A DNA stretch of 64,000 bases from Gamsiella multidivaricata (taxonomy: Eukaryota > Mortierellomycota > Mortierellomycetes > Mortierellales > Mortierellaceae), in the NCBI RefSeq assembly GCF_025024155.1, contig NW_026251750.1, positions 62,001-126,000 on the forward strand, written 5' to 3'. The translations under genes and the position numbers were made by a program. The notes under the pieces are model-generated. The model did not search any database. It saw only the letters and a program-made list of their open reading frames with translations, and was not told where the DNA came from. Within the stretch, counting starts at the first letter, position 1, and every line of letters starts with the position of its first letter. Below, piece by piece: positions 1 to 64,000 of the stretch.

Positions 1-540
1 TTCAAACTTCAGCTCGCCATCGGATACATAATCGAGTACATGCCCCCAAGCCGACACCACTGCGTGCTCCGTGTCCCCAAACGTTGCAGCAATGATTTCG
101 TCCGCTCTATCCAAACGCGAAGTTTATATTAGTTGTAGCACGGCAACATGCCCAAGAGTGAAGCAGTGAGAGCAAAATATGGGACTTACATATAGCGAGC
201 CACAGCCTTCAGGGATGAGCTCACTTCTTCCCCTCGCCTTGTTATGCTACACATTTCGAATGAAGGATGCTGATTCCGTCTCGGAGCTTTAGTATCCCAT
301 GTTTGGCAAGCATCCCCTCTAGCAAATGGAGCGCATTTTTTATGCTTTCGTCAGGTCGCGCTTTAGGTGCTGATTGCTTGATGCTGTCGATCAAACGTGC
401 TCCAGATAAGTCCCAGGGGTCAGTTGCTCTGAGGTTAATAACCCTTGACAAAGCAACCAAAAGATCCTTCTCATGCTGTAGAAGATTCTTCGCATCTTCC
501 AGATATGCCCGTAGATGTGTATACCGTCTTGCGTGTCACA
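1..540 (-). pseudogene. Unrecognised coding region, cut by the window edge, probably broken
   Basis: I do not recognise this gene. On the minus strand a reading frame open from about 537 to 242 gives a helical, charged stretch (RAYLEDAKNLLQHEKDLL, later ARLIDSIKQSAPKARPDES). It ends at a stop after HSKCVA. A second open stretch in another frame (about 350-190, RRGEEVSSSLKAVARY) joins through a good GTAAGT donor after base 190 and an AG acceptor before base 106. The next exon reads ADEIIAATFGDTEHAVVSAW and continues off the left edge. Frames change between 240 and 350 with no plausible intron there. Either an intron was missed or the copy carries a frameshift. Composition and phase make real coding origin likely; function is unknown. 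Confidence 0.3.
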
Positions 541-1909
541 GAGTGGATATCTCCAGAGGGGAGCGACGCATCTGATAGGTCATTTCTCAGTAGTTCATGC
601 ATTCGCTTCATCGAGGGATCTTATGGCTCATGGAAGAATGAGGAGGCATCCAGAAGCTCAGTTCGGCTCCGATTCTGACTATGCTCCTTCTCCTGTTGGG
701 ATGGTAGGTATTGCTGGCAGATAAAATCTTTCACAAGAACGTTTTCTGCGTCGACTGCTGCTGCACTCTCAAATGTGTTGTCCCGAACCCATAGTCTTCA
801 AAGCAGAAAAGAGAAAAATGATTAATGAAAACAGGTTACGATTACATCAAAGCCCAATAGTCTTTTGATCATGTTTATAATAACACCCCACCTTTGCATG
901 TTCCGTACCTCGAGCAGTTGCCTGCTGCTGCAGTGAAAGAGATTGAACCTGAAAGTCCAGCAGCTGCTTTGGTGCATAATAGTCCTAAGACAGTAAAACT
1001 AAACTAATGAGCATACCCGTCAATCTGCATTATAGCCTAGCAAAACACCTTCGGCATCTACGCAATTCTTCTTTTCTTCCCTTCCTTTAGTGAGATCGAA
1101 AGGCGCGTGGCATTTGTCAGATTTCGCACAAGGAAAAAAAAAAAAAGATGAAATCGTTCCCTTTCTCCCGTACCCCCCGACCCCTGATACTTCTTGACGA
1201 TCCATCCTGGTCTCAACAAACATCCTCACGATTTATTTATTTTTTACGCAAGAAAAAAAGAATTCCAGGGTGCGTTTGACGTTTGGGCTACCGCTTCGGC
1301 GCTGCGCTATAAAGTCAAATAAAAAAAAAAAGATCCAGATAATCAGTCGAGCGACCGTGTTCGTGTACTTGGTTGTCGTGAGGCAGCGCTTTCGGGTTGT
1401 CGGCGCCCGCGTCCTATGGATGAAAATGCGGAAAATGCGTTTTTTTTTTTAAAAACAACATGATTTGGTTATTTTTTTTCTGCTTCCCTTTCTTCATTCA
1501 ATTTTTTTTTTATTCCGCCCACAGCATTCGATCCAAGCGCAAAGGGTTTCGTAAGAGAAACCTAAGAGGCGTGGAAGCAAAGACGTCGGTCGGGACGAGG
1601 TTGACAATGGCGTGATTACTTTCTTCGAGATGCGGAGCTAATTATAATTCGTCATTCGGTATCGATTGTAGAAAATATACAAAGCTTAGAACTTTGCATG
1701 GGGGGTCGAGGCTGGAGGGAAGAGAGTACAATGGAATCAAGAGTATGCGAGTAGACGATTTTACTTAATAGCAAGATATTAATTCTTTGTTTTTTTACTA
1801 GTGTAACTTGTTTTAGTCTAAAAACATAGAACGAAAAGGAACGAAAAGGGAGAAGGAGTAAAGATGCTAATGCCTACAGCAAAGATAATGGAATGGAGGG
1901 AAAATCCGT
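541..1909. other. Spacer without a supported gene
   Basis: Short open frames occur on both strands (for example a minus-strand frame starting at an ATG near 609) but none has the length or composition of a gene. From about 1130 the DNA is rich in A and T runs. The right part (about 1680-1909) is the likely 3' untranslated region of the minus-strand F-box gene that ends at 1910. Confidence 0.4.
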
Positions 1910-4900
1910 TCAAGAACATGCAACGGCGGCGGCGCTACGCCGGGGCGGGAGTCGAAACATCTTACTCCCCAAAAAGAAATGATCCAAACTCGGCATTGCC
2001 GCCAACTGGTGCTCAACCAAGAACTGTAGTGCCATCAATCGTTCCACCGCCTGGATCTGGTGGTTCCCACACGATGACAGGAATGACAATGCCATCGCCT
2101 GGCGGACCGATTCCGTATCATTGTTGTTATTGTTGTTATTGCCATTGTCGCACATTTGCTGGCCCTGGTGATGTAGGTTTTGTTGTCGATGATGTTGCTG
2201 GACGCCCGGGGCGCTAGCAAGATTGGGAGACGGCTGAATATCCTTGAGCGGCCTTCCATCTCCTTTTCCTCCTGCTCCTTGCCCTCCTTGCCCTGAATCA
2301 GTCGAAGAACCAGAGGACACCGAAGAAGACGACGATGGCATCGATATGAGCGATGGGGTAGGTGACATCACCGACGGCGAACTCATAAACGGTCTGGAGA
2401 GCACTGATGACCTTGTCGAGTCTCTCGTCCCCAATTCCGAAGCTGACCTAGAAGTGCCCGACCCAGAAGTGCCCGACCCAGAAGTGCCCGACCCAGAAGT
2501 GCCCGAAGATACCGAGGTCGGTTCAGAATTCGACGAACTTGAAGATCCAAACGTTCCAGACGAAGATGATCTTGACCCCATAAACAACGTCTTCATAAAC
2601 ATCTCCATCACTGCCTGCTCCTCCGTGTCCATCGCCCCCGCGCCCGTCAATTCTACAAGCTCCAGCCTCAACACTGTCAAGTTATGCCGACATGCCCATC
2701 TCGGAGCCGAAGCAATCACATCCTTCAACGGCAATGAGATCTTGCAATCCGAAACTTGTAAATTCGGACAAGCTTCCAGCACTTCGAGACAGAGCCGACG
2801 CAGCCGGTGCTGCCGTTCGTCCTGTGGAAGAAGGTGATCCTGATAGTGCTGCCGCTGTCGTTGTTGATGCTGTTGTCGATGCCAATGCTGATGTTGATGA
2901 TGTCGATATCCGTGAGAATGCAACGATTGGTCCTCATCCTGCACCAGAAACGTCTGAAGATGTGCGCCATGATACTGCAACAGTGCCGCAACAGCCTCTT
3001 GGCTCTGCATCACAAGTCTCGTCGATGCCACAAAATGCAGCAACTGAGGAACAGCGCCAAGCAAGATCGGAATCTGGGCCATACACCTAGGATTCCGATG
3101 GAGCGATGGCTCGTTCAACACTAAGCGACAGAGATAAGGGCATCGGGCCATAACTACGCTTGCAAGTCTCAAAAACACAGATGAAGCCGGCGCCGTTGTC
3201 GATGATGTGCTATCGCTGTTGTCATTATTGTTGCTATTGTCGTTAATGTCGCCGTCGTTGTCACCATCGTGAGCATCTCCGCTTGCATCCGACCATCCAG
3301 CTCTGCTGACACCCGACGCCGTGCCAAGCGTTGAGGGTGAACCTTCCAGGGCCAAGCTCTCCAGGTTCGGAAGAAACTCTAGCAGCTCAGGAAGGACAAC
3401 GGCGCCTCGAAAGATTACAGATTGGATCGACGGGAACTGGTGAGTCGATGATGGGACCGCTGGCATCTCCTCGTCGTCGTCGTCGTCGTCGTCGCGAATA
3501 CTCTGCTGTTTAAAGTGATGGCTCACGCTGCTGACACCGCCGTCGCTACCGCATTTAGCGATGTTACTTCCATGGGTGCTACCGCTGCCACTCGAGATAT
3601 CGTTGGAATAAGCACGTGAATGACCATGACCAAGGTGGCGGTCAGTGCTGCCCTGAACCCGTCCCAGAGACAACAATAATGATGCATCATATCCGGCGGT
3701 CGCCGCACGAGACGAGTCCAAGAGAAGATTACCATGACGACCGATCCGAGAGCAGGAATGACGACGATACACGGGCTGCTCAAGCCCGGCTTCATCTTGA
3801 TATCCTGCCCCTCCAGCGCCCGACAAAGTGTGAAAATAATTGTCATAATGCATCGCCGTCGAAGCACGAGTGATGGTGGTGGCGGGGTCCTCTTGCGCGA
3901 GCCGATAATCGACATCACCAGTTACACCTCTGCCGCCTGGGCTCGCCGTATTATCCAATACCATGTCCTGGCCATGTATATTTACGTCAAAATCGACATC
4001 GATAATATCATCCTTGTACACAGCCTGCCGACTAATTCGAGAGCTGCTGCTGTTACTGTTCCGTACACTGGTGCTGCTCCTGTGATCGTTGGCGTCGGTC
4101 ATTGTCGAGTGCAGCATTCTTGGTAATAATGAGATAATTTCAAGCTCCAACTCTTGCAGCGCAGGCATCGATAGCATCATCTCGATCCACTCCTCCATCA
4201 CAAACTCGTACTGCAACAGCGACAAATGGGTCAACTGCACCGGCTGCACTGCCTGTCCGCGTATACCCTCCATAAGCGCATTTCTAATTGCGGACATCCC
4301 ATTGTTCGACTTCACTTGCCGATAACTCTCCCCTTCCCTCAGACTATGCTTCGAGTCATGACTTTTCAACGACTTTAGCGTTGCGGAAAAAATAATGATA
4401 ATAAGGATAAAGCAATAAAGAGCGTGAGAAATAAGCTGAGCGCAATTAGTTATGAAAATTAAGCAGGAGTCGAGCGATAAAGTTGCAGCAACTTACAGGA
4501 CGGGGACGTTTGCCGGCAGGGGAGTGGCGAGCTGGATAAGGATCGTGTGGACGAGTCATATGCTGGTAATGCTCAAGGTCGTGGGGATTTCGATGTCGGT
4601 GGCGGTCAAATCCAGGATATGGAAGGGTTGGGTCGGCAGCGACGTGCCGAGGTCGAAGTGCGCGATAACTCAAAGACCGCCGCAATTGCGGACGTGGTGC
4701 CGAAGTTCGATGTTGATGATGACCGCCGCGCTCTCGGGAATGATGCGGTGTTTCCGAGCCTGTATCAAACCCGCTTTCTCCACCGCTTAATTGTTGTTCG
4801 TGATGGTCGTTGTGGTGATGCTGTGCTGGATTGTGTGATGAATCAAACATACTGCTGTCGCGAGCATGTGGATGGTATCTAACTCTTCTTCGAGTTATTG

Positions 4901-6000
4901 CGCGACTAATCTCGAGACGTCTGAGTCGGTTCCTGATATTCCTGGCGACAATGTTTTCTATGTGCTCCAGATTCTGCATACTCGGTAGGAGCACACAAGA
5001 CAGATCTGTCAGTTGTGAGATGGCTGGGTGGTCAAAGACGTGGGTAGAGCGGGTGCTGCAGAGACAGAGACGGCGGATGAGATGCCCGTTCGTGCTAATG
5101 CCTGCAGAGATATGATGTGGCAATGAGGGTGTGAAATCAGGCGGAGAAGGGTAAGGGGTTGGAGGTGTGAAGTGGGCGTGTTGAGAGGATGAAGGAACAG
5201 ACGACGAAGAAGTTGAATAAGATGAAGTCGAGGGGGATGAAGAAAAGGGATAGTCCGGAAGATCTGTGTTTTGCTGGTAAAAAACGGAGGGTGTACGGGT
5301 ACGAGACGTATCTGCTTGCGAATATGAGTGTGTGCCGTCAGTATCAATGTTCGGACACATTGAAGAGGACGAGGGGGTAACAGCACCAGCACCAGCACTA
5401 CCAGGATAGCACGAGACACTGCTGGTGTCCGTCCTAAGCGATTTCGGTAATGAGAGTGTGTAGCCGAGCGAAGAGGCCGGACAATATGAGGCAAATCCCG
5501 AGAGAACAAAAGAGTCGGGCCAGTCGAACTGGTTCATTCGAATTGAGTGCCACAGCAGTGGTAAGAGTTGCTCGGACCAGGATTTACAGACCTGAGCACA
5601 GGCAATGAGCGTTCGTCCGGGGTTGGGTCGCACGCGCGGTCTCTTTCCAAAGGGGGCTATGCGTCTGAGCGTAGGAAATGAATTAGCTAACAGAAGAAAG
5701 TTGGTTTGGCTGATCGAAGGTGCCATTGAATGTGGAAAGAGCAATGGTGGTAATGATTCGCGCATACAGTTTGCCCTTGGGAGCGTCTTGGTCGTCTGTC
5801 TGTAGCTGATCCAGTCGTCCGGGGGCATAGTTATTAGCCTCACTCAGGATATAAAACATAATACAGTGGAATAACTCTGGGATGAACAGTGGCGATGGTC
5901 GGCTGTTGCTGTTCATGTTGCTGTTCATGTTGCTGTCCATGTTGCTGTCCATGTTGCTGTCCATACTGCCGTTAAAGGAGGAGGAAGATCGTGTCGGCAT
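1910..6000 (-). CDS. F-box protein with long low-complexity C-terminal half
   Basis: Likely substrate receptor of an SCF ubiquitin ligase. Proposed exons are 6000-5768, 5664-4497 and 4372-1910, joining in phase to about 1,287 aa. The first intron has GTATGC..CTAATTC..CTCAG and the second GTAAGT. The start is the ATG at 6000, followed by a repeated N-terminal peptide (MDSN units). An F-box-like segment is split by the first intron: LFIPELFHCIMFYIL, then ACAQVCKSWSEQLLPLLWHS. Leucine-rich pieces follow (ISQLTDLSCVLLPSMQNLEH, LTHLSLLQYEF, MPALQELELEI). They alternate with Ser/His/Asn/Asp-rich disorder and a GTSGS repeat. An alternative acceptor near 4435 would add about 20 hydrophobic residues; I prefer 4372. 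The specific target is unknown. Confidence 0.72.
2451..2506 (-). repeat. 15-bp in-frame tandem repeat in the F-box gene
   Basis: The plus strand shows nearly four copies of GAAGTGCCCGACCCA. On the coding (minus) strand this encodes a five-residue Gly-Thr-Ser-Gly-Ser repeat in a disordered part of the F-box protein. The unit length is a multiple of three, so copy-number change would keep the frame. Confidence 0.85.
5903..5964 (-). repeat. 12-bp in-frame tandem repeat at the F-box N-terminus
   Basis: About five units of the type CTGTTCATGTTG or CTGTCCATGTTG encode, on the minus strand, repeated Met-(Asp/Asn)-Ser-Asn near residue 13 of the F-box protein. The units lie just before the F-box, in the first exon. 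Confidence 0.8.
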
Positions 6001-8284
6001 ATTGAAAAGTCAGCCAAGCAGGGAGACAATCAGACAGACAGCGGTAGCGGTAGGAGTAACTGCCAAATGGTTTGCTGTGCGCTCGAGGTAGACTGTATGC
6101 CTGTTTGTCCGTGCTTACGTTATGTAATCTCGGCTCAAGAATCGAGTGTCGATGCAATCAGAGAGTGCTGTGTCGAAGCAGGCAAAGGAAGGAGAGGAGG
6201 GGGTGATGGAGATCGGGCAAAGGGGAAAGGATGGAGATCGGGCGGTAAGTACGGACTAAAAGTGTTAGCGCGCACTAGTCTCGCGTGCAACAAAAGAGAA
6301 TCGAAAAAAGGCGTTTTGGGGCGGTAATGACAACAACTTTCGAAGATGGACTTGTCGCGCAGGGACCATCCCAAAGCACTAGTTCAAAACTTTTTTTTTT
6401 TCGCGTAGTGTCCGTTTCAGAAATAAAAAAACGAGATGAAGGAAAGTTGACGTAGGAACGGCAGAATCTACAGAGGAATAAGGAGTCGGATAAATCGGAT
6501 GCTAAGAGTGCTAAAAACACAGTGTCCGCATGCATGTACCCAAAAGAAAAATTTAAGTTCGATCCAGGGGTGCTGTGCTACGCTGCAGACGCCAGAGCGG
6601 TTGAGAAGTAAGCAGTAGAGGACGATTGAACGACAGGATACAGCGAGTACAAAAGATAAGGAAGGAAGAAGAAGAAAAAATCGGAGGGGCGAGGGTGCGA
6701 TGGTGCACTGCTTTAAATATATTTTTTTATTTTATTTTATTTTTTATTCCCCCTTTGATCTCCAGGCTAGAAGGTACAGAGAGTCCCTCTCTTTTATCGT
6801 CAAGGGAAGATCCTATTGACTTTAATTAACCCGTGCTAAACGACTTCTTCCGTCCACTCAGAGCTATCTGCCACAGCATTAGGACCCTTCCTCTTTACGG
6901 CGATCTTTTTTTTCCTTATTCATCGTTTATCTCGTTGACATCATGCAGGGAATAAAACCTGGCGACCCACTACCCGGAGAAGAAGAGTTAATGACACTTG
7001 CCTTAGTTAGCTTTGGGCTTCGTCAGGTCTGTATAGGTGTGGAACCGGGAGATTCGAAATGAACTATGGCCGAGTCTGGCATGGTCAGCGAGGTTGAGGT
7101 TGAGGTTGGGGCTGAGGCTGGGCTAGTTGGCACTTGGTTTAGGCTTTTTCCAGTCTAGACTGGAGACTAAAGGGGAGAGAGACCTTAACAAAAGCAATAA
7201 CCGATCCTCGAGCGGTAAGTGGTGCCCTGTGGATTTGTCCTCATGTTCCCATGTTCCAGTTTGTGTGGGATGCAGCACGCAGTTGCTTTAAGAGGTTGGA
7301 TGTGTCGTACCATGCTCTGTTCTGTGGCCGGTGGCCAATCGCACCACTCAGATGGCGAGGAGCTGCTGAACGCCAACATGTAAAAGATCTCCGGGAAGAT
7401 CCCCCGATCTGCCTTGTCCTGTTGGCCAAGAGGGCGGACACGCTCAGTTATGTCTCTACAAATCGGTGGCCCTCGAACGGACGCTCAGATCCAAATTCAG
7501 ATCGGGCAAAGGAGGTGGACCAATCAGAGCACGCGGTTGTTCACTAACCAGTTTTTTCTTCCGTGGGCGTGGGCCATTTGGAATGGATTAAATAGGGGCA
7601 GAGGAATTTGACAGAGCCCAGAGGCGGACACATGGCTCCACTGCGACCTGTGGCCCTCTGGCTGGCAGTGCCTCATCCTCTTAGGCATGTCTTTTTGTAC
7701 TAGCAAGGGGCTAGACCAGAGGATGGCCGTGGTCGGATATGAGGACACATCAACAGGAACACAGATCCCTGGAACTCTGTGCTCTGGTTGGTCCCTACAG
7801 AGGCAAAGGAGCCTTGCGCACGTCTTTCCCTTCTCTCTTGTGCGTCCTTCGCAGCTGGCTGTCTCTGGCGACAAGCGGACGAAGGGACGAATCAGCATCG
7901 TCGGATCCAAGCATACAGGTCCAACGGCGAACACCCCCACCCACAGTCCTCCACGGGATGGGCATCCTTGAGCTGCTGAGATCAGCCTAGACCTCGATCG
8001 AGTATCTTATCTGTTCCCGTACGCAGTCTGATCCAAAAAGATTTTTTTTCGAAACCAAGACTATGAGTTGGCGGCGGCTGTGACGACATTCCCCCCTTCA
8101 GCACCTCAGATCGAGTCCAGTTACATCTCCCCATCGACCATTACTCATTCCATCCGCATCAAGCAAAAAAACCCTGCATCCACTCCCCCGGCTAGTCTTA
8201 CATAATCACGTTCCCCTATTGCCGTAATTGCCTTTTACAGACATCCTTTCCCCTCTGTCCAAAACAGGCAATTGCCCTCTTTGC
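6001..8284. other. Long spacer between F-box gene and HAD hydrolase gene
   Basis: No gene is supported in this 2.3-kb stretch between divergent genes. The left part is the probable promoter and leader of the minus-strand F-box gene. The middle has A/T-rich tracts (about 6720-6750). From about 7180 to 7990 composition is even and short frames overlap on both strands, with no recognisable domain. The last 150 bp (8090-8284) are C- and T-rich, as expected for the leader of the plus-strand hydrolase gene. It contains a TTTTACAG that could be an acceptor of a leader intron. Confidence 0.4.
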
Positions 8285-9457
8285 ATGTCCTCCTTCCACA
8301 AGTCCACTCGACTACCTCGTCTGGTCGTCACAGACCTCGACGGCACACTCCTCACCCCGCAGCACACTATCTCCTCTCGATCCACCAGTGCTCTATCGCT
8401 CGCTCAACGCTTCCACCTCGCCACCCACAGTAATGCCAATGACATCCATGACAGCATCCCTCCGATCCAGATAATGATCGCCTCTGGCCGCTCCCCTCGA
8501 TCGATCCAAAAAGTAATCGACCTCTTCAATGGCCTCATGGTCCCGGATGCCGTCCTCTGCTGCAACGGTGCCCTGACCTACAACCCCCGCACCAAAACCA
8601 TCGCCCACCCTCAGTTCATTCCCCTGCCCCAGGCGCTTGCTGTCACCCAAACCCTTCGTGCCCACATTTCCAACCATGGGACACTTCGTAGTCATATTCC
8701 CGCCAGCACGACCCCGCAGAACCAAGAGGATGAGGATCTCAAGCTCTTGCGACTCAACAGCGATATCAATGGCCGTATTGTCAGCAGTAACGACCAAGGG
8801 GCAATAGGACAGGACAAAGATGGGATCGTAGCCGGAAGAGCAGGTTTTGCCTGCGAGGTCATCTACTTCTCCTTTGACTCCCTGACCGGCGCCCCTGTCT
8901 ACGACAATGACACCAAATTCATCTGCGACCGCACCTGGGAGCTCCAACGAAAGCATACCATCTACTACGACTACACCGTCGTCCCAGACTCCATGGAATC
9001 CTTCCTTCAATCCCTCTCCTCTCCCTCGCCTACTTCCTCTTCCTCGACCGCACCGCGTGGAGGGATCATCAAACTCATGGCCCTAGATCGGAACCGCTCC
9101 GCCCCCAAAGTCTTTGAATCCCTACCAGCCTCCTTACGCCCCTCATCTCCATCTTCCACAACAACCGCCTCTGACGAGGTCTCGATCACCTATTCCGGAA
9201 ACTACTTTCTCGAAATCGCAGCCGCTGGTGTGAGTAAGGGTCTTGGCCTTTCTAAATACTGTGAAGCCAACGCCATCCCCGCCCAGGGCGTCGTCGCCTT
9301 CGGAGACCTCCTGAATGATGCCGAGATGTTGCAGTTCGCAGGGTTGGGGCTTTGTATGGGAAATGGACACCCAGAGATGAAAGCCCTAGCGGATCGGGTT
9401 ATTGGGACGAATACCGAGGATGGCCTTGCCCAGGAAATCGAGTCCTGGTTCGTTTGA
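8285..9457 (+). CDS. HAD-superfamily hydrolase, Cof (IIB) type phosphatase
   Basis: Probable phosphatase acting on small phosphorylated metabolites (sugar phosphates or similar); the substrate cannot be read from sequence. The single exon gives 390 aa from the ATG at 8285. The open frame reaches 8228 but has no earlier ATG. HAD motifs are complete. Motif I is VVTDLDGTLL with nucleophile Asp and general-acid Asp at about residues 16 and 18. Motif II is MIASGRS. The motif III lysine is in GVSKGLGLSKY, and motif IV is VVAFGDLLNDAEML. The Asn of CCNGAL after motif II is typical of the Cof group, as is the large cap domain between motifs II and III (about residues 100-300). The cap holds a Ser/Pro-rich loop. 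It converges on the next gene. Confidence 0.85.
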   Translation: MSSFHKSTRLPRLVVTDLDGTLLTPQHTISSRSTSALSLAQRFHLATHSNANDIHDSIPPIQIMIASGRSPRSIQKVIDLFNGLMVPDAVLCCNGALTYNPRTKTIAHPQFIPLPQALAVTQTLRAHISNHGTLRSHIPASTTPQNQEDEDLKLLRLNSDINGRIVSSNDQGAIGQDKDGIVAGRAGFACEVIYFSFDSLTGAPVYDNDTKFICDRTWELQRKHTIYYDYTVVPDSMESFLQSLSSPSPTSSSSTAPRGGIIKLMALDRNRSAPKVFESLPASLRPSSPSSTTTASDEVSITYSGNYFLEIAAAGVSKGLGLSKYCEANAIPAQGVVAFGDLLNDAEMLQFAGLGLCMGNGHPEMKALADRVIGTNTEDGLAQEIESWFV

Positions 9458-9964
9458 GTCGTTTTGTTTTGCGGTATATTTATTTACTTATTCATTCATC
9501 CATCGAGAACATAGACAGATAGAATAGATTGATAGACATAGACATTTACCAACAAACATTCAGATTAAAGCGAGCACGGGCCTTTTTTTTTTTTTTTTTT
9601 TTTTTTACTGGAGTCTTGGTGTTGTTACAAGTAAAATAGTAAGATGACATTACTAGGAAAATTCGGAAAAAAAAGTATTTTCAGGATGTAGGTAGTGCGG
9701 ACGAAATTCCACAACGAATGAAGAGAGAGGAGAGGCAATGCAAATAGAAAGAATAAAGTAAGGCAGCGACTTTGTACAATGAATATGGGGGGAAGGTGAG
9801 TTGAATATATGATCTACACTGGTAATAAAAAAAAAATGCGAAATATAAGCCGAGTATGAGGAACCCCAAGACCGAACAATAGAGGAGCCGCAGCGTGGCT
9901 ACTGCGCTCCAACTCTCTCATCGAAATCGACATTAAGGTAAAGAAAAGACCATCGGCACATGTA
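9458..9964. other. Convergent 3' spacer with a 24-T run
   Basis: This 507-bp gap separates the stop codons of the HAD gene (+) and the HAPSTR1-like gene (-) and should hold both 3' untranslated regions. It contains an uninterrupted run of 24 T at 9583-9606. No gene is seen. Confidence 0.6.
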
Positions 9965-10448
9965 TTATTCGCCTTCACGGCGTCTTCCACGCTTGAACGG
10001 CGGCTGATCGTGAAACGCCGCAAACGAGTCCATATTCATATTCATCGGGCTCGACAACCTCGTCGCATTCGCCGCCGCCATTCGATTGGCTGTCATATTG
10101 AAATCCTGAAGTCCATATCGACGCTTCAACGAATCAGCCGCCATCTGTTGTCCAATCCCTCCTTCCGGTCCCGGAAATGCCGACTGCAAGGTCTGATCCA
10201 GTCCCGGATGGAAGACAGGGGCCGTGAATGTAAAGGCATCGCTTGGAAAAATCGTCGTCGGCGTCGGTGATGGCAATCCGGATCCATCTGTAGCTGTCTG
10301 AAGCAACCCGTGCGCGACCTGCTGCTGCTCTGGATGGGTCTGCTGTTGCTGCTGTTGCTGCGGATGCTCCTGCTGCTGGATATGTTGTTGCTGATGCTGG
10401 TGCTGTTGAAGGTACTGCTGCTGATGCTGCATGAGTTGTTGTTGTTGC

Positions 10449-10497
<49 letters not shown>

Positions 10498-11197
10498 GCT
10501 GCTGTTGCTGCTGTTGCAACTGCTGTTGCAACTGCTGTTGTTCATGAATATGGTGTGCCTGCGCCTGTGCCTGCGCATGAGCGTGCAATTGCTGTTGCTG
10601 GATTTGCTGCTGCTGTTGCTGCTGCTGTTGCTGCTGAACATCACTTCCTGCAGAAGCACAATTCATTGATCGAGCGTTCGTGATAAATCGAATAATATCG
10701 TCCACAGAAAGACTAGTGTTCTGCCGGATCTCATCGTCCGTCTGTCCTTGTTCTTTCTTTTCCTGTACAGCTGGATGAGTTGCAATAAAGGCCAACAGAT
10801 CCTGCAGCGCGGCTTCGTAGCCCTTGGCATGCTCCGCTCGCTGATGCTTAAGCGAATCCTTGTACAATTGAGTGACCGAAAGCGCCGCAGCCTTGAAAGA
10901 AGCCAACAAGACCTGCTCTGTTGACGATTCTTCCGCGACGGATTCTTGAGGGTGCACGGTCCCGTGACCGGCTCCTGTCGAGACAGGAGGATGGGACAAG
11001 GGGATCGAGGCCCCGTGGGTGCCAGTCATGGTGGCTGCGAGATGAGCTCGGGCTTGGTTGCTCACGGAGGATGGCTGTTGGTGCTGCTGAATGTGATGGG
11101 GGTGATGGTGGTTGCTTCCGTTGGGGGGTGTGTTATTGACCGAAAGCGAGTCATTCCTGAAGGGTGCAGCTGCAGTAGTGTTGGTTCTGTTGCTCAT
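9965..11197 (-). CDS. HAPSTR1/C16orf72-like (DUF4588) protein with polyglutamine
   Basis: Probable fungal relative of human HAPSTR1 (C16orf72, TAPR1), a nuclear stress-response regulator that works with the ubiquitin ligase HUWE1. The single exon gives 410 aa from the ATG at 11197. A conserved block at about residues 95-180 reads SFKAAALSVTQLYKDSLKHQ, then GYEAALQDLLAFI and LSVDDIIRFI. It has the order and spacing I recall for the human protein (AVTNLYKESVDTHQR, IGYQRR, REDLISFL). The C-terminus has a basic PFKRGRRREGE ending, a plausible nuclear signal, resembling the KRNR end of the human protein. Between lie long glutamine tracts (about residues 190-310). Family assignment is from memory of motifs. 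The role in a fungus is inference. Confidence 0.7.
10435..10519 (-). repeat. Polyglutamine-coding CAA/CAG repeat
   Basis: On the coding strand this is an almost pure run of CAA with some CAG, giving about 28 glutamines in the HAPSTR1-like protein. A second shorter glutamine run is encoded at about 10585-10636. On the plus strand the same DNA reads as polyleucine in an open frame, which is a shadow. Confidence 0.9.
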
Positions 11198-11703
11198 GTA
11201 AATATCGAATATATGAGGATGGAGAGGGGGAAGGGGATCGAGACGAGGAGGTCAGCCTTGACCAAATTTTGATTGCGTTGAGGGATGTTGTTTATTGAAT
11301 GCGAGTGCTCTTGGTGGCAACTGGTTGTTCCAGATGGACTAAGTTGTTGGGATATGGAGAGGAGAAGGGTGTTGGGGTGGATTGGATGGATTGGATGGCT
11401 TGAAGCGATGAAGGGATGAGGAGATGATCAAGCCAATGAAATTGGGATGAGAGAAAGAAGGATTGACAGAAGAATGTCCAGCGCAGAAATAAAAGGCGGG
11501 CGACAAAGCAAAGGAAAAAGAAAAAAAAGAAAAAATCTTTTTCGCTGGAGCGTGTTTCTTCATCCTTTTCATCACATAGGATGTTTAAGGGTTAGGAGCC
11601 GAGGTTCAAGCGGCGCATTTGGGGGAGCCTACCTGGGTTTGTGTGTTCAACTGGAGCCTGTGCAACGGGCAGGAAGAGATAGCCTTAAGGCCCATCGACA
11701 TCT

Positions 11704-11734
<31 letters not shown>

Positions 11735-12109
11735 TATGGGTCTCAACTGCAAGCAGGCATGCTTCCCCATGTGTACATGAATACATGTTTATGTCCATCT
11801 AGCATACATTCTTGACAGAGCCATCGCAGAAAGAGACGCGTCGGTGCATGACCTGGAAAATGAAAACTATAGTAACCGGACTGTGAGGGCTGTTTGACAA
11901 AATTGGTGGCAAAAAGTAATAATAGTGCTTGCAATTGAGCATTCATGGCATGCATTGTATTTTTGGCAGAAGCCCTTCCCCCTTCTCTGTTGTTCACCCG
12001 CACCCTCTCAGCTCATTCATCACTCGCTCATTCGCCCTCTCTCCCTCTCTCCCTTTCTCTCCCTCTCTCCTTTTACATCGACTCCAACTCACTTCTCCAC
12101 ATTCATACC
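11198..12109. other. Divergent promoter region between HAPSTR1-like and Swi5 genes
   Basis: No gene is supported. The stretch separates two divergently transcribed genes. It includes an AC/CA dinucleotide tract at about 11702-11732 and a C/T-rich leader at 12020-12075 just upstream of the Swi5 start codon. An A-rich run lies at 11510-11535. Confidence 0.5.
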
Positions 12110-13241
12110 ATGCAAAGCGAACAAGAACAGCGTTCCAGCTCATCACAAGAACGCCGCCATCGTCCGAGCGAACATCGTCGAGACCGAGACCGTGACCGAG
12201 ACCGTGACCGAGATCGGGAACGAGAACGTAGTGCACGCCACCAACAACAACAGCAACAGCAGCAGGAAGATGAAGGGCGTCCAAGCTCCTCTTCTTCTAC
12301 TCCTGGTTATCTTACTAGAGACGAACACTCCAGAGACTACAGGGACCCAGAATCACCTCGATCTTCCCGCCGACGCAATGACTACCCATCCAATCGGCCT
12401 TCCGAACAGGCTGTGAGCATCGAGTTCGAGGAGGAATATGCTACGGAAGATGTGGGATCTGAACATGGACATGACCCAAATGAAGCCGTGGATCCACCTG
12501 AGGGAGATCGAGCAATTTCATCGGCAGGATCAGTGCCAGCAGAAGAGACGGAAACAGCAACTGAGCCGACTCCAATGGAACCTTCAGAGATTCAATCGAC
12601 CCTCTCCTCCTCGACACAAGAGCGACAGCAGGCAAAGAAGGAATCACAACAACAAAATGCAACATTGAAGGTATTAAGCCAATCAATCCCCATGTGCTTG
12701 TGCAACCAGGATCTCTCAACCATGAACTGAATACCGTTGAACGTCCTAATCCATTTATGCTATGCATTCAATTTCTGAAATAGGCAAAGGAGGATGCCAA
12801 AATAGAGGAGCTCAAGGCCACGATCCTGGAACTGCAGCAGCAAGAGCAGGAGATCATCCAAGCCATAAGGTCTCTTTGATGAACAAACGCAAAAATAGCC
12901 GTACTCCATTGGCGCTTTAGATCTCTCTGACCCATTGCCTTAATAAAACCATTGTTGTCTATCGAAAAAAACACTTGTAGAGGTGAAGGGACGCCGAATG
13001 AGATCATCGATAGACACATCAAGCAACTGCATCAGTACAATGAGATCAAGGATGTAGGGCAGGTCATTCTGGGAAAGGTGAGAGAAACACTCATTAAATA
13101 TATGCATGTGTATTTCTCGATGATGAGAAGCCCAACAAGCAAGTTCATGCTTCTTCGTTCTTTGAAAAATAGTGTGCGGAACTGGAGGGCACGACCATCA
13201 AGAAGCAGTACGAGATGTTTGGATTGAACCCAGAGGACTGA
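12110..13241 (+). CDS. SWI5: Swi5/Sae3-family recombination mediator with long disordered N-terminus
   Basis: Homologous-recombination factor expected to work with an Sfr1/Mei5-type partner to assist Rad51/Dmc1 filaments in the nucleus. Proposed exons are 12110-12670, 12784-12869, 12981-13077 and 13173-13241. All join in phase to 270 aa. The conserved C-terminus is diagnostic: a short coiled coil (EELKATILELQQQEQEII), then EIIDRHIKQLHQYNEIKDVG, then CAELEGTTIKKQYEMFGLNPE. Each of these sits in its own small exon. The first 187 residues, all in exon 1, are low-complexity (Arg-Asp repeats, glutamines, acidic) and are not part of the family core, which is usually only about 80-90 aa. Donor 2 is GTCTCT, weaker than the others. 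Identity is well supported; the N-terminal extension is unusual. Confidence 0.88.
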
Positions 13242-14319
13242 AAAAAAAATGCGGCCCCATGGTTGTGCTGCAAAAGATCCTTTGTAGCCAGGGAATACTC
13301 TGTGGATTCCGACCTCATCGAGCTTAACAGCGTTGCTATTCATCTCATTGTCTTCTCTCTTATTGCGAATATGCCCAAATAAAATAAAGACCAAAACATT
13401 AGTATTGTATAATAGAATACGAACGCAGAATTTTTCGGATCACTGCCGTGGTTTAGACTTTCGGGTCTTCTGCATAGGATTGCAAGAGGAATTCGAAACG
13501 GCCAGACATCGACCAAAGATCCAGGAGAGCGGTACGAGCATATACTTGCTCAGTACCGACAGGTCGTCCAAGGTACGAGAATCCAGTAGCGTTTCATCTG
13601 TGGACGTTGTCTTCTATCTCTTCTGGTAAGAGAGTGAGATGCAGAAATGGTGATTTTATCGGAACCTTCGGGACGAGAAATGTATCCTAGGCGAGAGCGC
13701 TCAATTGAATGCGTACAACCCTAGAGAGATCATATGGGGCGTCAAGGACTTGTGTATGAAGCGAAAGGTGTATAACGGCACCGGACCCAAACTATAGGAT
13801 TTTTTTTTACATGTGGATTACGACAGACAACAATTGTGGAGGGGTATATAGCGGTGGAGCGATTGTTGCAGGAATGAAGAGGGGCTGGAGAAGGAAAGAA
13901 GGGTCTGTTAAGAATGTGTTTGTGCGTATATGTGAATGAGAGAGCAGCTTGTAATTGAGTGAAGTCCTCTCAGTCCCACTCCGCGTTTCTTTTTCTTTGT
14001 TCTCGCTGTCGACCCTATTCATCATTCTCTTTTCTTCCCCTTTGTCCATCCATCCATTTCTTTTCCCCCCATCACTCATCCCCTCTATCCTTCCTTCGTT
14101 CCTTCGCTCCTTTCCACAGCCCAGTCAAAAAAGCTCGCTCTCTTACTCTCTCTCGCTCTTTCTCGCTCTTTCTCGCTCTCTCTTACTCACTCGCACATAC
14201 ACATCACACTTCATATTTCACACCTTTAACTGCTCTGTTACCCACGCCCTTCTTTCTTTCCCCCTCCTTTTCCCTCCTTCGCTCTCTCTCTCTTTGCCTT
14301 CTTTTTTCTTTCGCAAGTC
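13242..14319. other. Spacer and pyrimidine-rich leader upstream of the Ras gene
   Basis: No gene is supported. Around 13430-13570 one plus-strand frame looks weakly protein-like (ARGIRNGQTSTKDPGERYEH) but is short and ends in stops. It may be a gene remnant. From about 13960 to 14315 the plus strand is strongly C/T-rich, with TCTCGCTCTT-type repeats. This is typical of a fungal promoter or leader for a highly expressed gene and precedes the Ras start codon directly. Confidence 0.45.
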
Positions 14320-17143
<2,824 letters not shown>

Positions 17144-18651
17144 AAAAAAAAAAAAAAAAAAAAAAAAAAGGAAAAAAAAAAAAACATAGCACACAGTACA
17201 CATGACGGCGGCAGGAGAAGGAGAAGATGATGAAGGAGAGAAAAAAAAAGGATAGTTTGTGTTGCTTAAATACATGCTGCGACGATTTGTTGACTACCAT
17301 CATTTTGGCAAGCAAAAGCGGAGTCCAGATGAGAAGAAGAATACAAAGATGCACAAGAAAAAAATATATTTTTACACGCATGCTTCATAGCTTGAACGAC
17401 GACAGTAGCAAGGCGATCTCCTACATCTTCTTCCGTAATTTTATAATAATAACAAGTCTATTTATTTTATTTCTCTTGATCGCTATCCATTGACACAGAG
17501 TGCATAACTCCATATAATGCATGGACGTATGGTCGTATGAAGGCACGGAGGGTTAAGGAAAGTATGGATGCAATCATTGGGATGCGGACGAAAAACGGGA
17601 GTGCAGTGGAGTGCACTGGGAGTATGTGGCCCAACCATGAAACAAAGTTTGGTTCTGATGCAGAGCACTGTGACATTATATTCCACTCCAAAACACCGAC
17701 TCTCCCTCTTCACCCACTCACACCCACTCTCTCTCTTGCTCATCCTTCATTCCACTCATCATCCCATCTACAGCCCCACCTTCTTTTCATCAACCTCCAT
17801 TTCATCCAAGGCAAGTTGCCCCAGCCCCCTTGCCCCTACCATCCCCCTTCCTTCACCGCCACCATAATTACTATTCTTCAGTCTTTACTGAAACACTGCC
17901 AATTGCACACCTGCGATATGTATGGGTGGACCTAGCGTAGGGCCATTGGGCGCCATATTGTTGCCAGCTGGAGGTCCCTGACCCTGTTCCTGGCAGCAGC
18001 GGTAACATCACAGCAATCCTCTCGACAAAGCATCATTATCGACTCACTTATCGGACCCACCTTCCTCCTCCTCCCCCCCCCCCCTCTCCTCCTCCCCCTT
18101 TTCAAAGAAGACGCCAGCAATACGACACTAAAAAAAACAACCACTCCACTTCCTGTCCCGGACAAACAATCTTTATTTATATCTCGTCATCGCCCCCGAT
18201 TCTCTATTCATATCTTGCCCGCTGTTCCTTTGCAACAGAGAGAACAGAGAACATGAACAAGACAGCACCGCACCCATCCCCCCTCTCTCTCCACTGGCAA
18301 CTGGCGCTCGCCTTGGCTCCTTGTTAGTGTTGCTTAATGCTTGTTCTATCCCATGGAGAACCCAGAGTGTTATGTCATGCCCGCTCAGGCACCAGTGCCG
18401 CACATCTCACACCGCACACTTACACGCACTGTCAAATTCGGTCCCTTTGTGCCCAAAAACCTGTCTTGGATCTGCGTATAAATAATCTAATCAACTCTCT
18501 TTTTTTGTTTTTATCGTCAATCGTTTTCGTCATCCGCCAAACACTCAATTCCTCATACCATCGAACGCAGATCCTAATACCTTACCTCTCCCCTCCCCTC
18601 GACATCTAATAAAGCAGACCCTGCGTGCGAAGGAAAGCATAGGAAGCGAAG
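17144..18651. other. Spacer between Ras and CHS7 genes
   Basis: No gene is supported. Directly after the Ras stop codon there is an A-rich run to about 17185 (two blocks broken by a few G). From 17690 to 17870 and 18050-18110 the plus strand is C/T-rich with a C run at about 18070. These look like upstream elements of the CHS7 gene rather than coding DNA. Confidence 0.5.
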
Positions 18652-18852
18652 ATGTCGACGCCCGATTTTGCTTTTGGCAGCTTCAACCACATCTGTTCGA
18701 AGGTGTCGTTGACGCTTTGCCCACTCGTGGGCGAAGTCGATGGAGTCGAACCGGTCTGTTATTCGCGTAATGTCCGTATTGCGGACACCCTCATCTTTCA
18801 GCCATGTAAGTCAACAAAAGAAAGCAAAGTTGCTCGTTCGCTTTCTTTCTTT

Positions 18853-18885
<33 letters not shown>

Positions 18886-20747
18886 TGGTGATCGTAGATT
18901 ATGAGACTCAGCAACTTTCCGCCTTCGAAGGGCGGGGACGGAGATATTGATGAGATGCCTAATTCTTTATTTCTTTGTTTCTTTCTTTTTTTAATGTAAT
19001 CGTATCTGGGACTGGGGGGGTCATGTAGCGACGCTGATTATCCACATTATTGCGCTGATCATGACGGCGATCATGGTCTGGCACATCCGTTCCAAGTACA
19101 CTGCTGTCGGTAAGGACTCTCTCTTTCTCTTTTTGGCCACATCTTTTGAAATGTTCTCAGCAGGACACAACGGCACAGGACCCGTCTAGAGAGCTCGCTG
19201 TAATTTAGACAAGACAGGAAAGAAGGAAGGAAGGAACGGGAGGCGGTTGAATATGGGGCTTTGGACTCGGGACGCAGAACACAGGAATCAGGACCTGGCG
19301 GAAGGAATGGGGGGGGGGGGGGGGGGGGGAACGGTTCACGGAGTTCTTTTTCGCACGGACTACACCAAGGAGATGCGGTAAAGATATGAAAATAGGAGGG
19401 AGGCGATAATGCAACAAACGAACACGAACACGCCGCAACTCCTGAGGAGGGGAGGAGCACACAAAATACATCACCGGGCATCGACAGCGGCATGACGATA
19501 TGGACACGACAATCGGATTTCCACACAAGTCAGGATTTCACTCGCCATATAACTTTACAGTTCGTTTGTCCAGGAATGTACACATACTTGCGAACTTGTC
19601 CGAAGGCGTGAAAGCGTGGAATGGTCCAGGATCGGGCGCGGCGGCATTTCGATATTACTTCTGAGGAGGAGGAGGAAACACGTACTGACGCAGCGCTGTT
19701 TTGTATGATTCATCAATCGTTGGTTATGGTTTAGGTCGCAAGGAGATCATCATGTTCTTTTACCTGTACACGCTGGTGACGATCATGGACTTTTTACTGG
19801 TCTCTGGAATCATCCCAACCTCGAGTGCTCTCTATCCTGTAAGTCGTTTGTACTTGAAAGGACTTTCCCCTGCTTAGGGCTGAAATGCTACGGAGTATGA
19901 AGATACTGATCTCGGGGGTCTGTTGTTGTATGGATGTGAATAGTACTTTACAGGAGTTCATTTAGGACTGATCTCAGCGACGTTCTGGTGCCTACTGCTA
20001 AACGGGTTTGTCGGATTCCAGTTTGCCGAGGATGGCACGCCCTTGTCTCTCTGGGTGAGTTCCCCCGTCTGCTCTCTGCTTCCGCTTCAGGACATCGAAA
20101 AGCAAAGGGCCGTAAAGGAACGCATGTACTGATACCCATTATTTCCTGTTAATCCCCTTGGTTCCTAATAGTCGATCCGCATCTCATCGTTCATTGTGTT
20201 CGCGGCCGTGACGTTCCTGTCGATTGCAACCTTCAAATCGATGGGCCCCTTTGATCCACTGCATCCAGTCGCGCTCTGGATCGTGTTCTTCATTTTCAAC
20301 GGTGCCGCTCTCCTCATCTACGTGATCCTCCAAATTGTGCTCGTCGTGAACACTTTGGACGACCGCTGGCCCCTGGGTGATATCGTATTCGGCATCATCT
20401 TTTTCGCAACAGGCCAGGTGATCCTTTACGTCTTCTCAGTCGATATCTGCAACTTTGCGAAGCACTATATCGATGGACTGTTCTTTGGAACGACCGCGAC
20501 GTTGTTGAGCGTGATGATGGTCTACAAGTACTGGGATTCTATCACGAAGGAGGATCTGGAGTTCTCGGTGGGGTCGAAGCAGAATGTGTGGGAGGTCAAG
20601 GAGTTGTTGGGAGAGGATGAGTTGGCGAATGGGGCACTGTATAGTCAGCAGCAGCAGCTTCAGGGAGGAGGAGGTGGATTTGGATACAATGGGATGTCAG
20701 GTCAGGGACAGTACGGGCAGGCGAATTATTATGAGGACCGGTATTAG
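18652..20747 (+). CDS. CHS7: Chitin synthase export chaperone Chs7
   Basis: Endoplasmic-reticulum membrane chaperone needed for export of chitin synthase III to the cell surface. Exons are 18652-18805, 19029-19109, 19735-19838, 19944-20054 and 20172-20747, in phase, giving 341 aa (the yeast protein is about 316). The N-terminus has the family pattern with conserved cysteines ([27 protein letters not shown]). About seven hydrophobic segments follow, including [38 protein letters not shown] and [20 protein letters not shown]. The [20 protein letters not shown] and KYWDSIT motifs are also typical. The C-terminus is a cytosolic Gln/Gly/Tyr-rich tail. Intron 2 is 625 bp with a 21-G run. Assignment is secure. 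Confidence 0.92.
19309..19329 (+). repeat. 21-nt guanine homopolymer in CHS7 intron 2
   Basis: An uninterrupted run of 21 G on the plus strand lies inside the second CHS7 intron (19110-19734). It could form a G-quadruplex in DNA or in the pre-mRNA. It may also be a site of sequencing-length error. Confidence 0.85.
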
Positions 20748-21758
20748 GGAAGGCAAAGGCCGCCCTCGACGAAAAGGGTTTCTAGATATTGTCCCGCGAG
20801 GAATCCGACCTGGAGATGTTGGTTTTATGGAGATTATCAATTTTTTGATACTATTCGTTCGATACAACTAGTATTGCATCCCGAAATAAATGCATTGCCG
20901 ATATTTTTTATTTATTTTATTATTTTATTCGACTATTGTTTGATGAGAGCGTTGGGCGAGTGAGAGATATGTTCGTCGGACGTGCTAAGCGAATCATAGA
21001 CATTTTTTCTTAAGATCCTATCTAAGCTCTCAAGCAAACATCGTCGTCGCCCAACCTCTCGCGCATACTATGCTGTCTCACGAATTAAGGACTGCATTCT
21101 CCAAGGCTCCGTAAAGGGAAGTGAGCTTGAGCACAAAGGAATCGCCTCTGAAAAGATATGCTGATATTGCTTGTGTTTTTACATTTTGCGGTCCTTCAGG
21201 AAGCATAGCGTCGCGAATTCCTGGTGAATATCGTGATGGCTTCGTATTTTCACACAAGGGAGTCGCGTTGGAAGGATCGTGGGAGGTGACGCAGAGCTTG
21301 TGTCGTCCTCCAGAAAGTCGATGCCATACATGAGTCGTCAGGCGTTTTATAAATAGATGACAGGTGATGGTGACATATCCATGAAACTCATGGGCTTTGC
21401 TTCGTCCGTGTCTTTTTACTCTCACTGTTTTCCTAGACTAGCAGCATTGCTACACTACTCTCAGATACTACACAGCATCTATGATCAAGATGGACTCCAT
21501 AAGATTAACGCTTCGGTTCTCGGACTTTCTCAATAAAATCCACATTTACTACAGGAGGGCGGTATTCATAAGAGCGGATTATAGCTTAAGATCTTGAGGA
21601 CGAAAAGATTAAGGATTCCATTTGTTGATGTAGCATCGCCTGATTTTTACCATGTACAAAAATGATAGTCTTTATTACCGTGGCAGACAAAAGTAAATTA
21701 CAAGCTTAAAGAGTATTGAAAACGAAAACATAAAGTGTACGCCATTGACCCATTACAT
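20748..21758. other. Convergent 3' spacer between CHS7 and INO80
   Basis: The genes on either side converge here. AATAAA-type signals occur near 20886 (+) and several A/T-rich stretches follow. Open frames at 21078-21425 (-) and 21121-21333 (+) overlap each other and have no recognisable motif. No gene is supported. Confidence 0.5.
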
Positions 21759-24700
21759 CTACGCCATATCTGTATCCACATCCACATCTGCATCCTCGCC
21801 AAGTCCAGATGCGCCTGCTTCGGATGTTCCTGCTGCCGCTGCCGCTGCCGCTGCCGCTGCATCCGCTGCTGCTTGAGCCTTCTTGCCCAGCTTGGGCTGC
21901 TTTTTGGCCTTGGCCTCCCTCTTCGGCTTGGGTTCCTTGGGCGGCTTTTCCTTGGGCTGTCGACCACGCTTGCCTTTAGGTTTCCCGGTTCCAGATCCAG
22001 AGGCCCCCTCGCCATTCTCGCCCGTGCCGGCATCTCCACCCTGAGCATCCATATCCGCCCACATCTCATCCAAGGTCCTGCCTTTACCAGGAGTCGCGGC
22101 TGCGGAGCTAGTGGGTGTAGATACAGACGTATCCTTGCCATCCATGTCCTTCTTGGACCGCTTACTAGGTCGTTCGCCCTTAGCCACGGCACCCTTGCGC
22201 GACTTGGCCTCCTCCTCCTCAACTTTACGTTTCAACTGCTGTTCCTGCAACTTGGTCGCCAGTTCGTCATCATCCAGCAGCAGCGACACAATCTCGCGAG
22301 GCTTGAAATCGACACTCTGCTTGAATTCGCCCCCTGAAATGACCACCTTCTGAATCTCATCCTTCTGCTTCGCACGTTGCAGGATCCTCTCCTCAATCGT
22401 GCCTCGGGTGATCAAACGGTACACTGTCACCTGGCGCGTCTGACCCAAACGATGGGCTCGATCCATAGCCTGCTGGTCCACTGTAGGATTCCAATCGCTG
22501 TCGTAAAAGATGACCGTGTCTGCCGCTGTCAAGTTGATACCTAGACCGCCAGCACGCGTACTCAGCAGGAAAATAAAGATTTCAGGGCGAGTCTGCCAAT
22601 CCGTTACCATGTCTCGACGATCCGAAATCTTGGAAGACCCATCCAGACGTAGGTACTTGTACTGGCGATACGTCAAGTACTCCTCCATCAGGTCGATCAT
22701 CTTGGTCATCTGGAAGTACACAAGTACACGATGACCCCCAGCCTTCAACTCCACCAGAAGCTTGTCCAGCACTGCCAACTTGCCCGAGTCCATCACCAAC
22801 TGCTTCATCTGCGGCACCTCAATGGTCGAGTACCCCATCGAGCTCAGCGACGGCTCGCCCAAAAGGCCACGGCCACTATTGACTTGCCAGAGATCCATCA
22901 TTGGTGCCACCTCCTTCTGCGATCCAGCCTCAGTTCTAAAGTCTGGGACACCCAAAAGCATCTGCCGGATCTTCGGGTCGAACAGCTGATCCTGCTGGTC
23001 GACCAAGAAGCCACGATCAGAGCAGATCATCTCGATCGGAGGTGCCATCACCTTAGGTCTGTATGCTGGCTCCATCATCGACAAATATTCTCCCAGCTCT
23101 GACTTTTCAAGTACGCGGCCGAGCTGCTCTGTATGACTGAGGAGGGACTGATTGTCGAGCGAGAACGGATCCGTGGTTTCACGAATCAAAAACTTTGCAT
23201 AAGTGTTTCCTGGATATTGCGCCTCGGTGCCATCGTCGAGGCCATAGCTACGCCTCGACCGCATTTCGGCCATTTCGAGATGAAGTGCGAACCGGTCCAA
23301 CAAATGGCCGCGAGCAATTTTGCTGGCCTGAGCAGGTGAGTAGTCCGAGAACCGCAAGAACGAGAATGTGCCTTCCTCTTCAAACATTGATTCTGCGATA
23401 TGACCCGGTGTCCAGATGTTCATGAGTTGATCCAGATACTTGGTATCAGCCCCAGCATTAGACTGCTCGGATGGAATTCGCAAAAGACCGCCCTCGCGGT
23501 AAAATCGCTTGGGGATCGAGTACGATATCGTGCTTCGGGTCGTATACGCCACAAACAAATCGTCACCCTCACGGGCAATTGATGGTGTCTGGCTGAAGTA
23601 GCACAGGGCCAGAGGAGAGACGACATCTGCACGTTCAAACAGTTCGGGATGGTTGCACACTTTGCGGAATTGCATGACAAGGTTCATCAAACTGTCCACA
23701 GAGTCATTGTCGTCGAGCGAAGACGCCTTCTCCAAAAGCTCCGAAATTGAAATTTTCTCCTTGAGACCGCGGTAGAGAGCGCGCTGTCTTGCTGTCAACT
23801 CGCAGCTCACCTCAAGTTCAATCTATAGGCGATATCAAAAACAATAAAGACAGTAAGACTCCTGCGCTGGAGATGGATACATCATGCATATAAAAAAGAA
23901 TATTGCTAAGTACCTTATCGCCCAGCTCGTTCTGGACATTCTTCTTGATACGACGTAACATAAAGGGCTTCAGAATCATGTGTAGTCTCTTCAACTGGTG
24001 CTCGTTCAGGGATCCCTTGTTTTCTGCATGTGACTCGATATCCTTGGAGAACCATTCGCTGAACTCTTCGTGCGAATCGAAAAGACTTGGCATGATAAAA
24101 TGCAGCAAGGCCCACAGCTCCTGCATACTGTTCTGGATCGGTGTCCCCGTCAAAAGCAGTCGGTTGCGACAGTTGAATCCGAGCAGGGTCTTCCATCGTG
24201 CACTCGATGAGCTCTTGATCGCCTGTGCTTCGTCGAGAACCATGTACTGCCACTTGACGCGCTGGAAATACTTTTCATCTGAGACGACTAGCTGATACGA
24301 GGTGATAAGGACGTGGAAGGGCGCGTCCTTGTTGTAGACCTGTTTCTTGTTCCAGAACTTGCGCAAGATCTTTCGGTCCTTGAGGTTTCCCCAGTATGGC
24401 AACGCCTTCAGTTCCGGAACAAACTTCGTGAATTCTTGCTGCCAGTTATGAAGGGTCGACGCAGGCGCAATCACCAAGAACGGACCCCAGATATTCTGCG
24501 TTTCTGCCAGGTACGCCATCAACGAAATCGACTGAACAGTCTTGCCCAAACCCATCTCATCGGCCAAGATACCGTTGATGCCTTGCTCGTACAAGTTGGC
24601 TAGCCAGTTCATACCCTTGATCTGATAACCCTTCAGTTGGCACATCAGCATCTTTGGCTGCTCGATCTCCGTCACAGTCGGCATACTCGATGGGTTCTGG

Positions 24701-27700
24701 AAGTTCATCTCGTCCACTAATTGTATACGAAAAGAAAATCTGTGAGCACAAAGCACGAGTGCGATGTCTCGTATAGTTGCATGCAGCACTTTTTTGTGAG
24801 CGACTTACGGTCGTTCTGGTTGAGAGCAATGTTGGGTTTGCGCTCCTGATGCTCCTTTGCTTCCTCATCGAAAGTCTTTGTCCTTTGCTGGGCAGCTAAT
24901 AGGGCTTGTTGAGCACTCCATTTCGCCTGCGCTTCTAAAGCCTCATCGGATGCCTCCTCAAAGTCGAGTTCGCCTTCCACAGGGGTGTGATTAGGATCCT
25001 GAGCAATGGACAGTTCGTGAGGTTCATTTGTAGGCTGCATCCTGACAGGCGCTGAATCATCGTCTGCTTCCGCTGCCTCAGCTGCGTTGCATATAAAAAA
25101 AAAAAGGTTTCGATCGATAAGTAACGATCTAGAAAGAATGCTTAGCATATTCGCAGCAGCGTAAATGATACTTACTTCCAATCTTCTTGCCAATGAAATG
25201 ACTGTACAGCTCGGTCTGCGTGATCAAGAAATTGAGTTTGCGGGCCTGTCGTCGGGCTTCGCGCATTTCTTCTTCGATGCGAAGTTTTTCGATCGCCTCC
25301 TTCTCAGCCTTCTTTCTCAGATCGCGTTCTTCACGCTCATTACGCTTCCAGAAGAAGAGCATCTCGCGATTGGCTTTCCTTGCTTTAACGTGAACTTCCT
25401 TACTGGGTTTGACGGATCGAATCGCCGCCTTTCTGGCTTCCTTTTGACAGAATTGAGCAACTTTCTTGCAGTTCTGCATCCTGACTGATGTCACATTGGC
25501 CACAATTTTGGTCATCTATATCCATATTTATGTAAGAGTAGTACGCAAATCGTTATATACCATACTCTCAAGCATTCATACATACAATCCCGAAACAAAA
25601 GAAGGATGTCGAGCAAAATGTGCTTACCTCTCGAATCTGCTTGTGAGCAATAAGATCCCAAATGGCACGTCGTCTAGCTTCGTACTCCCTGTCTTGGCGT
25701 CGTGCCAGAGCCTCTTCATCCAGCTCAACGATCTGCTCAGATGCCTCTCTCTCATCGTCCGAAGCCTCAAAGTCAATACGTCGGTCGTTTCCATAGTCCT
25801 GATCATCGCTCTCGTCGTCATACATGCTCGAACGAGGAACATGCGCATCCTGATCTTCGTCATCAACTTCCTCCTGACCTGGTGCCAGTTCATTCTCCTG
25901 CGCACGTGCCTTGGCCTTGATGGCCTGCACTTGAGCCATGGCAGCTGCCTCCGCAGCCTCCTTTCGCTCTCTCCTCTTTCTCTCTGCCTTGGTCTCGGTG
26001 GGCACACCATCCGCATCTTGCTCACGCTTAACAGCGCCGTCTGCAGCTTGGCCAGCCTGCAATTTTTTCCGTCCGCGACCCTTTCCTTTTGTAGGAACTG
26101 GCTGGGGCTGTTGGGATGGCGCCCGCGATTCCAAGGAGGGTTCCCGCGTTCCGAGGAAGCCCTCATCGTCTTCTAATGGCTCGCCCGGATCTTCAGTAGT
26201 GGTTCTCGCGTCCAGCCGCTTCCCCTGCTTGATCAAGAACTTTTCATGCAGTTTCCGGCGCTTTCGCTAGCAACACATTCAGAACACAAAGTCGTGGGGT
26301 GTTAAGAAATCAGCATCGGCTGCTTAGTCACGAAGCAGAAATCATAGGCCATATCACAAATCAGAACGCATGTAAAAGAACCTACGGATGACTGCTTTTC
26401 ATAAGCTCTTTGAACCTTTTGCCCGCGCTTGTGTACCTCTAGCATGTAGGTCATCAAATCCTTGGTCTGAGAGTAGTCCTCCTGATCTGAATCTGTATCG
26501 CCCAGATGAGGACCATTCATTCCATTCTCCTCTCCCATATCCAGAAGGGCATGTCGACTTGAAACCGCAAGTTCCTGATCGTCATGCATGCTGTCAGGTA
26601 CGCGCTGTCGTTTCAAACCGCCATTGTTGATCTTGGAAGATGATTCTGCACGAGAGGCCCCAGCTGGGCCCGACTCTATAGTTGGTGGCAAAGCGGGACC
26701 CTCGAGCGGATTGTCCTTTGCTTTTGGTTTCCTTCCACGCTTGGCTTTGGCCTTGCCATCATCCGCTGGAGCTTCCTTTTCGTCGCTTTTGGTTTTTGCT
26801 GGTCGCTTTTCTGCCTCTGCTTTCGGGCGACGTTTAACTTGAACTGAAGGATTCTGAGACTTGCCAGCAGTGTCCTGCGATGCTGTCAGTGTCTCTGGAT
26901 GCACCACCTCTGGCCAATTCTCTGTCTTGGTCGAGGTTGTCGAGATGGAATGCGCGTCCTCATGTGGCGACGATTCAACCTTTCTCTCATCACGCGGACG
27001 TATCGAGACCATGGATACATTGTCAAATGGATAATCGTCCGCGGCGGATTCCATCTCCCTGAATGAAGTAGGTTCAATTCTGGTAGTATTCCCGTACGAC
27101 GCATTAGCCGGTAGATGATCTGAGAGACCATGGATTGGGAGCATCCTCGCTCTCTCTGCAAGCTGTCCTGGTCCACGAGCAGTCTCGTTATGACGCTGGT
27201 TAGTAGGTGAATCCGAGATGGGCGTCCGTTCTTGAAGTCGCATAGCAGGAGATGTCTCGCGTGGACTGTGTTCCTGAACATATTGGCGATAGGTTGACCT
27301 AGACCGATCATCCACTGGTTGCTCGTCCCTGTATTCTGGGGTGACATCTCGCGACTTATCGGCGCTCAAAAGCTGCGCAATCGACATGGCCGGCGCCTTT
27401 CTCTCACTTCGGTGCTGAACATGATTGACAGGCGATGGTGATCTAGAAGGAATGTATGTGGGGGCCCTGTACGAGGATGGCATCGCTCTATTATAAGTAC
27501 TAGCCTCATACTACAGCAAACATTGACAAAGAATGGATCGTCAGTATGTCTAACAATGAAAATACGCTGGCACTTCATCGACAACGTGGATGATGGTAGA
27601 GCTGGCATCTTACCTGATAAGGAGCGGGAGAGTGACCATGGTGAACAGGAGGAGTCATTGTCCGAGGCGGCGGGCTTCTTGAGCGGGGTCCAGCCGTTGA

Positions 27701-29217
27701 TGGGTTATGATAGTGGTGAGAGAAATACTGTTGTGCGACAAACAGGCAACGATCAATAAAACTGTTTTAAAACAATTGCCCAAACGACATAGCGTCCCTT
27801 CTTCTTTCACGAACCTTGTCTTTCTCAATACCCTCATCCACACTAGCTGATCTACGTCGATAACCCATAGGTGGGCGAGAGGTCACCTCGGGTGAGTGCT
27901 GCGAGGACCATGCTCCGGCTGATGCGTGAGCAGGATGGACAGGCTGGCGGGACGCATATGGCTGATAAGGCGATGCTGCTCTGAGCGGAGGTGGCGCCGG
28001 ATTCTCGTACCGATCGGCTTGCATCGGCTGTCGCGACGAAGAATAGTACGCAGACTGTGTAGAAAATTGGAACAGAGCGCAAGGAATGTCTGAGTAACAT
28101 GGGCCATTTCATATTCCTCACTGATTTGATCCAATTGCCATGGACGTAATTATCGGCTTACCTGGTGAGCTGCAAGAGGAGGATACTCTCGACCTGGTGC
28201 TTCGTGAGCGGGCCAAGATCGATACGAGGGGGCCCTGGAGGCGTGATGTTGCTGTTGCTGTTGGTAATGATGGTGCTGGCTCATAGCTCCACCCTCGCCC
28301 TCGGCATCTGAAGCATAATAATCTGGTCTATAGGAGCGTGCCATCTGTTGCTGCTGCTGTTGCTCGTAATAGTGGCGATAAGATATGTTTCCTGGAGGCG
28401 ATCCATAGGGTCTTGGTGATGGCGATCGTGCAGTATATCTTCCACTACTGCTATAAGGATGAGCAGCGCGACGATCGCGATCCAGCATCTCTTGATCGTG
28501 TCCCGGTCCTGAGCTCTGGTAGATCGCACTATGTGTAGAGGACATGGGTAGTTGACCTGGGAGGGGCGGATAAGCGGCAGCTGCAGTCGAAGCCGGATGA
28601 CGAGCCGTCGGGGCGACGATGGGCTCCCTGGATGACGAGGATCGGTAGATATCTCTATTAGTCATGGGTGGATAGTCGTGGCCGAGCTCCGCAGGATCGT
28701 ACTCTCGACGCCGGTCCTGTTGATTGTAGCGATAATCTTCCTTTGCATATTCGGGATGACGTCCATAAGCCTGGCTCGAGCTGTAGTGCACTGGATGTGT
28801 TGGTGGAGGGCCAGAGGGGCCTGAAGAATAGGGTCCAGGAGGAGGGGGGTTGCCGTAAGATCCTGGCGAGGCTGGTCTGCGGTAATGAGGTGCTGATGAA
28901 GGGCCTCCACGTTCGGCAGCTGGTGCAGATGCCGCGGAGGGGGGATCGGGCGAGGAGGCGCCATAGTACGGCTGCCGCTGTGGGTTCATGATGGGATGCG
29001 AGGGAGGGGCACCCTGGGGATGGAGATGAGACTGAGGGGACGTGATGGAGAGTGGGGGCTGTGGATGATGGTGGATGGACGACCACTGTTGATGTTGAGG
29101 CGGATGTTGTTTTGCACCCTGGTACAAATCTGTCTGACGGGAGCCCTTTCGATCGCCACTGCTGCTGCTGGTGTTATTACTGTTGCTGTTGTGTTTCTCG
29201 CTTGGGTCGCTGTCCAT
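21759..29217 (-). CDS. INO80: INO80 chromatin-remodelling ATPase
   Basis: Catalytic subunit of the nuclear INO80 complex, which slides nucleosomes and exchanges H2A.Z. Exons are 29217-28162, 28054-27815, 27727-27614, 27510-26386, 26266-25628, 25515-25176, 25081-24809, 24716-23914 and 23822-21759. All join in phase to about 2,217 aa (yeast Ino80 is 1,489). The first about 850 residues are disordered (Ser/Pro/His/Gln-rich). The DBINO domain starts near residue 1059 ([32 protein letters not shown]). The Snf2 ATPase has Walker [29 protein letters not shown] and C-terminal [14 protein letters not shown] and [11 protein letters not shown]. These lobes are split by a long insertion, the hallmark of the INO80 class. 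The basic tail has Pro/Lys repeats. The start is uncertain: the frame is open to about 29275, and 29217 is the first in-frame ATG. Confidence 0.93.
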
Positions 29218-31108
29218 GTCCAGGTCGATAGGTAGATCCGCTCCTTCCTTGTCCAAGTTTGAATCCTGCTGCTGGAAGGGTGGAGTTTATTTTTTGATGA
29301 TGAGAGAGAAAAGAAAAGGGATGGATCCCTGGAGCGGTTGCCAGGTGGTTTATGACTGGTTTACGAGATGGGTACGGTGTGAGGAATAAGGTGTGAAGTG
29401 TTACGTGTGTGGTTGTGAGCTGTGTATGGGTGTGTGGGTGAGTGTGCGGTCGGTTGTTGTCTGATCCAGTCGATTGGGTTTTCCCATGCAACCCATTCGT
29501 GGAAAAAACGTGGATGTGGGTGGAACGTGGAATCGACTGAAAAGAAAAACCAGGCTTCTCCTCTGCAAATCGACAAAAAGTAAAAAAAGGCGACAGAAGG
29601 AGCGATGGGGAGGAGGGGAGGACTGGAGTGCGACTGAGAAAGAGGGAGCGAGAAACGAATAAACAATTTTTTGTTGTGTTGCTTGTCACGAACAAACGAA
29701 CGACGAACGCACGAAGGCCATGATAGGATGGGCCAATCGGACGAAGGGACACCCTCTTTTGGATGTTGGATCGGCATTCATTTATATCAATCAATTCAAC
29801 TATCCGATTCAATAGCACTTACCCAATCCAGTCCCAATCCCTATTTTTCTCTTTTACCCCTTGTTCTTATTCCTTCGTGGGACACATTGCTTCGGTATAT
29901 AACTCATACCAACCCTGCTGGTAACATCGTACCGTCGACACAAAACTCCCCATTGCCGACCTGGGGCTGTCGTGCCCATCACGATATCTCGCCGTCGTTG
30001 TCGTGCCGAATTGCATTATCTCTGATCCTGCCAGGGTTGAGGTTGCACAGAGCGTGCGGCAGATTTCTCTCGGAGACACGTCATTCCGAATAACACGACC
30101 AACTCGGGTATAACGCGTCTTTCTTTGTCCTTTGGCGTCTAGGATTACAATCATCCCCAGAATTGATTGTCGTGGATACCACGTTTCTACCCGTCTAACG
30201 TATTAAATAAAAGTCATTGAATGTGCGGACTTCAACTATGGCTTAAATCAGCACACTGGACCCTGCCCCCTTCTCACTCTCTAACCAGTATTTTACTCAT
30301 CGCTCCTTTGTAATATCGTATGCCATGTCATCTATCTCAGTCTTGACTGATTATTAAAGTGCGTGCCAGTCTATGATATTAACTAGGATGTATGAGTGCG
30401 TGTCGCCCGCTTCACTTATTCTTGTCCATGAAGATGTCTCTTGATTCATGCGTTTTTAATTTAGTCCGATGTATCAATGGTCTAGCTGCCGCCGTGTTGA
30501 GTCCAAGCATTTGGATTGAAAGGATTCGGAAAACAAGGGTGACTGCACCCAGTATGCACAATCAGTCAGGACTAAGCTAGAAACACAAATTACAAGGATG
30601 CGGTGCCGTTGAAGGCCTTGGCAACCAATAGCATGCACTGCCTCTGACCGCAACGCCCTTCCCGACTCTCCGTTATCTGTAGTATAGGCCAGGTCATGGT
30701 ACTCAATACGCTTGACAAGGCGGTGTTATCTCAAGCGCTTTCGCTATGAATGTCGAGGAGTATTTTGGTCGAAAAAACACGCTATACCAAAGGGACCTAC
30801 TAAAAATGAGACCAATATCTTCCCGGTTCTTTAACATGTCAAGGCAAAATCCACTGTGCTGAAAATGTAGGAAGTCAACCAGTAATCAGATTACGGTACT
30901 GCGCGCTATGAAAAGTGTATGGATTCGCGTCGTGTAACTAGTGCCAAGTTTGAATCCTACGCGGACTATATGTTGAGGAAACATAACTGTGTAGTTGCAT
31001 AGCTTTGTGGATGCGAAGATGTAGAGTGAAAGCGCTAGAACATTGTCTACAAGCCATTTGGGGTTGACCCATGCCTACAAAGATATATTTTCAAAAAGAT
31101 TAATTCCA
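29218..31108. other. Spacer upstream of INO80
   Basis: Nearest INO80 (29218-29830) this is its promoter and leader, with purine/pyrimidine-skewed tracts. From 29830 to 31108 I see no gene, RNA gene or repeat. Open frames are short and without motif. A stretch near 30950 (AGTTTGAATCC) resembles a tRNA T-loop but has no matching stems. Confidence 0.5.
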
Positions 31109-31858
31109 TCACAAGCTGGATCCCTCCGGTAGTAACAAAAGATAGTCTGCACGACGGACAGTGCTGCAGCTTGCACTCGACACACCTGTTGGTATCGATA
31201 CATCCACGGCAGTGCCTGGAGCAAAGGTCAATAATAGTGCTTTTACACTATCCTGCTTGCAATGATCGCACGTGTATAAAGTGCAGTTGCTGCATACACT
31301 GGCATACTGCACATCAACGTCGCACTCGTAACATCATGGTCCATCCCCGCCTTTCATCCAGCCCACATTCGCTTGAGATGTAGCGCATAGGATATAGAAC
31401 ATCCGTACTCGATCTCGGCACTTATCAATCATACTGTGAATGTTGTATGCCTGGCTCTTGTCCTTCAAGTCCATGTACAGGTCCACGTCTACGCTTTTAC
31501 CTGGTTTCTTCGCTGTGAGCACCAGTCCTTGTACCAATGAGGCTAGATTGACGTTCGGACACCGCTGGATCGCGGTGTTGCCAACCCCCCCCCCCTCCCC
31601 CCATAAGACCGACCGGGCGATGCCCTTTGCGGTGACATGTGTGTTGGAGATATCTATACCTGTGCTGTGCTGTGCTCGGTGCTTCATCGTTCCGTTGAGT
31701 GCTGCATCCGTGACGCGTGCCCGCGTGGCGAGACTCAGTTTCGACAGGTTCAGGTTGAGGCTATTAGCGCCGAGCCTGTGGGCCCATGCGACGCTCGAGA
31801 TAGTGCGAGATACTCTCGCCGGACAAATAATATCTTCAATATCGAGGCGGTCAAGCAC
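31109..31858 (-). pseudogene. Decayed F-box/LRR gene, C-terminal part
   Basis: A 174-codon minus-strand frame (31858-31334) carries LRR-like pieces: VTDAALNGTMKHR, GIDISNTHVTAKGIA, RCPNVNLASLVQGL and a SMIDKCRDRVR helix. This order is typical of the C-terminal half of large F-box/LRR proteins in this fungal group. After a stop at 31334 the reading resumes in phase with a Cys-rich segment (CDVDVQYASVCSNC, TCDHCKQD). The Cys-rich reading then continues only in a different frame (CRGCIDTNRCVECKLQHCPS), so at least one stop and one frameshift interrupt it. No F-box or start is visible upstream. I read it as a broken copy; a functional spliced form cannot be excluded without transcripts. Confidence 0.45.
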
Positions 31859-33789
31859 GAGGAGAAGAATGTCGAGTGGCAGCCCTTCCAGCGATGCAGT
31901 CTAACAAGCAGTCAGGCAAGAAGGGTGTGGATGAGCGTTGGGGCGAAGAGGGAAGGGAAAATAAATGGTCTTGTAACCAATCGTCTTTTGCGCCATCCCG
32001 GATACACAGCAAGATGGATAGCCAATAATGCGCTTCTCATCTTCATTTGCTGTTTATTTTGCGTGCATGAGAGTGGGGGGCACGACCTGGACACCAGGGG
32101 ACCGCGCACCAGGATTGATTACCATATTAAAGCTGAGTTTGCATGTAAATGTAAACGTAAAATCCGGATATACGATAGATCGCTCATACAGCGCAGAGTA
32201 CTACTATTATTATTTCTCGGCGGCATGTCCACACTGTAACTTGGTTGTTTGTGCGCATGAAAGCCAGGGCCCCTGTCAATAGATCCCGTTTCTTGCCCGA
32301 CATTTGATGGTGATCCAAACCGACATTGAGAGCAATAGAAAAGCAGTCTGAGGGGCGCGCAATGCTGGCAAGTGAGGGCTTCGGGACTCCTCCTTCTTGA
32401 ATATATCTCCATTTACCACGATATACAGCACTTGGAACACCGTTTTCATGGGGACTTTCGCGTTGGCTAATTAATACACATGAATTGAGCCTAAAGGGTC
32501 CAAAAAGGACTAGGGTAGTTAATCCCGAGCCAACGCTGAGGGCAAGAGCGAGGTTGAATATGCATTCAGTTCCCACCCAGGTCCCAGATCCAGAACAGAA
32601 ACTATTCTTCTTCTTTCCCTCTCTCCCACTCCAACACCTACAAAGGGCAGAACGATACGTATATAACTAGGAGGAGCAAGGGCAACCATTTTCTATTGGG
32701 GAACATTTCTTCACGCAAAAATCAGCAAATCCACAGCATCCGTGCCTTCCTCCAACCCTTCTTCTATTACCACTGTCTCAAGCGCGTCGAACCCTGTCGA
32801 CACTCGATGTCACTGCCACATTCCTTTGTGCCGCCTCTGCTGCTCCGCACAACAGGTCGATCGCTCTTGCCGATGAGACCAATCCGTGTCCCGGATACGA
32901 TTTCATCCCCTACAAAGAAATAATACAGCTCATGCAAACGGCCGGCGTATGAGATATCAACCCTTATCTCTGCACTGCGACCGCGTCCACCTCGATCCTG
33001 ATCAGCCACTTTGTCGGTCAGTTGCTCAGCCTCCATCGCACCCGCATCTTCAAGGGCGTCGAGTCTTGTGGTACCAATGGCCGAACCACTCTATATCTGT
33101 TCCACGCGTTTGACAGGAAGGATAGCAACATAGCTCCTTATGAAAGGTAGCAATCTCAATCCTTTCAAAGCTGCCGCAGAGTTGAAAGTTTGGTGGGCAG
33201 TGCCAGGATCGATGCTCAGATAGGAACCTAGTCCCCATCTCGCCGACATCAAGGCCTAGATCAGAAGCTACTTGTAAGTCAATGTCCTTGCTCCGACGAG
33301 TGACAGGCTCGGCGCATATGCCATTAGAAACGCCTTCCTTCAAAGCATGAAGAGGGTCGAAACCGTGCAACTTCATGCACCTCCTACGAGAGGTAGGAAG
33401 AGGTGGTATGTCGTCTCCCTACTCTGATTGCTTTGGTCTTTACTCTGTTACTGCCTTCTAGGGGCGCTTTTTAAGGGTACCTCGGCACTCATGACTTTCT
33501 AAACCATTGGCGGCGGCAAAGAGAAGGATATGTTTTCTAAAAACATGTTCGGATGTATACAATAGCAGTAAAGCTTTCCATTTTTATTTTTATTTTACAT
33601 CGACTAAAAATCGTGCCAGAAGCTGCGTCAGTCCAACTGCACGTCGATCGCGTTGTACGGCGGATGTAAACGAACGTGCAAAGAAGGTGCTTTACAAGGA
33701 GCTACATTGCGGTACAGACAAGGGAGATGGCGCGCGCCTATTCAAGATATGTCGTTTCTTCAAATGTACGGTCTACCTCTATATGAGGA
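31859..33789. other. Spacer with unassigned open frames
   Basis: No gene could be assigned. On the minus strand two adjoining open frames (about 33376-33050 and 33036-32767) have protein-like composition, for example RVDISYAGRLHELYYFFVGD. The plus strand has QQIHSIRAFLQPFFYYHCLK at about 32720. Because F-box relics flank the stretch on both sides, these may be further relics, but I cannot place them in a family. Confidence 0.35.
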
Positions 33790-35270
33790 CTCCGATTCAA
33801 ACCACAGAGTAGCCTGCAAATTGTCGCTCTCGTCAAACAGACCGTCAATAATACGCAGCTTGGGCCAGTGCTCCTTCATTCATTTTGCTTCTTACTGTCC
33901 AGTTTTTAACTCCTTCAAAGAAATCTTCAGCGCCTATAGATCTTGCAGCTTGTCGAGCTAGTCCAGCCCACTTTCGAATGAAATCTGCTGACAGTCATAA
34001 TGGCGGTCAACCTCCCATACATCTTTACATCCTCTGCTTAGAAACAGGCGACATGGCCCAGGCATAGTTCCACAAGCTTGACGAATCGTCGCAGACGCTC
34101 GCACCCTCGACGGTGGATTGTCCGTCCTCGACCAGAGTTCGCCTCGTGGACAGTAGGTTGGCACGTATTCCCTTTGGTATCGAGGGTCGCATCCGGCCGA
34201 AGAATGTCCGTAGCCTTGATCCTGAGCACCCTACGAGAGGATCCGCATCGCCATGGTTTGAGAGCATCAGACACTGGATCCATACCAACAAAGCCCTTGA
34301 ACCATTGGCTTTGATCGAAAGGACTTTAGATGAAGCGGACTTCTCTCCGCTGAAGGTCGATAGGGTGTGCAGATTAGGGCAGGACGAAAGGATCCGCTTC
34401 AGAAGGGCACTGCTGGGAGAGCAGCATCAAAGCAAGCGAAAGCCTTTCGGCCGTCGAGCTGTACTTGGCCAGTGCCTCGCCTCGCACGATGGGACGTCAA
34501 AGTCCACATTGGTTGACGTCTACACAACCCTCCTGCCCGTCCGGCATGCAGAGAGTATACGAGCAAAGGCCGCGTCACCCAGGTGGACTCACTGGCAATG
34601 TCAATGCTGTTCAGATCCAGGATCTGAGTCTCCACGGCAGCGGCCATACCTAGGATTACGGCAAGGTCCTAAGAGCCATACAACGTCTGACCCTCTGCGC
34701 GGCCACATCGCCTCCAGGGCCGAAATTCGTTCTCGTCACACGATAACGGCACCACGTTCGACGCGATCCTGCACTTGAGCCTGGGCCATCCGACAAACTG
34801 GCATCTGCAAGGAGCCACTGCAACTTGGTTGAGCATCGAGACAGTAGATGTTTGAAGGTGAAAAGACTGAGGGGCCCTATAAATGTAAGCTCCTGCAGTT
34901 GTGGCACCAAAACGTCTGGGACGATCTCCGAAAATCTCATCGCTATCCAAGTCCTGAGAAAGCAAATACAGTTTCCTGATTCCGGAGCAGTGCTTGAGAA
35001 AGCGACAGAGGCGGTCCAATGCCACCGATTTCTTCGCATCATCGCTTTCCACCATAGCAATATGGTTCCAGTGCTTCTAGTCTAGTCTTGAAGCTGGGGA
35101 TCTCTCTGATCCAGGAGGGCCGTACTTTGACAGCGATGACTCGGTACACAGCACTCGCTTCGAGCCGGCCTCTTCCCCTCTTTGTCGTGGATGGACCACT
35201 CCTTCCAAAATTAGATGCTCTCTTCCACTGAAGGACATGGATAGTTCGCAATAGCTGCATATACATGCTA
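33790..35270 (-). pseudogene. Degenerate F-box/LRR gene
   Basis: A leucine-rich protein can be followed along the minus strand only by changing frame several times. In order: FSGREHLILEG (about 35240), ALDRLCRFLKHCSGIRKLYL then LSQDLDSDEIF (about 35025-34935), VPQLQELTFIGPLSLFTFKH then LLSRCSTKLQWLLAD (about 34915-34800), RLRRFVKLVELCLGHVAC (about 34100), VWEVDRHYDCQQISFESGLD (about 34015-33962) and MKEHWPKLRIIDGLFDESDN (about 33880-33820). In-frame stops interrupt it, for example right after FESGLD. The N-terminal F-box is missing. The order of pieces is that of one F-box/LRR protein, so this is a pseudogene with multiple frameshifts and stops, lying 3' of ADE2. Confidence 0.65.
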
Positions 35271-35395
35271 TCAATTGCCTTTCAATGACCCGCTAGTCTA
35301 TCTGCCTGTTTGGCTATCTTTCGTATCGCTAATGAAAATTGAAAGTGTGCTAGGTCTCCTGTCCTACACCTTTTTATTATCTAATGCTGTTTTCC

Positions 35396-36418
35396 TTAAT
35401 GCTTGATGTACTCGTACTTTTCCCAGCCGACGCGGTCCAGGGTATCGATCTTTCCAAGGACCTCCTTCTCCATGCTCTCTTGGTATTGGGCCATTCTATC
35501 AAGGTATGAGGGGATGAAACTACCGAGTATGCGCACAGCCAGCAGAGCCGCGTTTGTGCTGTTGTTGATCGCAACTGTTGCTACAGGGACACCACGCTAA
35601 GGAATGAAAGGAAATCGTTCATCAGTTGTTGTCAAAAATGAATAAAAAAGAGCATGAATTACGGAGTACATAACTTACAGGCATCTGAACGATCGAATGC
35701 AAAGAGTCGACACCATCCAGCGTGCTTCCACGAACGGGGACGCCAATGACCGGCAGCGGCGTCAATGCCGCAACCATACCGGGCAAATGGGCTGCTCCAC
35801 CAGCACCCGCAATAATGACCTTGATTCCACGCTTATGCGCCATCTTTCCATAATGATACATTCTCTCGGGCGTCCTGTGCGCCGATACCAATGAAAGCTC
35901 GAACGGAACCGACATCTTTGTCAAAATCTGCGCCGCTGCCTCCATAACCTTCAAATCGCTGTCGGATCCCATGACGATCGAAACCAAAGGATCCAGATTG
36001 AAAGGAGATTCGTCCTTGGGGTCCATGGCCAGGACCATGGGCAAGAGCCGGTCGTGGACCTCCTGCATCGAATCGCCCACCACAGTGATATGGCCCATCT
36101 TGCGTCCAGCCTTGCATTCTTTCTTGCCGTAAAGGTGTGTGGTGGCACCGGGGATGCCATAGGCGAGCTCGCAGGCGAGGTAAGTTTTTTCACCAGCTCC
36201 GAGGATGTTGAGCATGCCGGCAGCTTGGACTTTCATCTCGGTCGAACCCAAAGGCAGGCCGAGGATGGCACGGAGGTGGTTCTCATACTGGGAAGTGTGC
36301 GAGGCCTCAATGGTGTAATGTCCAGAGTTATGGGGACGAGGGGCGATCTCGTTCAACAGGATCTCACCTAGTAAGAATCGGGAAATGCATATATCGTGAG
36401 TCAACAGACAGTCCATCG

Positions 36419-36449
<31 letters not shown>

Positions 36450-37299
36450 ACCTGGGCGGGAGATAAAAATAGTTGCCCTTACCATCCTTCATCAAGAACA
36501 TCTCGACTCCAAAGACACCGGCTCCCGAGAGACTTGAGATGGCGTTCTCAGCAACCTTGCGAGCCCTCTCCTGGATCGAGGTCGAGAAGGTCTCGTCCGA
36601 AGTGCCCGTCAGTCCACGACCGACCTGAGCGGGGGCAAAGACCAAATGGCAGATGCTGTTCTTATGAACGGTCTCGACAACAGGGTACGAGCGCACCTCG
36701 CCAGTAATAGACCGCACGACCATGACAGCCAACTCACGATCGAACTTTGCCCATCGCTCTGCATATAGTGGCACACCTGGGGCCAATTTGGATCGAGCAC
36801 CTGTGAGATCTTCCTCGGATCGGACCACATAGTTGCCTCGGCCGTCGTAGGCCATGGTCTTGGCCTTCAGCATGAATGGGTATCCGAATTGCTGTCCTGC
36901 CTGCTCAATTGCCTCCTGGTCCGGACAATCCAACGAGTCTGCGAGGGGGATGCTATGTTTTGCAAGGTGCTGCTTCTGAAGGTACTTGTCCTGAATCAGC
37001 GAGATGGTGGCAGGCGTTGGGTGGATAGATTTGCCCGAGGCCTCCAACTCCTTGAGGACGTGGGTATCGACATGCTCGATCTCGACGGTAATGACATCGA
37101 CGGTCTCTGCGAGCTCACGGATCTTGGTTGCATCCTTGAAGGATCCGTGCAGGTGCTGCTGGGAGGCGTTCAGCTGCTTGGCAGGCGAGTCGACAGGCTC
37201 GTCGAGGATCGTGAGGGAGATGTTGAGACGGGATGCAGCCTCCTGGACCATGCGACCGAGCTGTCCACCACCGAGGATTCCGACCTTGCGAGATTCCAT
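35396..37299 (-). CDS. ADE2: Phosphoribosylaminoimidazole carboxylase (AIR carboxylase)
   Basis: Cytosolic enzyme of purine biosynthesis converting AIR to CAIR. It is a fusion of an ATP-grasp PurK-like domain and a PurE mutase domain, as in other fungi. Exons are 37299-36483, 36367-35679 and 35596-35396, in phase, 568 aa (yeast Ade2 is 571). The start is the ATG at 37299. PurK features include [13 protein letters not shown] at the N-terminus, [32 protein letters not shown] and [15 protein letters not shown]. PurE features include [41 protein letters not shown] and PVIGVPVRG. Intron 1 contains a run of about 27 A. A DNA transposon is inserted 172 bp upstream of the start codon, so promoter function may be altered. 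Confidence 0.95.
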
Positions 37300-37462
37300 T
37301 GCTGTTGTGGATTGGACGATGAGTGTTGTCTGTTTCGTGAGAAGGCGAAGGGTGGGAATGCCGGTTGATCGAGAGAAGAAAGCGCTCGCTTCCAGAGCGA
37401 TAAGAGTTTTTATTTTGCTTTTTAGATTTGCATGTTCCTTTTTGGGTAGACCATTTTTTGCG

Positions 37463-37471
37463 GGGAAATTC
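37463..37471 (+). repeat. Left target-site duplication GGGAAATTC
   Basis: GGGAAATTC directly precedes the left terminal inverted repeat and is repeated directly after the right one. If the first C of CTAGG belongs to the transposon, the duplication is 7 bp (GGAAATT) instead of 9. Confidence 0.75.
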
Positions 37472-38100
37472 TAGGCTCGATTCCAGCCCTCTCTTATTGT
37501 AATTTCCTTATTTGTCAATTCAATGCAGAGGGGCTGGTAAAAAATGATGGGTCCAAGGCCGACATCTTAAAAGGAAGTTGATTAAGGGGTAATACTGGGC
37601 AAAACATGCAATAACAGAGTAGTCCGCTCCTTCGCTTGCACGGTGGCCCTGCCTTGAGTACAGAGCACCGGCCAGTCATCTCAGTCTAATCATCTTCAGC
37701 TACTCCATTCCTGTCCCAATGACGAACCCTGCATCAAACATTGACACCCCCTCCCCTCCTGCGCATGTCACTGCTGACGGTAGTCCGCCGTGGGCACCAC
37801 GTGTGGAAAGAACGAGTAAGTGGAACGCGTCGCAAAACGCGTTGACGAATTTAAAAAAAAATCTACCCCTTTCTAACCTCGGCACTTCCTAGTTATTGTA
37901 TTGGACTCTCCCTCCCCTCCTGCATCACCCACAGCTCGATTCTCTGACCGCGCTGTACAAAAACGACCGCGTGTGGAGAGAGGACGTAAGTAGAACGCGT
38001 GCCAAAAGCCGTCAGTAGAAACTACACTGGAAAAAAAACTATTCTAACCATGGCATACTTCTCCTCTCTTATCTATTTGCAACTTCCCATTAGCCCTCTC
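37472..38100 (+). repeat. Left terminal inverted repeat (629 bp) carrying transposase exons 1-2
   Basis: This repeat is the inverted counterpart of 42232-42860. All segments compared by eye (37541-37730, 37741-38100) match base for base. Similarity stops abruptly at 38100, a few bases into transposase exon 3. The repeat contains two small exons with good donors (GTAAGT at 37816 and 37986), CTAAC branch sites and TAG acceptors. It also has three ACGCGT boxes at 37825, 37837 and 37995. The exon 1-intron 1 and exon 2-intron 2 units resemble each other, indicating an internal tandem duplication. Confidence 0.92.
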
Positions 38101-40483
38101 TACCAGCCTAGTGCCCGCCGACGAGGTGCTCGAGTCTCAATTCGTTTTCGAATCCTTTGCTGGGCAGGCACAGGCGCCAACATTTGCCTCTGTCGATGAC
38201 GCCCTGCAACAGATCCTCGATATGATCTCCACTTGTGGCTACACCCTGCGCACCTTCTTGCTTGCAGTCTTTGACTCAAAAGGCACTGCTATTCGAAAAC
38301 GGGCCAGATTGTTCTACTCGAAAGGCGGTCCTGGGGCGATGGTCGATTGCTGGAGTCAAGGTCTTCGACATTCTTCGAACGACGAGTCCTTCATGACGGC
38401 CGTTACAAACACGGTTATCGATCGAGCACACACCGAACTCAATGCACTCACAGCACTCCAGAGCCTGCGACAACCGACCACCGAGATTTCCAGCGAGTCT
38501 ATCGAGAGTTTTTCGTTGGAGCATATCGAAAAGCAGCTCCAACGTACATCGCCCAATATCGTACGAGTCTTGCAAGGATTCGCACTCGCTAACCACAAGA
38601 CCTCAGACTTAGAGAACACTTCATTCGTTGCTACTATCGGCAGCTTGCTGCTGCATCATCGGAGCCAAAAGTCAAACTATTTTCAGATGATGATTGGACT
38701 CTTTTTGTACAGCACAGGCTGTCCAAAGCGTGTGGTTACAGTGCTCTCCCAGGCGGGACTATCCGTGAGCTATCAGACGATCTGTAACGCCCTCAGAGCA
38801 CTTACAAAAGCGGCCCTGGCTAAGGTGCAGTCCATGGTCTTGGAGCAGCCATGGTTCCTGGTTTACGACAATATCAACATCCCGAATAGAAAATACGACC
38901 AGCGTGGCAACAACATTGACACATTCGAGAATGGGACAACAGCAACCGTTGTGATCGGAGAAGATCTTGGCCACCCGCAGGCCCCAGCTCAGGTTCCACG
39001 GGATCCAGTAACCTTGATGGATCTCTTGCCAGATAACGAGAACCGAGCTCATTTCAGGACTGTCTCTCAATATAATCTGGTGCACGTCCTACAGCGGCAC
39101 TTCGATATTTACAACCGCCGTTGCTCGATCCGTATCCCAGCTTTGAGCCCTCTTCCAGTGAAGCGCACAGAGACATTTCCTATGCCAAGTATGAAGATCG
39201 ACCAATCAACTGTGGAAGGCAACCTGGAGATCATCGAAACGGTCATGAAGAGTGCACTCAAGCTCTCAGATGAATGGTTTGATGGTGACGTACGGGTCGT
39301 TGTTGCAGGGGACCAGCTCACCGTGTGCAGGGTAGGATCCCTAAAGAGCTTGCGTGGAACAGACATTACGAGGTTCGCTCGGATGTCATGGGCAGTGCCT
39401 TTAATGCAACTCTTCCATCTCCAAATGCTACTCTGTAGCACAATTCTTCGCACTCACTACGGATCAGTCTCGACGCCGGGATCACTGGCTTTCAATATAG
39501 CCATGCTGGAGCGCAAACGTGTCAATCTGGACACACCCGATTTTCACGCTGCAGACGAGATTCTCAGGAACACTTTCGATGCTATGGTTCAGCGATTGTG
39601 GGAGATTGAGCTGGGTACGGAGGATTTGGGAAGTTTCGGGAAGGACACGCCAAGATTGGACGACTTCATCTCTGAAATGTCCGGAACCATTCGCCGGAAG
39701 TATTTCAGCAACTCGTCTGAGCTTGCTCAACATTTCAACAATGTGGATGTCAATGCACTCTTGTTCCTCAGGGATATGAATGTCTATATCGAACTTTCGG
39801 CAGCCATCAAAGCTGGTGACATCAAGCGTATCGAGGAGACACTGAAGCTGATTGTTGTGATGTTCCAGGCAGGGGGTACCAAGAATTATGCCAAAGAACT
39901 CTTGCGTCTCAGCTATGGGATTTGCTATGCATGGACAGAGCAGGAGAAGGCCGCCATTTTATCGTCTTGGTTGGTCAACACCAAGGGCAAGGAGAATTCA
40001 TGGATTCCTGCAGACTTGTACCAGGAACACAACAACCTCTTGACAAAGACAATCCATGCGGCAAAAGGAAGCAACATGTCCTGGGAAGTACTGGCCGACT
40101 CGGTTTCAATGAACATTCGCCTGTTCTCTAGGATCGCCGAGCAAGTTGAGACACAGTACGATGTCCTCCACTACAACAGCAGCTTCCACTCAACAGTATC
40201 AGCAGAGATGGACATTCAAAAAATAACCCTGTCGCTCAAAGAACACAAGATTTTTGCTAACGCACCTCGTGAGGACTGGTCCGACTTGCCACTTGCGAAA
40301 GATCTGCTTAAAGAAGGCATGAGAAAGCTGGTTGCAAGAATGACAAGACTCGATGAGTTCATCAAAGGACTAGAACATGAGGTCGGTAACGGAGAGGCAG
40401 ATGATACAGCTGAGGATCTTGAGTTAGAACGAAGCCAGGCTGAGCAGTTTATTTCCTCATGCGTAGCTCCTATGCCGAAGTAA
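37719..40483 (+). CDS. Academ/DUF6589-like DDE transposase
   Basis: Probable transposase of the element. Exons 37719-37815, 37893-37985 and 38094-40483 join in phase to 859 aa; the first two lie wholly in the inverted repeat. Exon 3 alone is open from 38094 but has no ATG near its start, which supports the spliced start at 37719. The N-terminus is Pro/Ser-rich with a repeated D-(T/S)-PSPPA...PRVER unit and a basic QKRPRVERG patch, a likely nuclear signal. A DDE-type triad fits D322 (VYDNINIPNRK), D470 (VVVAGDQLTVCR) and E665 (GGTKNYAKELLRL). These motifs are those I associate with the fungal DUF6589 family. There is a C-terminal coiled, acidic tail. There is no frameshift or premature stop. 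Confidence 0.82.
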
Positions 40484-40554
40484 TAAAGGCCGATATGGTT
40501 GAACTACACGGGCAATACCATTCGGTTTCTATGAGTACCTAATAGAATGACCTA

Positions 40555-42282
40555 CTATCGAAGACGCTTGGTTCTTCCGTCACGGAAGCTTGAAGCATTC
40601 GAGTTCTTAAAGGGATCTCGCCGGTTTGGTATGCTCTGTGGTACTTGAGGAGCTGGGACGAGTGAAGGTTGACGAACTTCAACGGGGCTGGTATTGAACT
40701 GACTCACTTCACCATCCATTTCCTTGTTCAGGGAGATGAGAGTGCTGGCGAGATGCTCCAGCATCCATGGCTGTAGGGGCGTCCACTCAATGATAGATTT
40801 AATCGACTCCGCAGATGTGACCACAGCTGACTTCTCGCCAAGCTTATCAACAGACTCGTCTACCATCACGCAGCATTCTGTGAAAAAGTCGCAGAGTGGC
40901 GAGTAATACTTCTGGTACATCTCACGTCTCCAATCCCGTAAAGCTGCTTTGGCGAGTTCCTTTTGATGTTGTGTACGCCTTGGGGTTCGCGCCTTTTGGA
41001 TGCAAGCAGCTGTGCTGTCCTTGAAGACGACAAGACGAGGCAGATCGGACGTTTCCAGTAGGGGGTGACAAAGGTCACAGCAGTTCCCGTTAGGCAGAAC
41101 CTCATTGCCAAACACCTCGTTGAGGACCTTCCTGCGACATTCTTCTGTAGTGATATATTGGGCCAAGTGGGGATCGCCGAAAGTGGTCTCGGGTGAGGGT
41201 CGTGGTACGACTAAAATTCCTTGGCCTTGATGTTGAGGGCAGCGAGCTGCACGGCCAAGACGCTGCACCAGTGATATGATACTGGAAGGACACTTGAATT
41301 GAATGACACGAACGACATCGCTGATGTCACAGCCCATTCCAGCCGCCTCAGTAGACAGCAGCAACATGATATCGCCTTGTGCAAATTGCCTCATGATGCC
41401 TTTCTTGCAGTCTTCAGACAAGACAGAATGGTAGGCGGCAATCTTGGGCTTTAGAACATCAGACGCCAACTCTCGCAGATACGAGAGGGCTTCAGTGGTC
41501 TCAAGGCGGGTCTCGAAGTAAACGATGGTCTTCTTGACGTCGGTGGTGAGAAAATCGAGGCATCTGAGCCTCACTTTGGACTCGAAGTATCGCACTTCTA
41601 ACCTGACATTGGGGCGATCATTGCCGACGTTGAAGATGGTGACATCCTGACGGAACCGAGCCTTGCTCCTGACATCCTGCAGGGCTTTAGCCGGAAGCGT
41701 GGCAGACACAGCAACCATCGCGACTCCTGGAGGTAGCTTCGCTCGTAGATCTCCAATACGGCCATAGGACTTCCTGAATGTAGTACCCCAGGTGCTGATA
41801 CAATGAGCCTCATCCATGATCACTGCAAGCAATCGACCTCGCCAGCCATCGTTTTGCCAGAGATTTTTAAAGCGCTGGCTCTGAAATATGATCTCCGGCG
41901 TCATGAAGACCGCCCTGTAAGTTCCGTTCACAAGTTTGTTGAAGGTATCGTGTTCCAGGTGACCACCAGTGAGCATAATAGCACTGATATCCAAGTCTTC
42001 CAGCTTTTGCCGCTGCTCCTCCATTAACGCCTTGAGTGGAGATATTACGACAATGACGCGGTCGGTCCAAAGTATCAAGGGAAGAAAATACACGAGAGTC
42101 TTGCCCCATCCGCATCCAGCGATAAGTATGCAGTCTTGAGCACGGCCGATACAATCAACAACCTTAAGCTGCAAGTCCTTGGGGGTAACTTGAAATACAT
42201 CTTGGCATCGTTTAGTGGTATCCCGGGCAAGGAGAGGGCTAATGGGAAGTTGCAAATAGATAAGAGAGGAGAAGTATGCCAT
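40555..42282 (-). CDS. RecQ-like superfamily 2 DNA helicase of the transposon
   Basis: Probable helper helicase for transposition. From the ATG at 42282 (good context, CCATGG) it is 575 aa. SF2 motifs are: Walker A AGCGWGKT (about residues 55-62), MDEAHCIS (motif II, RecQ style), VSATLP (motif III) and VQRLGRAAR (motif VI). A RecQ-type zinc module follows, C..RRKVLNEVFGNE then GNCCDLC. The C-terminus is disordered and ends in a basic GRTKRLR. RQC winged-helix and HRDC domains of cellular RecQ proteins are not apparent. The TIR exons upstream would join out of frame at the mirror acceptor (42238). The protein may instead start at 42282 inside that intron, or use an AG before 42200 that restores frame. 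The start is therefore uncertain. Confidence 0.82.
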   Translation of the reverse strand: MAYFSSLIYLQLPISPLLARDTTKRCQDVFQVTPKDLQLKVVDCIGRAQDCILIAGCGWGKTLVYFLPLILWTDRVIVVISPLKALMEEQRQKLEDLDISAIMLTGGHLEHDTFNKLVNGTYRAVFMTPEIIFQSQRFKNLWQNDGWRGRLLAVIMDEAHCISTWGTTFRKSYGRIGDLRAKLPPGVAMVAVSATLPAKALQDVRSKARFRQDVTIFNVGNDRPNVRLEVRYFESKVRLRCLDFLTTDVKKTIVYFETRLETTEALSYLRELASDVLKPKIAAYHSVLSEDCKKGIMRQFAQGDIMLLLSTEAAGMGCDISDVVRVIQFKCPSSIISLVQRLGRAARCPQHQGQGILVVPRPSPETTFGDPHLAQYITTEECRRKVLNEVFGNEVLPNGNCCDLCHPLLETSDLPRLVVFKDSTAACIQKARTPRRTQHQKELAKAALRDWRREMYQKYYSPLCDFFTECCVMVDESVDKLGEKSAVVTSAESIKSIIEWTPLQPWMLEHLASTLISLNKEMDGEVSQFNTSPVEVRQPSLVPAPQVPQSIPNRRDPFKNSNASSFRDGRTKRLR

Positions 42283-42860
42283 GGTTAGAATAGTTTTTTT
42301 TCCAGTGTAGTTTCTACTGACGGCTTTTGGCACGCGTTCTACTTACGTCCTCTCTCCACACGCGGTCGTTTTTGTACAGCGCGGTCAGAGAATCGAGCTG
42401 TGGGTGATGCAGGAGGGGAGGGAGAGTCCAATACAATAACTAGGAAGTGCCGAGGTTAGAAAGGGGTAGATTTTTTTTTAAATTCGTCAACGCGTTTTGC
42501 GACGCGTTCCACTTACTCGTTCTTTCCACACGTGGTGCCCACGGCGGACTACCGTCAGCAGTGACATGCGCAGGAGGGGAGGGGGTGTCAATGTTTGATG
42601 CAGGGTTCGTCATTGGGACAGGAATGGAGTAGCTGAAGATGATTAGACTGAGATGACTGGCCGGTGCTCTGTACTCAAGGCAGGGCCACCGTGCAAGCGA
42701 AGGAGCGGACTACTCTGTTATTGCATGTTTTGCCCAGTATTACCCCTTAATCAACTTCCTTTTAAGATGTCGGCCTTGGACCCATCATTTTTTACCAGCC
42801 CCTCTGCATTGAATTGACAAATAAGGAAATTACAATAAGAGAGGGCTGGAATCGAGCCTA
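42232..42860 (-). repeat. Right terminal inverted repeat (629 bp)
   Basis: Inverted copy of 37472-38100, the same length to the base. The mirror images of transposase exons 1 and 2 fall at 42613-42517 and 42439-42347, pointing at the helicase gene. ACGCGT boxes fall at 42502, 42490 and 42332. Both genes are thus transcribed inward from the same promoter-bearing sequence. Confidence 0.92.
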
Positions 42861-42869
42861 GGGAAATTC
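42861..42869 (+). repeat. Right target-site duplication GGGAAATTC
   Basis: Direct repeat of 37463-37471 immediately outside the right inverted repeat. The pre-insertion site would have read GCGGGGAAATTCCGCCG. Confidence 0.75.
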
Positions 42870-43027
42870 CGCCGCTGTGGGAAGAGCTTTGTACGGCAAG
42901 CACCTTGTACGTGCCACTGCGCGTCTTGCCATAGGCATAGAAAGACGCGTCGCTCTTCTCCTTTATTTCATCGCTAACAGCTTTGATCTGATATAGCATG
43001 CAGCCGCATGTTTGAGTCAATGTTTCG

Positions 43028-44947
43028 CTACCTTCCGAAAGAAGGTGTAGAGGTAGACACCACGGCCCCAGGCGTTTTGACCGAGCAAGCCCGAGACGCG
43101 ACAACAATCTTATCGACCCACGGCCAATGCATCCCGAACCACCCATCCATCGCCTCGCTCACTCCTTCTTCCACATCGATCCCCGAACCCGCAATCGAAA
43201 ATTCCTTTAGCTTCTCCAACGTTGCCAGCAGCTCGATCCCTGTCCCGAGCTGCAGTCTCAAAAACGACTGCCTAATATCCAGCACCCTCAGCTGTGTTAG
43301 CAGCGACAACTGCCTGTACACCATCCGCTCTGCCCACACAGCATGGTTTGCTTTGTCGCTCTCGCTATCGTCGTTGCTCTGAGCTGATCCCTGCTCCCGG
43401 TTTAACCCTTCAGGTACTACGTCAGCCTCCACCGTAGACGTATAATACTGCAGATCCCTTGGCCCCGCGACTCCAAATGCAACCGACAATGTCTCCAAGC
43501 TTTTGCATCCCCATGGCACTAACGTGCGCGTCCTAGGATCGACCATATCCTCGACCTGCAGGGTCATTCCCTTGATGCGCAGATGTACCAATCTCGTCGC
43601 AGACTCAAGGAATTGTTGTACAGTACGACTCTGCAGCTTGCCCATATTCGCCTGCGTGAGATCCAGTCTCTTAATCTGTGGGCAGTAGTATTGGAGAGCA
43701 GTGAGCCCCACGTCTCCAAACCGAACAGATTCGACGCCTCGATGGAGAAACGTTGGCAGCTGCTCCAGTAGCAGACTATTTGGGCAGTGTATGTTGACGT
43801 TATTGTTACTGTTATTGCTGCTGTCATTGCTGCTGTCGCGCTGGTACGAATTTGTAGAGTAATGGTTGGGAGGGCCGTGCGACCTTGCAGACTGTTGGGG
43901 AGGTCGTTGTGGGAACAAACACGCATCATTCTCCCTCACAGACTGAGCAGCAGCTGAACCCAGTGCCTCGAAGTCCTCCAATGGCGAAATCTGTCCATAA
44001 TCGATCATCGTTACCGACTCAAGGTTCGGACACTGCAGCAGCAGTACCCACAGCTGCGCACTTGTTAATCCTCGAGCGTCCAACTCGAGCGACTTAAGCG
44101 AATACCCCGATCGCATCCGGCAGCCTTCCACTTCCTCCACATCATCACCAGCCCCAGTAGCACTTTTATTCCCACAACTTGCCGCTGTGAGAAATTGAGC
44201 ATTGGTCCGAATACAGCAATCCTCCAGGCTTGGAGATACCTTGAACAGCAACTCCATCGGAACCATCTCGCGTCTCATGCAGTTCGTGTTCTTCAGGCTC
44301 AATTGTCGTAGCATCGGTGATGATTGTTTGAGCGTCGTCAGAAGTGGGGTCAGCTCAAAGGGCCCATCCAGAACAAGGGACCGTAATGAGCACGCATGCT
44401 CGAAGCCGAGGTTTTGGATTGTTGAGGTTGTGGGAAAGGAAATCTGGGATGGAGCACGGTAGACGGGGTGTCCAAGGGGAGGAGGGTATCTGCGTGCGAA
44501 TGGACGGCACATATCTGGTTGGCGGACTCGTTGGCCTTGCTGTGGTTGCTGTAAAGATGGCAGCGTTGCTAATGATAGCGGTGCGCGCTCGCGGGAGACG
44601 TGATGGTATTCCCACCATTCTGTGTATTTCCACTGGAGAGAGTGGACCCAGTGAAGATTGGTACTAAGCGTCGAGAGAAAGTCAGGTTGGTGGCGGCTCT
44701 CGGAGATGGCGATGGCTCTCCAGAGACATGGGTTGAAGGTTAGATGCCAGACGGAAGAAACCAGAGTGCAGGTGTAGAGGTCGTGATGTGTGAGAAACGG
44801 AGCAAGGCATAGAAGAATATCGGGTAGGCGAAGGGCTTCGTATGTAGCTGAGTAGGATAACGATGTCGATGTGGATGATGAGGTGAATAGGGGGTTGGAT
44901 GGCGTAAGATCCGTATTCAGGGTGCATGTGTATGATGCCGGTGTCAT
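43028..44947 (-). CDS. F-box/LRR protein
   Basis: Probable SCF ubiquitin-ligase receptor. The single exon gives 639 aa from the ATG at 44947. After a Ser/Thr-rich start, an F-box lies at about residues 38-75 (LRLPDILLCLAPFLTHHD, LYTCTLVSSVWHLTFNP, LWRAI). The rest is a leucine-rich-repeat-like solenoid: SLRSLVLDGPFELTPLL, MLRQLSLKNTNC, LKSLELDARGLTSAQLW, QCPNLESVTMIDYG, YCPQIKRLDLTQANMG, LTQLRVLDIRQSFLRL. A Ser/Asn-rich loop interrupts it at about residues 345-380. The C-terminal EFSIAGSGIDVEE and ending motif are intact. It is a full-length relative of the decayed copies at 31.1-35.3 kb and sits just right of the transposon. The target protein is unknown. Confidence 0.82.
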   Translation of the reverse strand: MTPASYTCTLNTDLTPSNPLFTSSSTSTSLSYSATYEALRLPDILLCLAPFLTHHDLYTCTLVSSVWHLTFNPCLWRAIAISESRHQPDFLSTLSTNLHWVHSLQWKYTEWWEYHHVSRERAPLSLATLPSLQQPQQGQRVRQPDMCRPFARRYPPPLGHPVYRAPSQISFPTTSTIQNLGFEHACSLRSLVLDGPFELTPLLTTLKQSSPMLRQLSLKNTNCMRREMVPMELLFKVSPSLEDCCIRTNAQFLTAASCGNKSATGAGDDVEEVEGCRMRSGYSLKSLELDARGLTSAQLWVLLLQCPNLESVTMIDYGQISPLEDFEALGSAAAQSVRENDACLFPQRPPQQSARSHGPPNHYSTNSYQRDSSNDSSNNSNNNVNIHCPNSLLLEQLPTFLHRGVESVRFGDVGLTALQYYCPQIKRLDLTQANMGKLQSRTVQQFLESATRLVHLRIKGMTLQVEDMVDPRTRTLVPWGCKSLETLSVAFGVAGPRDLQYYTSTVEADVVPEGLNREQGSAQSNDDSESDKANHAVWAERMVYRQLSLLTQLRVLDIRQSFLRLQLGTGIELLATLEKLKEFSIAGSGIDVEEGVSEAMDGWFGMHWPWVDKIVVASRACSVKTPGAVVSTSTPSFGR

Positions 44948-45982
44948 TGCTAGCTCGAGAAGAGAGAGTGGTGCACCAGGACGAGAAGGAAGAATGAAAT
45001 GAAAAATGCACGCTGGCGAGTGGATGCGGAGGAAGGAAGAAAGATGGATATTGTAGAGACGAATCGATGGGTAAGGAGCAAAGGAGAAGGAGAGGAAAAG
45101 AAACGGGGAAAATCGAAAGAAATGAGATGAGAAAGGGCTCTGAAGGAGGAAGGATCCTCACGAGCAATGGCATATGAATGCTCTGGCATGAGTGTGAAAT
45201 TATATCCAAGAGAGTCAAAACGCCGCCCCACAGCTAACAAAAGGTATGCCTATTTGCGGGATGGGACTATTTTGCAGATCCGTGGAGGAGCGCAATCCAT
45301 ATATGTCAAGGCCGCGTACTGGAGAAAGAGAAAGAAAGAGAGACGCGAGAGAAGGTGGGTGTGACCCATGCTACCGGTGCTCATGTGTTTGGTCTATGCC
45401 CCGGCTAGTGCATTCTTTTTTTGCACGCGCTCACTCGCTGCATGCATGTATGTAAAAAAGAATGATTCAGTAGGCTGACCAAAGGCGGAATCCACAATTA
45501 TCCGTCGCGATACTCTGCCCAGCAATGCCATCCATTCACATCTGATTAACATGCCCTTACTTCTATTTTGGGTATCATAAAAACCATCTAGGCCCCTGCA
45601 TCTCGGTTCCATAAGCCTGCCTATATCTGTCTGCTCCCGGTTGCATTTCAATGCAGGTACTCAACATTGTTTGAAGTTACACAGCGCGGTTTGTGGGTCA
45701 TCGCGCATGTACTTCTAAAGGGAAAAGAAGGTGTTAATTTGATCACTTGCAGATCGGCCTTTCAAGCCAAGAAAACGTCCAGCAACGTCGTCAACAAAAA
45801 TAATAATATACTCTAGCCCCACATTGCCGCCACAACAAATACCCTAATCCAATGATACGAAACGCTCATAGTTTCTACAGCGTTTATTGCGTGCAGGAAA
45901 AAAATGCTAACAAGATGCAAGTGTGAGTGGGATGCGCTATGAAATAAAAGGGTACTATCGGGTATCGTCTGATCCCTCTATT
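44948..45982. other. Spacer between F-box gene and MAK5
   Basis: Left part (44948-45240) is the purine-skewed leader and promoter of the minus-strand F-box gene. The remaining 740 bp contain short open frames with no motif and, near 45983, the likely 3' untranslated region of the MAK5 gene. Nothing else is seen. Confidence 0.5.
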
Positions 45983-48900
45983 TTACTGAGCCTTGGTATG
46001 CTTTTTGCCTCCAGATTGCGCCTTAATATCCTCTAAAGCCGTCGACTTGACATGTGCTGGCATCAACGGGTTATGGTTCTCATGGTTCCGGAGACGATCT
46101 GCCAGGTCGCGGATGGAGCCACTGGTGATGTACTTGGCACTCGCTCCCTGCGGCATATGACGCTTCTGCAACATGCCCTTGAGCTCCGCGCGCATTGCCT
46201 TGATTTTGTTCTTGCGCCCTGTCATCGCAGAGTTGTCCTCATCCTTGTCCTTGGATTTGGGTCCTGCATTCAAAATGTCCTCGTCCAGAATAATGTCCAT
46301 GGCCTCTGCAGACTTGAGCATCCAGTCGTCTTGATGAGCAGCCTATTATATCGTACATTTTTGATGAGTGCAAGATTTACGCGGTTAGTTATATCTTCTA
46401 TCGCAACGGTCGACAGGCCTGTATGAAATGAACAAGTCCTTAAAGATGCTACCTTTTGGATGCGATGCTCCTGCTCATCAATCTTCTTGGCCAGAGCAAC
46501 GGGCTTCTTCATTTCATTGATCACGCCACGGTCAATCGGGAAATCCGCGATGCCTTTGTCCTTCTTCAGGGTCAAGCAGATCTTGCGATACAATTGCACC
46601 TCGTCCGGCCCACAGATCAACAGCGAGATACCCTCGTTCTGCGCACGAGCCGTGCGTCCACTTCGGTGGACGTAAATATCGCCGGAGCGAGGAACCTGGT
46701 AGTGGATGACATGATCAACCATGGGAATATCCAAACCACGAGCAGCTACATCAGAAGCAATCATGATAGCGCGCGGGTTCGACTTGAACCGGTCCAAGTT
46801 CTTGAGACGCTGGCGCTGCTGCATCTGCGCGTGCATTCCCAGAGCATCCACGCCCAGTAACTGCATCATTGGCACCAGATGGCGGATCGCGTCGATCGAG
46901 TTGACGAAGACCAAAGTGCGGCCAGGGTACTTCAACGTAAAGTAGTACAGGTAAAGATCCTTCTCCGCCGTCAAACAATCGATCTTGGCCTCGAGCAACG
47001 TGGACGCCAGGATCTTGTCCGAGACAATATTGACAAACGCCGGCGACTCATCATGAAATTCGATACGCTCCATCAGGTCCTCCATGGAGCCCTCTGAACC
47101 CTGCTCTGCAGACTTAGCATGGTTTCTCTTTTTGGACAGATTCAAACTGAGCTCCTGGCTGAGCGTGGCAGTAAAGATAAATGTCTGACGGTTGTGCTCG
47201 AAATCTGTCCTGGCAATCGACTTTGGTACAATGGTGCCATCCTCTGACTTGTCAACGTCGTCCTTGATATGTTGTTCCCAATCACTGGTCTTTTCACGCT
47301 TGCGCTCCAGCAGCTTAAGAATACTGGAGAGTTCCTGAAAGTGTCCTGATTCGAGCATGCGATCGGCCTCATCGAGAACCAAGAATCGGACATGGGTCAG
47401 TCGCCCGGAATATGTGGGGTTACTCGAGATCAGTTCCCAGAGACGTCCTGGTGTTGCGACAATGACGGCTGGGTTACGGTCCAGTTGGCGTGTCTGCTTC
47501 TGGACAGACATGCCTCCAACAATGGGTACGACATGGTGTCCTGTAAACTGAGTGAATGCCACCAAATGATCCTTGACCTGGATAGCCAACTCACGGGTGG
47601 GTGTCAAGATCAATGCTGTCAAGGTTTCCTTCATTGGCGTATTACTCTCTGCAGCTGCTAAGGCCTGCTGTGCAAGGAATTGAATAATTGGAAGACCGAA
47701 TGCCAATGTTTTACCGGATCCCTAAAGAACATAGAATAAACCGTATTTAGCATCATCCTTCTCCTTATAGGCGTACTTTGAAGCGGACGAAACCACTCTA
47801 TAAGTGCTAACGTACTGTTTCAGCGACACCGACAACGTCGCGTCCAGCAAGACCCAAAGGAAGAGCCTGCTCCTGGATAGGCGATGGCTTTGTGAACTTT
47901 TGCTTCTTGAGCGCATTCTGGACCATCGGCACAAAATTGTAATTGCTCCACGCAGAGATATCGAATGCTGCATTTGAGAATAATACGAACAAGAACAAGA
48001 CAGTTAATATCATCCAGCGACATGATGCGTAGAGCGCAAAGTGAACATGATCGGTAGAACATACATGTATCAACACCATCCATGGGATCATATGGCTTTT
48101 TGGGTCCTTCCTCTGCCTTTAATGATGCCATAGCGGCCTTGGCCTCCGCACGCTTTGCCTTGAGCTCTTCGACCTTGAGACGTTGCTTCTCCTTCTTGGA
48201 CAGCTTTTTGGGCTCCCCATCCTTTGCCTCCTCGGCGCTATTACTTTCCTGTGATTCGCTTTTACTGTCCTTCAACTCTGCTGTTGCAGGGGCAGCGTCC
48301 TTTGTCTTCTGATCCCTCTTTTCCTTGGTTTTCTTGGTCTTTGCGTCTGTCTTGGTAGGATGATTCTCTGCAGACTGCGGGTCTACCTCCATGTCCTGTA
48401 AGTCCGTCTTAGGCTCGGCCATGTCAGTATCTGCATCCTGCGATCCCTCTGCTCCCTGTTGCTTCTGCTGCACTAGAGCATCCTCGTCAAAGGTATCGAT
48501 GTCGTAGTACACCTCGCTATCCTTCACTGCAAGTGGTTCAGAGTGTTTGACATGTTTGCCCTTCTTTGCTGCTGCCGTCTTGGGATCATGCTGATAGACG
48601 TAGAAAGGCAAAGTTTGGATATTTGTGAACATCGTTCACTTGGATTGTAGATGGAGCTCTTTCAAATCTGCGCTCCTGAAAAATATATCTCACCTTAAAG
48701 ACCACAGTCCTTCCTGTCTCTTCAGTGCCTACATAGTCCACCTCCACACCGTCCAACTCCTCGAGGCACAAAAATCCTTCCATATCGTCCATTATCATGC
48801 CATCAGTCTCAACAGGTGTCCATCCCCAATCGTCTAGCTTTCCATAGTCTGCAACGACGATCTGACCCTGTGATTTCTTGCCTCCTACATTATTATTTTT

Positions 48901-60469: not shown

Positions 60470-63256
60470 ATGGAGAACACGAACTCGGATACGCCCTTGT
60501 TGCCCAAGGATAACTACCAACCCGCACCACCAGTGATCCTCCAGGACGACCAGCCCCTCGATGGGTCCATGACCACGACCCTGTCCTTCGAAACTGGCGC
60601 CGACACGAATATCGGAGCCACCATGATGGACTCAAACCAACCCGCGGCCCTCACCGACACTCTCTCCTCATTTTCATCTGACTACAGTTACCTTGGCGGC
60701 AGCAACAACAACACACTGTCAACCTTTTCTTCTGCGACCTCGACCTCGGGCTCCAGACGCAACTCCATGCAGTTCTCGAAACCGCACGAGGTCAAAGAGA
60801 CCCTCGATGCCTCTGTTACCCAAAACGAGGATGGCTCAAGACAGCTGAAAAATTACAGCCTCATAAAGGTGATAGGCAAAGGTGCCTTTGGGAAGGTCCA
60901 CCTGGCCATTGACCCGGAGACCAAGGTCCATTATGTAAGTCTATATTGATTCATTTGCTCTTGTTTTTGTGAACGGGATGTTGGGTTTTGATTATGGAGG
61001 CGAATCCAACCTCAATTGAACCATGGATGATGTTTTTCCTTTTTTTTCCCCCCCGCTAGGCTGCTAAAGAGTTCAGCAAATCCAAATTAAGAAAAAAGGA
61101 TAAGGCCAATTTGTTCAATCTCGGCCCTCGTGGACGAGGTCGTGGTGGTCGAAGAAGAGGCCCAGGAGCAGATGACGCCCCTGGTTTGAGTGCGGGGTCG
61201 CCTTTGGACCTGATCCGTGGCGAAGTCGCCATTCTCAAGAAATTAAACCACCCTAACATTGTCCGGCTTTACGAGGTGCTCGATGTAGCGACGGATGACT
61301 CCATGTACATGAGTACGCTTTATTTTGCTTTATTTTTCTGTGGAAGGATCGTGGTACTTGCTGAACAAAAAAAAAAACGACACGGGAACACTGATGAGTA
61401 AAAACTATTCGTGTTCTAGTTTTTGAATATTGCGAGCAAGGAGCTCTCATGGAGGTTTCTCTGACTGAGGAGTACAAGGCCGCCTATGGGGATGCAGAGT
61501 GTCGCAGCGTCTTCCGACAGATCATCCTTGGAATCGAATATCGTAAGGATCTTACCATATGGCATATGGTGGATGGTCCGTTGTCCTTGATGAACAAACT
61601 TCACTTTGAATTAACTATCTCTCTCTTTCTTCCTCTTTGTATCCATATATCCACGTGTCTATCCCTGCTAGTCCATGAGCACGGCATCATCCATCGCGAC
61701 ATCAAGCCCGATAATTTGCTGCGATCCCACGGTGTTGTCAAAATTGTCGACTTCGGTGTGTCAGAGATGTTCGACAAGAAGGGTGACGACATGACCAAGA
61801 AATCCGCTGGCAGCCCTGCGTTCATGGCGCCCGAACTCTGTCGTCCTGATCATGGCGAGGTTTCTGGAAGGGCGACGGATATCTGGTCGATGGGCATTAC
61901 GCTTTACTGTTTGAGGTACGGTCGTTTGCCCTACGTCTCCGAATCGATCCTGGAAATGCAGCGTGTGATCCGGGAGGAAGATTTTGAGATTCCTGAGGAG
62001 AAGGACCCACGGTTTGAGAGCCTGATCAGGAAGTTACTGGAGAAGGATCCAAACAAGCGTATCACCATTGACGAACTGAGGGTAAGTAAGACCTGGACAA
62101 TGGTATACCAGCCTTAATTATCGCTTACACTAATTTCGTTATTATCGATATACATGTATGATCTACAGAATGATCCTTGGGTAACTGATGATGACAAGTG
62201 GCCATTGATGAGCAAGGAAGAGAACACGGCTACTGCCGTAACAAACATTACCGAAGCCGAGCTCAAGGGCGCCATTCGAAAGATCAACAGCCTAGCAGCA
62301 GTGGTATGTCCCTACGCTCCCCCAAGTACCCTGGTGTTGGATCATCTATGCACTTTCAGGCTAGAACGACTACTTACGGCGATTCTTTTCTTGTGTTCAA
62401 TGATGCTTCATAGTTCAAATTTATCTCGAACCTAAAGGCAAGCACCAGGAACTCCGCATCGCGCTCGGCCGTCACTTCCCCCTCTACCGCAGGCGACGTC
62501 CAGCATATTGGTAGCAGCGCCAAAGAGGATGAGCGCATGCAGGATGCGGATGAGGGAGTCTTGGCCAATGCAAAGGTACTCGTACCAGCTAAGAATGCCG
62601 AAGATCCCACCATGACCGCCATTATCGAAATGCAGGACCAAGGCCTGAAGAATGTCTCGCTGGAGGATATTAAACCCGACGCCGAGACCAAGGATGGGCA
62701 GGAGCATCAATTAGCATCCGTTACTATCCCAGCGCAGGAGGCTGAAGAGGTGACAGCAGCAGCGCCAATATCGGAGGCAACTGAGACCAAAAAGTTGCAG
62801 GAGGTGACTGCACAGGCAGGTCAGGCGGAAGAAAAGGAGGAGCCGGAGGGTTACGAGGTGTGTGATTTCGAGACGGGCATGTGCTATTGGGTCCCTGCCA
62901 AGGAGAAGAGCAAACCCGCGGAATCCGAGCCGACGCCAGCTGCTACAGTCGAACCGAAAGAGGCAGAGAAAACTGAACAGGCAGAGGTGGCATTGGAGCA
63001 GCAAGATGCTCCTGCGATTCAAGTGGCATCAAAAGTAGTGTCGGAGGAAACTAAAGAATCGCAGGTTGACACAGCAACGTCTACCACCGCATCGGTTGCA
63101 CCTGAGTCTCCTCGGACCGTATCTCCTGGTCCTGGACAGAGGAATGCGAGCACACCATCGGGAGACACATCTCCTGCACCATCACTGGCGCCTGGACCAC
63201 GGTTGGTGGGCAAGTTGTCAAGGGATCGGTTGGCGATGTTTGAAAAGAGCGCTTAA
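60470..63256 (+). CDS. CaMKK / SNF1-activating-type Ser/Thr kinase
   Basis: Likely upstream activating kinase of AMPK/SNF1-type or CaMK-type kinases (relatives: animal CaMKK, yeast Sak1/Tos3/Elm1, fission yeast Ssp1). Exons are 60470-60934, 61060-61312, 61420-61542, 61672-62081, 62169-62303 and 62414-63256, in phase, 742 aa. The start is the ATG at 60470. The kinase domain spans about residues 128-420: IGKGAFGKVHLA, AAKEF (VAIK lysine), GEVAILKKLNHPNIVRLYEV, IIHRDIKPDNLL, VDFGVSEMF and SAGSPAFMAPELC. An Arg/Gly/Pro insert (RGRGRGGRRRGPG) between the lysine strand and helix C matches the RP insert typical of CaMKK. The C-terminal 280 residues are acidic, Ala/Glu/Pro-rich and disordered. No calmodulin-binding helix was clearly identified. 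Confidence 0.87.
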
Positions 63257-64000
63257 GCAGGATTCTGTGGCCCTGTTGGATGGTGTTTTGTTTGTTATAT
63301 CATCTTGTCAACCATAGTAAAGAACGAAAAGCAAGAACATCTTCAGGATCGACGGCTTGATATATTAATACATGGTCATCTCTTTATTCAAGACCAGAAG
63401 AGTGAAGGCGAGGTAAACCACTGAAAAGCCGTGAGGACGAAATTGCTTCGCCCACTTGTCTACCGACGGCCTCAAAGATGACCAGATTACTCGCAGCTGC
63501 ATCACCATCGATAAACCTTCGCCTCTTTTCGAGCTGTCAAAATTGTACTCCTCAAAGCCGACTTCTGTTCTCTATATGACGACGAGGAGCAAGCGCCGGG
63601 GAATCTTTCCCAACCTAGCCCATCCTGATCTTTAGAATTCATGATTTGGATTTCTTTATAAAGAGGACCCAACTGGAAGCATTGGCCAACACCAAAGAAA
63701 AAAAAAAAAAAAGGAGAGAGAGAGAGTAAAGGATAAATCTACAAGTGGGAGATGGTGATGATGAGGAGTGTCGAGCCACGCAGGCTACATCAAATAAATA
63801 TGAACAGGTATATAAATGAAATGAACAAAATGCAAGAAAGGAATAATAATATAGTACTATGTATGAATAATGGTGTGAAAGAATCTGGGTTTTGTTGGGA
63901 GTTGAATCGCGCGGCATAGAGCAGACATATGTTTCTTCTCTTGCTTTTTTTTTTGTGGTGCTGCGGGCAAGACAGGCGATCGAGAGAAAAGGAAAAGCAG
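63257..64000. other. Right-edge spacer
   Basis: The 3' untranslated region of the kinase gene is followed by DNA with no supported gene. There is an A run at about 63698-63713 with GA repeats after it, and A/T-rich sequence to 63860. A neighbouring gene beyond the edge cannot be judged. Confidence 0.5.

What the first reader, a model, noticed from the sequence alone, without database searches (positions are those of the whole stretch)
37472..42860. Complete, apparently intact Academ-like transposon carrying transposase plus RecQ-like helicase
The sequence shows 629-bp inverted ends, a flanking direct repeat and two full-length convergent genes. One gene has a D322/D470/E665 pattern in motifs YDNIN, GDQLT and NYAKELL. 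The other has a full SF2 helicase set with a RecQ zinc module. The pairing fits the AcademH lineage as I recall it. Intact frames and repeats with no differences in the segments compared suggest a recent, possibly active insertion. A Mortierella-type copy with resolved ends would be a useful reference for a poorly studied superfamily.
Basis: partly seen in the sequence, partly recalled or inferred. Interest (0 to 1): 0.88.

Follow-up and report, generated by a model that had tools for sequence, protein, structure and literature searches.

The report
Fungal transposon with gene-starting inverted ends
A complete, probably young jumping gene in a soil fungus carries a cutting enzyme and a DNA-unwinding enzyme, and its two identical ends seem to reach into the start of both genes, which may explain how the two are made together.

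Summary
Window 37472-42860 is a 5,389-bp element with perfect 629-bp inverted ends, a perfect 9-bp target duplication and two open convergent genes: a DUF6589 transposase with conserved D/D/E residues and a RecQ-type helicase. The host is very probably Gamsiella multidivaricata. Its genome also holds a deleted sister copy with its own 9-bp duplication, a 62-bp end fragment and diverged families with the same gene pair. AcademH fits (helicase, 9-bp duplication, no nuclease match), but the AcademH paper and Repbase were not available; the link from DUF6589 to Academ is recalled.

Beyond the finding: the repeats reach the coding starts. In the window the helicase starts at an ATG inside the right repeat; the transposase may be spliced from two exons in the left repeat, or start at an ATG further in. 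In four of eight scored families both genes run in frame from one ATG inside the repeat, and in a fifth by an inferred first exon. Arms change together (83 mirrored differences, 1 arm-specific, in one pair). I read the repeat as a shared promoter-and-start cassette kept alike by copying. No expression data were available.

The parts
37472..42860 (.). complete element, 5,389 bp, TAGGCTCG...CGAGCCTA
37472..38100 (+). left terminal inverted repeat, 629 bp
42232..42860 (-). right terminal inverted repeat, 629 bp, 100% identical to the left
37463..37471 (.). target-site duplication GGGAAATTC, left copy
42861..42869 (.). target-site duplication GGGAAATTC, right copy
37719..37815 (+). predicted transposase exon 1 (inside left repeat), starts ATG
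   Evidence: no other two-intron model with the same signal words and a product over 350 aa on either strand of the window (search designed after the model was seen)
37816..37892 (+). predicted intron 1, 77 nt, GTAAGT...CTAAC...TAG
37893..37985 (+). predicted transposase exon 2 (inside left repeat)
   Evidence: a diverged tandem copy of the exon 1/intron 1 unit
37986..38093 (+). predicted intron 2, 108 nt; holds the left copy of the helicase ATG at 38050
38094..40483 (+). transposase main exon to stop; DUF6589; catalytic D codons 38867-38869 and 39311-39313, E codon 39896-39898; alternative first ATG at 38222
   Evidence: codon coordinates follow from the frame start 38048
40555..42282 (-). 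RecQ-type SF2 helicase, 575 aa, ATG inside the right repeat
42347..42439 (-). mirror of transposase exon 2 in the right repeat; out of frame with the helicase if spliced the same way
   Evidence: (coordinates mirrored from the left arm)
42517..42613 (-). mirror of transposase exon 1 in the right repeat
   Evidence: coordinates mirrored from the left arm

Best explanation
It is an autonomous DNA transposon of the AcademH type. Shown by sequence: intact ends, 9-bp target duplication, an open transposase frame with the D/D/E pattern, an open RecQ-type helicase, and a deleted copy that was inserted elsewhere with the same ends. Inferred from known DDE transposases: the transposase binds and cuts the ends and joins them to target strands 9 bp apart; the helicase unwinds DNA at the ends or during gap repair. 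Inferred from anatomy: each inverted repeat is a promoter-and-start cassette, so both genes are driven by the same sequence from opposite ends. In the window the transposase is most likely read from repeat exons 1-2 spliced to the main exon, and the helicase from an ATG that lies in intron 2 of the same cassette. The arms stay alike because one arm is copied onto the other during or after transposition, which spreads inward until it meets gene-specific coding sequence.
For: Exact 9-bp duplications in 6 of 9 insertions scripted: window, C104, C99, C96, C147c, C148; C147a shows TTTAGGGGT on both sides when read by eye across the elements nested in its end (sequences). Protein families. Both genes constrained against the C99 family: dN/dS about 0.26 and 0.23 with dS near 1.7, so approximate. 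Splice model: two GTAAGT donors, CTAAC sites and in-frame joins; an exon-intron tandem duplication scoring 95 against a best of 42 in 2,000 mononucleotide shuffles. 19 of 24 aligned relatives begin upstream of the alternative ATG at 38222. Repeat reaches coding starts elsewhere: one in-frame ATG leading into both gene bodies in C99, C147a, C147b and C15, an inferred shared first exon in C148, a shared open frame without ATG in C22. The deposited model P0088 for the C147b helicase starts at that ATG. Arms: 83 mirrored, 1 arm-specific (C147b/C15); 42 and 0 over the first 160 bp (window/C99).
Against: No transcript, protein or transposition data. The transposase has an in-frame ATG at 38222, and 3 of 24 aligned relatives (P0007, P0013, P0019) have annotated starts there, so splicing is not required. 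The window's two genes do not share a frame in the repeat, and C147c/C147d start just inside the repeat boundary. The deposited C99/C96 models start downstream of the repeat (P0009, P0077). The shared peptide shows no codon-position signal between C147b and C15: 6/4/5 and 7/3/6 changes by codon position in 30 codons, 3 synonymous and 11 non-synonymous codons on each arm. In C125, a decayed relative, the longest transposase frame starts about 800 bp inside the repeat. C147c arms differ at 19 sites, C147b arms at 7 with 3 gap positions. The structure job never returned.
Confidence: 0.75

Rival explanations
1. The identical arms reflect only a very recent insertion: the arms happened to be identical in the parent copy and there is no homogenising process.
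For: The window's duplication is perfect and its frames are open; its closest copy differs from it at few positions in the retained ends.
Against: The C99 family, about 70% alike where it aligns, also has 420-bp arms with no mismatch, and differences between C147b and C15 are mirrored in both arms 83 to 1. Recent transposition alone does not copy a mutation from one arm to the other.
Confidence: 0.15
2. The repeat carries only promoters and leaders, and the transposase starts inside the repeat boundary, at the ATG at 38222; the repeat exons are not used.
For: 3 of 24 aligned relatives have annotated starts at that place. Deposited models for C99/C96 start downstream of the repeat. MuDR of maize has convergent genes driven by promoters in its repeats (PMC3310237, passages).
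Against: 19 of 24 aligned relatives start further upstream (some are automatic or partial models). The helicase frame has no ATG between the repeat and its conserved start, so the helicase at least seems to start inside the repeat.
Confidence: 0.35
3. A Mutator-like element, which also makes 9-bp duplications and can carry two convergent genes.
For: 9-bp duplication; repeat-driven convergent genes and 9-bp duplications are described for Mutator elements (passages).
Against: No transposase model other than DUF6589 matches in Pfam at E<=1; the second gene is a RecQ-type helicase.
Confidence: 0.03
4. A domesticated host gene pair in a decayed element.
For: Only one full-length copy of this family was found in the assembly (lower bound).
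Against: Perfect ends, a perfect duplication and a separately inserted deleted copy are what a mobile element leaves.
Confidence: 0.02

Closest known systems
AcademH (Kojima 2020, Mobile DNA 11:15; not held, known here only through passages of PMC10045372 and PMC10799480)
   Same: Helicase beside the transposase, 9- or 10-bp duplications, low copy number in fungi
   Different: Start codons inside the repeats are not mentioned in the passages seen; whether the original paper notes them could not be checked
MuDR / Mutator (PMC3310237 and PMC5014426, passages)
   Same: Two convergent genes transcribed from promoters in the repeats (MuDR); 9-bp duplications (fungal Hop and Mutyl)
   Different: Other transposase family; no helicase named; coding starts within the repeat not described in the passages seen
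AcademX (PMC10045372, passages)
   Same: Same superfamily by that paper
   Different: Described there with a nuclease and 3- or 4-bp duplications
RecQ helicases (WRN, BLM, bacterial RecQ)
   Same: Core aligned over residues 35-357, best E 8.8e-35; NCBIfam recQ_fam E 1.5e-60
   Different: Below the NCBIfam cut-off (205.4 against 219.8 bits); zinc module below Pfam's cut-off and no RQC winged-helix or HRDC match

Membership tests
AcademH | Transposase of the Academ superfamily | tested here: inconclusive
   DUF6589 E 1e-102; that DUF6589 is the Academ transposase is recalled, no Repbase comparison possible
AcademH | Encodes a helicase | tested here: met
   DEAD and Helicase_C above cut-off; RecQ relatives best
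AcademH | 9- or 10-bp target duplications | tested here: met
   Window 9 bp; exact 9 bp in 6 of 9 insertions scripted; C147b none exact, C22 3 bp, C117 none. Definition from a passage of PMC10045372
AcademH | Terminal inverted repeats | tested here: met
   629 bp, 100%
AcademX | Encodes a nuclease; 3- or 4-bp duplications | tested here: not met
   No nuclease family matched in either protein; 9-bp duplication
Mutator-like elements | MULE transposase domain | tested here: not met
   No such Pfam match at E<=1
KDZ or hAT | KDZ or hAT transposase domain | tested here: not met
   No such Pfam match at E<=1
RecQ helicase family | Score above the family cut-off | tested here: not met
   TIGR00614 205.4 bits against a cut-off of 219.8, E 1.5e-60; so RecQ-like rather than a member by that model
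DDE (RNase H fold) transposase | RNase H fold holding D, D and E | not tested
Active transposon | Movement observed or empty allele in another strain | not testable with these tools
   No second strain's DNA was available; a second Gamsiella record encodes a closely similar partial protein (P0001)

The most novel reading that the evidence does not exclude
In these helicase-carrying transposons the inverted repeat is a self-copying expression cassette: helicase-assisted strand copying rewrites one arm from the other and spreads inward until it fixes one promoter, leader and start codon for both genes, so that transposase and helicase share a short N-terminus (as read in C99, C147a, C147b and C15) or are split by splicing and alternative start within one cassette (the window).
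Probability: 0.22. Interest if true: 0.7.

Novelty: new member of a known kind. Interest (0 to 1): 0.45.

Why it matters
An element with defined ends, open genes, a deleted derivative and sister families in one genome is a usable reference for a lineage for which I found no experimental mechanism in the papers listed. Repeat-encoded starts give a testable idea of how a two-gene transposon keeps its proteins co-expressed, and the concerted change of the arms asks what copies one arm onto the other, with the helicase as a candidate.

Tried and rejected
Shared N-terminal peptide as a conserved functional domain: not supported. The peptides differ between families by eye, and between C147b and C15 they show no codon-position signal. 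An early reading that the window's two genes share MAYFSS... was wrong: that ATG leads only into the helicase. Helicase spliced like the transposase: ends after 117 residues.

Frame sharing. One search took 11 elements in 9 families. C104 has no genes, and C117 is too decayed, so 8 families were scored: 6 share the frame across the repeat edge (C99, C147a, C147b, C15, C148, C22) and 2 do not (window, C147c/d). For C148 and C22 the main transposase frames start 400-490 bp further in, so their first exon is inferred. Chance gives 6 of 8 with p 0.020; but C147b/C15 and C148/C22 are related pairs, and 4 of 6 has p 0.10, so this count alone is not strong. The figures (6 of 7, 5 of 6) leave cases out and are not used. 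C125 was not. Places known only from partial matches (such as C60, C63, C94, C137, C149, C152, C176) were not scored.

One search looked for two-intron models with the signal words of the model already seen, so it is a check for other such models, not an independent test. Shared N-termini elsewhere: 0 of 10 pairs, paired by equal contig length, an inference. Solved structures for the transposase profile: 0 at E<=1. Literature: in the lists (up to 20 rows each, titles and abstract openings) nothing pointed to start codons inside transposon repeats; one open-access library only.

Full report
What is there. The element runs from 37472 to 42860. Its arms are identical for 629 bp and diverge at position 630. 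GGGAAATTC flanks it on both sides. The + strand frame matches Pfam DUF6589 at E 1e-102 and no other transposase model at E<=1; the - strand frame matches DEAD and Helicase_C, with WRN chains best among solved structures (8.8e-35) and recQ_fam at 1.5e-60, below that model's cut-off. In 25 aligned transposases both aspartates are present in 25 and the glutamate in 23, with 2 gaps.

Where it is. The window lies in an assembly of 37.5 Mb and 180 contigs. Proteins annotated as Gamsiella multidivaricata lie on contigs of exactly the lengths of four contigs here: 470,868; 193,978; 325,551; 443,259. The duplicated target begins 163 bp upstream of the ATG of an ATP-grasp gene; calling it PurK/ADE2 is recall.

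Other copies. The nearest is C104:668103-669675, 1,573 bp, with both ends, its own duplication GTCTGCCTG and a stretch of about 205 bp between the retained ends. That stretch gives 31 matches in the genome, itself included, 13 of them printed as 100%. It runs TG...CA within its limits and looks like a solo LTR, so the deletion may have come from recombination between two LTR insertions (inference). A 62-bp end fragment lies on C48. Families with the same convergent pair lie on C99, C96, C147 (four copies), C148, C22, C15 and C117, with more partial places; C95, C96 and C1 carry copies with the same match scores as C148. Counts are lower bounds, as the tool says.

The repeats reach the genes in the window. 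Two exons inside the left repeat (37719-37815 and 37893-37985), with introns of 77 and 108 nt, join in frame to the main exon and give 859 residues. The two exon-intron units are a diverged tandem duplication, scoring 95 against at most 42 in 2,000 mononucleotide shuffles. The alternative is the ATG at 38222, which gives 753 residues; 3 of 24 aligned relatives start there, 19 start further upstream and 2 are truncated further downstream. I favour the spliced form but cannot decide it. Spliced the same way the right arm would stop after 117 residues; the helicase instead has an ATG at 42282 inside the right repeat, in sequence that is intron 2 on the other side, and no ATG between there and its conserved start.

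The repeats in other families. C99 and C96 have 420-bp arms and an in-frame ATG (MNRVKL...) leading into both genes; C147a has MNSYTNT, C147b MTAPPPYPPQPAIPCQVRTAERCLGADMD, and C15 a related peptide. In C148 an open frame from MAFTAAEES crosses the repeat edge on both sides, but the main transposase frame starts about 490 bp further in, so this is an inferred first exon; C22 has the same layout without an ATG. C147c and C147d start just inside the boundary. C117 and C125 are decayed. The deposited model P0088, on a contig of the length of C147, starts at the C147b ATG; the deposited C99 and C96 models start downstream. Of 10 pairs in other sources none shares more than the first methionine.

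Peptide or arrangement. Between C147b and C15 the first 30 shared codons differ at 6, 4 and 5 sites by codon position on one arm and 7, 3 and 6 on the other, with 3 synonymous and 11 non-synonymous codons each. The printed alignment shows no gap in the stretch from the ATG, while the upstream repeat has several. C15 is decayed, so this test is weak. I conclude that the place of the start, not the peptide, is the common feature.

Concerted arms. Over most of the C147b/C15 repeat, to about the shared start, 83 sites differ between the elements with both arms agreeing and 1 site differs between arms. Window/C99 over the first 160 bp gives 42 and 0; window/C104 gives 1 and 1; C147c has 19 differing sites between its arms. 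Arm identity ranges from 93.4% (C147c) to 100% (C99, C147a). So in several families one arm seems to be copied onto the other. Gene conversion, repair of the gap left by excision, or a helicase-assisted step would each do it; nothing here separates them.

How it probably works. From established knowledge of DDE transposases: the transposase binds and cuts the ends and joins them to target strands 9 bp apart. The helicase's role is inferred. Driving two convergent genes from identical repeats has a precedent in maize MuDR (PMC3310237, passages).

What is known. PMC10045372 (passages) says AcademH makes 9- or 10-bp duplications and AcademX 3- or 4-bp ones, and relates this to helicase and nuclease. 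PMC10799480 (passages) says AcademH was found as low-copy elements in Basidiomycota, Ascomycota and Mucoromycota. The original AcademH paper is not held, so I cannot say whether it notes repeat-encoded starts. I class the element as a new member of a known kind and keep the cassette as the novel case.

Score. An intact element of this kind is not surprising in this group. The repeat-encoded starts and the concerted arms lift the interest to 0.45.

Noticed in passing
window 37297-37463: The duplicated target begins 163 bp upstream of the start codon of an ATP-grasp gene (PurK/ADE2 type by recall) on the minus strand, so the element may alter its promoter.
   Followed up: partly
L021 2504-4076 (C104:668103-669675): Internally deleted copy whose middle is a sequence of about 205 bp with 31 matches in the genome, LTR-like (TG...CA); the flanking element sequence on its two sides differs.
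   Followed up: partly
C147:7772-25650: Nested elements: C147b and C147c lie in the last bases of the right end of C147a, C147c with duplication GGAACGAGC. Insertion into each other's ends may be a preference.
   Followed up: partly
L022 and L023 (C99, C96): Two full-length copies of a second family differing at 3 of 5,317 positions, each with its own 9-bp duplication: a second apparently recent family.
   Followed up: partly
L025 with L071 (C125:159705-169500): A decayed relative flanked by inverted arms of at least 2,019 bp with one mismatch, longer than the arms measured in the other families; the outer limit was not reached.
   Followed up: no
C147:20488-25611: Arms of C147c differ at 19 sites while those of the related C147d are identical over the 134 bp held, an exception to concerted change.
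   Followed up: no
transposase family DUF6589: A profile of 25 members matches no Protein Data Bank chain at E<=1, so no solved relative is found by sequence.
   Followed up: partly
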